Shown here: positions 1 to 64,000 of the stretch, piece by piece
Layout: each line of letters starts with the position of its first letter
How positions within the stretch are numbered: the stretch's first letter is position 1
From: Salibacter halophilus
GTDB lineage: Bacteria > Bacteroidota > Bacteroidia > Flavobacteriales_G > Salibacteraceae
Length of the DNA stretch: 64,000 nucleotides
Direction: 5' to 3'
Assembly: GCF_008806325.1 (NCBI RefSeq)
Contig: NZ_WACR01000012.1
Coordinates: 1 to 64,000 of the forward strand
Made by a program: the position numbers and the translations under genes
Notes under the pieces: model-generated
Database searches by the model: none
Told to the model about the DNA's origin: nothing
What the model saw: only the letters and a program-made list of their open reading frames with translations

Positions 1-1083
1 TGGAACACTTCCTCCTTCGAGCAAGTTCACTTCAAGAAGTGGAGGCTCATTAACAACAACCTCAAGGGTATCAGGACAACTAACAGAATCGTTAGCAACT
101 ACTAAATGAGTCTCTGCCCATAAGTTAGTAACAGAGTCCCCTGTAGAACCACTACTCCAAATGTAAGTAGGAGCATAACCATTACTAGTAACTTTAACAT
201 ATCCGTCAGATCCACCAAAACAAGACACATCTGTCATTTCAGCTACCTGAAGATCTATCATGTCAGCTTCAATTTGAACATCTATAGTATCATTAAAGTT
301 AGAAGTATCAGGAACCCCATTAGGCATTGAAGTCCAAACTCTAACATCATAAACACCAGATTGTCCAAAATCGTATTGGCCGATATTTAATAATGTATCA
401 GTAGAACCAGATCCATTCAATGTATCAAGCATAGAGCTTAGAAGGAAGGGAGTTTGAACTACACTATCAACACTCCAGTTAACCATTACATTGTTCAACT
501 GGTTATTACCATAATTTTTGATATTTGCATAAACATCAGTTGGACCTTTACAAGTAACTAAAGATGTATCAACAGCTGTAACTCCAGCATCATTAGGTCC
601 ACTTACAGTAGGGTAGTTTAAAACCATTGTAACGGAGTAGGAGGCAGAAGCTCCAGTACCACCAAAATTACAATTACAAATACCAGAAGAAACAGCTGAA
701 GCACCTATTGTTTCAAACTCTATAATACCATCAGTAGCCCAATTATTTAAATCGGTCAATGGAATTGTAAATGTTGACGTCCCCTGAGCTGAACATTGGT
801 TTCCAGGAGTATTTAATGATGTTGCAAGAACATTGTTATTTTCATCCTCTAAATCAAATGTTTCTGTTGACCCATCTAAGTCTCCATGATAAGTAACTGT
901 TAATGTTCCGTTTCCTCCTGGTGAACCAAGTGAGTTAACATTATTAAAAGTAAATGTCATATTTCCTCCAGTACTGTTAGTACAGTTACTGACAGTTGCA
1001 TTAAAATTTTGTGCTATTGAAGCAATTGGCAGCAACGCTACAAATGCTAGAATATTAGTTACATTAAGTAAATTCTTTCCCAT
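1..1083 (-). CDS. Secreted T9SS-type surface protein, N-terminal 361 codons (runs off left edge)
   Basis: The open frame begins at ATG 1083 and is still open at base 1. The first about 25 residues (MGKNLLNVTNILAFVALLPI...) form a Sec signal peptide ending near ASIAQ. Residues 26-160 are a beta-rich domain with paired cysteines (CNCNFGG) that I do not recognise. From about residue 162 (GPNDAGV) onward the protein closely parallels residues 296-495 of the next gene, including NWSV, LDTLNG, VWTSMPNG, DTSNFND, YIWSSG and a SprB-like repeat. A T9SS C-terminal sorting domain is expected beyond the window but is not seen. The likely role is cell-surface or adhesin-like, inferred from architecture alone. 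Confidence 0.85.
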   Translation of the reverse strand, partial: MGKNLLNVTNILAFVALLPIASIAQNFNATVSNCTNSTGGNMTFTFNNVNSLGSPGGNGTLTVTYHGDLDGSTETFDLEDENNNVLATSLNTPGNQCSAQGTSTFTIPLTDLNNWATDGIIEFETIGASAVSSGICNCNFGGTGASASYSVTMVLNYPTVSGPNDAGVTAVDTSLVTCKGPTDVYANIKNYGNNQLNNVMVNWSVDSVVQTPFLLSSMLDTLNGSGSTDTLLNIGQYDFGQSGVYDVRVWTSMPNGVPDTSNFNDTIDVQIEADMIDLQVAEMTDVSCFGGSDGYVKVTSNGYAPTYIWSSGSTGDSVTNLWAETHLVVANDSVSCPDTLEVVVNEPPLLEVNLLEGGSVP

Positions 1084-1220
1084 AAGCGTAACTTTCTTGA
1101 TTTGTTAAAACTGTTATTTAATCTAAGAACATTTTCATGTATCTTACAATAATTGAAATCGCAATTTATAAAAAAAAACACAGCTTCCAACTTTTGTTTT
1201 GTTCCTTTTTCTAATACAAA

Positions 1221-1254
1221 ATAAAAAAGGAGTAGCTAAAATTAGCTACTCCTT
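1221..1254 (-). terminator. Rho-independent terminator after the Gly-rich T9SS gene
   Basis: A perfect 13-bp inverted repeat (1227-1239 with 1242-1254, stem AAGGAGTAGCTAA) is followed on the minus strand by a T-rich run (TTTTTTATTTTG). It lies 43 bp past the stop codon at 1297, the usual place for an intrinsic terminator. The remaining 1084-1220 holds the leader of the partial gene; I see no convincing TAnnTTTG box there. Confidence 0.8.
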
Positions 1255-1296
1255 GTACTTATACTATAATCGGTACAATTAACTATTGATCATTTT

Positions 1297-3681
1297 TTAG
1301 TTGATCAATATTCTTAATACTTGTTTGTGATTATCTGTTTTCACGTTCATGAAGTAAACACCTTTACTGCTATCAATATTGAAAAGTAACTTCTGTCCCT
1401 TCTCAAGATAATCAACCTCTCTAGTCATTAAAGTAACACCTTTAACATCAACCAACTCTATTGTTGCATTTTTGACAGTAGAACCAAAAATCAATGAGAA
1501 TTCGCCAGAGGATGGATTTGGGAAAACATTTAATCTCTGAAGATCTCCATTTAAGACATCTGTTGATGTATTGAGTACATCTATGCATCTTGATGTATCA
1601 GAGCAATTTCCACTTGAAATAACTACAGCATAACTTCCATTATCTTCTGGTGTAAAAGTACTGCTTGTAGCACCATCTACAGGAGTACCAGTATCACAAT
1701 TAATCCACTGATATGTAGCTCCTGATAGGTTAGCAACTAAAGTTGGAGATAAGTTCGTAACTGAAACGTCAATATCATATATCCTGTAAGATTCTACTTG
1801 CTGACATCCGTTCTTATCTGTCACTGTTACCGTATAATTGCCACCTGAAAGGCCGCTTATAGCAGAACCGGTAGCTCCATTACTCCAAGAGTAAGAATAT
1901 GGTTCGGTTCCTCCCACTGCATCAATAGCAACAAGCCCAATTTGATTTTCACAACCTGCATTTGAGTTAATGTTTGTCGTTTCTATTTGAAGCTCTTCAG
2001 GTTCAAATATTGTAAACGATTCTGTTGCCTGGCATCCATTACCATCTGTTACAGTAACATTGTGGGTTGTGTTGACATTCAAGTTGTTTCTTGTACTATC
2101 TGTACTACCATTACCCCAATAATAAGTGTAACCTCCTACTCCTCCAAGGCCTTCAACTGAAACCATTCCTAAATTATCACCAAAACACGGCACACTTCCT
2201 CCTGATAGCAGACTAACAGAGACTGGAGTTGGTTCCAAAACTGTTACATCTAAAGTATCAGGACAACGATTGGTAGTATCTGAAACTACAACCTGATGTG
2301 TTTCTGCCCATAATGTTGAAACGGAATCACCAATTGCACCACTACTCCAATAGTAAACCGGATTGTAAGCATTAGATGTTACTTTCACTACACCGTTGGA
2401 TTCACCTGCGCATCTCACATCTTGAAAATCTACAACACTCAGGTCTAATAAGTCTGCATAAATTTCTGCTCTACTTGTATCGTTAAAGTTTGATGTATCA
2501 CTAACTCCATTAGGCATACTAGTCCAAACGATAATATTATATGTTCCCGCAGATTGAATATCAAATTGACCCAAGGTCAACAATGTATCACTTGACCCCT
2601 GACCATTTAAAGTATCTAAAACATTATTAAATACGAGAGGCGTTTGAAGTGCACCATTAACGCTCCAGTTAACTTGAAATGAGTTCAACTGCAGAGTACC
2701 AAAATTATTTATTGTAGCTTCCAGTTCATACATTCCTGCACATGTTACAGTTTCTCCATCACCTTCAATTGATGAAACACCTGCATCATTAGGTGCACCT
2801 CCTGAAAGTCTATTGATGACAACTAATCCATGTCCGGTTTGGACTCCTGCAAGGTTAACGGGGTTTTGACCACCATTGAATGAGCCACCGCCTCCACCGG
2901 TAGGACAACATGTCCCTCCGTTGTTAGCAGCACCGCCACCACTATAACCTCCACCGCCACCACAGCGATAGTTATTCCAGCTACTGGTTCCGCCACCGCC
3001 ACCAAAGCCTCCAATTCCTTCATCAGATCCTCCCTGGCCGCCATTTACAAAAGCAACTCCGGCAGCAGATCCATTTCCGTTACCATATATTCCGGCACCG
3101 CCATCAGCGCTAGAAGCTTGCTGTCCACCGTTTCCATTAGTTCCGCCAGCTCCAATAGTTGAACCACCAACACCGGCTGCTCCATTTTGCGTGATCTGAC
3201 CATCACATGAAGCTATAAAAGATAGAGCGTGGTTTCCTCCTCCTCCACCTGCAACAATTAAAGGTGTATTATTAGTCGTTGTAATAAACGATCCTCCACC
3301 TCCACCGTACTGGTGATCATAACTTGGACTGGGATATATTGGTGCTGCCTGCCCAACGAGGATTTTGAGAGTATCTCCTCCATTGAGTAGAAATTCACCA
3401 GTGATGCTTGCACCTCGACCTCCATAAGTTCCGTATCCCTGTCCACCGAGGGCAGTAATTTCATACAGTCCAGAAGAAGGCACTTCCCAGTACTGAATAC
3501 CTCCGTTAGATGTAACTGCTCCATCCAAATTAGTTCCGGTGTATGCAGTATTGATTTGGGCTTGTGTTGGCCCATTTTCACCAGTTGCTCCAGCATTTGT
3601 AAATGTGTACGTTTGGGAATAACCAACAACACATATAAGGCTAAAAACAACAACATTGAACAAGTGTAGAGTTTTTCTCAT
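1297..3681 (-). CDS. Secreted T9SS cargo: Gly-rich domain, SprB-like repeats, C-terminal sorting domain
   Basis: 794 residues. A signal peptide (1-23, ending GYSQ) is followed by a glycine-rich domain (about 28-292) with GGQG, GGGGGSF and LIVAGGGGG motifs, as in the glycine-rich domain of ALK/LTK-like proteins. Residues 296-495 are shared with the partial gene downstream on the same strand. SprB-type repeats (each CxG...V...GG..PY.Y.WS.G) cover about 421-485, 499-562 and 573-637. The last about 75 residues carry the T9SS type-A sorting signal (LNVFPNPSSGEFSL ... ending ILIN). Export by T9SS to the cell surface is inferred from that signal; an adhesive or gliding-related role is a guess. Antisense open frames over the Gly codons are composition artefacts. 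Confidence 0.9.
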   Translation of the reverse strand: MRKTLHLFNVVVFSLICVVGYSQTYTFTNAGATGENGPTQAQINTAYTGTNLDGAVTSNGGIQYWEVPSSGLYEITALGGQGYGTYGGRGASITGEFLLNGGDTLKILVGQAAPIYPSPSYDHQYGGGGGSFITTTNNTPLIVAGGGGGNHALSFIASCDGQITQNGAAGVGGSTIGAGGTNGNGGQQASSADGGAGIYGNGNGSAAGVAFVNGGQGGSDEGIGGFGGGGGTSSWNNYRCGGGGGYSGGGAANNGGTCCPTGGGGGSFNGGQNPVNLAGVQTGHGLVVINRLSGGAPNDAGVSSIEGDGETVTCAGMYELEATINNFGTLQLNSFQVNWSVNGALQTPLVFNNVLDTLNGQGSSDTLLTLGQFDIQSAGTYNIIVWTSMPNGVSDTSNFNDTSRAEIYADLLDLSVVDFQDVRCAGESNGVVKVTSNAYNPVYYWSSGAIGDSVSTLWAETHQVVVSDTTNRCPDTLDVTVLEPTPVSVSLLSGGSVPCFGDNLGMVSVEGLGGVGGYTYYWGNGSTDSTRNNLNVNTTHNVTVTDGNGCQATESFTIFEPEELQIETTNINSNAGCENQIGLVAIDAVGGTEPYSYSWSNGATGSAISGLSGGNYTVTVTDKNGCQQVESYRIYDIDVSVTNLSPTLVANLSGATYQWINCDTGTPVDGATSSTFTPEDNGSYAVVISSGNCSDTSRCIDVLNTSTDVLNGDLQRLNVFPNPSSGEFSLIFGSTVKNATIELVDVKGVTLMTREVDYLEKGQKLLFNIDSSKGVYFMNVKTDNHKQVLRILIN

Positions 3682-3772
3682 AGCTAATAATTTTTATTTA
3701 TGATAAATCCTAAAACTTGATAAAAATAACTAATATTCTTTTACACAATCCTCTTTTGCAATTTTTTATAAC

Positions 3773-3809
3773 AAAAAAAGCCGCATACAGCGAAACTATA
3801 TGCGGCTTT
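3773..3809 (-). terminator. Rho-independent terminator after metK
   Basis: An 11-bp stem AAAGCCGCATA (3777-3787) pairs with TATGCGGCTTT (3799-3809). On the minus strand it is followed by a T run. It sits 26 bp after the metK stop and also separates metK from the promoter region of the Gly-rich T9SS gene. Confidence 0.85.
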
Positions 3810-3835
3810 AAAAAATTTATTAAGTCTGTTAAAGT

Positions 3836-5104
3836 TTAGCCAATGCCAAACTCCTTCTTGACATCATCAACTCTATCGAGTTTTTCCCAGGTGAAAAGCT
3901 CAACTTCTCTCTTGATAGTTTCTTTTCCGTCAGAACTCAATCTATCGAATTCCTTAGTAACTAACTCAGAATCTCTCCCCATGTGTCCGTAAGCTGCTGT
4001 TTCAGCATATATTGGATTGCGGAGTTTTAGCGACTTTTCTATAATACCGGGACGGAGATCAAACAGCTTCATCACTTTTTGAGCGATTTCACCATCGGTT
4101 AAATCGACATTGCTGCTTTTGTAAGTATCAACATAAACACCCGTAGGTTCTGCTACACCAATGGCATAACTAACCTGTACGAGTAGCTGATCGGCAACAC
4201 CTGCTGCTACGAGGTTTTTCGCGATGTGACGAGCAGCATAAGCGGCTGATCGATCCACTTTACTTGGGTCTTTTCCTGAAAATGCTCCACCTCCGTGAGC
4301 TCCTTTTCCTCCGTATGTATCGACAATAATTTTTCTACCTGTCAAGCCGGCATCTCCGTGCGGACCACCAATAACGAACTTCCCTGTTGGATTGATGTGG
4401 TACTGGATCTGACCATCAAATAATTTTTGCAACTCGGGAGCTAACTGAGCTTTTACTTTTGGTATTACCTTATTAATAATGTCGTGCTTGATTTCTTCCA
4501 ACATTTTGTTGTCGTCAGAATCAAAAGCATCGTGCTGTGTAGAAACTACGATTGTGTCGATCCTTTGTGGAACGTCATCATCGCTGTACTCAATTGTTAC
4601 CTGTGCCTTAGCATCAGGACGGAGGTATGTGATTTCGTCACCGTCTCTGCGCATTTGAGAAAGCACCTTTAAAATACGGTGCGATAAATCGAGTGCCAAA
4701 GGCATGTAGTTATCGGTCTCGTTTGTGGCGTAACCAAACATCATACCCTGGTCACCTGCTCCCTGATCTTCAGGATTTCCACGATCTACACCCTGATTGA
4801 TATCTGGCGATTGCTCGTGAAGAGCTGAAAGGATTCCGCACGAGTTGGCCTCAAACATGTACTCACCTTTGTTGTAACCAATTCCGTTGATCACTTTTCG
4901 CGTAATATCCTGAACATCAATATAGGTGTTTGACTTAATTTCACCTGCGAGCACTACCTGCCCGGTTGTCACCATCGTTTCGCAAGCTACTTTTGAGTGC
5001 TCGTCAAAAGCCAGGAAATTATCTAAAATCGCGTCTGAAATTTGATCTGATACTTTATCGGGATGTCCTTCACTAACGGACTCCGAAGTAAATAAATATG
5101 ACAT
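3836..5104 (-). CDS. metK: S-adenosylmethionine synthase
   Basis: 422 residues. It makes SAM from methionine and ATP in the cytoplasm. Family motifs are intact: N-terminal [25 protein letters not shown] (ATP/metal site), and the P-loop-like [19 protein letters not shown]. Length is slightly above the roughly 385-residue E. coli enzyme, as in Bacteroidota. The gene has its own terminator downstream and a long leader upstream carrying a SAM-II-type riboswitch, so feedback by its own product is expected. It is transcribed in the same direction as hemL but is separated from it by a hairpin terminator. Confidence 0.97.
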
Positions 5105-5140
5105 TTTTATAAATTTTTGCTATGAGTAGAATTCTCAACA

Positions 5141-5202
5141 GCTGATTGGATTTTCCGTTTAGCATTTTTTTGCGTGGTTGCAATCAGCCAAATCTTTCCA
5201 CG
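5141..5202 (-). promoter_or_regulatory. SAM-II (SAM-alpha) type riboswitch in the metK leader
   Basis: Read on the minus strand, CGTGG (5198-5202) pairs with CCACG (5173-5177) to give P1. Between them lie the conserved GATTTG and TTGCAACC, and after P1 come an A-rich linker and TGCTAAACGG (5155-5164), which supplies the pseudoknot strand. This order matches the SAM-II family, known from Alphaproteobacteria and Bacteroidota upstream of methionine/SAM genes. Downstream, CAATCAGC (minus strand, plus 5141-5148) is perfectly complementary to GCTGATTG inside the aptamer (plus 5181-5188), so it could form an alternative helix that breaks the aptamer. The metK ATG follows about 36 bp later. Identification is by eye against the remembered consensus. 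Confidence 0.75.
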
Positions 5203-5270
5203 GGGCCCAAAGTAAAGAAAAGTAAATGAAAATACAGGAGTTAAAATTCAATTTTACTTTCCTGCGAGTA

Positions 5271-5306
5271 ATGGTCAGAACCGAATAAACGTCCGGTTCT
5301 GACCAT
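5271..5306 (-). terminator. Hairpin terminator after hemL built from two inverted copies of the GGTCAGANCC motif
   Basis: A perfect 13-bp stem (ATGGTCAGAACCG at 5271-5283, reverse complement at 5294-5306) encloses a 10-base loop and begins 8 bp after the hemL stop. Each arm contains one exact copy of the window-wide repeated 10-mer. No strong T run follows on either strand. This arrangement copies that of uptake-sequence terminators in Neisseria; the terminator role is inferred from position and structure. Confidence 0.7.
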
Positions 5307-5313
5307 AAATAAT

Positions 5314-6603
5314 TTAACTAAATAACTGATCGAGTGCTTTTTTGATTTCACTTGCAGCTTTTTCCAGCTCATCATTACTGTGAGCTTCACTCACGAAACC
5401 AACCTCAAATCCTGATGGTCCAAGATGAACACCGTTATCGAGCAAGATGGCGTGCAACTTCTTAAAGTGATCACCACTTTCCTGAGGAATTGCATCAGCA
5501 CTCTTGATAGCTTCATTCGAAAAGGCCAACCAAAAAATGCTGCCGATATGCGGCATTGTAAAGTCGTACCCTTTTTCTTTGGCATACGATTCTATTGATG
5601 AACAAAACTTATCTGTCTTTTCTGCTAATTCGGTATAAAATCCAGGTTTCAGGCACTCTTTGATTTGTGCGATTCCGGCCGACATTGCCACTGGATTTCC
5701 TGAAAGCGTACCCGCCTGGTAAACCGGTCCCTCAGGAGAAACGCTACTCATCACTTTTTCAGATGCAGCATAAGCGCCAACAGGCAATCCGCCTCCAATG
5801 ATTTTTCCGAATGCGATCAAATCTGGCTGAATATCGTAATAGCCGGCTGCTCCTTCAAAACCAACTCTAAAGCCAGAAATCACCTCGTCAAAAAAGAGCA
5901 GGATTCCTTCTCTGTCACATACATCTCTAAGGAACTGCAAGTATTCTTTTCCCTGGATCAACAATCCGTTATTGGCCGGTATCGGTTCCAATGCGATTGC
6001 TGCAATTTCACCTTTGTATTTTTTTACTGCCTCCTCAACAGCTTCTTTGTTGTTGAGAGGCAAAACGATGGTATCTTTTACAGTATCCTCAGGAACACCG
6101 GCAGATGAAGAAGTCCCTAAAGTCGCCAAACCAGATCCGGCTTTGACGAGTAGTGAATCAACGTGACCGTGATAACAACCTTCAAATTTGATGATCTTGT
6201 TTTTGCCGGTATATCCACGAGCCAAACGAATTGCACTCATAGCCGCTTCAGTACCTGAGTTGACAAACCTTATTCGCTCGATGTAACGGTGGTTTGATAG
6301 AATTGTATCGGCTAATTCGTTTTCTTCTTTCGTTGGTGCGCCAAAAGATGTTCCTCTTGCAACTGTCTTTTGAACATTTTCAACCACCTTATCATTGGCG
6401 TGTCCTAAAATGAGCGGACCGTAAGAACAGCAAAAATCGATGAACTCATTTCCGTCTACATCTTTCAAAATTGCACCTTTTCCACTTTCAAAAAAGATGG
6501 GGCTTCCACCTACACTTTTAAAGGCTCTTACTGGAGAGTTGACTCCACCGGGAAATAATGTTTTTGCTTTATCAAATAGTTTACTCGATTCTTCGCGCTT
6601 CAT
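5314..6603 (-). CDS. hemL: Glutamate-1-semialdehyde 2,1-aminomutase
   Basis: 429 residues, the usual family length. It converts glutamate-1-semialdehyde to 5-aminolevulinate in the C5 route of tetrapyrrole synthesis, using PLP. Visible motifs: FPGGVNSPVRAF near the N terminus, NSGTEAAMSAIRLARG, CYHGHVD, the FDEV pyridoxal-nitrogen contact, and the PLP lysine in FGKIIGGGLPVGA. It stands alone between the metK leader and the divergent kynurenine genes. A TAnnTTTG box lies just upstream. Confidence 0.96.
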   Translation of the reverse strand: MKREESSKLFDKAKTLFPGGVNSPVRAFKSVGGSPIFFESGKGAILKDVDGNEFIDFCCSYGPLILGHANDKVVENVQKTVARGTSFGAPTKEENELADTILSNHRYIERIRFVNSGTEAAMSAIRLARGYTGKNKIIKFEGCYHGHVDSLLVKAGSGLATLGTSSSAGVPEDTVKDTIVLPLNNKEAVEEAVKKYKGEIAAIALEPIPANNGLLIQGKEYLQFLRDVCDREGILLFFDEVISGFRVGFEGAAGYYDIQPDLIAFGKIIGGGLPVGAYAASEKVMSSVSPEGPVYQAGTLSGNPVAMSAGIAQIKECLKPGFYTELAEKTDKFCSSIESYAKEKGYDFTMPHIGSIFWLAFSNEAIKSADAIPQESGDHFKKLHAILLDNGVHLGPSGFEVGFVSEAHSNDELEKAASEIKKALDQLFS

Positions 6604-6625
6604 ATTTTAATATTTTGAATGACTA

Positions 6626-6633
6626 CAAATGTA
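6626..6633 (-). promoter_or_regulatory. Candidate -7 box for hemL
   Basis: TACATTTG on the minus strand matches the Bacteroidota -7 consensus TAnnTTTG and lies 23 bp upstream of the hemL start. CTACAAAT is repeated directly at 6623-6630 and 6639-6646 on the plus strand. No clear -33 TTTG was found at the right spacing, so this is a weak call. Confidence 0.4.
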
Positions 6634-6694
6634 GAAGTCTACAAATAACTGGGCGGTCAGGGAAGTGTCAAAAAATGACGAAGACTAAACTTTC

Positions 6695-6732
6695 GGTTCT
6701 GACCATTAATTACACCAGAACTGCTAAGTTTG
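6695..6732 (+). promoter_or_regulatory. Candidate kynU promoter with a GGTTCTGACC motif at the -33 position
   Basis: TAAGTTTG (6725-6732) matches the -7 consensus TAnnTTTG and lies 19 bp before the chosen kynU ATG. An exact copy of the repeated motif occupies 6695-6704, about 20 bp upstream, where the -33 element normally sits; a partial copy (GGTCAG) is at 6655-6660. Whether the motif plays any part in transcription is unknown. Confidence 0.4.
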
Positions 6733-6751
6733 CAGCGAAAATTTGATCAAA

Positions 6752-8023
6752 ATGAATTACGCTTTCACACACGAATTTGCAGCACAGGCTGATGAAGCCG
6801 ATCCATTGAGAAGCTACCGCGAAAGATTCCATATTCCGCAACACAACGGAGAAGACACGGTTTATTTCACCGGTAACTCGCTCGGTTTACAACCTAAATC
6901 TGCGAGGGAAGTAATCGATCAGGAACTCAACGATTGGGCAAAATACGGTGTGGAAGGTCATTTTGAAGCAAAGCATCCGTGGTTTAGTTACCATGAAATG
7001 TTTGCAGGTCCGCTCAGCAAAATTGTGGGTGCAAAAGAAACTGAGGTTGCGGCCATGAACGGACTCACTACTAACCTCCACTTACTCATGGTTTCATTTT
7101 ATCGCCCTGAAGGGAGTCGATACAAAATTCTTTGTGAAGGCAAGGCATTTCCTAGTGATCAGTACGCACTTCAAAGTCAGGTTGAATTTCATGGCTACGA
7201 TGCTGATGACGCAATCATCGAATTGTATCCCCGAGAAGGTGAGCACACGATCAGAACCGAAGATGTACTGGCTAAAATCGAGGAGCACCGCGATGAAATA
7301 GCGCTTATCATGATTGGTGGGGTGAATTACTACACCGGCCAGGTTTGGGATATGAAAACGATCACTAAAGCCGGTCACGTTGCAGGAGCTATGGTAGGAT
7401 GGGATCTCGCTCACGCTGCTGGGAATATCCCTCTCCAACTTCACGATTGGGATGTCGATTTTGCAGCATGGTGTTCCTATAAATACATGAACTCAGGCCC
7501 CGGAAGTGTATCGGGAGTTTTTGTACATGAAAAGCACTGCACTGACAAAGACATAAAGCGATTTGCCGGCTGGTGGGGACACAACAAGGATGAGCGATTC
7601 AAAATGGAAAAGCGTTTTGACCCAATGCCAACTGCTGAAGCGTGGCAATTATCAAATGCACCCGTTTTTGCAATGGCTCCTCACAAAGCTTCACTAGACA
7701 TCTTTAGCGAGTTAGATATGAGTAAGCTCAGAACCAAAAGCGAAAAACTCACGGGCTACCTCGAATTTGTTGTAGATCAAATTTCAGCGAACAGCGAAAA
7801 CGTAAACTTTGAGATTATCACCCCGCGAGACATGAATCAACGTGGCTGCCAACTTTCAATCCTTTGTCACGGACAGGGAAAGGCACTTTTTGATCATCTT
7901 TCTAAAAATGGTGTAATAGCAGATTGGCGCGAACCAAACGTTATCCGTATTGCTCCCGTACCTCTCTATAATAGCTTTGAAGATGTTTACAGATTTGGTA
8001 AAATCCTCGAAGAAGCAGTATGA
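6752..8023 (+). CDS. kynU: Kynureninase
   Basis: 423 residues from the ATG at 6752 (MNYAFTHEF); an upstream in-frame TTG at 6743 is less likely. PLP enzyme that cleaves kynurenine or 3-hydroxykynurenine to anthranilate or 3-hydroxyanthranilate plus alanine. Motifs: FTGNSLGLQPKSA, MNGLTTNLHLLM, GWDLAHAAGN (PLP-phosphate region) and the Schiff-base lysine in WCSYKYMNSGPG. It is followed at a 4-bp ATGA overlap by a microprotein and then by kmo, so the products of the two enzymes connect directly. This suggests tryptophan catabolism or the eukaryote-like route to NAD; the remaining pathway genes are not in the window. Confidence 0.96.
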   Translation: MNYAFTHEFAAQADEADPLRSYRERFHIPQHNGEDTVYFTGNSLGLQPKSAREVIDQELNDWAKYGVEGHFEAKHPWFSYHEMFAGPLSKIVGAKETEVAAMNGLTTNLHLLMVSFYRPEGSRYKILCEGKAFPSDQYALQSQVEFHGYDADDAIIELYPREGEHTIRTEDVLAKIEEHRDEIALIMIGGVNYYTGQVWDMKTITKAGHVAGAMVGWDLAHAAGNIPLQLHDWDVDFAAWCSYKYMNSGPGSVSGVFVHEKHCTDKDIKRFAGWWGHNKDERFKMEKRFDPMPTAEAWQLSNAPVFAMAPHKASLDIFSELDMSKLRTKSEKLTGYLEFVVDQISANSENVNFEIITPRDMNQRGCQLSILCHGQGKALFDHLSKNGVIADWREPNVIRIAPVPLYNSFEDVYRFGKILEEAV

Positions 8024-8148
8024 CAGACATCCTTTACATATTTGCGATACTACTTGTTGGTATGGTCATCGCACGCTTTTCTGTTCGAAAAGGAACGAAA
8101 CCTCCAAGAGGAGGACGCTACTTCAAAAAACGAATGGAAGACGATTAG
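8020..8148 (+). CDS. 42-residue single-pass membrane microprotein between kynU and kmo
   Basis: ATG at 8020 overlaps the kynU stop as ATGA and the frame closes at TAG 8146-8148. The product starts MTDILYIFAILLVGMVIARF, a single hydrophobic helix, followed by a basic, glycine-containing tail (RKGTKPPRGGRYFKKRMEDD). The overlap suggests translational coupling to kynU. The topology is probably N-out/C-in by the positive-inside rule. I do not recognise a family. Reality is supported by the overlap, the sharply bipartite composition and the lack of another gene here; it could still be a chance frame. Confidence 0.6.
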   Translation: MTDILYIFAILLVGMVIARFSVRKGTKPPRGGRYFKKRMEDD

Positions 8149-8152
8149 TTTT

Positions 8153-8162
8153 GGTCAGATCC
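8153..8162 (+). repeat. Intergenic copy of the repeated motif (GGTCAGATCC)
   Basis: Exact copy of GGTCAGANCC, 4 bp after the microprotein stop. It runs into a short palindrome TGAGATCTCA. The rest of the gap to kmo (8173-8301) is AT-rich with no clear promoter. Confidence 0.6.
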
Positions 8163-8301
8163 TGAGATCTCATTTAGATTCAATTCAATTCTGATTTAGA
8201 ATCAATCTCGTCTCTATTTCCATACTTTTCACCAACTTTGTCCAAACACTAGCATCCAAACTGTGTTTGGGTGAACAAGAGAAACAAATTATTACGCCAA
8301 C

Positions 8302-9645
8302 ATGCAAAAAGTTGTAGTAGTCGGAGCCGGGTTAGTCGGTTCGTTGCAAGCTATTTTACTAGCAAAAAAAGGATTCGAAGTTGAAGTTTATGAAAGACGT
8401 CCAGACTTACGGAAAGTCGAACTAAAAGGTGGTCGATCGATCAATCTTGCTCTTTCCACGAGAGGATGGAAAGCTCTAAAACTTGCCGGTGTTGAAAAGC
8501 AAATTGAAGAAATCACCATCCCGATGTATGGCCGCAGGATGCACGATGAAAATGGAAACCTCAGCTTTCAGCCTTACGGAAAAGACGACCAGGCTATTTA
8601 TTCTGTTTCTCGTGGCGATCTGAATAAAAGACTACTTCTCGAAGCTACAGAATACGATAACGTCTCTTTCTTCTTTGATCAAAAATGCAACGATCTCAAC
8701 CTCGAAACCAATACGCTCGAGTTTGAAGACAAAGAAGGCAATATCAAAAAGGTTAAGGCTGATAGAATTTTTGGAACAGATGGCGCTTTCTCTGCCGTGA
8801 GAACCAGACTCATGAAAACCGATCGTTTCAACTATTCACAGCAATATCTCACACACGGCTACAAAGAACTTTTGCTTCCGGCTAATGAAGACGGCACTCA
8901 CAAGCTCGATAAAAATGCACTTCACATTTGGCCACGTGGTAAATTTATGCTGATCGCCTTACCAAACGAAGATGGAAGTTATACCTGCACCTTGTTCTTC
9001 CCATATGATGGAGAATACTCCTTCAATTCACTACAATCAAAGGATCAGGTTGAAGGTTTCTTTAAAAAGACTTTTCCTGATTTTTATGACATCATGCCCA
9101 ATCTGGCTGATGAATATTTTGAGAATCCCACATCGTCACTTGTCATCATTCGTTGCGAACCGTGGAATTATGAAGACAAGGTATTACTGATGGGAGATTC
9201 TTCACACGCAATTGTGCCGTTTTACGGTCAGGGGATGAATGCCGGATTTGAAGACTGTTCTGTTTTTAGTGAAATGTACGATGAGCTCGGATCTGACTGG
9301 CACAAACTATTTGACGAGTTTTCAAAACAGCGAAAGCCCGATGGTGATGCAATTGCACAGCTAGCGCTCGACAACTACATTGAAATGCGCGATCTCGTAG
9401 GTGACGAAATGTTCCTGCTCCGCAAGAAAATCGAAAATAAAATTTACGAAAAACACCCTGATAAGTGGATGCCTTTGTACTCACAGGTAACTTTCAGCCA
9501 CATCCGTTACTCTGAAGCTTATGAAACCGGTCAAAAGCAAAAGCGTATCATGGATAAGGTGATGGATAGAGACGATATCAAAGAAAAGTGGGATTCTGAC
9601 GAGGTCGAGAATGAAATTTTAGAAGCGCTGAACGATGCGGGTTAG
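8302..9645 (+). CDS. kmo: Kynurenine 3-monooxygenase
   Basis: 447 residues. FAD- and NADPH-dependent hydroxylase turning kynurenine into 3-hydroxykynurenine. The N-terminal Rossmann motif is VVGAGLVGSLQAILLA with the acidic end of strand 2 at VYERRPD; the second FAD motif is LLMGDSSHAIVPFYGQGMNAGFED. A hydrophilic C-terminal part of about 70 residues has no evident membrane anchor, as in bacterial rather than mitochondrial KMO. It is the third gene of the kynU transcription unit, 153 bp after the microprotein, and its end overlaps the following gene by 11 bp. Confidence 0.96.
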   Translation: MQKVVVVGAGLVGSLQAILLAKKGFEVEVYERRPDLRKVELKGGRSINLALSTRGWKALKLAGVEKQIEEITIPMYGRRMHDENGNLSFQPYGKDDQAIYSVSRGDLNKRLLLEATEYDNVSFFFDQKCNDLNLETNTLEFEDKEGNIKKVKADRIFGTDGAFSAVRTRLMKTDRFNYSQQYLTHGYKELLLPANEDGTHKLDKNALHIWPRGKFMLIALPNEDGSYTCTLFFPYDGEYSFNSLQSKDQVEGFFKKTFPDFYDIMPNLADEYFENPTSSLVIIRCEPWNYEDKVLLMGDSSHAIVPFYGQGMNAGFEDCSVFSEMYDELGSDWHKLFDEFSKQRKPDGDAIAQLALDNYIEMRDLVGDEMFLLRKKIENKIYEKHPDKWMPLYSQVTFSHIRYSEAYETGQKQKRIMDKVMDRDDIKEKWDSDEVENEILEALNDAG

Positions 9646-10459
9646 TTTGGTTCTGACCATAGCGCTGTTCTTTGCATTTTTGGCCCAGGCTCAAAAAAAG
9701 TACAAGCCTGGTTTCAATAAATCGCGGAATGAATTTGAACAGGTTTTTCCCAGCGAGGATATTTTCAAACGTGGCGGATGGCTTTTTGGTGCCGGAGTTA
9801 CCGGTTTAATCGGCTCTGAAAACACCACATCTGTTAATGGTCAGAACCTCACGACAACTCCTCAAATAATTCCGGGCCTCAAACTTGAAGTGGGCCGCTA
9901 TTACAATTTCAAGCGTACACTTAGCTTCACTTATTTCGATTATTCGCTATCTTATAAAGGCTTGTTTCACGGTGAAGATTTCGATGATCAGTCAATTGAT
10001 CAATCGGGAAGTCACACCCAGCTTGCACATTACGCATCGGGAAGTTTTAATTTAAATAGTACAATTCCTATTGGCGATTACAATTTCATTCAAAACTCAA
10101 TTGGCGTAAATGCCGGATATGCATTTATCAGAAATCAGGAAGTTGGATATGCCGAAAATTCACCATTCAAAGATGATTTTAATGAAGCTCCGCAAATTGT
10201 TGGGCAGGTACATTATCAACTAGGCTTTGGTATTATGCTCTCGAACAATCTGGTTCTTTTGCCTTATGCTGAAGTTCCTGTTTTCAATGCTTACCCACAA
10301 ACCGAATCATCATATCAACTCGATATTTATCACAACCAATATGTTCCACTTACAATAGGAGTCAAGATTATGCCTTTCAACCTGGCTGATACAAAATGCC
10401 CTGATGTCAACAATCCCAAACTACCGGGTGGATTCAAAAATGGTTATGGTGATGACTGA
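9635..10459 (+). CDS. Outer-membrane beta-barrel protein of unknown function
   Basis: 274 residues. A signal peptide (MRVSLVLTIALFFAFLAQAQ) is followed by a short basic stretch and alternating amphipathic strands with many aromatic and glycine residues (YYNFKRTLSFTYFDYSLSYKG, YNFIQNSIGVNAGYAF). That is typical of the small outer-membrane barrels common in Bacteroidota. It overlaps kmo by 11 bp and so may be co-transcribed with the kynurenine genes. Two exact copies of the GGTCAGANCC motif lie within it (9649-9658 and 9839-9848), the first inside the signal-peptide codons. I do not recognise a specific family. Confidence 0.8.
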   Translation: MRVSLVLTIALFFAFLAQAQKKYKPGFNKSRNEFEQVFPSEDIFKRGGWLFGAGVTGLIGSENTTSVNGQNLTTTPQIIPGLKLEVGRYYNFKRTLSFTYFDYSLSYKGLFHGEDFDDQSIDQSGSHTQLAHYASGSFNLNSTIPIGDYNFIQNSIGVNAGYAFIRNQEVGYAENSPFKDDFNEAPQIVGQVHYQLGFGIMLSNNLVLLPYAEVPVFNAYPQTESSYQLDIYHNQYVPLTIGVKIMPFNLADTKCPDVNNPKLPGGFKNGYGDD

Positions 10460-10462
10460 TCC

Positions 10463-11560
10463 TCACTCAAAAAGTGACAATTGATCGCTGTCGAGTCTGC
10501 GAAAAGCTGAGCAATTATAATCGGGATAACTTTTCTTTTGAAGGTACATCGACTTCGCTACTTCAAACTGCTTTTTGATTTCGTGCGCCCATGTTCCTTC
10601 ACCTTTCATCCTGGTTCCGTAGCGCGAGTCGTTGACTTTACCACCGTGCAACTCTTTAACCTGGTTGAGAACCTTTCGCTGCCTGTCAGGGTAGTGTTGC
10701 TTCAACCAGTTTGTAAACAAAACACCGTTATGACCATTCAGCCTAACGACTAAATAATTGATATTGGCGGCTCCTGCCTCTCCAACTTTTTTCACGAGCG
10801 AAATCAACTCGTGACCATTAATCCCGGGAATTATGGGTGCCAACATCACATTGACAGGAATATTGCAGGCACTCAACCTCCTCACTGTTTGTAGTCTCCT
10901 GTGAACTGATGCTGTTCTCGGCTCAAGCTTTTTCCTCAAATCATCATCTAATGAAGTAATCGACACCGAAACATGAACGAGCTGATGATAATTGAGCTCT
11001 TCCAGCAAATCCAAATCTCTCAACACCAAAGCATTTTTGGTGATGATCCCAACTGGATGGCGATGCTTCAGGCAGACTTTCAAAATTTCTCTCGTCAGTT
11101 TAAACCTTGCCTCTGCAGGTTGATAGCAATCTGTATTGCCGGATAGCATGATCGGAGTTGGTTTCCATGACTTGCTTTTAAATTTTTGCTGGAGAAGATC
11201 AGCCGCATTTTTCTTCACCAAAACCTTTCTTTCAAAGTCAGATCCGGCACTGTATCCCCAATATTCGTGACTGTTTCTCGCATAACAGTAAATACACCCG
11301 TGTTCACATCCCTGGTAAGGATTCATGCTGTAACCGTGTCCAATATCAGGACTATTTACTTTGTTGACAATGCTTTTTGGAAATACTTCAATGAATTGCG
11401 TTTTATCATCTCCCTCCCACTCATCTTCTTTATGACACAACTCAAGAAACTCATTATCTGTAAACCGCTGGTATTTTTCAAAGCGATTATTGGGCGCAAT
11501 GTGAGCTCCTCTCCTTTTAAACTTTTGATTTTTTACCGTCATATCACAACCTCCGTTCAT
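10463..11560 (-). CDS. Radical SAM protein (PA0069 / SplB-related family)
   Basis: 365 residues from ATG 11560; an in-frame ATG at 11542 is a reasonable alternative. The 4Fe-4S/SAM motif is GCEHGCIYCYAR (CxxxCxxC), preceded by GHGYSMNPYQ, the layout of the PA0069/Rv2578c family, which is related to spore photoproduct lyase. Its substrate is not known. It is divergent from an XRE-S24 repressor and shares an operator-rich 84-bp gap with it, so the repressor may control it; that pairing would fit a DNA-damage response. It converges with the barrel protein with only 3 bp between stop codons. Confidence 0.88.
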   Translation of the reverse strand: MNGGCDMTVKNQKFKRRGAHIAPNNRFEKYQRFTDNEFLELCHKEDEWEGDDKTQFIEVFPKSIVNKVNSPDIGHGYSMNPYQGCEHGCIYCYARNSHEYWGYSAGSDFERKVLVKKNAADLLQQKFKSKSWKPTPIMLSGNTDCYQPAEARFKLTREILKVCLKHRHPVGIITKNALVLRDLDLLEELNYHQLVHVSVSITSLDDDLRKKLEPRTASVHRRLQTVRRLSACNIPVNVMLAPIIPGINGHELISLVKKVGEAGAANINYLVVRLNGHNGVLFTNWLKQHYPDRQRKVLNQVKELHGGKVNDSRYGTRMKGEGTWAHEIKKQFEVAKSMYLQKKSYPDYNCSAFRRLDSDQLSLFE

Positions 11561-11569
11561 AATTTCATT

Positions 11570-11625
11570 TTGACAATATTTTTGTCAATTTTCAGACAAA
11601 TAATTTATCATAAATTATAACTTTG
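11570..11625 (+). promoter_or_regulatory. Divergent promoter region with operator palindromes for the XRE-S24 repressor
   Basis: Three copies of a TTGACAA element occur: 11570-11576, its inverse TTGTCAA at 11582-11588 (5-bp spacer), and 11623-11629. A 17-bp palindrome TAATTTAT-C-ATAAATTA fills 11601-11617 and abuts the -7 box TAACTTTG (11618-11625), which lies 19 bp before the repressor ATG. A bound repressor here would block its own promoter and probably that of the divergent radical SAM gene. The sites are seen directly; the binding is inferred. Confidence 0.5.
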
Positions 11626-11644
11626 ACAAAATACTTTACCGGAA

Positions 11645-12445
11645 ATGAGTTATTTTAAATTGAACCTAAAGACCCTGCGTAAACACAAATCGCTTTCGCA
11701 ATCAGCGTTATCAGATGAATTGAGTTTAACGCGTTCAACATTGAGTGCTTATGAAAATGGATCGGCTGAACCCAATTTCAAAACGCTCATGCGCATTTCT
11801 GATTTTTTTAAGGTGAATATCGACAGGTTGCTGAGGCAAGACATGAGCAAACTGACCGATCTTGAACTCAAAAAGATCGAAGAAGGTTACGATGTCGATT
11901 TACGCGGCAAACACCTGCGCATTCTCGCAACAACGGTTGATCACGACAATAACGAACAAATTGAGCTGGTTCCGACCGAAGCTAAAGCAGGTTATACTGC
12001 CGGTTATTCAGATCCTGAATTCATCAGCGAGCTACCGCGTCTCAGTTTGCCATTTCTCGATCAGAACCGAAAGCACCGCGTTTTCCCGATTTCAGGAGAT
12101 TCGATGCCGCCCATTCCTCACGGATCACTCGTGATAGGCGAATATCTTGACGATTGGTCTCAATTGAATGAAAGGCAGCCTTACATCGTGGTAACACGAG
12201 AAGATGGAATCGTTTTGAAAAATATTGTGGATCGGGTTACGAAAGACGGAGTTTTGGAATTACATTCTACAAACCCCGAATATGAAAGTTACGAGGTTCA
12301 CATTAAAGATGTACTCGAAATATGGCGATTTGTCCACTTCATCAGCAAAGACATTCCCGATCACAACCTCAACAATGCCGAGCTTTCAAAACAGGTTTCA
12401 CTTTTGCAGCGCGATGTAAGAAAGCTGATGGATAAAGAAAAGTGA
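11645..12445 (+). CDS. XRE-family repressor with LexA-like S24 peptidase domain
   Basis: 266 residues. An N-terminal Cro/CI-type helix-turn-helix (about 4-60, LSQSALSDELSLTRSTLSAYENG) is followed by a linker and an S24 peptidase fold. The catalytic Ser lies in FPISGDSMPPIPHG and the probable Lys in DGIVLKNIVDR. Such proteins cleave themselves or act as signal-responsive repressors; cleavage near AGYTAGY is possible but not shown. A C-terminal helix of about 30 residues (NNAELSKQVSLLQRDVRKLM) looks like a short coiled coil. Control of itself and of the divergent radical SAM gene is inferred from the palindromes between them. It converges with the second lpxD, with 2 bp between stops. Confidence 0.9.
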   Translation: MSYFKLNLKTLRKHKSLSQSALSDELSLTRSTLSAYENGSAEPNFKTLMRISDFFKVNIDRLLRQDMSKLTDLELKKIEEGYDVDLRGKHLRILATTVDHDNNEQIELVPTEAKAGYTAGYSDPEFISELPRLSLPFLDQNRKHRVFPISGDSMPPIPHGSLVIGEYLDDWSQLNERQPYIVVTREDGIVLKNIVDRVTKDGVLELHSTNPEYESYEVHIKDVLEIWRFVHFISKDIPDHNLNNAELSKQVSLLQRDVRKLMDKEK

Positions 12446-12447
12446 GA

Positions 12448-13365
12448 TTATTTTTGGCGAGCAAGTCGTCTAACGGCCACCATCTCTCTCCAGGCGTCAC
12501 TTTTTTCCTGGGCCACTAACCCAAAATATGTTTTACCGCCTTCGAGCGATTTAGAAACACACGAACAAGCCAGTATTTCAGCTTTGGCTCCAATTGTGAC
12601 ACCGCTCTTAACCCCAACGCGTCCCCAAATCGTTACATCGTCTTCAATAACTGAACAACCGCCAACTCCGGTGTGGGCTGCAATGAGACAATGCTTCCCG
12701 ATAATGGTATCGTGACCGATGTGACAGAGATTATCAATCTTCGTGTCCAATCCGATTGTTGTTGGACCTGTAACACCTCTATCGACAGTTGATCCGCCAC
12801 CTATTTCAACATCATCTTCAATAACGACAGATCCGCCAGTGAGCAGCTTATCAAATCCCGACTCACGTTTTTTGTAATAAAAAGCTTCGCTACCAATGAC
12901 CACGTTTGCGTGAATAATCACATTATCGCCAATTGTGGCGTGGCCAACAATACTCACCCCGGGATGAATAATACAATTCTTCCCGATCTTCACTTTTGGC
13001 CCGATGAAAACATTGGGTTGAATTACAGTATCCTCCCCTATCACAGCATTTTCATCAATTGTTGAACTGCTCGCGATAAACGGATTGAAATGTTTGGTTA
13101 GCTTATTGAATGCAGAAAAAGGATCATCAACAACCAGCAACGCCTTGCCTTCAGGACAATCTACTTTTTTATTGATCAGAACCACAGTTGCTGCAGATTT
13201 GAGTGCCGTATCGTAGTACTTGGGATGATCTACAAAGACGATGTCCCCCTCTTCCACAACGTGAATTTCATTTTGGCCTTTTACCTTCATGGTAGCGTCA
13301 CCAACAACTTCAGCATTGATAAGTGACGCGATTTTTGATAGCTCCTGTGGTTCTGAATAGTTCAT
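12448..13365 (-). CDS. LpxD-like acyltransferase (second paralogue)
   Basis: 305 residues. Left-handed beta-helix hexapeptide repeats from about residue 100 (IGEDTVIQPNVFIGPKVKIG, IHPGVSIVGHATIG) follow an N-terminal LpxD-type domain. LpxD adds the second 3-hydroxyacyl chain to UDP-glucosamine in lipid A synthesis. The catalytic-His region is replaced or shifted (CHIGHDTIIGKHCLIAAHTG), and the protein is shorter than the lpxD at 16828-17883. A second LpxD-like gene next to efp is common in Bacteroidota; whether it acts on lipid A or another sugar is not settled. It lies 31 bp downstream of efp in the same direction. Confidence 0.85.
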   Translation of the reverse strand: MNYSEPQELSKIASLINAEVVGDATMKVKGQNEIHVVEEGDIVFVDHPKYYDTALKSAATVVLINKKVDCPEGKALLVVDDPFSAFNKLTKHFNPFIASSSTIDENAVIGEDTVIQPNVFIGPKVKIGKNCIIHPGVSIVGHATIGDNVIIHANVVIGSEAFYYKKRESGFDKLLTGGSVVIEDDVEIGGGSTVDRGVTGPTTIGLDTKIDNLCHIGHDTIIGKHCLIAAHTGVGGCSVIEDDVTIWGRVGVKSGVTIGAKAEILACSCVSKSLEGGKTYFGLVAQEKSDAWREMVAVRRLARQK

Positions 13366-13396
13366 GTAAAAAAAGTGTAAATTGAAAAGTATGGAA

Positions 13397-13963
13397 TTAA
13401 TCTTTTACGCGTTCAACATAAGCTCTCTTGCGCGTATCGATTTTAATCTTGTCGCCAATATCACAGAATAAAGGCACTTTGACCTCAGCTCCTGTTTCTA
13501 CGGTTGCCGGCTTGAGTGTATTTGTAGCTGTGTCACCTTTTATACCCGGCTCAGTATAGGTGATTTCCATTTCTACGTGTTGTGGCATTTCAACAGCTAA
13601 CGGGCGCTCTTCTTCAGCATGGAAAAGGATATCTACTTTATCACCTTCTTTGAGCAAATCTGCTCCATCAATGAGTTTTTCAGGAAGGTTTGTTTGCTCA
13701 AAATTATCAGTGTTCATGAAGTGCAAACCTGTATCATCTTTGTAGAGATACTGATAAGTACGGTTTTCAACACGAATATCATCAATTTTAGTTCCGGCAG
13801 GGAAAGTGTGTTCCAAAACTTTTCCTGATGTCAAACTTTTGAGTTTGGTTCTCACAAACGCGTTTCCTTTTCCCGGTTTAACGTGTAAGAATTCCTGTAC
13901 CTGCCATAGGTCGTGATTAAAATCAATGCAAAGTCCGTTTCGGATATCTGAAGTTGTTGCCAT
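13397..13963 (-). CDS. efp: Translation elongation factor P
   Basis: 188 residues, the full family length, with the three-domain pattern: a KOW-like N-terminal domain (TSDIRNGLCIDF), the loop tip HVKPGKGNAFVRTKLK carrying the lysine that is modified or conserved in many EF-Ps, and a C-terminal OB domain ending GDKIKIDTRKRAYVERVKD. It relieves ribosome stalling at polyproline. It sits inside the lipid A gene train, 44 bp after the ABC ATPase gene and 31 bp before the second lpxD, as in other Bacteroidota. Confidence 0.97.
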   Translation of the reverse strand: MATTSDIRNGLCIDFNHDLWQVQEFLHVKPGKGNAFVRTKLKSLTSGKVLEHTFPAGTKIDDIRVENRTYQYLYKDDTGLHFMNTDNFEQTNLPEKLIDGADLLKEGDKVDILFHAEEERPLAVEMPQHVEMEITYTEPGIKGDTATNTLKPATVETGAEVKVPLFCDIGDKIKIDTRKRAYVERVKD

Positions 13964-14007
13964 TATTGAAATTTTTAGTTCATGCGAAAATAAGAGAATC
14001 TATCCAG

Positions 14008-14637
14008 TTACTTTTTGTAATCGTGAATATTGATTTGTTCGTTGCAAAGTTTTAGTTCCTGGCTGTGGTGATTTGTACAAATTACCGTAAGCCGATCTTT
14101 TGAATATTTTTCGATTAGCTTATTCATCCAGTCCTGCGCATCGTGATCGAGGTTTGATGCCGGTTCATCGAGCAATAGAATCTTAGAATCAGACAAAACG
14201 GCCAGTCCTAATTTCACCCGTTGTTTCATTCCGGATGAGAATGTATTGATGGCGCGATTTTTAAATCTTTCGAGCTCCAGTATTTCAGGAACTTCCGATT
14301 CTTTTATCTCTTTTGCAAAGGACTTAAACTTTGATTGAAAGTGAATGAGTTCGCTGAGTGTAAACTCATCATAAATGCTGAGGTAAGGCGCGCACATGGC
14401 TATTTGCCTGTAAATCTTTTCGGTCGGAACCGGGTCATGCTGGCTCTGACCGTGATAACTCACATCTCCTTTTGACGGGCTCAACTTGCCGGACAAAACT
14501 TTGAGAAAAGTCGATTTGCCGGAACCATTTCTACCCACCACAGCATAAGTTGAATTTGCCTTTAACTCACGGGAAAGATCTTTAAAAATCCACTCGCGAT
14601 TGTAGCGTTTTCCAACATTATGCAGCTTGATATTCAA
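14008..14637 (-). CDS. Orphan ABC-type ATPase in the lpx operon
   Basis: 209 residues, a single nucleotide-binding domain with intact motifs: Walker A GRNGSGKSTF, Q-loop region, signature FSSGMKQRVKLGLAVLS, Walker B ILLLDEPASNLD and switch His in CTNHHSQE. No membrane partner is encoded nearby. It lies 3 bp after lpxA, so it is translated with the lipid A genes. The short CcmA-like form suggests either an exporter with a distant permease or a non-transport role. A copy of the repeated motif (14442-14451, GGCTCTGACC) is within it. Confidence 0.85.
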   Translation of the reverse strand: MNIKLHNVGKRYNREWIFKDLSRELKANSTYAVVGRNGSGKSTFLKVLSGKLSPSKGDVSYHGQSQHDPVPTEKIYRQIAMCAPYLSIYDEFTLSELIHFQSKFKSFAKEIKESEVPEILELERFKNRAINTFSSGMKQRVKLGLAVLSDSKILLLDEPASNLDHDAQDWMNKLIEKYSKDRLTVICTNHHSQELKLCNEQINIHDYKK

Positions 14638-14640
14638 AAG

Positions 14641-15417
14641 TTAAGGTCGTTTTACAATGCCGTTTTCTGAGTTTTTGATGAAATCGACAATCTGGCGTTT
14701 ATGCGGACTATCAGGATATTCTTCCTCAATTTGATTGAGTGCGTTCAATATGTTTTTATTGTGTACATAAAGAGTGCGGTAGATATTTTCAATCTCTTTG
14801 ATTGCATTATCATCCCAACCTCGTCTCCTCAAGCCAATAGTGTTGACACCGGTATAGCTCAAGGGCTCGCGAGCACATTTGATAAAAGGCGGAACATTTT
14901 TACGAACCTGGCTGTAAGCCGCAATAAATGAATGAGCTCCAATTTTTACAAATTGTTGCGCTCCGGCCTGACCTTCAATAATAACATGATCTTCAATATC
15001 CATGTGACCGGCAAGTGCAACGCCAACGGCTACAATCACATTATCACCGATGAATGTATCGTGTGCAACGTGAACGTAAGCCATCAAAAGGCAGTTATTA
15101 CCGATTTTGGTTTCCATCCGGTCAGATGTTCCTTTATTCACCGTTACACATTCCCTGATGATTGTATTGTCACCAATGGTCACGATTGAATCTTCCCCCT
15201 GGTATTTCAAGTCCTGTGGCTCGGCTGATACGACAGCTCCCGGAAAAACTTTACAATTCTTCCCGATGCGTGCACCGTTCATGATTACCGCGTTTGGTCC
15301 GATCCACGTTCCTTCACCAATCTCCACATCTTCTTCAACCGTTGCAAAAGCTTCAATTATTGCAGAGTCTGCAACTTTTGCATTTGGGTGAATATTTGCC
15401 ATTTTATCCTGGGCCAT
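14641..15417 (-). CDS. lpxA: UDP-N-acetylglucosamine O-acyltransferase
   Basis: 258 residues, close to the usual 260. First step of lipid A synthesis: transfer of a 3-hydroxyacyl chain from ACP to UDP-GlcNAc. Hexapeptide repeats run from IHPNAKVADSAII to about residue 180; the catalytic His is in AYVHVAHDTFIGDNVI and the hallmark NTIGLRRRGW is present, followed by the C-terminal helical domain. An alternative ATG is five codons downstream (15402). It is 10 bp after lpxC-fabZ. Confidence 0.96.
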   Translation of the reverse strand: MAQDKMANIHPNAKVADSAIIEAFATVEEDVEIGEGTWIGPNAVIMNGARIGKNCKVFPGAVVSAEPQDLKYQGEDSIVTIGDNTIIRECVTVNKGTSDRMETKIGNNCLLMAYVHVAHDTFIGDNVIVAVGVALAGHMDIEDHVIIEGQAGAQQFVKIGAHSFIAAYSQVRKNVPPFIKCAREPLSYTGVNTIGLRRRGWDDNAIKEIENIYRTLYVHNKNILNALNQIEEEYPDSPHKRQIVDFIKNSENGIVKRP

Positions 15418-15427
15418 TCTCTTCTAT

Positions 15428-16825
15428 TTACTGTTTTTTGGCAATTTGAGCGAGGAGTTCACCTTCAGCTGCAATTTTATCGCCAACATAAGCTGTTCCC
15501 TTCATGTGAGCCAAACCTCTCCTGATTGGTGAGAGTAGTTCGAGCTTGAGTAAAATCGTATCACCCGGAATCACTTTGTGTTTGAAGCGAACTTTGTCAA
15601 TTTTCATGAAATAAGTGGCGTACTGAGTTGGATCATCAACATGCGCCAAAACGAGGAACCCTCCAGTTTGAGCCATCGCCTCAATAATCATCACACCCGG
15701 CATAATTGGTTCACCGGGAAAGTGACCATTGAAAAACTCTTCATTGCGAGTCACATTTTTCATACCCACAACATAGTCGTCTTTCTGTAGCTCAATAATC
15801 TTATCGACTAACAAAAAAGGATAGCGATGAGGGAGAATATCCTCAACATCATTTATGTTATAGAGAGGCTCTTTCGTGAGATCGTATTGAGGTGGTTTTG
15901 TACGCTGTTTTTTCACCTGTTGCTTGAGCACTTTTGCAAATTCACAATTACTCAAGTGACCTGGACGAGCAGCCAGAATATGAGCTTTGATGTGTTTCCC
16001 CATCAGAGCCAAATCACCAATGATATCGAGAAGCTTGTGACGAGCAGGCTCGTTTTCAAAACGCAAATCGACATTATTCAAAATCCCTATTCCAACTTCC
16101 TTGAGCATGGAAACAGGTTTATTGAAAGTACTTGCCAGCTTTTCTTTTTCTTCTTTGGTCAAATCCGTATCGATCATCACAATGGCGTTGTTGACATCTC
16201 CACCTTTGATCAATCCAGCATTTACCAACTGCATGAGTTCCCTGAGAAAAACAAATGTTCTACAACCTGAAATTTGATCTTCAAATTCACGAATGTTGTA
16301 CATCATAGCGTGCTGTGTACCTAACAGTGGTGAATTGTAATCGACCATTACTGTTACACGGTATTCGTCATCTGGAACAGCTAATATCTCAGCCTGCTTT
16401 TCTTCGTTTTCGTATTTGAGGTTTTCACTCAACTCAAAATATTCACGCTCGGCATCCTGTTCTTCAAGACCTGCTTTACTAATCGCTTCAACAAATTGTT
16501 GAGCGCTACCATCGAGAATAGGAATTTCAGGGCCGTCAACTTCAATGAGCGCATTGTCAACTGACATCCCGTAGAGTGCTGCTAAAACGTGCTCTGTCGT
16601 GTGAACTTCAGCACCGTTTTGTTTCAAACTTGTACCGCGTTTAGTTGAGTAAACATAGTCGACATCAGCACAAATAATTGGGTTTCCTTCGAGATCAACC
16701 CTCTTGAATTTAAACCAATGATTAGCCGGAGCAGGTTTGATAATCATCTTAACAGGTTTTCCCGTATGAAGGCCAACACCGTTAAATTCAATACTTTCTT
16801 TTAATGTTTGTTGTTTTTCAGCCAT
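15428..16825 (-). CDS. lpxC-fabZ: Bifunctional UDP-3-O-acyl-GlcNAc deacetylase / 3-hydroxyacyl-ACP dehydratase
   Basis: 465 residues from the ATG at 16825; a GTG at 16828 would add one residue and overlap the lpxD stop. The N-terminal two thirds are LpxC, the zinc deacetylase that commits lipid A synthesis: SIEFNGVGLHTG, the zinc-site region TTEHVLAALYG and HKLLDIIGDLALMG. The C-terminal about 145 residues are FabZ, with HRYPFLLVD and catalytic NGHFPGEPIMPGVMIIEAMAQ split by no gap. This fusion is characteristic of Bacteroidota. It couples lipid A and fatty acid branches that compete for the same 3-hydroxyacyl-ACP. Confidence 0.96.
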   Translation of the reverse strand: MAEKQQTLKESIEFNGVGLHTGKPVKMIIKPAPANHWFKFKRVDLEGNPIICADVDYVYSTKRGTSLKQNGAEVHTTEHVLAALYGMSVDNALIEVDGPEIPILDGSAQQFVEAISKAGLEEQDAEREYFELSENLKYENEEKQAEILAVPDDEYRVTVMVDYNSPLLGTQHAMMYNIREFEDQISGCRTFVFLRELMQLVNAGLIKGGDVNNAIVMIDTDLTKEEKEKLASTFNKPVSMLKEVGIGILNNVDLRFENEPARHKLLDIIGDLALMGKHIKAHILAARPGHLSNCEFAKVLKQQVKKQRTKPPQYDLTKEPLYNINDVEDILPHRYPFLLVDKIIELQKDDYVVGMKNVTRNEEFFNGHFPGEPIMPGVMIIEAMAQTGGFLVLAHVDDPTQYATYFMKIDKVRFKHKVIPGDTILLKLELLSPIRRGLAHMKGTAYVGDKIAAEGELLAQIAKKQ

Positions 16826-16827
16826 CA

Positions 16828-17883
16828 CTAAGAGCCGAGTTTATTTTTCAAATCCTTAATTTCTTTCTTGAGTTCGCTCACTTCTCCTTTGACTTTAGGT
16901 AACTGCCTAAAGATCACGTAAGAGCGTTTATAATCACCAATATTCAATGCTGGTGATCCCTGAACTATTTCGTTCTCTTTTTCTATATCTCCCTGTATTC
17001 CAGATTGTGCAGCTATTTTGACGCCATCAGCTATTTTTTGATGACCTGCAAAACCAACTTGCCCGCCAATCATACAGTTTTTTCCAATTTTCACTGATCC
17101 GGCAACACCACTTTGAGCAGCAATCACAGTATTCTCACCAATCTCGCAGTTGTGACCAACCTGAATGAGGTTATCGAGCTTAACGCCTTTCCTGATAATC
17201 GTTGAACCGAATGTAGCTTTATCAATTGTCGTGTTGACGCCTATTTCAACATTATCCTCTAAAATCACATTTCCAACATGTGTAATTTTTTGATAATTGT
17301 TTTCGCTGTTTGGTTGAAAACCAAAACCGTCACCGCCTATCACTGCTCCGGATTGAATCGTGCAATAATCGCCAATCACAGAATCTTCGAGAATTCGAAC
17401 ACCGTGATGGATCACACAATTGTTACCCATCTTCACATTTTCAGCGATAACTGCTTGAGCATTTATTTGACAGTCAGAACCGATTTTAGCTCCGTGCCCC
17501 ACATAAACCTGCGGACCGATGTAAGTATTCTCACCAACTTCAGCATCTTCCTCTATTACAGCACTAGGATGAATACCTTTCTTGTGGTTCATCTGCATGC
17601 TTTTGTAAGCTTCGAGTAATTTGGCAAAAGCCATTCGCGCATCATCAACCCTTATAAGAGTTGGGTTGAATTTCATTTCCTTTTCAACCTTCAGTTCATC
17701 ACTAATGATGACAACGCTTGCTTGCGTGGTATATAAATATTCAAGATAATCAGTACTGTAGAGAAATGAAATGGAGTTTTCTATGCCTTCATCAATCTTT
17801 GACAAGGAACTCACTTTGGTGCTTTCGTCACCTTCGATTTTTCCATTTAATATTTCTGCTAATTGCCCTGCTGTAAACTCCAT
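16828..17883 (-). CDS. lpxD: UDP-3-O-acylglucosamine N-acyltransferase
   Basis: 351 residues, usual LpxD length. An N-terminal uridine-binding domain (MEFTAGQLAEILNGKIEG) is followed by a long hexapeptide beta helix (HPSAVIEEDAEVGENTYIGP, IHHGVRILEDSVIGD) and the catalytic His region NLIQVGHNCEIGENTVIAAQ. A C-terminal coiled-coil helix (EVSELKKEIKDLKNKLG) ends the protein. It is the first gene of the lpx train, with the lpxC-fabZ ATG 2 bp after its stop. Confidence 0.96.
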   Translation of the reverse strand: MEFTAGQLAEILNGKIEGDESTKVSSLSKIDEGIENSISFLYSTDYLEYLYTTQASVVIISDELKVEKEMKFNPTLIRVDDARMAFAKLLEAYKSMQMNHKKGIHPSAVIEEDAEVGENTYIGPQVYVGHGAKIGSDCQINAQAVIAENVKMGNNCVIHHGVRILEDSVIGDYCTIQSGAVIGGDGFGFQPNSENNYQKITHVGNVILEDNVEIGVNTTIDKATFGSTIIRKGVKLDNLIQVGHNCEIGENTVIAAQSGVAGSVKIGKNCMIGGQVGFAGHQKIADGVKIAAQSGIQGDIEKENEIVQGSPALNIGDYKRSYVIFRQLPKVKGEVSELKKEIKDLKNKLGS

Positions 17884-17994
17884 GTAGGGAAAAACTTTTT
17901 TCGAAATGCGCTATTTTAGTGCGGGTCAAAGGTATTGTGAAACAATTCAAGCTAAATAACGCTAAAAATTACTTTTCAACAAACCGCGGCAAAT

Positions 17995-19260
17995 TTAAGC
18001 GTTTTTAGGATAACACAGGAAGTATTTCTTCACAGGCTCTGACAGCATGGAAATATTGAGCAAATCTGCATCATTTGCAATATCCATAACCTCTCCGGTT
18101 TTGTGCAATATGTTGATATTATCAGTCTTTTGACTGTAAGCCCTGTTCACCACTTCGTTACTAAAAACGAAATACGATGCTTCGTGATCACTTAGCTTCC
18201 ATTTTGATGCGATTTCTGCCTGTTTTTCGGTGATTTTACCTCGATCAAATTCATCCTTTTGGATCTCTACTTTTAGGAGCGTTCTATTGATGAGCATGCA
18301 ACAGAGATTACTCAACACAAAATCTTCGTGATCGCACCAAACCTTTATAGCACCCATAATATCGAAGTCATCGAGACGGGCAAATTCATCGAGAAGTTTT
18401 GGATCTGACTGAAAATCTTTGCTCGAATGGCTTTGATAAAGGAATATTTTCAGAGCCGGAGACGCAAACAAGTCAACATTCTCAGATGCTAACTCCTTAG
18501 CGCGTTTGAGAATTTTTGTCAGTAAATTTTCTGCCGCCAATACCGTTTTGTGCAAATAAACCTGCCAGTACATCAACCTGCGAGCTACGAGAAACTTTTC
18601 AATGCTGTAAATTCCTTTCGCTTCCACAGCTAGTTCGCCATCTGCTACACTCAGCATTTTGATGATTCGTTCAGATCCGATAACGCCCTCAGAAACTCCG
18701 GTGAAAAAGCTATCGCGTTTGAGATAATCGAGGCGATCGACATCGAGCTGACTCGAAACTAACTGGTGTAAATATTTTTTGTGGTAATTCCCTTTAAATA
18801 TATCGATTGCCAGGCTCAGTTCACCTTCAAATTCCTTATTGAGTCTTTTCATGAAAAGTGCTGAAATAGACTCGTGATTGACTCCTTCTACGAGACTGTA
18901 TTCTAATGTATGAGAAAACGGCCCGTGACCTATATCGTGGAGTAAAATTGCAATAGTTGCCCCGGTTGCTTCCTCATCAGTTATTTCAAAACCTTTAGAT
19001 CTGATTACATCTATAGCCCGGCTCATTAGATGCATCGCTCCCAAAGTGTGCTGAAATCTTGTGTGATTCGCGCCAGAGTACACTATATTTGTTAATCCAA
19101 GTTGAGCAATCCTGCGCAAGCGTTGCAGGTAGCGATGTTCAATGAGGTCGAAAACGATTTCGCTGGGAATTGAAATAAACCCGTAAATGGGATCGTTAAA
19201 TATTTTTCGTTTACTGGTAGTTGTCAATTGAAATAGGTTTAAATTACTTCTCTTGTGCAC
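17995..19260 (-). CDS. HD-domain phosphohydrolase (dGTPase-like)
   Basis: 421 residues from GTG 19260; a TTG at codon 12 giving MTTTSKRKIF is an equally possible start, since relatives begin near KRKIFNDPIYGF. The HD metal site is seen in HTRFQHTLGAMHL, ILLHDIGHGPFSHTLE and DVDRLDYLKRD, as in dNTP triphosphohydrolases and SAMHD1-like proteins. The substrate cannot be told from sequence. It sits 111 bp upstream of lpxD, in the same direction, and is divergent from porX. Confidence 0.85.
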   Translation of the reverse strand: MHKRSNLNLFQLTTTSKRKIFNDPIYGFISIPSEIVFDLIEHRYLQRLRRIAQLGLTNIVYSGANHTRFQHTLGAMHLMSRAIDVIRSKGFEITDEEATGATIAILLHDIGHGPFSHTLEYSLVEGVNHESISALFMKRLNKEFEGELSLAIDIFKGNYHKKYLHQLVSSQLDVDRLDYLKRDSFFTGVSEGVIGSERIIKMLSVADGELAVEAKGIYSIEKFLVARRLMYWQVYLHKTVLAAENLLTKILKRAKELASENVDLFASPALKIFLYQSHSSKDFQSDPKLLDEFARLDDFDIMGAIKVWCDHEDFVLSNLCCMLINRTLLKVEIQKDEFDRGKITEKQAEIASKWKLSDHEASYFVFSNEVVNRAYSQKTDNINILHKTGEVMDIANDADLLNISMLSEPVKKYFLCYPKNA

Positions 19261-19294
19261 AATGTCACAAGGTTAGCAAAAGTCTAAAATATTT

Positions 19295-20839
19295 ATGAGT
19301 GTAAAAATTTTATGGGCCGATGACGAGATCGATTTGCTCAAGCCACACATTATGTTTCTCGAGGAAAAAGGGTTTTCGGTTCTGACCGCAACAAATGGTG
19401 ATGATGCGCTGGAACTGGCAATTGATGAAAGTCCTGACATTATTTTTCTCGATGAAAACATGCCGGGACTCACCGGTTTGGAAACGCTCGATTTAATCAA
19501 AACAAAACGTCCCGCTGTTCCTGTTGTGATGATCACAAAGAGTGAAGAAGAGCAGATTATGGAAGAAGCGATCGGTTCAAAAATCTCTGATTACCTCATC
19601 AAGCCGGTAAATCCAAAGCAGATTTTACTCTCTATTAAAAAGAACCTCGACACTGACCGACTGGTAAGTCAAAAAACGACATCAAACTATCAGCAGGAGT
19701 TTAGGCAAATCGGTATGCGACTCAACGACCCGCTCGATATTGACGAGTGGATGGATATTTACCGTCAAATGGTTTACTGGGAGCTGGAACTGGAAAGCAG
19801 CCAGGATGACGGCATGAAGGATGTCGTGAAGATGCAAAAGGAAGAAGCTAACGCTCAATTCTCTCGCTTCATTGAAGACAATTACCAGTACTGGATGCGC
19901 AATGAAGATCAGGCCCCTGTGATGTCTCACAACCTTTTCAAAAGAAAAGTGAAGCCACATTTCGATAAAAAGCCACTTTTCATGCTCGTTATCGACAACT
20001 TGCGCTTTGATCAGTGGAAAGTTTTGCGCCCGGTTTTTGAGTCGCTTTTCAGAATTGAAGAAGAGAGTACTTACCTGAGTATTTTACCAACAGCTACTCA
20101 CTATGCCCGCAATTCAATTTTTGCCGGTCTCAAACCGCTCGAAATTCAAAAGATGTTTCCTGAATTATGGAAAAACGAAAATGATGAGGGTAGCAAGAAT
20201 GCAAGCGAAGACAGCTTTTTAGAAAACAACCTCAAACGACTCGAGTTCAACGGAAAGTCGAGCTACAACAAGGTGACGAATTTACGGTTCGGAAAGAAAC
20301 TGGCAGAGAATTTCTCTAACCTCATGCAAAACGATTTCAATGTAATCGTTTACAATTTCGTTGACATGCTTTCCCACGCTCGTACTGATATGGAAGTAAT
20401 TCGCGAACTGGCAGATGACGAAGCAGCTTACCGCAGTCTTACTATGAGCTGGTTTGAGCACTCACCCCTTTACGATATTGTACGACAAATTGCTGAGAAC
20501 GAGGCAAACCTCATCATCACAACTGATCACGGAACAGTTAGAGTTGGAACTCCTTCAAAAGTTGTTGGAGATAAAAACCTCAACACAAACTTGCGCTACA
20601 AAGTAGGGAAAAACATTCAGTACAAAGAAAAGGACGTACTCGATATCGAAAAACCTGAAGAAGCATTTTTGCCTGCTCAAAACGTAGCTTCACGGTTCAT
20701 CTTTGCCAAGGAAGACAAGTTTTTCGCCTACCCCAATAATTACAATTACTACGTAAAATACTATCGCGACACCTTCCAGCACGGGGGAATTTCCCTTGAA
20801 GAAATGGTTGTTCCGTTTATTCTTTTAACGCCAAAATAA
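19295..20839 (+). CDS. porX: T9SS response regulator with PglZ (alkaline phosphatase-like) domain
   Basis: 514 residues. A receiver domain (1-120) has the acidic pair D9/D10, phosphoacceptor D53 in FLDENMPG and K103 in LIKPVNP. It is followed by a PglZ domain of the alkaline phosphatase superfamily (LFMLVIDNLRFDQW, YNFVDMLSHARTD, ITTDHGTVRVG), the PorX architecture. In Porphyromonas PorX works with PorY to control T9SS genes and cleaves oligonucleotides. Here it would govern export of the window's T9SS cargo proteins. An exact motif copy lies at 19378-19387. It overlaps tsaE by one base. Confidence 0.95.
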   Translation: MSVKILWADDEIDLLKPHIMFLEEKGFSVLTATNGDDALELAIDESPDIIFLDENMPGLTGLETLDLIKTKRPAVPVVMITKSEEEQIMEEAIGSKISDYLIKPVNPKQILLSIKKNLDTDRLVSQKTTSNYQQEFRQIGMRLNDPLDIDEWMDIYRQMVYWELELESSQDDGMKDVVKMQKEEANAQFSRFIEDNYQYWMRNEDQAPVMSHNLFKRKVKPHFDKKPLFMLVIDNLRFDQWKVLRPVFESLFRIEEESTYLSILPTATHYARNSIFAGLKPLEIQKMFPELWKNENDEGSKNASEDSFLENNLKRLEFNGKSSYNKVTNLRFGKKLAENFSNLMQNDFNVIVYNFVDMLSHARTDMEVIRELADDEAAYRSLTMSWFEHSPLYDIVRQIAENEANLIITTDHGTVRVGTPSKVVGDKNLNTNLRYKVGKNIQYKEKDVLDIEKPEEAFLPAQNVASRFIFAKEDKFFAYPNNYNYYVKYYRDTFQHGGISLEEMVVPFILLTPK

Positions 20840-21258
20840 TGTCAGTTGATAGTACCATAAAAGAAGATGATCTTCCAGGCTTCGTTGAAGAAACAATTCT
20901 GCCTTTACGGTCAGATCACAATGTTTTTGCGTTCTATGGCGACCTTGGTGCAGGCAAGACAACACTCATCAAAGAAATCTGTCACCAACTCGGTATTGAA
21001 AAAGCAGATGTGAACAGTCCTACTTTCGCCCTTGTCAACGAGTACGATAACGGTAAAGTTTACCACTTTGATTTCTATCGGCTCGAGGATGAAACAGAGG
21101 CTTACGACATCGGATTTGAAGAGTATTTAGACAGCGGAAACCTTTGCCTGATCGAATGGCCTGAGCGAATTGAAAATCTTTTACCTGCCGATACAGTGAA
21201 AATTGTCATTCAACATTGTAACTTTGAGGAGCGCAATTATAAAGTTACCGGCACATGA
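20839..21258 (+). CDS. tsaE: tRNA threonylcarbamoyladenosine biosynthesis ATPase
   Basis: 139 residues, typical. P-loop FYGDLGAGKTTLIKEI, the family motif SPTFALVNEYD, and HFDFYRLEDETEAYDIGFEEY followed by LIEWPERI. TsaE works with TsaB and TsaD to make t6A37 on ANN-reading tRNAs. It overlaps both porX and ald (4 bp), so the three are translationally coupled. Confidence 0.95.
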   Translation: MSVDSTIKEDDLPGFVEETILPLRSDHNVFAFYGDLGAGKTTLIKEICHQLGIEKADVNSPTFALVNEYDNGKVYHFDFYRLEDETEAYDIGFEEYLDSGNLCLIEWPERIENLLPADTVKIVIQHCNFEERNYKVTGT

Positions 21259-22472
21259 GTTCAGATGATCCAGTAAAGAATTTATCCCAGGAAGCATCCC
21301 GCCAACCGCAGGAACAACTCCTGGCAGTGAAAGAAGATTCCAGGAAACTCTACATCGGTATTCCAAGAGAAATTTCGTTTCAGGAAAACCGGGTAGCTCT
21401 CGCTCCTGAGGCCGTTGCTCTACTAACCAATAACGGACACGAAGTTTGGGTTGAAATGGATGCCGGAAAAGCGAGCAATTTCAGCGACCGCGATTACAGC
21501 GAAGCCGGAGCTAAAATTGTTGAGAGCAAAGATGAAGTTTACAAAGCACAGGTCATACTCAAAGTAGAGCCACCTTCAATGGACGAAATCAACCTGATGC
21601 AGCGCAAGCAACTATTAGTCTCAGCTCTTCAACTCTCTATTCAGCCAGAGAACTTCCTCAAAAACCTCATGAGCAAGCGCGTCACTGCAATTGCCTGGGA
21701 TTATTTCATGGATGCAGAAGGAAACCTGCCCATCGTCAACGCAATGGGTGAAATAGGAGGAAATACTGCGGTTCTCATCGCAGCAGAATACCTGAGCAAT
21801 TACAACAACGGAGTTGGAACAATGCTCGGTGGAATTACCGGAGTTAAACCATCTGAAGTTGTCATTATTGGAGCCGGAAGCGTTGGCGAATATGCAACTC
21901 GTGCAGCACTCGGACTAGGAGCTACAGTTAAAGTCTTCGACAATAGCACATACAAATTGCGCAGACTACAAAACAGTCTCGGTCAGCGCCTGTTCACCTC
22001 CACCCTTCAGCCAAAAGTTATAGCCAATGCGCTCAAAACAGCAGATGTTGCTATAGGAGCGATAAGAGCTCCGCACGGAAGAACTCCATGCGTTGTCTCT
22101 GAAGAAATGGTTTCTGCCATGAAAAAAGGCTCTGTCATTGTTGACGTGAGCATTGACCAGGGAGGCGTATTTGGAACCAGCGAAGTTACCAATCACGATT
22201 ATCCCGTTTTCACTAAACATGGCGTTATCCATTATTGCGTTCCCAATATCGCTTCACGCGTTTCACGTACTGCCAGTTATGCCTTAAGTAATATCTTCGC
22301 GCCAATTTTATTGAGTATTGGTGAAGAAGGCGGTGTAGATGCACTCCTCAAGAAAAACCGCGGATTGCGAAAAGGCGTATACATCTACAACGGAACACTC
22401 ACCAACGAATTTTTGGGAGAATCTTACGGAATCCCTTATAAAGATTTAGACCTGTTGATGTCAGCACTGTAG
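21255..22472 (+). CDS. ald: Alanine dehydrogenase
   Basis: 405 residues, with an N-terminal extension of about 30 residues (SSDDPVKNLSQEASRQPQEQ) compared with the roughly 370-residue enzymes. NAD-dependent interconversion of alanine and pyruvate plus ammonia. Motifs: IGIPREISFQENRVALAPE, the catalytic region MNGEIGGNTAV-like (NAMGEIGGNTAVLIAAEYLS), the NAD Rossmann motif VVIIGAGSVGEYATRAALG, and HYCVPNIASRVSRTASYALS. The relation of transhydrogenase alpha to this family means that PntA-like function should be excluded, but the length and lack of membrane segments favour Ald. Confidence 0.9.
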   Translation: MSSDDPVKNLSQEASRQPQEQLLAVKEDSRKLYIGIPREISFQENRVALAPEAVALLTNNGHEVWVEMDAGKASNFSDRDYSEAGAKIVESKDEVYKAQVILKVEPPSMDEINLMQRKQLLVSALQLSIQPENFLKNLMSKRVTAIAWDYFMDAEGNLPIVNAMGEIGGNTAVLIAAEYLSNYNNGVGTMLGGITGVKPSEVVIIGAGSVGEYATRAALGLGATVKVFDNSTYKLRRLQNSLGQRLFTSTLQPKVIANALKTADVAIGAIRAPHGRTPCVVSEEMVSAMKKGSVIVDVSIDQGGVFGTSEVTNHDYPVFTKHGVIHYCVPNIASRVSRTASYALSNIFAPILLSIGEEGGVDALLKKNRGLRKGVYIYNGTLTNEFLGESYGIPYKDLDLLMSAL

Positions 22473-22473
22473 T

Positions 22474-22878
22474 ATGGCGCGTAGATTGAGAATTTATTTT
22501 ATCGGAGTAGGATTGGGATTAATCCTCACCTGGGCATTAGTTTTGCGCAATCGCAACGCTGATGAGTTGTTAGCGTGGACACCTAAAAACCGAATTTTGA
22601 ACGAATTAAAAGCCGATTCAAATTTGCAATATCCTGATGAGTACACCTGCTTGCTCAAATGCCATGAACTCACATCGCTGGATATTGAAAATGTAATGAA
22701 TGATGGCGAAATAAATTTCAAAGAAAGTAGTACACGGTCAGAGCCCAGGATCTACCAAATCGAGTGGGAAAAATCGAGTTCTGTAACGGTTTTCGGTGAA
22801 TTTGAATTTTCCTCTGACTCTACCCACACATTACTCGATTTTGGAATTGTAGGACGCGAAAAAGATTGCGCCTGTTAA
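22474..22878 (+). CDS. Hypothetical membrane-anchored protein
   Basis: 134 residues. One N-terminal transmembrane helix (RIYFIGVGLGLILTWALVL) is followed by a soluble domain of about 105 residues ending in CAC. Two cysteines (CLLKC) lie near residue 52. No family is recognised with certainty; similar small anchored proteins occur beside aroB in Bacteroidota. It starts 1 bp after ald. It carries an exact motif copy at 22736-22745. Confidence 0.7.
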   Translation: MARRLRIYFIGVGLGLILTWALVLRNRNADELLAWTPKNRILNELKADSNLQYPDEYTCLLKCHELTSLDIENVMNDGEINFKESSTRSEPRIYQIEWEKSSSVTVFGEFEFSSDSTHTLLDFGIVGREKDCAC

Positions 22879-22880
22879 TT

Positions 22881-23942
22881 ATGCAAGCAAAAAACTCAAA
22901 TCTTATTTTCAATAAAGATTTCTCGCAGTTAAACACTCTTTTAGAAGAGAATTACAGCGACTCAATCAAGTTCATTCTGGTTGATCAAAACACGCACGAC
23001 CATTGCATCTTAACACTGGATCAAATTGGTGTATCTCAACTTGAAGATGCTGAAATTTTACTCGTTCCGGATGGCGAAGGATCTAAATCACCGGAAATTG
23101 CAATTTCGCTATGGCAGGCACTGATGAGCCACAATGCTGATAGACATGCAGTTCTCATCAATCTGGGCGGTGGTATGGTTACCGATTTGGGCGGATTTAT
23201 CGCTTCAACTTATAAAAGAGGAATCGACTTTATCAATATTCCCACTTCCCTGCTAGCAATGGTTGACGCCTCAATTGGCGGAAAAACAGGTATCAATTTA
23301 GATGGAGTTAAAAACCAGGTTGGAACATTTAATGATCCTGTTGCTACATTTCTCAACACCGATTTTCTACAAACCCTCCCGCAAAGAGAGTTCATGAGCG
23401 GCTGGGCTGAAGTCTACAAGCACGCTTTAATTGACAATGTTTCACTTTTCGAAGAAATTCAAAAAATAGAATCTCCGTCAAAAGAAGTAATTACTACAGA
23501 CTTACTAAAGAGAATAATCGCTGTCAAGCAACAGGTTGTTCAGTCAGATCCTTTTGAAAAAGGCGAACGACAAATACTCAACCTTGGCCACACAATTGGC
23601 CATGCGGTAGAAACGGCAGTTTTAGGATCTGACCATGAATTACTTCACGGTGAAGCAGTTGCAGCCGGGATAGTCATCGAAAACTTCATCGCTGAAGAGA
23701 AAAACTTATTGGATAATAACATCAGAAAAAACATTCAGGAAAAGCTCAAAAGCTGGTATCCTGATGTATTCAAGCTCGAATTTAGAGGTGAGGCTCTGAC
23801 CGAAATAGCACTTGCAGACAAGAAAAACACAAACCAAAACATTCGTTGTTCGTTACTCGAAGAGCCGGGCAAGGTGAAATGGGGAATTGAAGTGAATAGT
23901 GAAGATATTGAATCGGCAATTAAACAATGGAACGCAATATGA
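22881..23942 (+). CDS. aroB: 3-dehydroquinate synthase
   Basis: 353 residues from ATG 22881; an upstream TTG at 22866 would overlap the previous gene and is not needed. Second step of the shikimate pathway, NAD- and metal-dependent. Motifs: LLVPDGEGSKS, the NAD loop NLGGGMVTDLGGFIASTYKRG interrupted by no gap, PTSLLAMVDASIGGKTGIN, metal ligands in ILNLGHTIGHAVE and LLHGEAVAAG. Two exact motif copies are inside it (23625-23634, 23792-23801). Its stop overlaps the chosen aroA start as ATGA. Confidence 0.96.
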   Translation: MQAKNSNLIFNKDFSQLNTLLEENYSDSIKFILVDQNTHDHCILTLDQIGVSQLEDAEILLVPDGEGSKSPEIAISLWQALMSHNADRHAVLINLGGGMVTDLGGFIASTYKRGIDFINIPTSLLAMVDASIGGKTGINLDGVKNQVGTFNDPVATFLNTDFLQTLPQREFMSGWAEVYKHALIDNVSLFEEIQKIESPSKEVITTDLLKRIIAVKQQVVQSDPFEKGERQILNLGHTIGHAVETAVLGSDHELLHGEAVAAGIVIENFIAEEKNLLDNNIRKNIQEKLKSWYPDVFKLEFRGEALTEIALADKKNTNQNIRCSLLEEPGKVKWGIEVNSEDIESAIKQWNAI

Positions 23943-25210
23943 GTGAAGGCGAAGCGGTGAAGATTATTGCACCGGAAGACAAAAAATTAAAGGGCGAAAT
24001 TAAATTGCCGTTTTCTAAAAGTGTCTCCAACAGAGTTTTAATCATCAAGCTTTTGAGTGACAGCAACTGTGAGATCAAAAATATTTCTGAATCGCAGGAT
24101 ACAAAGTCATTGATTAGTGTTCTTGAAAAAATCAATCATGATGAGATCAATGCAGGTAGTGGCGGAACAACTTTCCGATTCATCATGGCATTGCTCAGCC
24201 TGTTACCGGGTAAACGAAAACTTACCTGTAGTGAGCAAATGAAAAATCGCCCTATTGAGGCCCTCGTGAGTGCTTTGCAGGATCTCGGTGCTGATATTTC
24301 TTATGCTGAAGAAACCGGAAAACCACCTCTCATTATTACTGGTAGAAACCTCATAGGAGGTTCTGTGGAGTTAGATGCTTCTATCAGTAGCCAGTACCTA
24401 TCAGCTTTGGCGATGATTGCTCCGTATTGTAAAAAAGGAATTGAAGTTACATTGAAGGGTGATATGGTTTCGCGACCCTATCTCGAAATGACTCTCCGCA
24501 TCATGAATAAGTTTGGTGCTGAGTATTCCTGGGAAGGAAATGTACTTTCAGTAAAACCCGGTGCTTATGAAATGCCAGACTCCTACGAGATTGAACCGGA
24601 CTGGAGTGCAGCCTCTTACTGGTACGAATTAGCAGCATTCAGTAATGAAGCACAAATCAAGCTTAAAGGTCTTAATAAGTCCAATCTTCAGGCCGATTGT
24701 GCAGTTTCCAGAATCTACAAAGGCTTTGGTGTTGATAGCTACTTCAGTGAAGACGGAGTAGAACTCGTGAAACTCGATGACTCGACAAGAATCAGTCACA
24801 AGCGACTCGAGCTTCTCCACAATCCAGATTTAGCTCAAACAGTAGCTGTTACAATTGCCGGACTAGGAAGCAGTGGAACGCTCCTGGGTTTAAAAACACT
24901 CAAAGTTAAAGAGACAGATCGCATTGAAGCCCTACGTATCGAACTTACAAGATTGGGTGCTGAAGTGGATGTAATTGACGATACTGAAATCATTGTCGAC
25001 CGAACAGAAAGCCTACCGGTAAGTGCTCACATCAACACTTATGGCGACCACAGAATGGCGATGTCATTTGCTCCTCTCGCACTCGTGATGGAGTCTGTAA
25101 CTATCGACAACCCTAAAGTTGTAGCTAAATCATACCCCAACTTTTGGAATGATTTGGAGAAAATGGGATTTAAAATTGAGATGGTTACTGAAGAGGTTAA
25201 ATCTTCTTGA
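23939..25210 (+). CDS. aroA: 3-phosphoshikimate 1-carboxyvinyltransferase (EPSP synthase)
   Basis: 423 residues from ATG 23939, which forms an ATGA overlap with the aroB stop; ATG 23927 is possible and adds four residues. Sixth step of the shikimate pathway. Motifs: KLPFSKSVSNRVLIIKLL (N-terminal substrate site), AGSGGTTFRFIMALLS, DASISSQYLSALAMIAP, KVKETDRIEALRIELTRLGA and YGDHRMAMSFAPLAL. The family's first domain is slightly shortened, as in other Bacteroidota. It converges with the next gene, overlapping it by 14 bp. Confidence 0.95.
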   Translation: MSEGEAVKIIAPEDKKLKGEIKLPFSKSVSNRVLIIKLLSDSNCEIKNISESQDTKSLISVLEKINHDEINAGSGGTTFRFIMALLSLLPGKRKLTCSEQMKNRPIEALVSALQDLGADISYAEETGKPPLIITGRNLIGGSVELDASISSQYLSALAMIAPYCKKGIEVTLKGDMVSRPYLEMTLRIMNKFGAEYSWEGNVLSVKPGAYEMPDSYEIEPDWSAASYWYELAAFSNEAQIKLKGLNKSNLQADCAVSRIYKGFGVDSYFSEDGVELVKLDDSTRISHKRLELLHNPDLAQTVAVTIAGLGSSGTLLGLKTLKVKETDRIEALRIELTRLGAEVDVIDDTEIIVDRTESLPVSAHINTYGDHRMAMSFAPLALVMESVTIDNPKVVAKSYPNFWNDLEKMGFKIEMVTEEVKSS

Positions 25211-25655
25211 TATAAATATCCGGAACTTTTCGTTTGATGGGAACAAATCCCCAATCACCTTCAATACGCGAACAATTCATGTTAATTGCATACCTGAACA
25301 ACCTGTGTTGAAAAACGATAACTGTGGGTTGAGCAATTAAAAATGGTCCGTCAGTTCGTGTGATATACTCAGCTTTAACGAACTTTATTTTATTCCAGTC
25401 GATCCCTTTTTCGAGTCCGGTTTTAATGAGGCTTGAAAAGTCAGCAACCAGCGAGTCGTGGTAGTTAAAGCCCAGTTTTTCATTGAAGTTTTCGACAATC
25501 ACAGAATCCTTTTCGTACAACTCGATGAACGAAGACGTCTCCATTTTCCTGAGCGCCTTCACAAAATCTTTAGCCAGGTCTTCAACCGACTCATGCTCCT
25601 GAGCGTTAATGGTCAGAGCCAAAAACATAAAAGGAAGTACGAAAAAACTTCTCAT
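25197..25655 (-). CDS. Secreted protein of unknown function
   Basis: 152 residues with a signal peptide (MRSFFVLPFMFLALTINAQ). The mature part has a helix-rich first half (VEDLAKDFVKALRKMETSSF) and a beta-rich second half (FLIAQPTVIVFQHRLF), a pattern seen in NTF2-like or DUF4783-type secreted proteins; no family is claimed. It overlaps the end of aroA by 14 bp convergently. It carries the last exact motif copy (25611-25620) before the motif-free island. Confidence 0.7.
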   Translation of the reverse strand: MRSFFVLPFMFLALTINAQEHESVEDLAKDFVKALRKMETSSFIELYEKDSVIVENFNEKLGFNYHDSLVADFSSLIKTGLEKGIDWNKIKFVKAEYITRTDGPFLIAQPTVIVFQHRLFRYAINMNCSRIEGDWGFVPIKRKVPDIYIKKI

Positions 25656-25741
25656 ATTGCTAAATTAAGTATTTATGGAAATCGTGATGTATTGTACGTA
25701 AGCTTCCTTTTTAAGAGTTCAAAAACAGGAGTATAATAAAA

Positions 25742-25772
25742 TTGTATCTTGCAACTATATTTAGTTACTTTG
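25742..25772 (+). promoter_or_regulatory. Candidate hicA promoter
   Basis: TTG (25742-25744), a 20-bp spacer and TTACTTTG (25765-25772) resemble TTTG-N19-TAnnTTTG with one mismatch in the -7 box. The box ends 4 bp before the ATG, so the transcript would have almost no leader. Confidence 0.4.
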
Positions 25773-25776
25773 CGTT

Positions 25777-26016
25777 ATGAAAAAAGAGAAATTAAAAGCT
25801 CGTTTTTTCACTTTTCCAAAAGACTTCCACTACAAAGAAGTAGTGAAGCTATTAAAATACTATGAATATGAAGAAGTTAAAAAAGGGAAAACATCTGGAT
25901 CTCGAGTTTTATTTAAAAATAAACGAGGCGATAAAATATTACTCCACAAACCGCATCCTGATGGTATAATGAAAAAATACCAGCTAAAACAGATAGCAAA
26001 GAAATTAGAAGACTAA
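25777..26016 (+). CDS. hicA: HicA-family mRNA interferase toxin
   Basis: 79 residues. It has the double-stranded-RNA-binding-like HicA pattern: an N-terminal basic helix, VVKLLKYYEYEEVKKGKTSGSRVLF (the conserved G-S after the first strand), then a beta strand ending in the catalytic-His region ILLHKPHPDG, and a final helix KKYQLKQIAKKLE. HicA cleaves mRNA and is neutralised by HicB. It precedes hicB in the same direction, and a small hairpin (GGCTTT/AAAGCC near 26031-26050) lies in the 91-bp gap. Confidence 0.85.
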   Translation: MKKEKLKARFFTFPKDFHYKEVVKLLKYYEYEEVKKGKTSGSRVLFKNKRGDKILLHKPHPDGIMKKYQLKQIAKKLED

Positions 26017-26107
26017 TCAATTCTATTGAAGGCTTTCAAAATCAAAAGCCATAAAGATAGAGTTGAGTGAAATTAAAATTACTTGAAATACAAAACACAT
26101 TAAAACC

Positions 26108-26479
26108 ATGAAATATTTAAAGCATCGCGGTTATACTGGAAGTATAGAGTATAGTGTGGAGGATCAGTTGCTTTATGGTAAAGTACTGGGAATAAAAAGC
26201 TTGATTTCATATGAAGGAGAAACTGGCAAGGATTTAGAGCAGGACTTTAAAGATGCCATAGACACTTACCTTTCATATTGTAAAGAAGAAGGAGAAAAGC
26301 CTGAAAAGCCATTTAAGGGAAGTTTCAATGTGCGCCTTTCCTCCCATTTACATAGACAAGCTGCTTTATTAGCTATGGAAGCTCAAGAGTCATTGAACTC
26401 ATTTGTGGCTGAGTCGATTCGATACAGAATAGACCAAATAACTGGAAAGCAAAAACATAGTGATATTGCAGATGTGTAA
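26108..26479 (+). CDS. hicB: HicB-family antitoxin
   Basis: 123 residues. The N-terminal HicB fold (YTGSIEYSVEDQLLYGKVLG, then ISYEGETGKDLEQDFKDAIDTYL) is followed by a ribbon-helix-helix DNA-binding domain (FNVRLSSHLHRQAALLAMEAQESLNSFVAESIRYRI). It should bind HicA and repress the pair. The gap of 91 bp to hicA is wider than usual. The pair marks the left edge of the accessory island. Confidence 0.88.
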   Translation: MKYLKHRGYTGSIEYSVEDQLLYGKVLGIKSLISYEGETGKDLEQDFKDAIDTYLSYCKEEGEKPEKPFKGSFNVRLSSHLHRQAALLAMEAQESLNSFVAESIRYRIDQITGKQKHSDIADV

Positions 26480-26888
26480 CCCTTCTAGTGTGAATTCTTG
26501 AGTAAAAAAGTTAAAACTATTCTCTTATTTATGAATCAATAAGAAAACCTTAGAATAGACTACCTTAATCGTATGGTTGCCCTATTGGCCAAGTATAAGC
26601 TTAGTGTAGGATTTCGAAGCAATTCACACTCCGCATATCGCAAAGTTTCAAAGAAGCCGAATTACTCATTTTTAGCCGTTCAGCCCGCATTACGCTTATA
26701 CAATGTTGTGCAATCGTGCTTTCTTTTCTTTCGACCGTGCGTTGGCTCAGACACACTCTTTGACAAGCTTTGGTTGGCGCGTTGGCTTTGCGCGGCTTGG
26801 CAAACGCGGTTCATGAACACTTTTAAAAAGAAGCAAGCTGTGAGTAATTGTGTGGCTGTTGAGCGTTGGCATTTGTTGTCTGGTTTTT
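26480..26888. other. Structured non-coding stretch between HicAB and the Argonaute remnant
   Basis: No gene is supported in these about 400 bp. An imperfect inverted repeat is centred on GTATAAGC (26593-26600) and GCTTATAC (26694-26701); with flanks it matches at 12 of 16 positions. A second stem, CGCGTT (26778-26783) with AACGCG (26813-26818), lies in a G-rich run with repeated TTGGC. Base composition differs from the neighbouring genes. It could be a mobile-element or recombination-site relic; open frames across it have no coding character. Confidence 0.45.
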
Positions 26889-27082
26889 TTACATGTAAAA
26901 CGCATATGCTTCTTTTGGTGTGTCCTTTTCTCCAAGATATTTCATAATCTCTCCTACTTTTCGAGCACATCCAATGGTGATAGGATATTTATTGTCAAAT
27001 TGGGTATTGTTCCAGTTCATTTTTGTCAGACCGAGGATTTCTGTACAAATCGTTTTTATAGACGGTGGTATATTTAGTAGAA
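26889..27082 (-). pseudogene. C-terminal remnant of a prokaryotic Argonaute (PIWI domain end)
   Basis: Directly after the HerA stop, another frame on the same strand reads about 64 codons to TAA at 26889. It contains CTEILGLTKMNWNNTQFD followed by PITIGCARKVGEIMKYLG and ends EAYAFYM. This matches the end of the PIWI domain in long prokaryotic Argonautes, where a helix ending LTKMNWN is followed by LPxTxxxA.KVG and a hydrophobic C terminus that reaches toward the active site. The upstream about 90% of such a gene is absent; HerA occupies its place. I infer a deletion that left only the tail. It is recognised by motif memory, not by a search. Confidence 0.55.
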
Positions 27083-28843
27083 TTATTTTCCCTGCTTTCT
27101 CAAGTTTGTAATTGCCTGAATTAATCCTTGCTGTACCTTTTCCTTTGGTTTGCTCCATTCTTTCCAAAAATCCAATGTAGCACTGGACGGTTTGATACTA
27201 GGTTCATCAATATTTATTCTTGATGGCAGTAAAGAAGCATCACCGACAACTAATGCTTCTCCAATATCTAACACAGGAACTACATCAGTCAATCCTGAAA
27301 GATTATCAGGGAGTAGTCTTTTTATAACGGATTGATCGTCAATATTTGTTAATCGCAATGAAATAAAGTTATTGCATTGACTCAGGATTGTTCTATTCAC
27401 TTCTGAAGGTCTTTGGCTAATCACAACTAATCCAACTCCATATTTTCTTCCTTCCTTTGCTATTCGCTCAAAATTATTTAACCCAAGTTTTTCAACAGAG
27501 TCGGAAGTAATTCTTTCTGGAATATACAGATGAGCTTCATCACAAAATAGTGAAATAGGGTGTCTATTTTCTTTAGGAGTCCATTGTTGAACAGAAAAAA
27601 TAATTCTCCCTACCAAGCCAATTATGAGTGGGAGAATATCAGAAGGCACTTCTGAAAAGTCAATGACTTTAATGCCATTCCTTTGGTTGTTATCTTTTCC
27701 GAGCATTAGGGCAGAACAAAACTTTTCCATCCAGTCAAGCTGCATTTCGCTTTCTGTCACATCAAATAAAAAACCAAGTCGCTTATCCTGTTTTTTTGCT
27801 TCTAATCTTTGTATAAACCTTGTCAGCCTGCTTCTCATTGGGCCTGCCTTTGTTGTTCCAGCTTTAGCACCTGGCACCTCCTCATCTTCGTCATAATAAC
27901 GCAGTTTATTCAGTACTTCTTCGAGTTTATACGGAACTGGGCTGTCAATTGTGAAGGAAGCCAATAGTTCATCAGCATTTTTACTCTTTAAATATTTTTC
28001 TTTCTCTTCAGTGACAGTTTTAGAAAAAATCATTGCCTGATTAGGAGCATTATTATCGCTTCTATCTAGAAGCATGGCAAGCATTTCTTCATAGGTAAGA
28101 AGCCAGTATGGTAGCATTAGCACATTATTGTCTAATTTATTCTCCTTGGCAAGGTCGCCAGGGTTCGCCACACGGAAATGCTCAATGCCTTCCTTTTTAA
28201 ATTCATCTGTACTGTACTCACCGTGAATATCAAATAATAAGCCGTTTGCCATTGGTAAATCAGCAATCTGCTCTATTAGCTTTGCGACACACCAAGATTT
28301 TCCGGAACCTGTGCTTCCTACAATAACAGCATGACGTTGAAATAACTTATCTCCATCCAGATAGGCTTCTGCATCGTTGTCAATTGAGTACTTTCCAATG
28401 GAAAGCGATTTTTCTCCTTCTTCGCTCACTTTTGAGATAGTCCCCATGAATGAAGTTAGATTATTACCTTGCAATGGATAGCACTCCGCATCAATTTCTG
28501 GAACGGAATCTATGTTTCGCTGAAACACATCACGTTTCTCTCCTTTTTTGTCAAACAAAGTGCCGATCAAGGTTACCTTAATCAGATTTTCGGAAAGCTG
28601 AAAAAACACATCATCATGCGGAGTGGTATCATCCGTGTCCTTGTCATCAACTACTTTTCTTGTGATTTTGCTTATCAATCCAATCAAATGTTGTCCAGCT
28701 TTAGAACTTTGCAAGGCCACTAATTGATTGACTTGAAATTTCCTTAATTCGTTTAGGTTGTCAACCTTCACAATGACAGTACCGGTGTCAACGCTGAAAA
28801 CTTTACCTACCGAATTTGATTTATCGAAATCGAATATTGCCAT
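27083..28843 (-). CDS. herA: HerA-family ATPase of a SIR2-HerA defence pair
   Basis: 586 residues from ATG 28843 (MAIFDFDKSN), 5 bp after the SIR2 stop; an ATG at 28885 would overlap SIR2. An N-terminal HAS-barrel (GKVFSVDTGTVIVKVDN) precedes the RecA-like core: Walker A VGSTGSGKS (about 176-183), GLLFDIHGEYS, Walker B SLFCDEAHLYIPE and the sensor region VVISQRPSEVNRTILSQC. HerA forms hexameric rings. In the known SIR2-HerA antiphage system it assembles with a SIR2 NADase. It is the last intact gene of the island train. Confidence 0.9.
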   Translation of the reverse strand: MAIFDFDKSNSVGKVFSVDTGTVIVKVDNLNELRKFQVNQLVALQSSKAGQHLIGLISKITRKVVDDKDTDDTTPHDDVFFQLSENLIKVTLIGTLFDKKGEKRDVFQRNIDSVPEIDAECYPLQGNNLTSFMGTISKVSEEGEKSLSIGKYSIDNDAEAYLDGDKLFQRHAVIVGSTGSGKSWCVAKLIEQIADLPMANGLLFDIHGEYSTDEFKKEGIEHFRVANPGDLAKENKLDNNVLMLPYWLLTYEEMLAMLLDRSDNNAPNQAMIFSKTVTEEKEKYLKSKNADELLASFTIDSPVPYKLEEVLNKLRYYDEDEEVPGAKAGTTKAGPMRSRLTRFIQRLEAKKQDKRLGFLFDVTESEMQLDWMEKFCSALMLGKDNNQRNGIKVIDFSEVPSDILPLIIGLVGRIIFSVQQWTPKENRHPISLFCDEAHLYIPERITSDSVEKLGLNNFERIAKEGRKYGVGLVVISQRPSEVNRTILSQCNNFISLRLTNIDDQSVIKRLLPDNLSGLTDVVPVLDIGEALVVGDASLLPSRINIDEPSIKPSSATLDFWKEWSKPKEKVQQGLIQAITNLRKQGK

Positions 28844-28848
28844 ATTTG

Positions 28849-29880
28849 TTATTTTAGAATTGACATTAAACCGCTTACCGACCAAAAGTCTTCATTATCG
28901 TAAACTATTTCCTCCTCATGGTCGGATAGAAAAACACGAGTACCATTTTTACCATTATCTTCAATCAACGCATATTTTTGAATATCACTATTCAGTATTT
29001 CCCTCTTAGCTGCTTTTGAAATTTCTTTGGTTGCCAAAACCACGGGAATATTGTCATTCTTGGCTTTACTTAGCAACTTGGGATGAACATGCTCATCATT
29101 GAAACCATAGCCAATACATAAAAATGATGAGGCATTTGAAAAGTCCTTATCAATTTGGGTTAAAATTGACCGGAATGGGTCTTGTAGCGATTCCCTATAT
29201 TTTTCCGCACCGGGTGTAATAATGCATGGTGAATGATTATCAGCTATGTATTGTGAATGGGGGAAGCTCCTTACTACTCCTTCTCCATTTTTAAACCAAT
29301 CCAATGAACCGTGTATTTTCCAAATTTTAATCAAATATCCGTAATGGTCTAACTGTTTGTACTTCTGGTCGGCTGCCTCAGCAATATGATTGCCAACATA
29401 ATTATTAGTGAATCCTGTGTAAGCAAATCCGTTTGTATAGCTTGAAGCATATTCGGCCAATCGATCATAATTGGTTGTAATTACCCTCAACTCCCTTTGT
29501 GAAGTTCCAAAATGTTTGAGAAGGTTTATCAAGTGAAATTCTTGGGGATTTGATATAATCTTATCAAAGGCCTTTTTGTCTGCTTCATTCACGAAATTCC
29601 AGGTACATTTGATTACTCTTTTCAAAATCGCTTCGGTTACTCTTGTCTCCTGAAGGGCAGTTTCTAAATCGCCTGTCTTTTGCAATTTGTTTTTAAACTC
29701 ATTCCATACTTCATAATTATCCCTATCGTCTGAGTTAAAGTTGATCTCCGTTTCCAATTGCTCTGCTAATTGGCTCATTGTAGGTAATCCATATGGAACA
29801 GTAGCCCCACTACCAAGTACAATCAGCGGAACGCCTTCTACAAAACCTTGTATTCTCTTTAAAAATGTTTCTTTGTCCAT
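28849..29880 (-). CDS. SIR2-domain protein, NADase partner of HerA
   Basis: 343 residues. The SIR2-like NAD site appears as VPLIVLGSGATVPYGLP (residues 17-33), VITTNYDRLAEY (about 133-144) and the catalytic His at about 190 in KIWKIHGSLDWF; then FLCIGYGFNDEH in the second half. Stand-alone SIR2 proteins of this type degrade NAD+ on phage infection. With HerA next to it (5-bp gap), the pair matches the SIR2-HerA system. It follows the methyltransferase by 28 bp, so the two modules are probably co-transcribed. Confidence 0.9.
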   Translation of the reverse strand: MDKETFLKRIQGFVEGVPLIVLGSGATVPYGLPTMSQLAEQLETEINFNSDDRDNYEVWNEFKNKLQKTGDLETALQETRVTEAILKRVIKCTWNFVNEADKKAFDKIISNPQEFHLINLLKHFGTSQRELRVITTNYDRLAEYASSYTNGFAYTGFTNNYVGNHIAEAADQKYKQLDHYGYLIKIWKIHGSLDWFKNGEGVVRSFPHSQYIADNHSPCIITPGAEKYRESLQDPFRSILTQIDKDFSNASSFLCIGYGFNDEHVHPKLLSKAKNDNIPVVLATKEISKAAKREILNSDIQKYALIEDNGKNGTRVFLSDHEEEIVYDNEDFWSVSGLMSILK

Positions 29881-29908
29881 TGTCCAATTAAGGTTTGTAG
29901 TTAACTCA

Positions 29909-32900
29909 TCAGCTTTCCAATATCGGTTTCAAAATATCCGGGCTTTTCTTCTTAAACTGCGCCATGCGCTTCACCGCCTCATTCTCGGGATCACTCCAAG
30001 TAGCGTGAAGTTGCTCAATGACCTTTTCTTTTTCTGCATCATCCAGGCTGTCAAACTCCCGGCCATGCATGACTTTTTGCATATCCCGCTCTACAAATTC
30101 CAGCACATCAATCTCCCGCTCTTTCATGTGGTCGGAGAAGTAAAGATTGAGTACCACTGAATCTACTATAGCATTAATTAATGAATCTCTATTGAAGTGT
30201 AGAATTTTTGAGAGTAAAATGAGAACTGAATCTTCGTAAACATTCTTTATGGGGATCTTTCCTAACTGAGACACTCTTTGATAGGGAAAAAGGACATCAT
30301 CAAGAATGTAAACTTTGAAAAACCAGTAATTAATCAAAGAAGAATTTAACAGTGCGCATAACCCCCAATAATTCTCATGATTACCTGACTTCAAGTGACA
30401 GTTATATACAGTATTAAGACTTACTTTGTTCTTAAGGTCAATAGCTGTTGTCACTTTGTTTCCTACTCTTCTGATACACAGTTTTGGACTTTTGTAAAGT
30501 TCTTTAGTTTTAAATTTAGATGTATTTGAGAAATCGGCATCAATCCAGAGGTTCGTATCTTGTATTTTAAATTGAGATAAGTCTTCTCCTCGCAGTAGCT
30601 CATGCCCTTGGCCATTCGAGTTAATTGTTTTGTCTTTTTTTCCTGATTCAACTCCCCTGAATATTTCTATAATTGTTTCAAGGTTTACGGAATTTCTTTG
30701 GATATTATCAATTATTTCGTACTCATCAGGGTATATTAAAGTATTGAAAATTTTGAAAGGTAGTTTATTGAAATTCTCGGAAGCTACCTTAAACAAGTGT
30801 TTAAACCCTCTCGTGAAATTAAAATGCTCAATTCTTGTTTTCTTTGTATTTGGATTTGTGATAAATATGCAGGATTCAACTCCTGCATTTTCAAAAATAT
30901 TTGAGCCAGTAACAAGTGTTTGAACACCACAATCATTGATTAACCTTCTTAAAACTTCATAGTTCTCATTATTTATTATTGGCTTTGGAACAATTAATGA
31001 AAGTATCTTACTATGTTCTAGAGATAACTCAATAAACAGACTAAATAAATCAAATTGTCCAGTTGCTGAATTGTAACGCTCCTTATAATATTTCTTAAAA
31101 GCTGATTGAATTCCACTTTTAGTATTAATATATGGCGGATTACCAATCACCACATCAAACGCTTTTACATCAAACATCCATTCCGGGTCAAAGAAAGTGG
31201 AAGAGGCGTTTTGATCATAGGGATCCCATGCAGCCAATTTTTCTGCAGTATCATTGGGCCATCCGCTTTGTTTTAACTCATCAGCAATGGCACTGCGCAA
31301 TTCTTCGTCCTTTTCGCGATATTTAAGTTTGGTATCCTTAGTTCGTGCGCTAAAGAGTTTGTGACGCACTTTTTTAAGCTGGCTTTCCAATTTCTTAATT
31401 TCCCCACCATCGAAGATATTCAGCTGGTCTTTGGGTTTATCAATTCCTATGAGCGTATTGGCAGCCACAAACTTGGTTTCGAGGTTGGGCAGGGCACGAA
31501 TGCCGAAGTTAGGCTTATCATTATTTTTACGCTGATCCACCACCAGGGAGATGAAAAAGCGCAATTTGGAAATCTGGGTGGCAATGGGCTGAATATCAAC
31601 CCCGTATATACAGTTTTCAATCAGGTAAAGCTTCCGGGCATAATCGGGATCGTTAATACTCCGGTCAAAAGCCTCATCTATTTCACGCAAGCGCTCACTT
31701 CGTTCTTCTTTATCTTCTATTTCGAATGCATCATCAGCCGCTTGTTTGGCCTTGTTTTTCTGCACTTCTTTCCAAATGATATTCTCCGGGTCAAGCTTTT
31801 GGAGCATGTGCACCATTTTCTGCAAAATGCCCATGGGAAATGCACCGGAACCACAGGCCGGGTCTAAAATTTTGCATTCATCTATGGCTTTTACAATTTG
31901 TTTAGTGAGCTTTTCATCTTCGGCAAACGGGTTTCCGGGATCAAAAGAACTTAGTTGATGTAATTTTTGATCCAGTTCCTCATCACCAAGGTTCCAATCT
32001 TTTATTGCATTTTTCAGGTAAGCGATCAGGCTCTCGTCCACCATGTAATTCACAATTTCCCTAGGAGTGTAGAAAGAGCCGGTTTGCTTGCGGGCTGTTG
32101 TTTTGGTTTCAGGGTTGTAACTGGCCAGTAGATTTTCAAAGACTTTCCCCAGTAATTCAGGGTCAAGCGCCACATCTTCTTCTACGGGGGTATTTTCAGT
32201 AACAGTAAACTTATAGGAATGGAGAATATTGATGAGCCCTTTTACCGCTGCTTGTTTTGTCCCTTTATTTTTCACTCCGTATTCCGGGCTCAAATCCACA
32301 TGTTCCGTTGCCCCGAAAAAGAGATAGTCCGGTACAATGAGTTGCTCCTTGTATCCTTTTAGGTTATCTGAAAATCCATCTAATAATATTTTATTTTCTT
32401 TATCATCAAGACACTCAAATAAGCCACCATTTAAGAATGGGACGCTTTTATTCATGAGATCAAGAAACGCTTCTGAATCTTTAAAATATTCTTCATATCT
32501 CATCAGATAATCTATACCTTGATGTTTTCCTCTGGCTTCCTTTCCTGATTTTGTAGTAAGCTCTCGAAACCCTCTTGTTCGCCTATCCGTTTCATCCGCT
32601 TCTATGGGACAGTTGAGCGAAGCAAAAAACAGGTTTTGCAAAATAGCCTTGTAGTAAACGCTTTCTTTATTGGCATCTTTGAACATGCCGTTTTCATGGT
32701 AGGGAGAAATTTCATTGAGGATATCTTTTTGCAGTGCATCCAGGTCAAAAAGTTCGTCAGGAACCAGTTTCTTTTCTTTGATGAACCAGGTAAACAACAA
32801 TCGTGTGAGCAAGCGAATGACATTGGTGGCATTGTGCTCTTTAATGAGGTCATCCAGGTTGGCTTCTTTTCGATGAGCATCTTCTATGGTTGGCTCTGAG

Positions 32901-33595
32901 GGAAACTTAACATGATTAATAGCCCAGAAGTACCAATTGGAAAGTTCCTGATAAAACTTCTTGTTTAAGATGCTGACATTAAATACTTCCTGCCAGTAAT
33001 TGTAGAGTTTGGCAAAAGAATCCACCGCATTTCTACCGGTGAGGGGAATTTGAAGTTCTGCAATAATGCGTTCATGACCGGCATGGGGCTTTTGAATATC
33101 AATATCCCGAAGCAGGGAAACCTTACCCGCTTTTTCGCCTTCGCGCCATTCCTGTTTGTATTTCAACCGCTCCGTATTGGCAAAAGCCAAATAATTTTTT
33201 TGGTCGTCTTTGTATTTAAAAACCAATACCACAGGGGTATAGTAAAACTCCCGGTTGAACGCGCGGGAAATTTCTGCCAGTTGGGAACGAGTAGGCAACA
33301 GATTGTTTGGTCGCGGGTGTAGGGTAATTCCGAATATCAGGATACCGTCATAGTCGGATTTGATTTTCTCCGTTTCCAGTGATTGATTGCCTTCAAAAGC
33401 CGCATCGTCCACCATACCCACGAAATAGACATCATCAACAAGTCGGAAAGTTTCGTTTTCCTTGTAGGTATCCTTGAGAATTTCTTTTGCAGTGGTAGGC
33501 TCATCAGCCACATAATTCATGGGCACATTCAGTTCTTTGAAGAGCGCCTTGATGGCCGGAAGAAAATTGATGTCTTTAAAATGCGTTAGTTTCAT
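29909..33595 (-). CDS. Eco57I-type N6-adenine DNA methyltransferase with specificity domain
   Basis: 1228 residues. An N-terminal region (1-480) of unknown fold is followed by QTGSFYTPREIVNYMVDESL (about 505-525), the SAM motif ILDPACGSGAFPMG (about 576-589) and the catalytic NPPY in VVIGNPPYIN (about 819-822). The C-terminal about 350 residues resemble TaqI/Eco57I target-recognition domains. It should methylate adenine in a specific sequence to mark self DNA. I see no PD-(D/E)xK nuclease motif in the N terminus; cutting may come from the PLD-helicase. Its ATG overlaps the KilA-N stop by 4 bp (ATGA). Confidence 0.9.
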   Translation of the reverse strand: MKLTHFKDINFLPAIKALFKELNVPMNYVADEPTTAKEILKDTYKENETFRLVDDVYFVGMVDDAAFEGNQSLETEKIKSDYDGILIFGITLHPRPNNLLPTRSQLAEISRAFNREFYYTPVVLVFKYKDDQKNYLAFANTERLKYKQEWREGEKAGKVSLLRDIDIQKPHAGHERIIAELQIPLTGRNAVDSFAKLYNYWQEVFNVSILNKKFYQELSNWYFWAINHVKFPSEPTIEDAHRKEANLDDLIKEHNATNVIRLLTRLLFTWFIKEKKLVPDELFDLDALQKDILNEISPYHENGMFKDANKESVYYKAILQNLFFASLNCPIEADETDRRTRGFRELTTKSGKEARGKHQGIDYLMRYEEYFKDSEAFLDLMNKSVPFLNGGLFECLDDKENKILLDGFSDNLKGYKEQLIVPDYLFFGATEHVDLSPEYGVKNKGTKQAAVKGLINILHSYKFTVTENTPVEEDVALDPELLGKVFENLLASYNPETKTTARKQTGSFYTPREIVNYMVDESLIAYLKNAIKDWNLGDEELDQKLHQLSSFDPGNPFAEDEKLTKQIVKAIDECKILDPACGSGAFPMGILQKMVHMLQKLDPENIIWKEVQKNKAKQAADDAFEIEDKEERSERLREIDEAFDRSINDPDYARKLYLIENCIYGVDIQPIATQISKLRFFISLVVDQRKNNDKPNFGIRALPNLETKFVAANTLIGIDKPKDQLNIFDGGEIKKLESQLKKVRHKLFSARTKDTKLKYREKDEELRSAIADELKQSGWPNDTAEKLAAWDPYDQNASSTFFDPEWMFDVKAFDVVIGNPPYINTKSGIQSAFKKYYKERYNSATGQFDLFSLFIELSLEHSKILSLIVPKPIINNENYEVLRRLINDCGVQTLVTGSNIFENAGVESCIFITNPNTKKTRIEHFNFTRGFKHLFKVASENFNKLPFKIFNTLIYPDEYEIIDNIQRNSVNLETIIEIFRGVESGKKDKTINSNGQGHELLRGEDLSQFKIQDTNLWIDADFSNTSKFKTKELYKSPKLCIRRVGNKVTTAIDLKNKVSLNTVYNCHLKSGNHENYWGLCALLNSSLINYWFFKVYILDDVLFPYQRVSQLGKIPIKNVYEDSVLILLSKILHFNRDSLINAIVDSVVLNLYFSDHMKEREIDVLEFVERDMQKVMHGREFDSLDDAEKEKVIEQLHATWSDPENEAVKRMAQFKKKSPDILKPILES

Positions 33596-34419
33596 TTATC
33601 CAGCTTTTTCAAATTCGAATTATTGATTAGTGATGTCATTTGTGTGATGGCGATCTCGTTGAGTTGCTCCAATCGTTCTGATTGTGAATGCCCCTGCCGG
33701 ATCAATACCGCATTGATACTTTCCAGGTTTGAGAGTACAACCAGTTGTTCAAGAGTAGCATCATCCCGTATATTGCCTTTTGCTTCGGGGTTTTCATTTC
33801 TCCATTCGGCTGCGGTTTTTCCGAAAAGTGCCATATTGAGCATGTCAGCCTCCGTTGCATATACAAAAGATATTTGTTTTTTATTGAGCCTTTCCGGAAT
33901 CAGTTTTTCCTTGATGGCATCGGTATGAATGGAGTAATTGACTTTGGCAAGCGTGCGTTGCAGGTTCCAGTCGAGTTTTTGACGATTGCTTTCTACCTCT
34001 TTTAGGCGTTGGAACTCCTTTATAACATAAAGCTTGAACTCGATGGAGATCCAGGAAGCAAACTCAAAAGCAATGTCTTTATGAGCGTACGTACCGCCAT
34101 ATCGGCCGGATTTAGAAATGAGACCGATGGCGTTTGTTGTTTCAATCCAGCGTTTTGGAGTGAGGACAAAACTATTGAGCCCGGCTTGTTTTTTAAACCC
34201 CTCGAATTCGAGGGGTTTAAAATCAGGGTTGTTGAGTTTCTCCCAAAAGCCAAGTAATTCGATGGTATTTCTATTCCTGAGCCAGTTTTGGATGATGGCA
34301 TTCATGTTGGCAGAGTCCTTATATCGTGCAATATCAGTCAGTGATATAAAGTCGTCCTTTTTACCTTTGAAAAAGGTGATTTCCGTTCCTTGTACTTCTA
34401 TTTTCTTGTTTTTTGCCAT
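33592..34419 (-). CDS. KilA-N domain protein
   Basis: 275 residues. The KilA-N DNA-binding domain covers about 8-145: FISLTDIARYKD, IIQNWLRNRNTIELLGFWEKLNNP, WIETTNAIGLISKSGRYGGTYAHKDIAFEFASW and FKLYVIKEFQRLKE. The C-terminal half is helical and unknown. KilA-N proteins come from phages and large DNA viruses and are often found in restriction loci. It lies between helicase (30-bp gap) and methyltransferase (overlap). Codons for KPLEFEGFK form part of a perfect 32-bp palindrome, and a second palindrome sits just before the start, so self-regulation is possible. Confidence 0.88.
   Translation of the reverse strand: MAKNKKIEVQGTEITFFKGKKDDFISLTDIARYKDSANMNAIIQNWLRNRNTIELLGFWEKLNNPDFKPLEFEGFKKQAGLNSFVLTPKRWIETTNAIGLISKSGRYGGTYAHKDIAFEFASWISIEFKLYVIKEFQRLKEVESNRQKLDWNLQRTLAKVNYSIHTDAIKEKLIPERLNKKQISFVYATEADMLNMALFGKTAAEWRNENPEAKGNIRDDATLEQLVVLSNLESINAVLIRQGHSQSERLEQLNEIAITQMTSLINNSNLKKLDK
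34191..34222. repeat. Perfect 32-bp palindrome inside the KilA-N gene
   Basis: The left half reads TTTTAAACCCCTCGAA and the right half is its exact reverse complement, with no loop and GAATTC at the centre. On the minus strand the reading frame runs straight through it. A perfect palindrome of this length is not expected by chance in 64 kb. Confidence 0.9.
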
Positions 34420-34432
34420 TGTTTCTCTATTG

Positions 34433-34446
34433 TGGCGAATTCGCCA
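34433..34446. promoter_or_regulatory. 14-bp palindrome between helicase and KilA-N genes
   Basis: TGGCGAATTCGCCA is a perfect palindrome, also centred on GAATTC, lying 14 bp upstream of the KilA-N ATG and 4 bp after the helicase stop. It could be an operator or a small hairpin affecting translation of KilA-N. Confidence 0.5.
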
Positions 34447-34449
34447 TAT

Positions 34450-37400
34450 TTAAACGGAGACCAAAAACCAGGTTATTAAATCAAAATTTTCTAATCTATA
34501 TTTCTCGTCCACTTTCACGTTTTGTTTCACCCGTTCTACCGCAGATTTCTCGCCCTTTCTCAGTTTAGCCAGCACATCTTTAGCTTCTTTGCCCATGGTC
34601 TTTTTAGTGCTGCCATCTTCTTGTTCAGCTACCTCTGCAGCTTGACTGTCTAAATAGGCTTTCAGTGATTTAACCAATCTTTGAATTTCATTCTCATTTC
34701 CTTTATCAATTGCATCGGGTACATATCGTTCCCTATCCTTGTGATAAGTGATCGCATCCAGGACCTCCTTTTGATTAAGCAGAACCAATTGTCCATTATT
34801 ATTGATATAGATCAGGTCAAAAACCTTGTATTCATGCGTTTTAGCCTTCTGAGGTCTGTTTGGATAACCTAACAGGGCGATGATACCGTCTTCGGGACAA
34901 ATTGCAGCATCCGCTTTGAAACCGGAATAAACGCCCTTTGGCATGTGTTGGTATTTGGCTTTGTCCTTGTTAAACTCTTCCATTAAATCCTGACGATAAC
35001 GTTCCAGTGACAAGTCATCAAAACCCAATCCCTGATCACTCACTTCAATGTCTTCCCAGGAAGTTTGCATTTGCTTCATCATTCTCTCTTTGAGACGACT
35101 CTCAAGGTTTTCGTCTTCAGCCATTTCTTTGAAGGTTTCAGAAAAATCCAACTGGACTTCTGATCCAGCTAATTTCATAGCTGCCATGCGTTGTTCTATT
35201 CTGCCCTGTAAATCGAGGTAACTATTAATGTTGTTCGAAGGCCAGAAATTGATTCCAAATATTTTTTCATTCGGTGAGCCCAGCCGGTCAATACGTCCCA
35301 TTCGCTGAATAATCCGAACAGGATTCCAGTGAATATCGTAATTGATAACCATGTCGGCATCCTGTAAATTTTGTCCTTCACTCAGCGTATCCGTGGCAAT
35401 CAGAATGTCGATAGGGCTTTGAAGTTTCACATACGTTTTAGGATGGTTCTCTTTCACCCAGGCGATCCAATTTTGATATGCTGCCCAGTCGCCCTTTTTG
35501 ATGTCGAAATCCCATTCTTTTTCTTTAAACAGTTTGGTGTAGGGAGCGAAGCGTTCCAGAATGGGTTCAAAGAGTTTGCTTTCCTCATCCGTATCAGAAG
35601 CCAAAGAGCCGGAACCTGAAACCATGGCTAACTTGTCATAGCCTCTGGATTTTAATTGCTTAAACAAGTATTCAGCGGTATCCCGGTAAACAGTGAATAT
35701 GACTACTTTTTGATTGTTGGCATTATGGCTTGATTGTCTTTTCTGTTCAATCTGTTTGATCAATACTTCCAGTTTATGATCAGCGGAATTGTGGTTTGTG
35801 GGTTGTATGGTTTCTTTTTTGATTCGCTCCTCAAACTTCAAAAGATTTAAGTATAGGCTATCCAGTGATTCCAAATCCTTTTTGAGGTCATCTTTAAAGT
35901 ATTCCAGATTTCCAGCAGCATCAATATCTGATAATTTCACCTTTCTTTTCTTCCCCAGGGAATACTCTTCATATTCCGCTTCCAGTTCGTCATCTTCAAA
36001 CAAGTCCTTGCGATCTTCTTTTAACGTATCGTTTTTCTTTTCTTGCTGAAATGCCTTTATCCAGTCTAATGCATTTTGATGGTGATCTTTGATTTTGCCG
36101 ATTGTTGAAAAGAAAGAATTCCATGATGACTCCAATCTTTTAACCATTAATATATACAGCATCTTGACTAGAAAGAACTCCCTTTGTCTTTCATCATGAA
36201 GAACATCACTCTCAATTTTTTCTATATAAGCAGAAGGTTGATAACCTGAAAGCTTGGGAGGGAAGTGGTCGAATAACTCTTCAAAAGATTCGAACTTCCC
36301 AAGTTCATTGGGTGTAACAAATAAATTTTTTGGCCTTCCCTTTTTTGGAAACGTTAGTGCAGACTCTTGTCCCTCGATCATCTTTCTTGTCCGTGAAACG
36401 GTCAATGTATCTGTAAGCGTAAAGAAGTTGGCCGGAAGTTTTTTAATGAACTCCGATATTTTCGGTTCCGGTTCATTTCTCCATTCATTAAATGCTTTCT
36501 GCGCTGTTCTAAATGAATAGTCAAGGTTTCTCACTCCTAAAGACTCCTCATAACCATGAGTATTTCCCTGAACCATCAATTTGAACTGATTCCTGATGTC
36601 GTTCAAAGAGTTGTTAATTGGTGTAGCCGACAAAAGCAATACTTTAATGTCTTCATTTGGCTGGAGAACATGCTCCATTAAAAACTTGTAACGATTGGAT
36701 TTATCATTCCTTAGGTTGTGGCTTTCATCAATAACAACCAATTTAGGTTTGTCATTGGTGAAATATTTATCTGCACGGTCAGTGTATTTTTCAAGTCTTT
36801 GATCAATTAAATCCGTGTGAAAACGGATTGAGTAATCTAATTGATCTTTTTCAAATCTTGATTCATGTTTTCTTTGATATCGTCTCCAGTTATGTTCCAG
36901 TTTCTTGGGGCATAATAGAAGTATCTCACGGCCTTGTAGTTGGAAAAATTTCATTACCGCAAGTGCGCTCCATGTTTTACCTAGCCCTACTGCGTCTGCA
37001 AGGATTGCTCCATTGTATTTTTGGAGCATACGAATTAAGCTAAGAGCCCCTTTTTTCTGAAAATCATAAAGTGTGTTATAAACCACTGAATTTTCAAGTC
37101 GCCCTACTTGTCGGTTGAATTCAGGATCATTTTCCTCTTCAAGTATTTGATTTCCGAATAGTTCAAAAAGTATTTTATAGTAAATATCCCTTGGTGAATA
37201 CTTGATAAATATTCTCTCAATTTCATTGATAAGGTACTCCTTGAAATCAACTTTGGTTTTAGTCCCATCTTTATGCACTATGGTTTTCTGCTTATGAGCC
37301 TGGGGTCTTTTCCAAAGTGTTTCAAACCATTCTACCAGTTCTTTGTATTGGTTATTATTTCCTGTTTCGGCAATGTTTAATTCCACATTGCTAGTCTGCT

Positions 37401-37830
37401 TTAGTCCAATTCCGGCCTCAGTAAGATTGGAGCTACCCGAAATGAAGTATTTGTTTCTATCATCGTTTTTCGCTGGGTTAAAGAGGTAGTTTTTAGCATG
37501 GCAAAAATTTGGCTCAAGTGTTTTGGCTGATACTTTATCTTGTTTTAAAAATTTCACACATTCCTTAGAAACACTTTTGAGTTTTAAAGCTGCTTCAATA
37601 GTTATGTTTTCGTTTAGAAGGTCAAGAGGCCGGTTTTCCTCAAAGTCAATATTCACAATATCTCCAAGGACTAACCTATATTGTTCAACTTTATTATTTA
37701 CAGTTTTGGAGAGGTATGCCAAAGCTCCAATAGTAAAGTATCCAGTTACAATATCAAGTTTACCTTCTTCGGTATACTTGCTTATCCACTCATGGACTTT
37801 CAGATTTTCGTTTTCGTTATCTAATATCAT
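34450..37830 (-). CDS. SNF2-type helicase with N-terminal PLD nuclease domain
   Basis: 1126 residues. Residues 1-170 are a phospholipase D-like nuclease domain with H111 and K113 in CHAKNYLF and GSSN at 132-135 (one HKD half, so dimerisation is expected). The helicase core follows: Walker A DAVGLGKTWSAL (about 279-290), DESH (about 368-371), LLSATPINNS, and in the second RecA lobe IATDTLSEGQNLQ and QRMGRIDRLGSP. The end is a helical region. Such enzymes act in restriction systems; DrmD of class 1 DISARM is a SNF2 protein paired with a methylase, but drmA, drmB and drmC are not here. It starts on the stop codon of the XRE gene (TAATG). Confidence 0.88.
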   Translation of the reverse strand: MILDNENENLKVHEWISKYTEEGKLDIVTGYFTIGALAYLSKTVNNKVEQYRLVLGDIVNIDFEENRPLDLLNENITIEAALKLKSVSKECVKFLKQDKVSAKTLEPNFCHAKNYLFNPAKNDDRNKYFISGSSNLTEAGIGLKQTSNVELNIAETGNNNQYKELVEWFETLWKRPQAHKQKTIVHKDGTKTKVDFKEYLINEIERIFIKYSPRDIYYKILFELFGNQILEEENDPEFNRQVGRLENSVVYNTLYDFQKKGALSLIRMLQKYNGAILADAVGLGKTWSALAVMKFFQLQGREILLLCPKKLEHNWRRYQRKHESRFEKDQLDYSIRFHTDLIDQRLEKYTDRADKYFTNDKPKLVVIDESHNLRNDKSNRYKFLMEHVLQPNEDIKVLLLSATPINNSLNDIRNQFKLMVQGNTHGYEESLGVRNLDYSFRTAQKAFNEWRNEPEPKISEFIKKLPANFFTLTDTLTVSRTRKMIEGQESALTFPKKGRPKNLFVTPNELGKFESFEELFDHFPPKLSGYQPSAYIEKIESDVLHDERQREFFLVKMLYILMVKRLESSWNSFFSTIGKIKDHHQNALDWIKAFQQEKKNDTLKEDRKDLFEDDELEAEYEEYSLGKKRKVKLSDIDAAGNLEYFKDDLKKDLESLDSLYLNLLKFEERIKKETIQPTNHNSADHKLEVLIKQIEQKRQSSHNANNQKVVIFTVYRDTAEYLFKQLKSRGYDKLAMVSGSGSLASDTDEESKLFEPILERFAPYTKLFKEKEWDFDIKKGDWAAYQNWIAWVKENHPKTYVKLQSPIDILIATDTLSEGQNLQDADMVINYDIHWNPVRIIQRMGRIDRLGSPNEKIFGINFWPSNNINSYLDLQGRIEQRMAAMKLAGSEVQLDFSETFKEMAEDENLESRLKERMMKQMQTSWEDIEVSDQGLGFDDLSLERYRQDLMEEFNKDKAKYQHMPKGVYSGFKADAAICPEDGIIALLGYPNRPQKAKTHEYKVFDLIYINNNGQLVLLNQKEVLDAITYHKDRERYVPDAIDKGNENEIQRLVKSLKAYLDSQAAEVAEQEDGSTKKTMGKEAKDVLAKLRKGEKSAVERVKQNVKVDEKYRLENFDLITWFLVSV

Positions 37831-38027
37831 TAGTTACTGTCTTCAGCCTTAATCAATTCCTTAGGATTTACCCCCAATATTTTTGCTATTTCAAAAAGCA
37901 CTTCCAACCGGGGTTGTTGTCTGTTTTGAACATACCCATTAACCATGTTGTAGCTCTTTCCAAGCTGTTCAGCCAACCATTTTTGCTTAATTCCTTTTAC
38001 CTCAAGAACTTCTTTTATTCTGTTCAT
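37830..38027 (-). CDS. Small XRE-family regulator heading the defence gene train
   Basis: 65 residues, nearly all a Cro/CI helix-turn-helix: IKEVLEVKGIKQKWLAEQLG, then SYNMVNGYVQNRQQPRLEVLFEIA. Its stop codon overlaps the helicase ATG by one base, so it is the first gene of the train. Small XRE proteins in this place control restriction and defence operons and often delay the nuclease until methylation is complete; that role is inferred. Confidence 0.88.
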   Translation of the reverse strand: MNRIKEVLEVKGIKQKWLAEQLGKSYNMVNGYVQNRQQPRLEVLFEIAKILGVNPKELIKAEDSN

Positions 38028-38047
38028 GTCTTCAATAAGTCAAGCAC

Positions 38048-38077
38048 CTAATGTACGTTTAATATCTCGTTTTTCAA
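38048..38077 (-). promoter_or_regulatory. Candidate promoter of the defence gene train
   Basis: On the minus strand TTG (plus 38075-38077), a 19-bp spacer and TACATTAG (plus 38048-38055) fit TTTG-N19-TAnnTTTG with one mismatch in the -7 box. The box ends 20 bp before the XRE start. The rest of 38078-38238 has no gene; it contains GCGCGTTGG (near 38186), a short stretch also present in the non-coding region at 26778. Confidence 0.4.
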
Positions 38078-38238
38078 TACAAAAAGCGTTCGAATAATTC
38101 TCAGTCTGTCCGAGATATAGTTAAAAGAACAGGCTCTTTTGGTTTTTCAGCGATGGCTTGTATGTAGGCAAAAACCAAATGTGCCTATTTGCGCGTTGGT
38201 CTTTTCAGCATGTTGCCCAAATCAACTTTAAAAGAATC

Positions 38239-40335
38239 TTAAAAACGAATTCTCATTTGTAAGCGCAGCTCTGTCTTGTGAGGCTGGTCGATTTGATTTA
38301 ACCCTGCACTAATCTCATCAACATTACTGTAATAAGACTGCCCAAGCTTCGCCCAAACATCGAGGTAGCGAGTTGGTTCAAATTTCAACATTCCGTACCA
38401 CCTGAATCCGCGATCAAAAAATGCCGGAATGCTAAAATAGTAGAGCACATCATTTTCGTAAGCATAAACGCGAGCGTTGTAACCCGTTACATCAAAGAGC
38501 GCCATTCTGCCCCAAAAAGACCATTTCGATTTGTTGGGATTGTACTTCACATCCTGAAAAAGTAAAAAACCGGTTGCCGGATCTTCATCCCCGTTTTGAT
38601 AAAAAGTGTACTCAACACGGTTTCCCAAACTCAGGTTCTTAGAAACACTGTAATCAATATCGTACCTGAAATTATGCCTAACCTGATCGACAGGCACATT
38701 CACCGGACGTTCAGTCATTGTGGCGTTTCGCCTATCGCTTTCAGTTCTGTAGCGGACATACATTTCCACATAGCTACTGGGAGCGTAATCGAGTTGTGCG
38801 AGGTAATCTGCCCCAATTGAAGGAGCGTCAACTCTAAAGCTCATCCAGTCGTGTCGGTAGAAATCAGCGTAACCAGTGAAGTTCAACCTCGGTGCAACTT
38901 TGAAGCGCCCTCCAACATAAGTTCCTCTTTCATTTTGGTTGTTGCTCGACTCACCAAATGCCCTCGCATAAACCGAATGATAATCTTTTTGATAGTTGCG
39001 ATTGATAACAACCATTTCGAGTCGTGGGTCGAGTTCAATTTGAGCTCCGCTAATGTATGCCCAACCTCCATTTCGCGAAACTGCCGCCTCTCCAAAGAAG
39101 TTGACCTTCCCTACAATCCAGTTTAAGTCAGCACTGGCATTGTATGTTTCAGCATCGTTTAAATCGAATTTGTTGTAAAGTCTCAAGTTACGGTTGAATG
39201 ATCCATCGTAATTGTAATGAACTCCGGTTACCCCAAAATGGAAGTTATTTTTCTCGTAAGACACGTTTCCTCCCATGATCTGTTCATTCACTGCAGATTT
39301 ATCGGCCATTTCACCCGGTGTTCTATGATAACCACTGGCCTGAAGAGAAGAGAAAACAATTTCATCAGAAGTGGCAGTATCATTTCCTTCACGGTTGGCG
39401 TCAACATTTTTGTTGCTGTAAAAAACAGTTGTTGAAATGGAATTTGACAATTCGATAGTTGCAGCCGCCCCACGCAAAAACAAGTTTTCATTAGCACTTG
39501 TGTAAGCTCTTAACTTTTGCCCATACCGTATTGCATTTAAAGCATTTGGTGTTTTACCAAATGAAAAGCCACTCCACAAAGCCAAACCCTGACCAAATTG
39601 TGCGTGATAATCTCCCAGCGCTAATTGCTTCACCGGACCAATATTCCTGGCAAAAACATGAGCCGAATAAAAATCAAAACCCTCTTTATTGTTTCCTGAA
39701 AAGAATTCTTCTCCTGCATCTTTATCACCAGTAAAACCAAAAGAAAGCTGGTTGGTAAACTGGTACCGGTAGCGCATATAAAGTCTTTCGGGAGAGCCGA
39801 GGTATCTGCGGTTTGGACTTTCTTCGAGTACCGAATCTGCTATTGGGCTAAATCCTTCCTGTTCCTCTAGTACACTGCTGTAACGCAAAAAGATATCGTG
39901 TCCACCGTATTTAAAAGCTCGTTTTAGATCGAAGCTCTTGTCATCTTTCACAGGGCTTGTGGTCACGAAAGGTAAAATTTGATTGATCGTATTCAGATCC
40001 AAACTCTCCACTTCACGCAATTCGTAAATGGTTTTCATTTCCCCAAATTGTGCAACATATGTAAGGATACCGGCAATTTGAAACGGTGAGAGTAAATTGA
40101 GTCTTTCAAGTTCTTCCCTATCTGTATTGTTGAGGTTAATCGGGAAGTCATAGTAGTAGCTCAAGTCATCGGTTAAAGTAGTGAAGTCAATGTTTTCGCT
40201 CTCGGCCTCCTCTGCTAAAAACTCGATGCGTTGCTGGATGACGGAATTTTTGATTTCCTCCCGGTTCTGACCGAAAAGAAAAGTTGAAAACGTGCAGGAT
40301 AACAGCACCAGAATATGTTTCAACTCAAAACGCAT
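38239..40335 (-). CDS. Outer-membrane beta-barrel protein with N-terminal helix-hairpin-helix domain
   Basis: 698 residues. A signal peptide (1-22, ending FGQ) is followed by a ComEA-like helix-hairpin-helix region (about 55-135: PINLNNTDREELERLNLL, then YELREVESLDLNTINQIL) and about 550 residues of amphipathic strands rich in aromatics, ending in LQMRIRF, a barrel-type final strand. Helix-hairpin-helix motifs usually bind DNA; here the domain would lie in the periplasm. The role is unknown, although the type is conserved in Bacteroidota. An exact motif copy (40263-40272) lies in the signal-peptide codons. It overlaps the upstream gene by 11 bp. Confidence 0.8.
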   Translation of the reverse strand: MRFELKHILVLLSCTFSTFLFGQNREEIKNSVIQQRIEFLAEEAESENIDFTTLTDDLSYYYDFPINLNNTDREELERLNLLSPFQIAGILTYVAQFGEMKTIYELREVESLDLNTINQILPFVTTSPVKDDKSFDLKRAFKYGGHDIFLRYSSVLEEQEGFSPIADSVLEESPNRRYLGSPERLYMRYRYQFTNQLSFGFTGDKDAGEEFFSGNNKEGFDFYSAHVFARNIGPVKQLALGDYHAQFGQGLALWSGFSFGKTPNALNAIRYGQKLRAYTSANENLFLRGAAATIELSNSISTTVFYSNKNVDANREGNDTATSDEIVFSSLQASGYHRTPGEMADKSAVNEQIMGGNVSYEKNNFHFGVTGVHYNYDGSFNRNLRLYNKFDLNDAETYNASADLNWIVGKVNFFGEAAVSRNGGWAYISGAQIELDPRLEMVVINRNYQKDYHSVYARAFGESSNNQNERGTYVGGRFKVAPRLNFTGYADFYRHDWMSFRVDAPSIGADYLAQLDYAPSSYVEMYVRYRTESDRRNATMTERPVNVPVDQVRHNFRYDIDYSVSKNLSLGNRVEYTFYQNGDEDPATGFLLFQDVKYNPNKSKWSFWGRMALFDVTGYNARVYAYENDVLYYFSIPAFFDRGFRWYGMLKFEPTRYLDVWAKLGQSYYSNVDEISAGLNQIDQPHKTELRLQMRIRF

Positions 40336-41143
40336 AATGCATGGAGGCTTGTGGTGAATATCCTAGTATGTAGTGGTAAGAGGATGCTAAATCGATTGAA
40401 AATCCGCCAAAATTAAGCCCAAAACCAAAGCTGTTTTCAAAATGATTTGTCGAGAGTCCGCCTCTCAGATAAAGCATTTCAACGACTTTATATTCTGCTC
40501 CAATTTTCACATTAGCATCATTATCAAGGTCTTTTTGCACTTCGATATTTGTCGTGAGCTTTTCAGAGAACTCGTACCCTCCGCCAATTCTCAAAATAAC
40601 CGGAATGCGCTCATCGTTGTAATCCGCAATTTTGGCGTAAGACGGGTTGTAGAGATGCGCTCCGATTGTGAGATCATCAGTTACTTTGGCCAGCATCCCG
40701 ATCTCGGCTGTTAAAACTCCTGTGTTCCCGTAATAAGATTCCTGAAACCCGATGTGGTAATAATTCAGCCGAACACCGGCCGAGATGCGTTTCCCCAACT
40801 GCCTGGCGTAAGCGATTCCCGCTTTGGTTTCGTTGTATTGCGTGTAACCAAATTGCGATACTGAAACACCAAATGTCCCGGCATTTTCAGTTGGTAAAGC
40901 AAATGCTACCGCTTTTGTGGAGAGTTCGTTGAGCAAAAATCTGTTTTGGTAGCTGATGGCTGCTGTTGGCTTTTCCAAATAAGCCAGTGCGGCCTGGTTG
41001 TGGTGAATTGCCCACTCATCGACATTCGTGACAGCGGCATTTGACATGGCTGCTGCCCTGGCCCCCAGTTGTGGATTGTGCGTTTGCCCGCTCAACAAAA
41101 GAGAGCTAAAAATGGCAAACAGGAAAATTGATAAAAATTTCAA
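40325..41143 (-). CDS. PorV/PorQ-like outer-membrane barrel protein
   Basis: 272 residues. Signal peptide (ending LLSGQ) then the N-terminal signature LGARAAAMSNAAVTNVDEWAIHHNQAALAYL, written here only to its first part, seen at about residues 26-56, as in the PorV/PorQ/UPF0164 family of FadL-like barrels. The protein ends in F, as barrel proteins do. PorV and PorQ shuttle or help process T9SS cargo; this paralogue may do the same or act in transport. It overlaps the helix-hairpin-helix barrel gene, so the two outer-membrane proteins are made together. Confidence 0.75.
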   Translation of the reverse strand: MKFLSIFLFAIFSSLLLSGQTHNPQLGARAAAMSNAAVTNVDEWAIHHNQAALAYLEKPTAAISYQNRFLLNELSTKAVAFALPTENAGTFGVSVSQFGYTQYNETKAGIAYARQLGKRISAGVRLNYYHIGFQESYYGNTGVLTAEIGMLAKVTDDLTIGAHLYNPSYAKIADYNDERIPVILRIGGGYEFSEKLTTNIEVQKDLDNDANVKIGAEYKVVEMLYLRGGLSTNHFENSFGFGLNFGGFSIDLASSYHYILGYSPQASMHYAF

Positions 41144-41210
41144 AGCGGTTGATTTTTCACAAATTAAAACAATCTGATGATTAATTGCTTTGCGAAAAAG
41201 TTAAATCCTT

Positions 41211-41699
41211 TTACTTATTAAATTTCTCTGCCTTATCGAGCACTTTTTCCTTTAATGATTTTTTGTAAGCTTCAATTTTGGTCAGAACCGAATGATCTCC
41301 GGAACCGATGATTTGAGCGGCTAGAATTCCAGCATTTTTAGCACCGTCAAGTGCGACAGTTGCTACTGGAACTCCGCCCGGCATTTGTAGAATACTCAAA
41401 ACAGAATCCCATCCATCGATTGAGTTGCTCGATTTAACCGGAACACCGATAACCGGTAACGGAGTAATGCTCGCTGTCATTCCGGGTAAGTGGGCTGCAC
41501 CTCCAGCTCCGGCAACGATTACTTTTATTCCGCGAGAATGTGCATTTTTCGCATAATCCATCATTCGCTCAGGTGTGCGATGAGCCGAAATAATTTCTTT
41601 TTCGTACTCTACACCCAGTTCATCGAGAATTTCTGCCGCTTCTTTCATTACCGGCCAGTCGCTATCACTGCCCATGATGATTCCTACCTGTGCGCTCAT
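41211..41699 (-). CDS. purE: N5-carboxyaminoimidazole ribonucleotide mutase
   Basis: 162 residues, usual length. Purine synthesis step after PurK. Motifs: [20 protein letters not shown], the catalytic His in [10 protein letters not shown], and [15 protein letters not shown]. Its ATG overlaps the purK stop by 4 bp. An exact motif copy is at 41280-41289. Confidence 0.97.
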
Positions 41700-42832
41700 C
41701 GTGTTTTGATTTTAAGTGTGTCTTTAATCTTTTTTGCTTTCTCCTTAGCTGATTCCAATTCCTTATCAACAACTGTAACGTGTCCCATTTTACGATAAGG
41801 TTTCGTCTTCCATTTTCCGTAAAGGTGAACAGTTGCTCCTGAAATTGCCATTACTTCTTCGAGTCCCTCTACAAATGCTTCACCGGTGTGATCTTTTTCT
41901 CCAAGTAAATTCACCATTACAGATGGCGCTATAATTGAAGTATCCCCGAGTGGCATTCCGGTTATCGCTCTTAAATACTGCTCAAACTGAGAAGTGATAT
42001 TTCCTTCGATTGTTTGGTGACCGCTATTGTGCGGACGAGGAGCAATTTCATTAACCATCACTTCTCCGTCTTTCGTGAGGAACATTTCTACTGCCAAAAG
42101 CCCCACTACTTTTGTCGATTCTGCAACCTGAGTTGCGAGGTCCTGGGCTTTTTGTTCTACTTCCTGGGAAATTGCAGCCGGACTAAAAAGATATTCTACC
42201 AGGTTAGCCTCCGGATTGAATTCGAGTTCAACAACGGGGAATGTTTTCACTTCTCCTTTTGTATTTCGGGCTACGATTACTGAGAGTTCTTTTTCAAAAT
42301 CGATCAGATCCTCAAATACTGATGGCTCATGAAAGCCGTGAGTCACGTCCTTTTTGTCTCTCAGGATCTGAACACCTTTCCCGTCATAACCTCCTTTCCG
42401 GAGTTTTTGTACAACGGGTAACTCAATATTGTAGTCAAACGAATCTGAAAGAATGAAAGGTGCAGTTGGAATGCTATGTTCTTTATAAAATTCTTTTTGC
42501 GTTCCCTTATCCTGAATCATTCGCAGGATATGCGGTTGTGGATAAACTTCTACTCCTTCTTTCTCGAGCGTTTCAAGTGCATCTACATTTACATGCTCTA
42601 TTTCAATCGTCAACAAGTCCAGGTTCTGACCAAAAGAAACGACAGTTGAATAATCCATCAAATCACCTTGTGTGAATGACGTTGCAATATCCTTGCATGG
42701 CGCTAGCTCTGAGGGATCGAGAATGTGAACAGATGCGTTGTAGTTGATCGCTTCCTGAATGAACATACGACCTAACTGACCTCCGCCAAGAATGCCGAGC
42801 TTGAAGTTTGAATTGTAAAATGCTTTATCCAT
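41696..42832 (-). CDS. purK: N5-carboxyaminoimidazole ribonucleotide synthase
   Basis: 378 residues from ATG 42832 ([21 protein letters not shown]); an ATG eight codons upstream is less likely. ATP-grasp enzyme carboxylating AIR with bicarbonate. Motifs: [27 protein letters not shown] in the ATP-grasp loop, and [16 protein letters not shown]. Together with purE it completes the two-step bacterial conversion of AIR to CAIR. An exact motif copy is at 42622-42631. Confidence 0.96.
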
Positions 42833-42919
42833 GTGGCAAATATAGTGAACCAACACGTGAATAAAGGCGATAAAGATGTTTTGCTTTAAATGAGAAAAAC
42901 TAGTAATGAATTAAAAATT

Positions 42920-43552
42920 CTACTCTACTAAGTCTTCTCTCAACCAAACATCTTTACCTATCCATAAAGCAATCATTCCCGTTCCTTTTTGAATGCAGAG
43001 GCTATCTAGAATATCCGTGCTATCTCGATACTCTTGTGCCCTATTTCTAAAGATGAAACTATTCTCATAAGTTTTACCATTAATTGAGATGGGGTGCAAC
43101 AATTCGTTTAGTGTACCCTCAATTTCATTCCCAACGGGTGTCAACATTTTTTCACCACTACTCAGCGTGCTTTTTAATCTGTATTGATATCCTGTAGGAT
43201 TTTTATTCTTATCACTAAATTCAAGTATATTAATAGAGTTACTTATTTCTATTGTTTTTTTTGCGTTTGACATTATAATTTCGAGATTACGCTCACACCC
43301 ACATGAAGTTGATAAGACAGTACATGTTTCCTCATAGGCATCACTTTTTTCGCTTTTGATCAAGTTCAAACTAATATTATTATTAAATGAATCATTAGTA
43401 AAAGTAATTAAGGCATCCAGTTTTGGGTTAACTGTTACACTATGTAAAGCATTATTGTTGTCATATGATTTGCAATCAAACTCTTTTGAACACGATGAGC
43501 AAGAACTCAATGAAAAAATGAATAGTAAAGCGATAATATTTTGAGGTTTCAT
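42920..43552 (-). CDS. Lipoprotein of unknown function
   Basis: 210 residues. Lipoprotein signal peptide with a lipobox at LSSCSS (Cys about 18) followed by a second cysteine pair. The mature part is beta-rich with ETCTVLSTSCGCERNLEI in the middle. No family recognised. It lies 12 bp after the large T9SS hydrolase gene and is probably co-transcribed with it. Confidence 0.65.
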   Translation of the reverse strand: MKPQNIIALLFIFSLSSCSSCSKEFDCKSYDNNNALHSVTVNPKLDALITFTNDSFNNNISLNLIKSEKSDAYEETCTVLSTSCGCERNLEIIMSNAKKTIEISNSINILEFSDKNKNPTGYQYRLKSTLSSGEKMLTPVGNEIEGTLNELLHPISINGKTYENSFIFRNRAQEYRDSTDILDSLCIQKGTGMIALWIGKDVWLREDLVE

Positions 43553-43564
43553 AATCGAAATTTT

Positions 43565-46447
43565 TTATTTTACAATTAACTTTACTACTTCTGTAGAATA
43601 AGGAGTATTTATTTTTAAAATATACTGACCCGGTGACAATGATCTATTTTGCAAGTCAATCGTAGCAGATTGAGAGTTGATTTTTTCGGTAAAAAACTCC
43701 CTCCCAGTCAAATCAAATAAATAAACCTCATTTATATTCTGATCCTCTTTTGCTTTAATAAAAAGCTTGTTTGATGTAGGGTTTGGATATATAACAATTC
43801 CTTTTGATACATCGCTACCTAGATTAGATGATACATTTAGTTTTTTACCATCACTACCACAATAAAACTGATCTAATCCAACAGGTTCATACGTACCATT
43901 TCTCACAACTCCACGATCAGTAAACGAACCTGTATTTGAGTCATAATAGAACGTTGCATTCGCTCCTGAGTTAATAACCATTGGATTCTCTCTTGATAAA
44001 GCACCGGGAACTCCAACAAATGGCCACTGGGCTGCCTGAGAAGGGTATTGATACATGAAAAACTGGTGTTTCCCGGCTGAAACTTCTCGTGCTGAAAATG
44101 AAGCATCCCAGTTGAGTTCATAATTTTCAAGCCACATTTTATCATCTCCAATCTCACGATTTAATACGCGTACTTCTTCACCGGTATCCATGTGATATTG
44201 CTTATCATTTCGGAACTGATGTTCGTGATCCCAATTATTACCTGTTTCATATTCATTATCTATAGGAGTAAAATCACCATTTGTAATAATGACATCGAAG
44301 GGGGTATAGTTATTGTTTCCCATTAAAGAAGAAACTCCATAGTTTGACTGAATGTCAAACTCTATATTACTCGGGTTCCACGAACCAGTAAAATCAATGG
44401 CACTCCCAACCGGGATAAAATTAAATGCCAAACCATTTGACTGTATTCCAGAAAGGAACTCAACTCCTAAACCAAATGTGGTATTTATTGTTGGTGGAGT
44501 CGGTGGAGCATAGGCTATTGCAAATGTGTTTTGCCAATCATACCATTCAAGTGTACTGGGTGAGTTTGAAAACTGGGGAAACTCACGAACTCTCCCGTAA
44601 TAACTACCAGCCTCTACATCGATCGGGTACATACTCGTGCTATTAACATCAATCAGATCAACAAAAGAGTTAATGGTTAAACTCACTCCAAAAATATCGA
44701 AATTCAATTTTGGGACGAAAATATCGAGATTAGCATCTATCAATTTTCCATTCCCATGAGGAGAAGGGTTTACCTGAAGGGAAACATCAAAAATATTGAC
44801 TTGCCACCAGAGTATATTCAATCTTGTCCTAAATCCACCATCAAAATAATGCGTACTATCTTTAACCATTTCATCACCTGTATAGGCATTAATCTGATTC
44901 TCTGAATTGAGCATACCATTAGCAATAGCTGTTTTTTTAGCATATTTAGGGTAGTTCCCCATAGCATCCAACTCGTTAAACAACTGGATTCCTTCACTAT
45001 GCCTGTGGTACCTGTTAAACACATCTTTTGTATCCATGTGATAAATCAGCATCTGTTTAACTGATTGCATATCGATCATTTCTGCACGAAGTTCTGTTGC
45101 AAATTCATCCATAATACCTCGCGCAAACCCGGGTATGACGGAATAAAGGTCACTAGCTCCTTTGTATATATGTTGAAACGCTAAAGGAACATTAGCTCCT
45201 TGTTGTGGAGCATCTACACTAACAAATAGTCTTGTGTTGTGTAATTTATAAGGTTTACATCCTTCATAGTTAATATTACCCGGTTGCTCCATCCATGTCA
45301 ATGCATAACGACCGATAAGTCCTCCCATAGAATACCCCATGACAACGAATTGCTCTTCACTATTGGGGTATTTTTCACACTTCAGGTATTCCAATAGATT
45401 TACCACATCTAAAGCGTTTGCTCTTATATCTCTTCCTGAATTATCATATCGAACAACATAAATATCATACCCTGAAAGTTGTAATTCATTAAGTTCAGAT
45501 CTTTGTAAATCGTAATAATCTCTTGAAAAGTCTCTTCCATTAAAAGGATCAAATCCCGTTAAGAAAACTATGGCTTTCTGATTCTCTTCTGGTATATTCT
45601 CGCAAGCATTATCATAAACACCAACTTCAAGCTCACCCTCATAAATAGTGTCACTTGGGAGTTTCGGTATATCATTAGAAGAAACCTTAAAGGCTGAGTG
45701 ATTCTTTTTAAATGTAAACTGTTCTTCTGTATTGTGAATCCTGTAAGTAATTTCATAAGTTCCTTTTGATGGATAGGTTACAGATATATAGTTGATTGAA
45801 CCTCCGCTAATTGTTTGAAACCCATTTCCATCTCCAAAGTCTATTTGAAAGGAACCGTTCGTGTATTCATTAGAATTAGGAATATCTGACAATAAGAACT
45901 GAGGATCTATCTTAAATACTACTTCCCTAAACTGAGATGTGTTTTTGAAGGTAACTCCTTTAAAAAGTTGGTGATTCGTATAGGGTGACGATGGCCTACT
46001 TGGGTTATCTGTAATTACGTTATTTGGTATATCAAAATTAAAATACGTTCCGGAATTAAACACAGTAGAATCAATGAACCTGTGATAATTGTAGTTCATT
46101 GCTAAAATGGGAACAGTATCATATTTCACTTTATTGAGTTCTTCGAATAGTGTTTCTGTTTCAGTGTGAGTAGTGGTATCATAAGCCATATAATACAACT
46201 CTTCATACATTCCCCACCATTCATTGAGATGAATCGTGCTATCTGTGTAATGATCCCATCGCCAGTCTGGAGTCATCCTGGCAGACATATCAAATAAGTG
46301 AGTTGAATTATTAGGAGGATTCAACTGGCCAAACATGTGGCGGAGTTGACTATTGACATTAGCTGTTATGCTATCATTTACCTGAGCATTAACAGTATTT
46401 ACAATAATTGAGCAAAATACGATGATTAATAGATTAGACTTTTTCAT
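43565..46447 (-). CDS. Secreted alpha/beta-hydrolase (PGAP1/lipase-like) with T9SS sorting domain
   Basis: 960 residues. A signal peptide (1-22, ending VNAQ) leads to a beta-rich N-terminal region, then an alpha/beta-hydrolase core with oxyanion-side FLTGFDPFNG (about 296-305) and nucleophile elbow MGYSMGGLIGRY with Ser about 373. These resemble PGAP1-like lipases and esterases. The last about 80 residues are a T9SS type-A domain (GIVIYPNPTSNKLFIKA, ending VKLIVK). Extracellular hydrolysis of a lipid or ester is inferred; the substrate is unknown. No motif copy occurs from 42632 to 46857, so this gene and the lipoprotein may be recent arrivals. Confidence 0.82.
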   Translation of the reverse strand: MKKSNLLIIVFCSIIVNTVNAQVNDSITANVNSQLRHMFGQLNPPNNSTHLFDMSARMTPDWRWDHYTDSTIHLNEWWGMYEELYYMAYDTTTHTETETLFEELNKVKYDTVPILAMNYNYHRFIDSTVFNSGTYFNFDIPNNVITDNPSRPSSPYTNHQLFKGVTFKNTSQFREVVFKIDPQFLLSDIPNSNEYTNGSFQIDFGDGNGFQTISGGSINYISVTYPSKGTYEITYRIHNTEEQFTFKKNHSAFKVSSNDIPKLPSDTIYEGELEVGVYDNACENIPEENQKAIVFLTGFDPFNGRDFSRDYYDLQRSELNELQLSGYDIYVVRYDNSGRDIRANALDVVNLLEYLKCEKYPNSEEQFVVMGYSMGGLIGRYALTWMEQPGNINYEGCKPYKLHNTRLFVSVDAPQQGANVPLAFQHIYKGASDLYSVIPGFARGIMDEFATELRAEMIDMQSVKQMLIYHMDTKDVFNRYHRHSEGIQLFNELDAMGNYPKYAKKTAIANGMLNSENQINAYTGDEMVKDSTHYFDGGFRTRLNILWWQVNIFDVSLQVNPSPHGNGKLIDANLDIFVPKLNFDIFGVSLTINSFVDLIDVNSTSMYPIDVEAGSYYGRVREFPQFSNSPSTLEWYDWQNTFAIAYAPPTPPTINTTFGLGVEFLSGIQSNGLAFNFIPVGSAIDFTGSWNPSNIEFDIQSNYGVSSLMGNNNYTPFDVIITNGDFTPIDNEYETGNNWDHEHQFRNDKQYHMDTGEEVRVLNREIGDDKMWLENYELNWDASFSAREVSAGKHQFFMYQYPSQAAQWPFVGVPGALSRENPMVINSGANATFYYDSNTGSFTDRGVVRNGTYEPVGLDQFYCGSDGKKLNVSSNLGSDVSKGIVIYPNPTSNKLFIKAKEDQNINEVYLFDLTGREFFTEKINSQSATIDLQNRSLSPGQYILKINTPYSTEVVKLIVK

Positions 46448-46749
46448 AACTGTATAACTTTGGGTTAAATCTTTTATGAAGGTATGAAAAAGAATATAGA
46501 AATCAATACTTTATGATAATAAAGTGTATATTAACCATCTTTTAATAGTGCTCTTTACCTCATCGAGCCTTGTATAGCCGCAGATGAGATTTTTGTTAAA
46601 AAACTTATTTTTAACATTAAATTAACCTTGATGTATACTTTCCCCATCCCTAAAATCAAAAAATAAAGTTGCCAACTTTTTTTACAAGTGTGATTTCAAA
46701 TCACTTTGACTGAGCATTATGGAAAATATTACCTTTGCGCTTTCGTATT
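46448..46749. promoter_or_regulatory. Divergent intergenic region with the hpt promoter
   Basis: TTTG (46705-46708), a 21-bp spacer and TACCTTTG (46730-46737) form a good Bacteroidota promoter for hpt, 12 bp before its ATG. An AT-rich inverted repeat GTTAAAAA (46595-46602) / TTTTTAAC (46608-46615) lies upstream; as both genes point away from it, it is not a terminator and may be an operator. No small gene is seen. Confidence 0.55.
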
Positions 46750-47289
46750 ATGGGGTTAATTAGGATAAAAGACAAGCAGTTTGAGCCTTTCATCACGCAT
46801 GATGAAATTGAGAAAAGGATTGTTGATGTTGCTTCGAAGATAAACGATGATTATGCGGGTCAGACCCCAATTTTTCTTCCGGTTCTGAATGGAGCATTCA
46901 TGTTCAGTGCTGATCTTATGAAACATGTGGAGCTGGATTGTGAAATTCAGTTTGTGAAATGTGCATCATACAGTGGCACAGAATCTACCGGAAAGGTAAA
47001 ACAGTTGATCGGTGCACCAACTGATATTGAAGGTCAGTCGATTGTCATCATTGAAGATATTGTAGATACCGGAAGGACAATTGATGTACTGGTGAACGAG
47101 CTCAAAAAACACAATCCAGCTTCAATAACAATTTGCAGCTTGCTTTTAAAACCCGATAGTTACAAGCTGGGGCATAAGATTGATTATGCCCTTTTTAAAA
47201 TTCCCAACGACTTCATCATCGGCTACGGTTTAGATTATGATGGAGCCGGCAGGAACCTAAAAGATATTTATAAAATTGTAGAAGATTAA
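46750..47289 (+). CDS. hpt: Hypoxanthine phosphoribosyltransferase
   Basis: 179 residues from ATG 46750; an earlier TTG frame extension overlaps the promoter box. Purine salvage: hypoxanthine or guanine plus PRPP to the nucleotide. Motifs: LNGAFMFSADLMKHV, the PRPP loop IVIIEDIVDTGRTI, and IGYGLDYDGAGRNL. It carries the only copy of the repeated motif with C at the variable position (46858-46867, GGTCAGACCC). It heads the hpt-adk-obgE-PAP2-crcB gene train. Confidence 0.95.
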   Translation: MGLIRIKDKQFEPFITHDEIEKRIVDVASKINDDYAGQTPIFLPVLNGAFMFSADLMKHVELDCEIQFVKCASYSGTESTGKVKQLIGAPTDIEGQSIVIIEDIVDTGRTIDVLVNELKKHNPASITICSLLLKPDSYKLGHKIDYALFKIPNDFIIGYGLDYDGAGRNLKDIYKIVED

Positions 47290-47299
47290 ATCTATAGAT

Positions 47300-47872
47300 A
47301 TGTTGAATTTAGTGTTGTTCGGCCCTCCCGGTGCTGGAAAAGGGACTCAGTCAGAAAGAATACGCGACCACTACGGTCTAATCCACCTATCAACCGGTGA
47401 CATATTCAGAGCCAATATCAAAGGTGAAACTGAACTGGGAAAAGAAGCAAAAAGCTATATCGATAAAGGCGAGTTAGTTCCTGATTCGCTCACCATAAAA
47501 CTTCTCGAAAGTGAAGTTGATAAACACCAGGATGCGAACGGTTTCATCTTTGACGGATTCCCTAGAACTGTCAACCAGGCTGAAGCTTTGGATAAATTCC
47601 TCGCGAGAAAACAAACTGAAGTAACCAAAATGGTTGCCCTTGAAGTTGAGGAAGAGGAATTGATCAAGCGCCTATTGGAGCGCGGAAAAGAAAGCGGAAG
47701 AGCTGATGACCAAAATGAAGGGATCATCCGCAACAGAATTGAAGAGTACCAAAAGAAAACGGCTCCGCTCAAAGATTACTACCGCAACCAGGATAAGTTT
47801 GAGAGTATTGACGGTGTTGGTGAAATCGATGAAATCACCAACCGTTTGTATCACGCAATTGAAAAGAAGTAA
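47300..47872 (+). CDS. adk: Adenylate kinase
   Basis: 190 residues, the short-LID form. It interconverts ATP+AMP and 2 ADP. Motifs: P-loop LFGPPGAGKGTQSERI, HLSTGDIFRANI, FDGFPRTVNQAEAL and RLLERGKESGRADD. No zinc-binding cysteines in the LID. It follows hpt by 10 bp. Confidence 0.97.
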   Translation: MLNLVLFGPPGAGKGTQSERIRDHYGLIHLSTGDIFRANIKGETELGKEAKSYIDKGELVPDSLTIKLLESEVDKHQDANGFIFDGFPRTVNQAEALDKFLARKQTEVTKMVALEVEEEELIKRLLERGKESGRADDQNEGIIRNRIEEYQKKTAPLKDYYRNQDKFESIDGVGEIDEITNRLYHAIEKK

Positions 47873-47881
47873 GCTGATTTA

Positions 47882-48904
47882 ATGAGTAAGAACCGCAAAG
47901 AGCAACAATCAAATTTTGTTGATTACGTCAAGATTCACTGTACTTCAGGAAATGGAGGTAGCGGATCTGCTCATTTAAGACGTGAAAAGTTTGTACCAAA
48001 AGGCGGCCCAGATGGCGGTGATGGCGGTAGAGGTGGTCATGTAATTGTCAAAGGCAACAAACAGCTTTGGACTTTATTACACCTGAAATACCGCAAACAC
48101 GTAAAAGCCGGTCACGGTGGCGATGGTGGAAAGCAGCGCTCAACAGGAGCCCAGGGTGAGGATTTGATTTTAGAAGTTCCACTCGGAACCGTTGCCCGCG
48201 ATGCAGAGACCAATGAAATAGCTTTTGAAGTTACCGAACACAACGAAGAGCATGTATTGCTTTACGGTGGTCGTGGCGGACTGGGAAACACGCATTTCAA
48301 ATCATCAACCAATCAGACCCCGCGTTACGCTCAACCGGGCGAAGAAGGTGATGAGAGTTGGAAGGTTCTCGAACTAAAGCTCCTCGCTGATGTGGGCCTT
48401 GTTGGTTTTCCAAATGCAGGGAAATCTACGCTACTTTCAGTTCTGAGTGCTGCCAAACCTGAAATTGCAAATTATCCATTTACAACACTCACCCCTAACC
48501 TGGGGATGATCTCATACCGTGACGATCGCAGTTTTGTGATGGCCGATATTCCGGGAATCATCGAAGGAGCTGCTGAAGGAAAAGGTTTGGGGATTCGATT
48601 CTTGAGACACATTGAGCGAAATGCCGCTCTGCTATTTATGGTTCCGTGTGACAGTGACGATGTAAAGCACGAATACGAAGTACTCATAGGGGAGTTGAAA
48701 AAGTACAATCCACAATTACTCGATAAAAACCGTGTTTTGGCGATCACTAAAGCTGATATGCTGGATGAGGAGCTAATCGCAGAGCTCAAAGAGGAGCTCC
48801 CTACCGATATACCATATGTTTTCATTTCATCAGTTGCGCAAACAGGACTTGCCGAGCTTAAAGATAAACTATGGCAAGCCATAGAAATTCCGGAAGATGC
48901 TTGA
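47882..48904 (+). CDS. obgE: Obg GTPase
   Basis: 340 residues. An N-terminal glycine-rich OBG fold ([32 protein letters not shown]) is followed by the G domain: [15 protein letters not shown] (G1), FTTLTPNLG (G2), [17 protein letters not shown] (G3) and TKAD (G4). It lacks the long C-terminal OCT domain. Obg acts in 50S ribosome assembly and stress response. It follows adk by 9 bp. Confidence 0.96.
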
Positions 48905-49502
48905 GTCGATTATTGAAATAGATCAACGACTATTTTTGTTTCTCAACGGTTTGCAGTCAAACTTTTGGGACGAGTTCTTTTGGATTATTACGGAAACCAA
49001 AACATGGATTCCATTCTACTTTTTTCTTTTTGTGAAAACGTGGCATCACCTCAGCGCTGGCTATCAGGTTAAAATGTGGAAGAATTTAGGAATGCTTGCT
49101 GTTGCCGTTGGCGCCACAATCACTCTTGCTGATCAAACGACTTCAGGTTTCATGAAACCGTTTTTCGAGCGACTAAGACCTTCTCATGATCCGGTGACAG
49201 CTCCGTTCACAGAGTTTTACGAATACGCAAAAGGACATGTTTACAAAGGCGGTAAATTCGGTTTTGCATCGAGTCATGCAGCAAACTCGTTTGCTTTATT
49301 TGGCTTATTATCAATGATTTTCAAAAATAAGAGTATCACAATCACCCTTTTAGTTTGGGCTTTCTTTGTATCTTATTCCCGTATTTACCTGGGCGTCCAC
49401 TACCCCGGAGACATTTTAGTTGGCGCAATGATCGGAACCCTGTACGGCTTGCTCGTGGGGTATTTGCTCAATAAGTTACACTCCGCATGGATTGGAAAAT
49501 AA
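48897..49502 (+). CDS. PAP2-family membrane phosphatase
   Basis: 201 residues with about five transmembrane helices. The PAP2 catalytic triad is present: KPFFERLRP (motif 1), [11 protein letters not shown] (motif 2, S-S-H instead of P-S-G-H) and [16 protein letters not shown] (motif 3). Likely undecaprenyl-diphosphate or phosphatidate phosphatase; the choice cannot be made from sequence. It overlaps obgE by 8 bp and crcB by 16 bp. Confidence 0.88.
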
Positions 49503-49864
49503 TAGCATACGTTTTTTTGGGTGGCGGACTGGGATCAGTTTGTCGGTTTGGGGTTTCGGTTCTGACCGTGAAAAACTTTGACCAAAATTTACCGCTGGCT
49601 ACGCTCATTTCTAATTTACTTGCCTGTGTAATTTTAGCATTGAGTATTGGTGCTTACAGCCAGTTATCAGGAAGGTTTGACTGGATAAGGCCTTTTGTTG
49701 TCGTTGGTTTTTGCGGTGGATTTAGCACCTTTAGCACTTTTGGTTACGAAACTGTATTGCTGCTCAAATCGCAACAGTACGGAATAGCCGCATTGAATAT
49801 TTTGGTGAGTCTCGTTCTTTGTTGTGCAGCAATTTACGCGCTGATCAAGTTGCCGGTTGACTGA
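49487..49864 (+). CDS. crcB: Fluoride channel CrcB/Fluc
   Basis: 125 residues, four transmembrane helices. The Fluc signatures GGGLGSVCRFGVS, the conserved Asn in LISNLLACVIL and GFCGGFSTFSTF are present. It exports fluoride as an antiparallel dimer. It overlaps the PAP2 gene and converges with the SulP gene across 23 bp. An exact motif copy is at 49558-49567. Confidence 0.93.
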   Translation: MDWKIIAYVFLGGGLGSVCRFGVSVLTVKNFDQNLPLATLISNLLACVILALSIGAYSQLSGRFDWIRPFVVVGFCGGFSTFSTFGYETVLLLKSQQYGIAALNILVSLVLCCAAIYALIKLPVD

Positions 49865-49887
49865 TCAATTCAGTTCTCTTTTGAATA

Positions 49888-51405
49888 CTAAATCGAGTTT
49901 TGCATCCCTTTGAATTCAACCGTGATGTTTCTATCTGCAGCAGAATCTTTGAAGTTATCGAGCGCTTCACGGATATCACTATCGATAAACGTAGATTGAG
50001 AAGCATCGATCACGAGATGACTATTTTCTTTCACTTTTTCGAGCTGACTTAAAATCAAAGCTTTGTTGATAAAGGTGACATCTTTATTGAATCGCATTTC
50101 GTAATCTCCATCAGCTTCAGAAAATGTAAATGCTTTTCTAAAGTTTGATCTTATGACAAATAAGAGTCCAACCGCTATTCCAATCCCGATACCAACCAGG
50201 AGATTTGAAAACATTATGGCAATGATTGTAACGGCAAAAGGAATGAACTGATCTTTCCCCTTTTTATACATGTTGGTGATGATTTTTGGCTCAATCAGCT
50301 TGTAACCAACCATCAAAAGAATAGCCGCTAAACAGGACAAGGGAATTAAGTTTAAAAAATCTGGAATGAGGTAAATACAAACGAGAAGTAAAACCCCGTG
50401 AAGGATAGCACTCAACTTTGTTTGTCCGCCTGCTGAAATATTAGCCGTACTGCGAACAATCACAGCTGTAACCGGTAACCCGCCAATTAATCCTGAAACA
50501 ACATTTGAAACTCCCTGTGCCCGCAATTCCCTGTTAGCTGGAGAAATTCTTTTTTTCGGATCCAGTTTGTCTGCTGCTTCCAGACTGAGTAGCGTTTCAA
50601 GACTGGCAACCATCGCTACAGTGACAGCAATTGCATAAAGGTTTGTATTACCCAGAGCTGAAAAATCAGGAAGGGTAAACTGTGCCGCAAAATCCATTAA
50701 GTTATCAGCAATTGGTAAATCGACAAGGTGAGATTTTTCAATTTCTAAGTCGGGAAACTGCAATTTGAACAATGAATTTAAACCAATCCCGAGCAAGACA
50801 ACCCACAACTCTGCCGGTATGTAAGACAGTAGTTTTAAATTACTCAACCTGGTTGATTTGAGCAGAATTAAAACTAACAAACAAATCATACTCACGATCA
50901 GAGCCCCGGGATGAATAAAATTGATAGCGTTGATAATCTCAGAAAAGGTGTTTTCCTGATCGACCTGGATAAACTCCATATCCCCTTCAGGATCTACATC
51001 GTAACCAAAAGCGTGTGGTATTTGCTTGAGTATCAAAATCAACCCGATAGCCGCCAACATTCCTTTGATGACTGAGGTGGGGAAATAATATCCGATAACC
51101 CCGGCTCTGACCACTCCTAAAATAAACTGTAATACTCCGGCCATAATAACAGCCAGTAGAAAGATTTCATAAGACCCCAGTGTTTCAATTCCATTGTACA
51201 CGATTACTGTTAGCCCGGCTGCAGGACCACTAACTGAAGTATGCGAACCGCTCAAAATACCGGCAACAATTCCACCAACAATACCGGAAATCAATCCCGA
51301 AAACAATGGTGCTCCTGATGCCAAAGCAATTCCAAGACATAATGGAAGCGCTACGAGAAATACAACAATTGAGGCTGGTAAATCCTTGCCTACATACTTG
51401 AACAT
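49888..51405 (-). CDS. SulP-family anion transporter
   Basis: 505 residues with 10-12 transmembrane helices and a C-terminal STAS domain (about 430-505, VIDASQSTFIDSDIREAL). The SulP signature appears as LPLCLGIALASGAPLFSGLI and GSHTSVSGPAAGLTVIVYNG. Substrates of the family include sulfate and bicarbonate; no carbonic anhydrase gene is adjacent to favour the latter. An exact motif copy is at 51103-51112. Confidence 0.92.
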   Translation of the reverse strand: MFKYVGKDLPASIVVFLVALPLCLGIALASGAPLFSGLISGIVGGIVAGILSGSHTSVSGPAAGLTVIVYNGIETLGSYEIFLLAVIMAGVLQFILGVVRAGVIGYYFPTSVIKGMLAAIGLILILKQIPHAFGYDVDPEGDMEFIQVDQENTFSEIINAINFIHPGALIVSMICLLVLILLKSTRLSNLKLLSYIPAELWVVLLGIGLNSLFKLQFPDLEIEKSHLVDLPIADNLMDFAAQFTLPDFSALGNTNLYAIAVTVAMVASLETLLSLEAADKLDPKKRISPANRELRAQGVSNVVSGLIGGLPVTAVIVRSTANISAGGQTKLSAILHGVLLLVCIYLIPDFLNLIPLSCLAAILLMVGYKLIEPKIITNMYKKGKDQFIPFAVTIIAIMFSNLLVGIGIGIAVGLLFVIRSNFRKAFTFSEADGDYEMRFNKDVTFINKALILSQLEKVKENSHLVIDASQSTFIDSDIREALDNFKDSAADRNITVEFKGMQNSI

Positions 51406-51507
51406 TTGGACTCTTTTGAATTTTCTGGTTTAGGGTTTGTCAGATTTAGAATTAATACAATGTAAATGTAATAATTCATGACTCTTCGATAACAATCCTT
51501 AACAAAA

Positions 51508-51523
51508 AAATGTACATACATTT
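51508..51523. promoter_or_regulatory. Candidate operator upstream of the TetR gene
   Basis: An inverted repeat AAATGT-ACAT-ACATTT lies 46 bp before the TetR ATG, in the only gap of this divergent region. TetR proteins commonly bind such a site next to their own gene. No firm promoter boxes were found. Confidence 0.35.
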
Positions 51524-51569
51524 AAAATGATAGTATTACTATTGCATTTGTTAATTCGCATAACCCATT

Positions 51570-52235
51570 ATGATCCAGATCAAGTTAAATGAGAAAATTT
51601 ACATAAAGGATCCTGAAACGAGCGAATTGGGACGCATGATCGTTAGCGACTCAATAACGCTCATCGATAAATGGGGGCTTGAAAACTTCACATTTAGGAA
51701 GCTATCAAAAGAGATCAATTCAACAGAGGCTTCTATTTACCGATATTTCGAGAATAAATACCAATTACTCGCCTATCTCAACAGTTGGTACTGGAACTGG
51801 ATGGAATACAGGGTAAACTTTTCAATCAACAATATTGTTGACCCTTACGCTAAACTTGAAATAATTATTGAGCTTTTGACTCAACCTATTGAAAGAGACC
51901 CTAATTTTACCCACATTGATGAAAAAGCCTTACACCGAATTATCATCAGTGAAAGTGCCAAAACTTACTTGAGGAAAAATGTTGATGAAACCAACAAAGA
52001 AGGGTATTTCAAGAGTTACAAATCGCTCACAAAACAGCTCGCAAATATTATTCGTGAAATTACTCCTGAATACAAATATGCAGAGAGTTTGATATCACTG
52101 ATTATAGAAGGAGGTCATAGTCAGGTTTATTTTGCAGATCATTTACCATCTTTGACAAATGTAAATGAGAAAAATTGTTCCTTAGTTGAGTTTTGTAAAG
52201 ACATCGTATTCTCAGTTATTAAAAAAAATAAATGA
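51570..52235 (+). CDS. TetR-family transcriptional regulator
   Basis: 221 residues. The N-terminal helix-turn-helix covers about 20-65 (ITLIDKWGLENFTFRKLSKE, TEASIYRYFENKYQLLAYL). The ligand-binding part (70-221) is not assignable. It overlaps the ABC exporter gene by 4 bp, so it is the first gene of the export operon and probably represses it until a ligand binds. Confidence 0.9.
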   Translation: MIQIKLNEKIYIKDPETSELGRMIVSDSITLIDKWGLENFTFRKLSKEINSTEASIYRYFENKYQLLAYLNSWYWNWMEYRVNFSINNIVDPYAKLEIIIELLTQPIERDPNFTHIDEKALHRIIISESAKTYLRKNVDETNKEGYFKSYKSLTKQLANIIREITPEYKYAESLISLIIEGGHSQVYFADHLPSLTNVNEKNCSLVEFCKDIVFSVIKKNK

Positions 52236-53983
52236 TTGAAGAAGAAGTAGATAAAAAAACCTCAAAGAAGAAAAACCCAGTTTATGATTTCTTCAACCTG
52301 TTGTCACCAGACAAGAAGGACATCATTTACATGCTCACCTATACCGTTTTTAACGGGTTGGTGAACTTGATTTTACCTCTGGGAATTCAAGCTATTATTG
52401 GTTTGATAATGGGAGGTGCCGCACTTTCATCATCCTGGGTTATACTTGTTATTGTGGTTACGCTTGGAGTCATGTTTAGCGGTAGTATGCAAATCATGCA
52501 ACTGTTTGTAGCTGAGGTTATTCAACAGCGTATTTTTACAAGAGCATCTTTTTCCTTTTCATGGCGGATACCCAAGTTTAAAACAGAAGGACTTCAAGAC
52601 CTCTACCCACCGGAACTGATGAACCGCTTTTTTGATACAATGACAATTCAAAAAGGACTTTCAAAACTCCTCATCGATTTTGTATCGGCCATCATTCAAA
52701 TCATTTTCGGACTCTTATTACTAGCGGCCTATCACCCGGTATTTATAGCATTCAGCTTGCTTTTGATTGTTATGCTTTATGTGATTTTCAAATTCACAGG
52801 TGCAAAAGGTCTCAATACCAGCATAAAGGAATCAACCTATAAATACCAATTAGTTTACTGGCTTGAAGAAATGGCCAGGACTATGGATACTTTCAAGATC
52901 ATCGGTAAATCGAAGCTTCCTTTCAAGAGAACAGATTCTCTAGTTGTCAACTATCTCGGTGCAAGAAAAAAACACTTCAACATCCTTGTTTATCAGTACG
53001 GAAGTATCATCCTGTTCAAAACCATTATAACTGCCGGCTTACTGATAGTTGGTTCATTACTTGTGATCGAACAGGAAATCAACCTGGGTCAGTTTGTGGC
53101 TGCAGAAATCATCATTCTTATTATTTTAACATCAGTAGAAAAACTCCTTCTCAGTATCGAAACTATCTACGATGTTTTAACCGCTACTGACAAGCTGGGT
53201 GTTGTGACAGATGTCGATATTGAAGATAACAGAGAAGGAAATGACGCCAATGAGCTTTTCGGAGATGAGAAAGCAATATCAGTAAAACTCAAAAACATAA
53301 CATACAAAGGACTTCATGGCAGAGAGTTACTCAAAAGCATCGATCTCGAGATCAATAAAGGTGAACGGATTTGCATAACCGGTTACAACGGTTCTGGAAA
53401 AGGTATTTTAACCAATTTATTTTCAGGAATGCTCGAGGAATTCACCGGTGAATTGAGTTACAACGGTTACCCATTCGGCAACTTCCAGCTCGAATCGCTG
53501 CGTAGCAACATAGGTGATGTATTGCCGTACGAGGATGTATTCGATGGGTCAATTCTTGAGAATATTGTAATGGGCCGTGATATATCAATGAAAACAGTAA
53601 GAGAAGTTGTAGCAGCTCTCGGTATGGAGAATTTCATTCAGAACCAAAAGGACGGACTCAACGAACCAATTCTGGCTGAGGGGAAGTATCTCTCAAAAAG
53701 TGTTCTGAGAAAAATAAAAATTGCAAGAGCAATCGTTTGTGATCCAAAACTACTGGTCATGGAGGAGTTTATGCACAACCTCCAAAAAAGCGAAAGAGAA
53801 CGATTGGCCAATTATTTAACTGATAAAAACCATCTCTGGACATTAATTGGGGTTTCAAATGATACGCTATTCGCATCAAAATGCGACAGAATATTAATCA
53901 TGAAAGAAGGTCAAATTATAGACCAGGGAACATTCACTGAAATTAAAACTAAACCGTACTTCGATGAACTCTTTATTCAGTGA
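52232..53983 (+). CDS. ABC exporter-like protein with a degenerate ATPase domain
   Basis: 583 residues: a six-helix ABC exporter membrane domain (about 25-330) and a C-terminal nucleotide-binding domain (about 345-580). The key ATPase motifs are altered. Walker A reads GYNGSGKGIL, with G in place of S/T. The signature is LSKSV instead of LSGGQ. Walker B reads LLVMEEF with E for D. The switch His is absent (LIGVSNDTLF). The lysine of Walker A remains. It may bind nucleotide without turning it over, or rely on a partner domain. It lies between TetR and HlyD/TolC-type genes, as a type I-like export unit. Confidence 0.85.
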   Translation: MIEEEVDKKTSKKKNPVYDFFNLLSPDKKDIIYMLTYTVFNGLVNLILPLGIQAIIGLIMGGAALSSSWVILVIVVTLGVMFSGSMQIMQLFVAEVIQQRIFTRASFSFSWRIPKFKTEGLQDLYPPELMNRFFDTMTIQKGLSKLLIDFVSAIIQIIFGLLLLAAYHPVFIAFSLLLIVMLYVIFKFTGAKGLNTSIKESTYKYQLVYWLEEMARTMDTFKIIGKSKLPFKRTDSLVVNYLGARKKHFNILVYQYGSIILFKTIITAGLLIVGSLLVIEQEINLGQFVAAEIIILIILTSVEKLLLSIETIYDVLTATDKLGVVTDVDIEDNREGNDANELFGDEKAISVKLKNITYKGLHGRELLKSIDLEINKGERICITGYNGSGKGILTNLFSGMLEEFTGELSYNGYPFGNFQLESLRSNIGDVLPYEDVFDGSILENIVMGRDISMKTVREVVAALGMENFIQNQKDGLNEPILAEGKYLSKSVLRKIKIARAIVCDPKLLVMEEFMHNLQKSERERLANYLTDKNHLWTLIGVSNDTLFASKCDRILIMKEGQIIDQGTFTEIKTKPYFDELFIQ

Positions 53984-53987
53984 TCAT

Positions 53988-55346
53988 ATGGAAGAACTGA
54001 GGGATCTAAAATCCCTTGGAACCATATCCAATATTCGGTTTGGTCGAATTTTGGCATACTGGTTAGTCGTGCTATTTGTAGCATTTGTGATCATTCTATT
54101 CCTCCCGTGGACACAGAATATCAATGCTACGGGTAAGGTGACCTCTCTGTCTCCAAGTGAAAGGCCTCAAACCATTCAATCGACAATTGACGGTAGAATT
54201 GAAAAATGGTTTGTGAGAGAAGGTCAAGCTGTTCAAAAAGGCGACACCATTATTCATATCTCTGAGATCAAAGATCAATATTTTGACCCTCAATTGATCG
54301 AGAGAACAAAGAATCAGGTTAAAAATAAAAAGCAGGCTGTTGAATCGTACAAAGAAAAAATCGATGCGCTAGAAGGTCAACTCGAACTGCAAGTGGAGGG
54401 TAAGCAAATCAAACTGAGCCAGGCGAGAAACAAATTAAAACAGTCAAAACTAAAAGTAACTGCAGACAGCATTGACTACGAAGCTGCAAAAGTGAATTTT
54501 GAAATCGCTGAAAACCAGCTAACTCGTCAACAAAATTTATTTGAACAGGGACTCAAATCAAAAACTCAACTTGAAAAGAGACAGAATAACCTTCAAAAAG
54601 AGCAAGCGAAATTGATCTCAGCTCAGAGTAAATTACTCTCCAGTCAAAATGAAGTGCTCAACGCAACGATTGAACTGGCATCTATCGAAAACGATTACAA
54701 CGAGAAAATTGCTAAAACCAAAAGCACATTAGCTGAAGCGAGATATGGCCTTTCAGAAACTGAAGGATCGCTCAATAAATTGCGCAATCAATTGTCGAAT
54801 TACGAAAAGCGCGTTGGCTACAGATATGTGACCGCTCCTTATGATGGATATATTGCAGAAACGCTACAGGGCGGAGTTGGTCAAAACATCAAACAGGGAC
54901 AGGGAATCGTCAGGTTTGTGAAAAAGAATGCCAAACTCGCGGCAACACTTTATATTGATCCGGTTGATTTCCCGCTTGTACATGAAGGAAATAATGTAAG
55001 ACTCCAGTTTGATGGCTGGCCTGCATTCGTATTCTCAGGATGGCCAAATTTATCGATCGGAACCTACCCGGCTGAAGTTGTGGGTCTAGATAATGTGAGT
55101 AGTAATAATAACAAGTTTAGAATTCTCGTTGCTCCTCCTGATGATGTAGATTGGCCAGAGCTCATAAGAATGGGTGGCGGAGTTAAAGGGTTTATCCTAT
55201 TGGGTGAAGTTCCTGTTTGGTATGAGATGTGGCGTCAGTTTAACGGCTTCCCGCCAAACTTTTACGAGTCAATTGATGAAAACGCACCAAACTCAAACGC
55301 CAACAAAACAAAGATCAAAGTTGAACCAAAGCACGTGATCAAGTAA
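53988..55346 (+). CDS. HlyD-type membrane fusion protein
   Basis: 452 residues from ATG 53988, 4 bp after the ABC stop; ATG 53964 would overlap that gene by 20 bp. One N-terminal transmembrane helix (LAYWLVVLFVAFVIILFLPW) is followed by a lipoyl half-motif (GRIEKWFVREGQAVQKGD), a long coiled coil (about 110-280), the second lipoyl half (APYDGYIAETLQGGVGQNI) and a beta-barrel domain. It would bridge the inner-membrane ABC protein and the TolC-like channel in the periplasm. Confidence 0.9.
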   Translation: MEELRDLKSLGTISNIRFGRILAYWLVVLFVAFVIILFLPWTQNINATGKVTSLSPSERPQTIQSTIDGRIEKWFVREGQAVQKGDTIIHISEIKDQYFDPQLIERTKNQVKNKKQAVESYKEKIDALEGQLELQVEGKQIKLSQARNKLKQSKLKVTADSIDYEAAKVNFEIAENQLTRQQNLFEQGLKSKTQLEKRQNNLQKEQAKLISAQSKLLSSQNEVLNATIELASIENDYNEKIAKTKSTLAEARYGLSETEGSLNKLRNQLSNYEKRVGYRYVTAPYDGYIAETLQGGVGQNIKQGQGIVRFVKKNAKLAATLYIDPVDFPLVHEGNNVRLQFDGWPAFVFSGWPNLSIGTYPAEVVGLDNVSSNNNKFRILVAPPDDVDWPELIRMGGGVKGFILLGEVPVWYEMWRQFNGFPPNFYESIDENAPNSNANKTKIKVEPKHVIK

Positions 55347-56773
55347 TGAACAGGACTGCGATAATTCTAGCTTTTTTTTGCGTCTTTGGATCACAGGCTG
55401 TTCTTGCCCAAAACGATCAAGGCCAGTTGCTCACCTTTGAACAGTATATGTCATGGGTGAAAAACGAACATCCTCTGGCTAAAAACGCAAGGCTTCTTGT
55501 AGATCAGGCTGAGGGAAACCTGAGGTCTGCGAGAGGTAGCTTTGATCCTCAACTCTACGGTGGTGTCAATCAAAAGAGATTTGCCGGATCTGAATATTAC
55601 CACATATCAGAATACGGACTCAAGGTTCCAACATGGTTTGGGATAGAAGGAAAAGTCGCTTACGAATACAACCGAGGAACATATCTAAATCCCGAAAACA
55701 ATGTTCCTGAGAATGGCTTACTTGTAGCTGGCATTAAAGTGCCGGTTGGAAAACGGCTCTTCATGGATCAACGGAGGGCGCAACTCCGCAAAGCTCAAGC
55801 CATGACGAATATGTCTCAGGCTGAGCGCACTCTCGAACTCAATCAACTTTTGCAGGATGCAGCATCAGCTTATTGGAAATGGTCGCAAGCTAATGCGTTG
55901 CTGAATATCGATCAAAACGCACTCGAGCTTACTCAGGAGCGGTTTGAAGGAATCGTTCAAAGCTATTTAGGCGGTGACTTACCGGCAATCGATACAACTG
56001 AATCATTTCTATCAGTTCAACAACAGCAGGTTAAAGTTATCGATGCCAGGCAAATGGTCATTGAAGCAAAGATGGAGTTGGAAACATTTCTTTGGAAAGA
56101 TGAAGTTCCGCTAGAACTCGAAGATGATATGCAGCCCCAGGATCTGACCGATGAAGTGAAAACAAAAGAAATTGTGAACGACAGTGCTCAATCCTGGCTC
56201 AATAATATTTACAATCTGCATCCAAAGCTGAAGATGAACCGCGCTAAAATTCAGCAGGCTCAAATTGACAGAAGACTTAAACTCGAAAAGCTCAAGCCTC
56301 AATTAGATCTCTCTTACAATTACCTGAGTGGGTACGATGATTACGAAAATGCCGAGTTGCAGAGGGCTTACCTCAACAATAATTACAAATTCGGGATCGA
56401 TTTTAAAATGCCCATTTTCATTCGAGATGGCCGCGGTGAAGTTGCTGCCGCAAACGCAAAACTCGACATGGCAAATTTTGAAATGTCGAGCGAGATGTTG
56501 AACGTGAAAAATAAGCTCAACGCTGCTATCAACAAGCTCATCAACCTCAATGAACAACTCAACATTCAAACCGAGGCGGTGATAAATTACGAGAGGCTAC
56601 TCGAAGCCGAAGAGATTAAATTTGACAATGGAGAAAGCTCTGTCTTTCTCATCAACTCACGTCAAATGAAGCTCGTTTCGGCACAGGAAAAACTGACTGA
56701 ACTACAACGTAAACACAAAATCGCTCAAACCAAAGTCATGGAGCTGAGCGGTGTGCTGTTTAGGCAGTTTTAA
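55346..56773 (+). CDS. TolC-family outer-membrane channel
   Basis: 475 residues. Signal peptide (ending AVLAQ) then the two-fold repeated helical outer-membrane factor fold: HPLAKNARLLVDQAEGNLRS in the first half and HPKLKMNRAKIQQAQIDRRL in the second. It would form the trimeric outer-membrane duct of this export operon. It shares the TAATG overlap with the HlyD gene. An exact motif copy is at 56140-56149. Confidence 0.9.
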   Translation: MNRTAIILAFFCVFGSQAVLAQNDQGQLLTFEQYMSWVKNEHPLAKNARLLVDQAEGNLRSARGSFDPQLYGGVNQKRFAGSEYYHISEYGLKVPTWFGIEGKVAYEYNRGTYLNPENNVPENGLLVAGIKVPVGKRLFMDQRRAQLRKAQAMTNMSQAERTLELNQLLQDAASAYWKWSQANALLNIDQNALELTQERFEGIVQSYLGGDLPAIDTTESFLSVQQQQVKVIDARQMVIEAKMELETFLWKDEVPLELEDDMQPQDLTDEVKTKEIVNDSAQSWLNNIYNLHPKLKMNRAKIQQAQIDRRLKLEKLKPQLDLSYNYLSGYDDYENAELQRAYLNNNYKFGIDFKMPIFIRDGRGEVAAANAKLDMANFEMSSEMLNVKNKLNAAINKLINLNEQLNIQTEAVINYERLLEAEEIKFDNGESSVFLINSRQMKLVSAQEKLTELQRKHKIAQTKVMELSGVLFRQF

Positions 56774-56774
56774 C

Positions 56775-56784
56775 GGTCAGAGCC
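56775..56784 (+). repeat. Intergenic copy of the repeated motif (GGTCAGAGCC)
   Basis: Exact copy lying in the 21-bp gap between the convergent tolC-type and acyl-CoA synthetase genes, 1 bp after the tolC-type stop. It extends as CGGTCAGAGCCG. Confidence 0.6.
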
Positions 56785-56794
56785 GAAACCTTCA

Positions 56795-58570
56795 TCAACT
56801 GTAAATCTTCTCGATCAGGTGACTGTATTTATCGTGAACAACTCTCCGTTTGAGTTTTAGCGTGGGTGTGAGCTCACCGCCATCAATTGTCCATTCAGTT
56901 GCGCAGAGTTCCATTTTCTTTGGCTGTTCCCAGCGGCCAAGATGATCAGTGCAATTTGTCACTTCTTCCCAAATTCGATCAATCACCTTTTGGTTCTTAA
57001 TAATTTCTTCTTTGTCAGAACCGCACTTTACATTGTGCTTCTTACACCAAAACTCAACGTTTTCAAAATTTGGAACCACAATTACCGCAGGGTGTTTTTT
57101 TCCTTCTCCCACGATAATGGCGTTTTCAATGAATCGAGATGATTTCAACATATTCTCAATGGGCTGTGGAGCCACGTATTTACCACCCGATGTCTTGAAC
57201 ATTTCCTTCTTGCGATCTGTAATTTTGAGGAAATCGTGTTTTGGTCCGGTAAACTCGCCAATATCTCCTGTGTGAAACCACTCTTTATCTGTCATGACCT
57301 CATCAGTTCGTTCTGGATCTTTGTAATAGCCCATCATCACGTTAGGACCTTTACACAAAATTTCACCGTCATCGGCAATTTTCACTTCAACATCATCCAG
57401 AACCCTACCAACAGTTCCAACCATGAAGCCTCTGTTATCCATTTCATTCACTGCAATGACAGGAGACGTTTCCGTGAGTCCGTAACCTTCCATAACCGGT
57501 ATTCCGGCAGCATTGAAAACCCTCGACAAACGAGGTTGTAAAGCCGCACTCCCCGATGCTACAGCCTGTGCGTTTCCACCAACGGCTTCACGCCACTTGC
57601 TGAAAATCAGCTTATCGGCAATAGTGTGTTTGAATTTGTACCAGCCCGAGTTCTGACCGTAAGGCTCCCACTCTTCAGCGAGCGAAACAGCCCAAAAGAA
57701 AAGCGCTTTTTTGAGTCCGCTGAGTCCGGCACCTTTCTCGATAATTTTATCGTAAACTTTTTCCAGCAATCGCGGCACTGCCGTAAAAACCTGAGGTTTC
57801 ACTTCTCGCAGGTTATCGCCAATTGTATCGAGTGATTCGGCAAAGTAAATACTCACCCCTGAAAGCATGTACAAATAGAGCAACATTCGTTCATAAATGT
57901 GGCAAACCGGCAAGAACGACAAACTACGCGAGTTAGGCGAAACCGGCAATCTTTTCTTACTGCCAATCGCATTTGACAGGATATTCCAGTGGCTCAACAT
58001 CACGCCTTTTGGCAATCCTGTTGTGCCTGATGTGTAAATGATCGATGCCAGATCCTCAGATTTGACTTTACTTTTGAGTTCATCAACCTTTTCCTGGTAT
58101 TGGTCAAATCCGGCATCCATTATTTTCGTCCAGTGATCAGCACCCTGGATTTGGTCAAAAGTGTACACAGCTTTGAGTGTTTCTACTTCATTTTCTATCG
58201 ACCTCACTTTCCCGAGTAATTCTTCATCTGAAACGATGCAGAGTTTGATCTCAGCATGGTTGAAAATATACTTGTAATCTTCTTCTGAAATAGTTGGGTA
58301 AATTGGAACATCAACTGCTCCAACCTGTAATATTCCCATATCAGCTACACACCACTCTGGTCTGTTATTCGAAATAAGGGCAATTTTATCGCCCGGCTGA
58401 ATGCCCATCGCGAGCAAGCCTCTACTAAAAGCATTAACGTGTTCAATCACCTCATCAGTGCTCCACTTTTTCCAATCGCCATTTTCCTTTGAGGATAAAC
58501 ACGCTGGTTGTGGAAATTGATCTTTTTGATAGTAAATAACATCAAAGAGCCTTTTCAATTCAGCCGACAT
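56795..58570 (-). CDS. Long-chain fatty-acid-CoA ligase (AMP-binding)
   Basis: 591 residues. ATP-dependent activation of long-chain fatty acids to acyl-CoA through an acyl-AMP. Motifs: SIIYTSGTTGLPKGVMLSH (P-loop), EGYGLTETSPVIAVN, and WFHTGDIGEF with ITDRKKEMFKTSGGKYV in the C-terminal hinge. The type is that of the FAA/ACSL-like bacterial ligases of about 600 residues. It stands alone; a hairpin terminator was not seen. Confidence 0.93.
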   Translation of the reverse strand: MSAELKRLFDVIYYQKDQFPQPACLSSKENGDWKKWSTDEVIEHVNAFSRGLLAMGIQPGDKIALISNNRPEWCVADMGILQVGAVDVPIYPTISEEDYKYIFNHAEIKLCIVSDEELLGKVRSIENEVETLKAVYTFDQIQGADHWTKIMDAGFDQYQEKVDELKSKVKSEDLASIIYTSGTTGLPKGVMLSHWNILSNAIGSKKRLPVSPNSRSLSFLPVCHIYERMLLYLYMLSGVSIYFAESLDTIGDNLREVKPQVFTAVPRLLEKVYDKIIEKGAGLSGLKKALFFWAVSLAEEWEPYGQNSGWYKFKHTIADKLIFSKWREAVGGNAQAVASGSAALQPRLSRVFNAAGIPVMEGYGLTETSPVIAVNEMDNRGFMVGTVGRVLDDVEVKIADDGEILCKGPNVMMGYYKDPERTDEVMTDKEWFHTGDIGEFTGPKHDFLKITDRKKEMFKTSGGKYVAPQPIENMLKSSRFIENAIIVGEGKKHPAVIVVPNFENVEFWCKKHNVKCGSDKEEIIKNQKVIDRIWEEVTNCTDHLGRWEQPKKMELCATEWTIDGGELTPTLKLKRRVVHDKYSHLIEKIYS

Positions 58571-58586
58571 ACTTTTTTAATTTAAC

Positions 58587-58614
58587 TTGTTGCTCCACTA
58601 AAATACTAATTTTG
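58587..58614 (+). promoter_or_regulatory. Candidate promoter of the nitronate monooxygenase-like gene
   Basis: TTG (58587-58589), a 17-bp spacer and TAATTTTG (58607-58614) resemble the Bacteroidota promoter. The -7 box is an exact TAnnTTTG match, 38 bp before the ATG. Confidence 0.4.
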
Positions 58615-58652
58615 ATTACCTGATTGATATAGCAGATTAACAATATTTCCCC

Positions 58653-59666
58653 ATGGTCGTAGAAACAGCCTTTTCTAAAGAACTTAAACTTCGTTTTCCA
58701 TTAATTGTAGCGCCAATGTTTTTGGTTTCAAACGCTGAAATGATAAAAGCTGCAATCGATAATAAAGTAATGGGAGTTTTCCCCACACTCAACTTTAGGA
58801 AAGACGGAGAGCTGGAAAAGGTTCTGACCGAAATTAAAGAATACGATCAACAAAATGGGGGACTGGGCCACTACGGAGTCAACCTCATCGTGCAGCAATC
58901 GAATCCGCTGTACAGTAAACACCTCAAAATCTGTATTGAACAAAAAGTTCCGTTTTACATCACGAGTCTCGGAAACCCAACTGATGTCATTGAGGCTGCA
59001 CACGAATATGGCGGGAAAGTTTTTTGCGATGTCACAAATTTGAAACATGCACAAAAAGTATCTGATGCCGGAGCAGATGGTTTTATTGCTGTCGCGCAGG
59101 GAGCTGGTGGCCATGCCGGCCCCAACCCGATGAACATTTTGATCCCGGCTCTGAAAAAACGATTCCCAAATATTCCGGTGATCGCTGCTGGCGGGATCGC
59201 ACACGGCAACGCGATTGCTTCATCGCTTACGCTCGGAGCTGAAGGTGTTTCTATGGGAACTCGTTTCATCGCTTCAAAAGAAGCTACTGTGAATGACGCT
59301 TACAAACAGGCGATTGTCGAGGCCGGAATGGACGATATTGTGATGACAACAAAGCTTTCTGGAACTCCGAGCTCTGTTATCAATACCGATGAGGCTAAAA
59401 AAATCGGGCTCAAACAAAACTTCCTCGAGCGCTGGCTTTCCAAAAACAAAAAGACTAAAAAATACTTTAAGATGTGGGTACAATACCTCGGCATGAAAAA
59501 GCTCGAGAAATCTGTTGCAGCCAATAATTACAAACGAATTTGGTCGGCTGGAAAGAGTGTCCACATGATTGAAGATATTTCACCGATGAGCGAAATAATC
59601 AAGCGACTTGAGGATGAAACAATCGCGTCTATTCAGGAAACCAACAGTTTACTAAAAGAGCAATAA
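58653..59666 (+). CDS. Nitronate monooxygenase-like flavoprotein
   Basis: 337 residues. FMN-dependent TIM-barrel of the 2-nitropropane dioxygenase family: LRFPLIVAPMFLVSNAEM, GADGFIAVAQGAGGHAG, and the phosphate-binding IPVIAAGGIAHG with LTLGAEGVSMGTRF. It oxidises alkyl nitronates or, in related groups, acts as an enoyl reductase. The last about 60 residues are an added helical part. An exact motif copy is at 58820-58829. Its stop abuts that of the CAP-domain gene. Confidence 0.88.
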   Translation: MVVETAFSKELKLRFPLIVAPMFLVSNAEMIKAAIDNKVMGVFPTLNFRKDGELEKVLTEIKEYDQQNGGLGHYGVNLIVQQSNPLYSKHLKICIEQKVPFYITSLGNPTDVIEAAHEYGGKVFCDVTNLKHAQKVSDAGADGFIAVAQGAGGHAGPNPMNILIPALKKRFPNIPVIAAGGIAHGNAIASSLTLGAEGVSMGTRFIASKEATVNDAYKQAIVEAGMDDIVMTTKLSGTPSSVINTDEAKKIGLKQNFLERWLSKNKKTKKYFKMWVQYLGMKKLEKSVAANNYKRIWSAGKSVHMIEDISPMSEIIKRLEDETIASIQETNSLLKEQ

Positions 59667-60311
59667 TTACTTTTCCTTTTGAGCCGCAAAAACCTGCACG
59701 CAGTTGAATCTGTATTTTTCATGCGGTTCAATCGATGCCCCCATGAAATAAAAATCATTGGCCAATAAATTCTTCCTGTGATCAAGTGACGGAATACCTT
59801 CATCAATCAAGAGATCTACAACAATCCACGAAGCCTTGTCATAGCCGTATTGGCAATTTTCACCATAACCGTAATACTCATCCATTATCGGCTGCATCCT
59901 TTTACTAAAAGATTTCCCATTTGCACCATCATGCCCAATTTTCCCAGCTTCACCCATGTCTATCGCATGCTTTTGAGCAATCTCGTAAAGCAGTTTTTGA
60001 GGCTTCAACACATGAACGGGCTCCATCTTTTTCAGGTCCCTGATCAACGAGCGATAATTCCCCGATTTTTCAAACGGTTGTGCACTCTCTACAAGAGCAG
60101 GTAAATAATCATCAGCAAATTTTTGCGGAAACAAACGAGCCAAATTGGTAACGGTGAACACCTGCTTTTCTTCGTCTGTGAGGTAATCAGCAGATTTCGC
60201 TGTTTCTGCCTGAGCGATTTCCTGATCAGTGAAAAACTCGTTGAGCCGGATTTGACCAATACTGCTCAAAACCAGAAAAAGAGTCACAGTTAAACTACTT
60301 AGTATTTTCAT
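59667..60311 (-). CDS. Secreted CAP (SCP/PR1)-domain protein
   Basis: 214 residues. Signal peptide (ending SSIGQ) then a CAP domain: LYEIAQKHAIDMGEAGKIGH, ENCQYGYDKASWIVVDLLID and DHRKNLLANDFYFMGASI. The His and Glu residues of the CAP cavity are present. Bacterial CAP proteins are secreted and of varied function. It overlaps the amidohydrolase gene by 17 bp. Confidence 0.85.
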   Translation of the reverse strand: MKILSSLTVTLFLVLSSIGQIRLNEFFTDQEIAQAETAKSADYLTDEEKQVFTVTNLARLFPQKFADDYLPALVESAQPFEKSGNYRSLIRDLKKMEPVHVLKPQKLLYEIAQKHAIDMGEAGKIGHDGANGKSFSKRMQPIMDEYYGYGENCQYGYDKASWIVVDLLIDEGIPSLDHRKNLLANDFYFMGASIEPHEKYRFNCVQVFAAQKEK

Positions 60312-61935
60312 AAACTTTTTTTCCTCCTAAATACGTGTAAACTACTTCAACATCTTCAAATGCCTTTTGCGGAGCGGTCATTATATTCTTGTTCAGCACC
60401 ACAAAATCTGCCAACTTCCCCTTCTCCAGCGAACCTTTGTAGCTTTCCTCAAAGTTTGAAAGAGCAGGCCAAATGGTCATTCCGCGAAGCGCTTCTTCTC
60501 TCGTTAAACTCTCCTTTGGTTGAAAAGGTTCACGGTCAGAGCCGAGCTCAGTCCTGAAAACAGCGCTGTAGAATGTTTTTAGCGGATCGATGCCCTCGAC
60601 CGGGAAATCTGTCCCCAGGTTGATAATTCTGTTTTGATCTAGCAGCGTGCTGTAGATATAAGCATCATTCACTCTATCGCCCAGTCGTTCAGGAGCCCAC
60701 GGACCATCAGAAGTTGCGTGTGTTGGTTGAACACTTGGAATGATTGTGTATTCCTGAAATTTTGAAACATCAGCTTCGTTCACGATTTGTGCATGTTCAA
60801 TTTTCCAGCGTTTGTCATTGGTCCCTTTTAAAACATTACCGTAAATATCGAGGATCAATCTGTTTGCTGAATCGCCAATGCAATGAGTATTGAGCTGAAA
60901 GTCGTATTCATCAGCCTTTTGAGCTATTTCTTTAAAATATTCCTCGTCATTGAGCAGCAATCCATAATTATCCTGATCATCAGAATACGGCTCTAAAAGT
61001 GCCGCACCTCTACTCCCGAGAGCTCCATCTGCATACATTTTGATGCTTCTCAATGTGAAGCTCTTTTCCTGAATCAAACCATTTTTCAAAACGCTGTCTA
61101 ACTTAGGATCAGTCGAGGAAATCATTGTGTACAACCTCATCAACAAAGCTGAATCCTGTTGCATTTTGCGCATGAACTCGATGTCATTAATGGGTAACCC
61201 TGCATCAGAAAGTGATGTCAAGCCAACGGCAAAACAATTTTGTTGAGCTTCGAGAATTGCGCTATGGAGCTGTGAACTTTCGGGCTCTGGCTCTGACCGT
61301 GAAATTAATGAAACGGCATTATCGATGAGTAACCCGGTTGGTTTACCGTTTTCATCGAGTTTGATTTCTCCGCCTTTCACATTTTCAGATCCGGAAACAC
61401 CGGCAGCTTCAAAAGCCGCCTGATTGGCAATTGCTGCATGGCCGTCAATTCGCTGTAATAAAACAGGCTTATCAGGAAACAATTCGTTGAGTTCTTTATT
61501 GGTTGGAAAATTTTTTTCCTCCCAGTCGTTTTGGTCCCAGCCTCTCCCGGTTATCCATTTCGTTTCGCTGTTTTGAGCAAAGTCTTTGGTTTTTGAAATA
61601 CATTCCTCCCAACTATTAGTTCCAGTTAAATTTACTTTCAACAGACTTTTTGCATAACCGTAAAAATGGCAATGTCCATCAGCAAAACCGGGATAAATAA
61701 ACTTCCTGCGCAAGTCAACAGTATTCTTGGACTGAAAGTGATTCATGATTTCGCGCTCTGCCCCTATGGCAATGATTGAATCATTTCGAATAGCCATCGC
61801 CTCAGCTTTTTCATTCGTTTCATTGACCGTGTAAATTGTGCCGTTGTGAACGATGAGGTCGGCTTTTTCTTTTCGCAGTCCTGAACAGGATGTAATAACT
61901 GCAAGCGCAAGTGATACAAAGACTATATTTCTCAT
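60295..61935 (-). CDS. Amidohydrolase family lipoprotein (YtcJ-like)
   Basis: 546 residues. A lipobox-like end of the signal peptide (AVITSCSG, Cys about 17) suggests a membrane-anchored periplasmic or outer-membrane enzyme. The metal-dependent hydrolase core has YPGFADGHCHFYGYA (HxH), GRGWDQNDW, KMYADGALGSRGAALLEPY, HCIGDSANR and GTDFPVEGIDP, as in the Amidohydro_3/YtcJ group. The substrate is unknown. Two exact motif copies lie within it (60534-60543, 61289-61298). Confidence 0.9.
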   Translation of the reverse strand: MRNIVFVSLALAVITSCSGLRKEKADLIVHNGTIYTVNETNEKAEAMAIRNDSIIAIGAEREIMNHFQSKNTVDLRRKFIYPGFADGHCHFYGYAKSLLKVNLTGTNSWEECISKTKDFAQNSETKWITGRGWDQNDWEEKNFPTNKELNELFPDKPVLLQRIDGHAAIANQAAFEAAGVSGSENVKGGEIKLDENGKPTGLLIDNAVSLISRSEPEPESSQLHSAILEAQQNCFAVGLTSLSDAGLPINDIEFMRKMQQDSALLMRLYTMISSTDPKLDSVLKNGLIQEKSFTLRSIKMYADGALGSRGAALLEPYSDDQDNYGLLLNDEEYFKEIAQKADEYDFQLNTHCIGDSANRLILDIYGNVLKGTNDKRWKIEHAQIVNEADVSKFQEYTIIPSVQPTHATSDGPWAPERLGDRVNDAYIYSTLLDQNRIINLGTDFPVEGIDPLKTFYSAVFRTELGSDREPFQPKESLTREEALRGMTIWPALSNFEESYKGSLEKGKLADFVVLNKNIMTAPQKAFEDVEVVYTYLGGKKVYENTK

Positions 61936-62060
61936 TTAGTTTTATTTTATCTATTGCAAATTAAGGACTTCATTTAGAAATGCATCCAAATGTTTTCGAG
62001 ATCTGACTAATTTTCAGGGTAAAACTCGGTTTCATATAGACCGAACTCAAAACAGATACC

Positions 62061-62068
62061 TATTTTTG
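62061..62068 (+). promoter_or_regulatory. Candidate -7 box of purL
   Basis: TATTTTTG fits TAnnTTTG and lies 20 bp before the purL ATG. No clear -33 element was found. The rest of 61936-62088 is AT-rich with no gene. Confidence 0.35.
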
Positions 62069-62088
62069 CAGCATCAAAAAATAAGAGC

Positions 62089-64000
62089 ATGTCTAAAAAC
62101 GCTGCAGATACGGTAATAGCCACGAAAGAACAAGCCATTCAACTCGGATTACTCGGAGAAGAGTACGAAAAAGTGAAAGAAATCTTAGGTCGCGAACCCA
62201 ATTTTTGCGAGGTAAGTATATACTCTGCAATGTGGAGTGAGCACTGCTCTTATAAAAACTCTATCGTTTGGCTAAAGACCCTTCCTAAAAAGGGACCACA
62301 CCTCCTCGCTGAGGCAGGTGAAGAAAATGCAGGGCTGGTTGATATTGGCGATGGACTCGCCTGTGCATTCAAGATCGAATCGCACAATCACCCATCTGCT
62401 ATTGAACCGTATCAGGGAGCAGCTACTGGTGTTGGCGGAATCAACCGCGACATCTTCACGATGGGAGCTCGCCCTATTGCTCAAATGAATTCGCTCCGCT
62501 TTGGAGATTTGAAACTCGACAAAACAAAATGGCTACTCAAAGGAGTAGTTAAAGGAATTGGCAATTACGGAAACTCGTTTGGCGTTCCTGTTTTGAGTGG
62601 AGAAACATTTTTTGATGAATCTTTCAATACGAATCCGTTAGTCAATGCTTTTTCTGCCGGTATCGTTGAAGTGGGCAAAACACTTTCGGCTACATCACAC
62701 GGAGCAGGAAACCCTGTTTACATAGTAGGTTCGGCAACCGGGAAAGACGGAATTCACGGAGCTGCTTTTGCTTCAAAAGACATTACAGATGCCTCTACAG
62801 ATGATTTACCGTCTGTTCAGGTTGGTGATCCGTTCCAGGAAAAACTTTTGTTAGAAGCTACACTCGAACTAGCTGATACAGATGCTGTTGTTGGAATGCA
62901 GGACATGGGAGCTGCCGGAATTACTTGTTCCACAGCTGAGATGTCTGCCGAAGAAGGTTTTGGAATGGATATCGACCTCGATAAAGTTCCAACTCGCCAG
63001 GATGGCATGCACGGATTTGAAATTTTACTTTCTGAGTCTCAGGAGCGCATGCTCGTAGTTGTGAAGAAAGGAAAAGAAAAAGTTGTTGAAGATATTTTTG
63101 AAAAGTGGGACCTCAACGCTGTACAAATCGGTGAGGTTACTGAAGGTGGCGTGTTGAATTTCCACAAAAACGGAGAGTTAATCGCTACTACACCAGCTGA
63201 GCCACTCGTACTAGGCGGTGGAGCACCGGTTTATGAACGCGAATATTCAGAACCGGCATATTTCAAAGAATATCAAAAATTCACCATTGCGAGCATTGAA
63301 GAACCAAAGGATCTGAAAAAAGTTGCCGAGTTCTTAATTCAGCAACCTAATATCGCATCAAAAAACTGGATCTCTGAGCAGTACGATTCAATGGTCGGAA
63401 CCGCAAACATGACAACAAACGAACCGGCCGATGCGGGTGTAGCGCAGATCAAAGGATCTGACCGTGCCATTGCGATGTCTGTCGATTGTAACTCGCGCTA
63501 CGTCAACGCTGATCCTTACAAAGGAACTCAAATTGCTGTTTGTGAAGCTGCGAGAAACATTGTTTGTACAGGCGGAAAACCTTCAGCAATTAGTAACTGC
63601 TTAAACTTTGGAAATCCATACAATCCTGAGTCTTACTGGCAGTTTGTAAAAGCTGTTCAGGGAATGGGAAGTGCCTGCGAAGCACTCAAAACTCCTGTAA
63701 CAGGTGGGAATGTTTCCTTCTACAACCAAACGGTAACGAAAGACGGTGAAGTGCCGGTTTTCCCAACGCCTACAATCGGAATGATAGGGTTGCTGAATAA
63801 AGAGAACAAGATGTCGCTCGACTTCAAAAAGGAAAGCGATATGATTTACGTTATCGGTGAGAACCACAACGACATTTCATCGAGTGAGTATCTCGCTAAA
63901 TACCACGGAGTGAAAGAATCTCCGGCTCCTTATTTCGATCTCGAAAGCGAACAGGAAGTTCAGGATGCAGTTCTAAAACTGATCGAAGAAAAACTGATCG
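62089..64000 (+). CDS. purL: Phosphoribosylformylglycinamidine synthase subunit PurL (5' part, runs off right edge)
   Basis: 637 complete codons from ATG 62089; the frame is open at the window end, fitting the roughly 740-residue small-type PurL that works with PurS and PurQ. Fourth step of purine synthesis. Motifs: YSAMWSEHCSYKNS, ESHNHPSAIEPYQGAATGVGG, MQDMGAAGITCSTAEM and the second-half NCLNFGNP and VTGGNVSFYNQ. An exact motif copy is at 63454-63463. Confidence 0.96.
   Translation, partial: MSKNAADTVIATKEQAIQLGLLGEEYEKVKEILGREPNFCEVSIYSAMWSEHCSYKNSIVWLKTLPKKGPHLLAEAGEENAGLVDIGDGLACAFKIESHNHPSAIEPYQGAATGVGGINRDIFTMGARPIAQMNSLRFGDLKLDKTKWLLKGVVKGIGNYGNSFGVPVLSGETFFDESFNTNPLVNAFSAGIVEVGKTLSATSHGAGNPVYIVGSATGKDGIHGAAFASKDITDASTDDLPSVQVGDPFQEKLLLEATLELADTDAVVGMQDMGAAGITCSTAEMSAEEGFGMDIDLDKVPTRQDGMHGFEILLSESQERMLVVVKKGKEKVVEDIFEKWDLNAVQIGEVTEGGVLNFHKNGELIATTPAEPLVLGGGAPVYEREYSEPAYFKEYQKFTIASIEEPKDLKKVAEFLIQQPNIASKNWISEQYDSMVGTANMTTNEPADAGVAQIKGSDRAIAMSVDCNSRYVNADPYKGTQIAVCEAARNIVCTGGKPSAISNCLNFGNPYNPESYWQFVKAVQGMGSACEALKTPVTGGNVSFYNQTVTKDGEVPVFPTPTIGMIGLLNKENKMSLDFKKESDMIYVIGENHNDISSSEYLAKYHGVKESPAPYFDLESEQEVQDAVLKLIEEKLI

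Follow-up and report, generated by a model that had tools for sequence, protein, structure and literature searches.

The 64,000-nucleotide stretch of Salibacter halophilus DNA analysed here (the window) carries the end of a prokaryotic Argonaute (pAgo) gene directly behind a complete SIR2-HerA gene pair, and this piece is very probably what remains, after deletion or module exchange, of a short pAgo gene belonging to the clade partnered by DUF4062-APAZ proteins. The locus comprises the following features, all on the minus strand.

26889 to 27080, minus strand: pseudogene consisting of the C-terminal end of a short pAgo gene, with clear homology over 26892-27062 and a profile match as far as 27077
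27063 to 27082, minus strand: junction zone, from the HerA stop codon (27083-27085) to the start of clear pAgo homology (nucleotide homology limit 27062)
27083 to 28885, minus strand: HerA helicase, complete (PADLOC HerA PDLC04105, profile positions 1-573 of 576)
28849 to 29880, minus strand: SIR2 defence protein, partner of HerA (PADLOC SIR2 PDLC04087, E=6e-116, positions 1-341 of 343)
29909 to 33595, minus strand: Eco57I/PglX-like N6-adenine methyltransferase (type IIG-like), by homology searches
33592 to 34419, minus strand: KilA-N domain protein (PADLOC PDC-S22), by homology searches
34450 to 37830, minus strand: PLD/HKD-Snf2 helicase, by homology searches
37830 to 38027, minus strand: small XRE-type helix-turn-helix (HTH) protein, encoded by the operon's first gene and recognised by reading its sequence

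The stump occupies a minus-strand frame (the initial annotation gave no strand) of 63 codons (26892-27080, LLNIPPSIKTICTEILGLTKMNWNNTQFDNKYPITIGCARKVGEIMKYLGEKDTPKEAYAFYM) closed by TAA at 26889-26891, in which the motifs LTKMNWNN, PITI and RKVGEIM picked out by the initial annotation are all present and which carries the C-terminal signature of short-pAgo-type PIWI domains (LTKMNWN...PITI...R.VGEIMKY...YM). Its 63 residues match the PADLOC profile pAgo_I (Class I, PDLC02376) with E=4.2e-26 over profile positions 399-455 of 455, including the last position, and their best match in the PDB is 9jsb, the short pAgo of a DREN-APAZ complex (E=2.7e-11); the top 10 PDB matches, of 471-541 aa, are all labelled as pAgo, Argonaute or Piwi-domain proteins. 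Identity to intact relatives, found in Bacteroidota MAGs and isolates, reaches 93%. From these matches we identify the last ~57 of the 63 residues (26892-27062) as the C-terminus of a prokaryotic Argonaute, in line with the earlier reading of a pAgo tail directly behind SIR2-HerA. The PIWI profile search proposed as a check on that reading gave a divided answer: the tail had no match in Pfam, PIWI included, or in NCBIfam, but because an intact 477-aa relative likewise had no match in Pfam, the Pfam negative is uninformative and the test invalid for this clade, whereas the PADLOC pAgo_I profile did match. A 92-aa ORF starting at TTG 27167 was rejected as a real gene, being a mechanical listing that overlaps the end of HerA in another frame.

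Judged by its relatives, the source of the tail is a short pAgo (MID-PIWI, ~475 aa) of the clade partnered by DUF4062-APAZ. The closest relatives (L025-L045), where complete, are short pAgos of ~475 aa, each preceded by a 460-465-aa DUF4062 protein; DUF4062 forms the N-terminal part of this partner (Pfam E=3e-25 for the L018 protein) and the rest has APAZ-type similarity to PADLOC Aga profiles and PDB APAZ chains, while more distant pAgo relatives have SMEK-domain partners. The initial annotation had instead proposed a long Argonaute. The PIWI end is common to short and long pAgos, and some profiles of 1030 and 1121 residues do match the tail, but they score 40 and 17 bits against 90 bits for the nearest profile, a 455-aa MID-PIWI; moreover, every close intact relative is ~475 aa long and has its APAZ encoded by a separate gene, the named longer Argonautes in the PDB match only at E~1, and neither an N/PAZ-MID-PIWI architecture nor a tail nearer to long than to short pAgos was found, making a long-pAgo origin extremely improbable.

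Compared to SPARDA-like short pAgos (PADLOC pAgo_I; 9jsb, DREN-APAZ/pAgo; 9qbl and 9qbp, DUF4365-APAZ/pAgo), the tail aligns gap-free at the C-terminal end and an intact relative can be aligned almost from end to end (9qbp, E=1e-79), whereas the window keeps a remnant of ~12% without MID domain or APAZ partner, and the partner of the intact relatives has DUF4062 where SPARDA-like systems have a nuclease domain. DUF4062 is presented as a TIR-like NADase family in a 2026 preprint (PMC13174449), which is silent on APAZ; among the papers searched it alone named both DUF4062 and Argonaute, and none of them joined DUF4062 with APAZ. We regard DUF4062-APAZ/short pAgo as a candidate, little-described NAD-depleting pAgo type. 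Members of this clade occur at L018:11187-12575, L020, L025-L045, L055 and L056.

Nucleotide homology with intact pAgo genes begins at ~27062, which is an upper limit, and runs to the stop codon, or a few bases past it in close relatives. A profile-style search of the whole genome with a full-length relative recovered residues 416-477 of 477 only, in a match that extends to 27077. The remaining ~420 pAgo codons, with the MID domain and the body of PIWI, are absent from the genome by this search, and no Argonaute sequence lies upstream, as the initial annotation had stated; by sequence comparison the remnant thus corresponds to about the last 12%, or one eighth, of a short pAgo gene. The DUF4062-APAZ partner gave no match in the same genome (a weak negative, the query having no positive control), and the window contains no relics of AAA or APAZ genes. 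HerA is complete, with relatives aligning to residue 598 or 600 of its 600 residues; its listed start is TTG 28885, although ATG 28843, directly after the SIR2 stop codon, is the likelier one. Because HerA is complete and pAgo homology ends at 27062, the join must lie within the ~20 bp of 27063-27082. In the related SIR2-HerA locus L105, the sequence behind HerA is unrelated to pAgo.

Since the genome is a draft of 32 contigs, we considered whether two contigs had been joined falsely at the end of HerA. However, a misjoined intact gene would leave its other piece somewhere, and both that piece and the partner are absent from a genome that is 99.97% complete; the genes flanking the locus on both sides are also the neighbours expected from relatives, so that an assembly artefact is highly unlikely. 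The loci L159, L160 and L163, which represent three further genera of this family, have aroB, aroA and the gene at 38239 side by side, with the gene at 25197 sitting between these neighbours in L160. Because the flanking genes are adjacent there, the ~12.6 kb from 25656 to 38238 is an insertion relative to these three genomes, an inserted defence island that includes hicA and hicB on the plus strand beyond the minus-strand operon. In two further genomes the same interval is filled by other genes, apparently non-defence from their translations.

By family membership, the living system at this locus would be the helicase/KilA-N/methyltransferase/SIR2/HerA operon, which reads on the minus strand in the order small HTH, PLD/HKD-Snf2 helicase, KilA-N, methyltransferase, SIR2, HerA and pAgo stump. 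The SIR2 and HerA genes lie next to each other and are each full length by PADLOC profiles, in which they resemble the Sir2-HerA anti-phage system (Tang et al. 2023 Mol Cell, as cited in PMC12205087), and the predicted mode of action is SIR2 NADase activity with HerA, as expected for Sir2-HerA. In contrast to that system, the pair here ends a helicase/KilA-N/methyltransferase operon with a pAgo stump behind it, and it falls short of the curated NCBIfam equivalog cut-offs. The proximity of a SIR2 gene to a fragment of a short pAgo also recalls SPARSA (SIR2-APAZ/short pAgo), but this SIR2 pairs with HerA: the 343-aa protein contains SIR2_2 alone in Pfam, no APAZ domain was found in it, and its top PADLOC matches are SIR2-HerA-type SIR2 proteins, with Aga_SIR2 reaching just 6e-18, over the SIR2 part. 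A SPARSA remnant was ruled out on these grounds and because the pAgo piece comes from the DUF4062-APAZ clade. Stretches like the small HTH gene also lie upstream of the APAZ-pAgo genes in L020; window positions 37921-38027 were rejected as a boundary repeat common to L020, as they are coding and belong to this gene.

We then used an alignment of the tail to search 84,980 species genomes and analysed the best 80 of 483 confirmed loci, using a full-length pAgo as a ruler of completeness. The gene is whole (start at residue 15 or earlier) in 71 of these 80 loci, one of which, L034, is frameshifted; six start near a contig end, where completeness is not judgeable, and three are stumps with ample sequence upstream, namely L041 (residues 376-477), L027 (residues 322-477) and L075 (residues 261-477, directly behind an ORF resembling a transposase). 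A separate scan yielded a fourth, L022 in genome G408, which retains residues ~425-476 in a broken frame directly behind a resolvase-like gene. At L041:9647-10171, methyltransferase residues 1-70 are followed after a gap of ~10 bp by pAgo residues 376-477, so that this locus amounts to a helicase-methyltransferase-pAgo-type operon with an internal deletion. The break points differ among stumps (residues 261, 322, 376, ~420 and ~425), and we therefore rejected the idea that the 3' end of pAgo holds a preferred site of breakage or integration. A SIR2 or HerA of the window's type was found in none of the best 80 pAgo loci (fetched flanks of up to 10 kb), and a pAgo was found at none of seven HerA loci, of which two were examined by tblastn and five by both annotation and tblastn; these loci lend no support to SIR2-HerA plus an Argonaute as a functional combination. 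The stump reveals no new combination of a long Argonaute with SIR2-HerA. Searches of the family and order gave no homologue of the tail or of HerA, and scans of viral contigs with HerA and with a repeat word gave no match.

The arrangement would have arisen in one single deletion or replacement event, in which the SIR2-HerA pair, or an operon ending in that pair, became joined to pAgo codon ~420, either by deletion or by a recombination in which one effector module took the place of another; this would have cost the locus the DUF4062-APAZ partner gene and roughly the first 420 pAgo codons. The event itself is not observed, because no locus with the pre-deletion arrangement was found. The absence of the remainder supports the initial suggestion that an Argonaute was once here and has since been lost; as to whether it was a member of this operon or its neighbour, both histories fit.

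One history, to which we give somewhat less than an even chance, has the pAgo ending an ancestral operon of helicase, methyltransferase, AAA ATPase, DUF4062-APAZ and pAgo, with SIR2-HerA later replacing the effector module. Related helicase and methyltransferase genes precede DUF4062-APAZ and pAgo in L028, L031, L033, L034, L036, L055 and L058, and this core is also present at the stump locus L041; because 8 of the best 80 loci in total carry a related core before pAgo, replacement of an effector module within the operon is plausible. The window's methyltransferase is similar at the nucleotide level to that of the Parabacteroides loci L055 and L058, L116 and L120, which are related to the window's core, have an AAA ATPase gene besides helicase and methyltransferase, and in L022 a second helicase-methyltransferase locus has a pAgo stump at its end. 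However, the window's lack of AAA and APAZ relics counts against this history, its helicase and methyltransferase differ in lineage from those of L028, L031, L033 and L036 (26-28% identity), and L025 and L026, to which the tail is most closely related, are APAZ-pAgo pairs that stand alone. These same two relatives, which have the EKDTPKE motif in common with the tail, favour instead a separate, adjacent DUF4062-APAZ/pAgo pair, over which the helicase-methyltransferase-SIR2-HerA operon was inserted or to whose tail it was fused by deletion, a course of events that we rate just short of even odds. Consistent with it, the company of SIR2-HerA varies among loci, from type III-like restriction-modification (L105, L126) to MmeI-type (L122) and SbcCD-like genes (L124), and at L125 the pair has no recognised neighbouring defence genes. 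Nothing specific stands against an adjacent pair: stump and operon run in the same direction and are joined within 20 bp of the operon's last stop codon, which suits both histories. These data are equally compatible with replacement inside the operon and with a pair that stood alone next to it. In L032 and L039, from their translations, DUF4062-APAZ and pAgo are apparently nested in type I restriction-modification operons. It is possible, though rather doubtful, that Bacteroidota helicase-methyltransferase operons have an interchangeable last slot, occupied by AAA, DUF4062-APAZ and short pAgo or by SIR2-HerA, and that the window is a fossil of an exchange between these candidate NAD-depleting modules.

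Over 57 codons, the tail differs from L025 and L026 by 28-29 synonymous and 5-6 non-synonymous differences, and because the differences are mostly synonymous, nearly all of this divergence arose under selection. Together with the still open frame, this suggests that the truncation is probably recent relative to divergence from these relatives, a suggestion tempered by the fact that most of the synonymous divergence predates the event. The open frame and well-conserved sequence could also indicate that the tail works as a small protein or is translated as an extension of the SIR2-HerA system, for which we see only a very slim chance: there is no suitable start codon behind HerA, the listed TTG lies within HerA in a different frame, HerA in L105 is not followed by any such tail, and the conservation is accounted for by recent descent from a functional gene. 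To our knowledge, no role has been described for a PIWI end that stands alone, with neither MID nor an APAZ partner. The stump is almost certainly non-functional, since MID, most of PIWI, the partner and any plausible start codon are missing, function being very unlikely as a consequence.

The locus is a record, at base-pair scale, of a lost Argonaute effector, with the SIR2-HerA pair now ending where a pAgo once continued, and a well-supported fossil of defence-module turnover at a spot where defence genes are exchanged. Together with L022, L027, L041 and L075, it shows that short pAgo genes decay by truncation at differing break points, and it points to a little-described variant in which DUF4062-APAZ and short pAgo lie inside helicase-methyltransferase operons.

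Two short non-coding elements lie beyond the stump. The first (26587-26735, ~130-150 bp), which has inverted ends and is present in one copy in this genome, also occurs behind the pAgo-AAA operon of L056, where the ends read GTATAAGCG...CGCTTATAC, and on the Riemerella plasmid pRCAD0416RA-1, flanked there by a RelE-type toxin gene and lnu(I); it is like an integron attC site in outline only. The second (26748-26803) recurs in L105, in the stretch that immediately follows HerA, and in L056, where it follows the AAA gene. Rfam and tRNA scans gave no match, and when folding of these elements (26587-26803) was compared with shuffled sequences, the window copy folded no better (z +1.2) and the L056 copy better (z -3.05). 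Another junction at a HerA end was observed at L106:10073-13783, where the HerA of a different SIR2-HerA pair is cut at about residue 550 and continues in frame into RHS-repeat-like sequence, giving a merged frame of 1236 aa.
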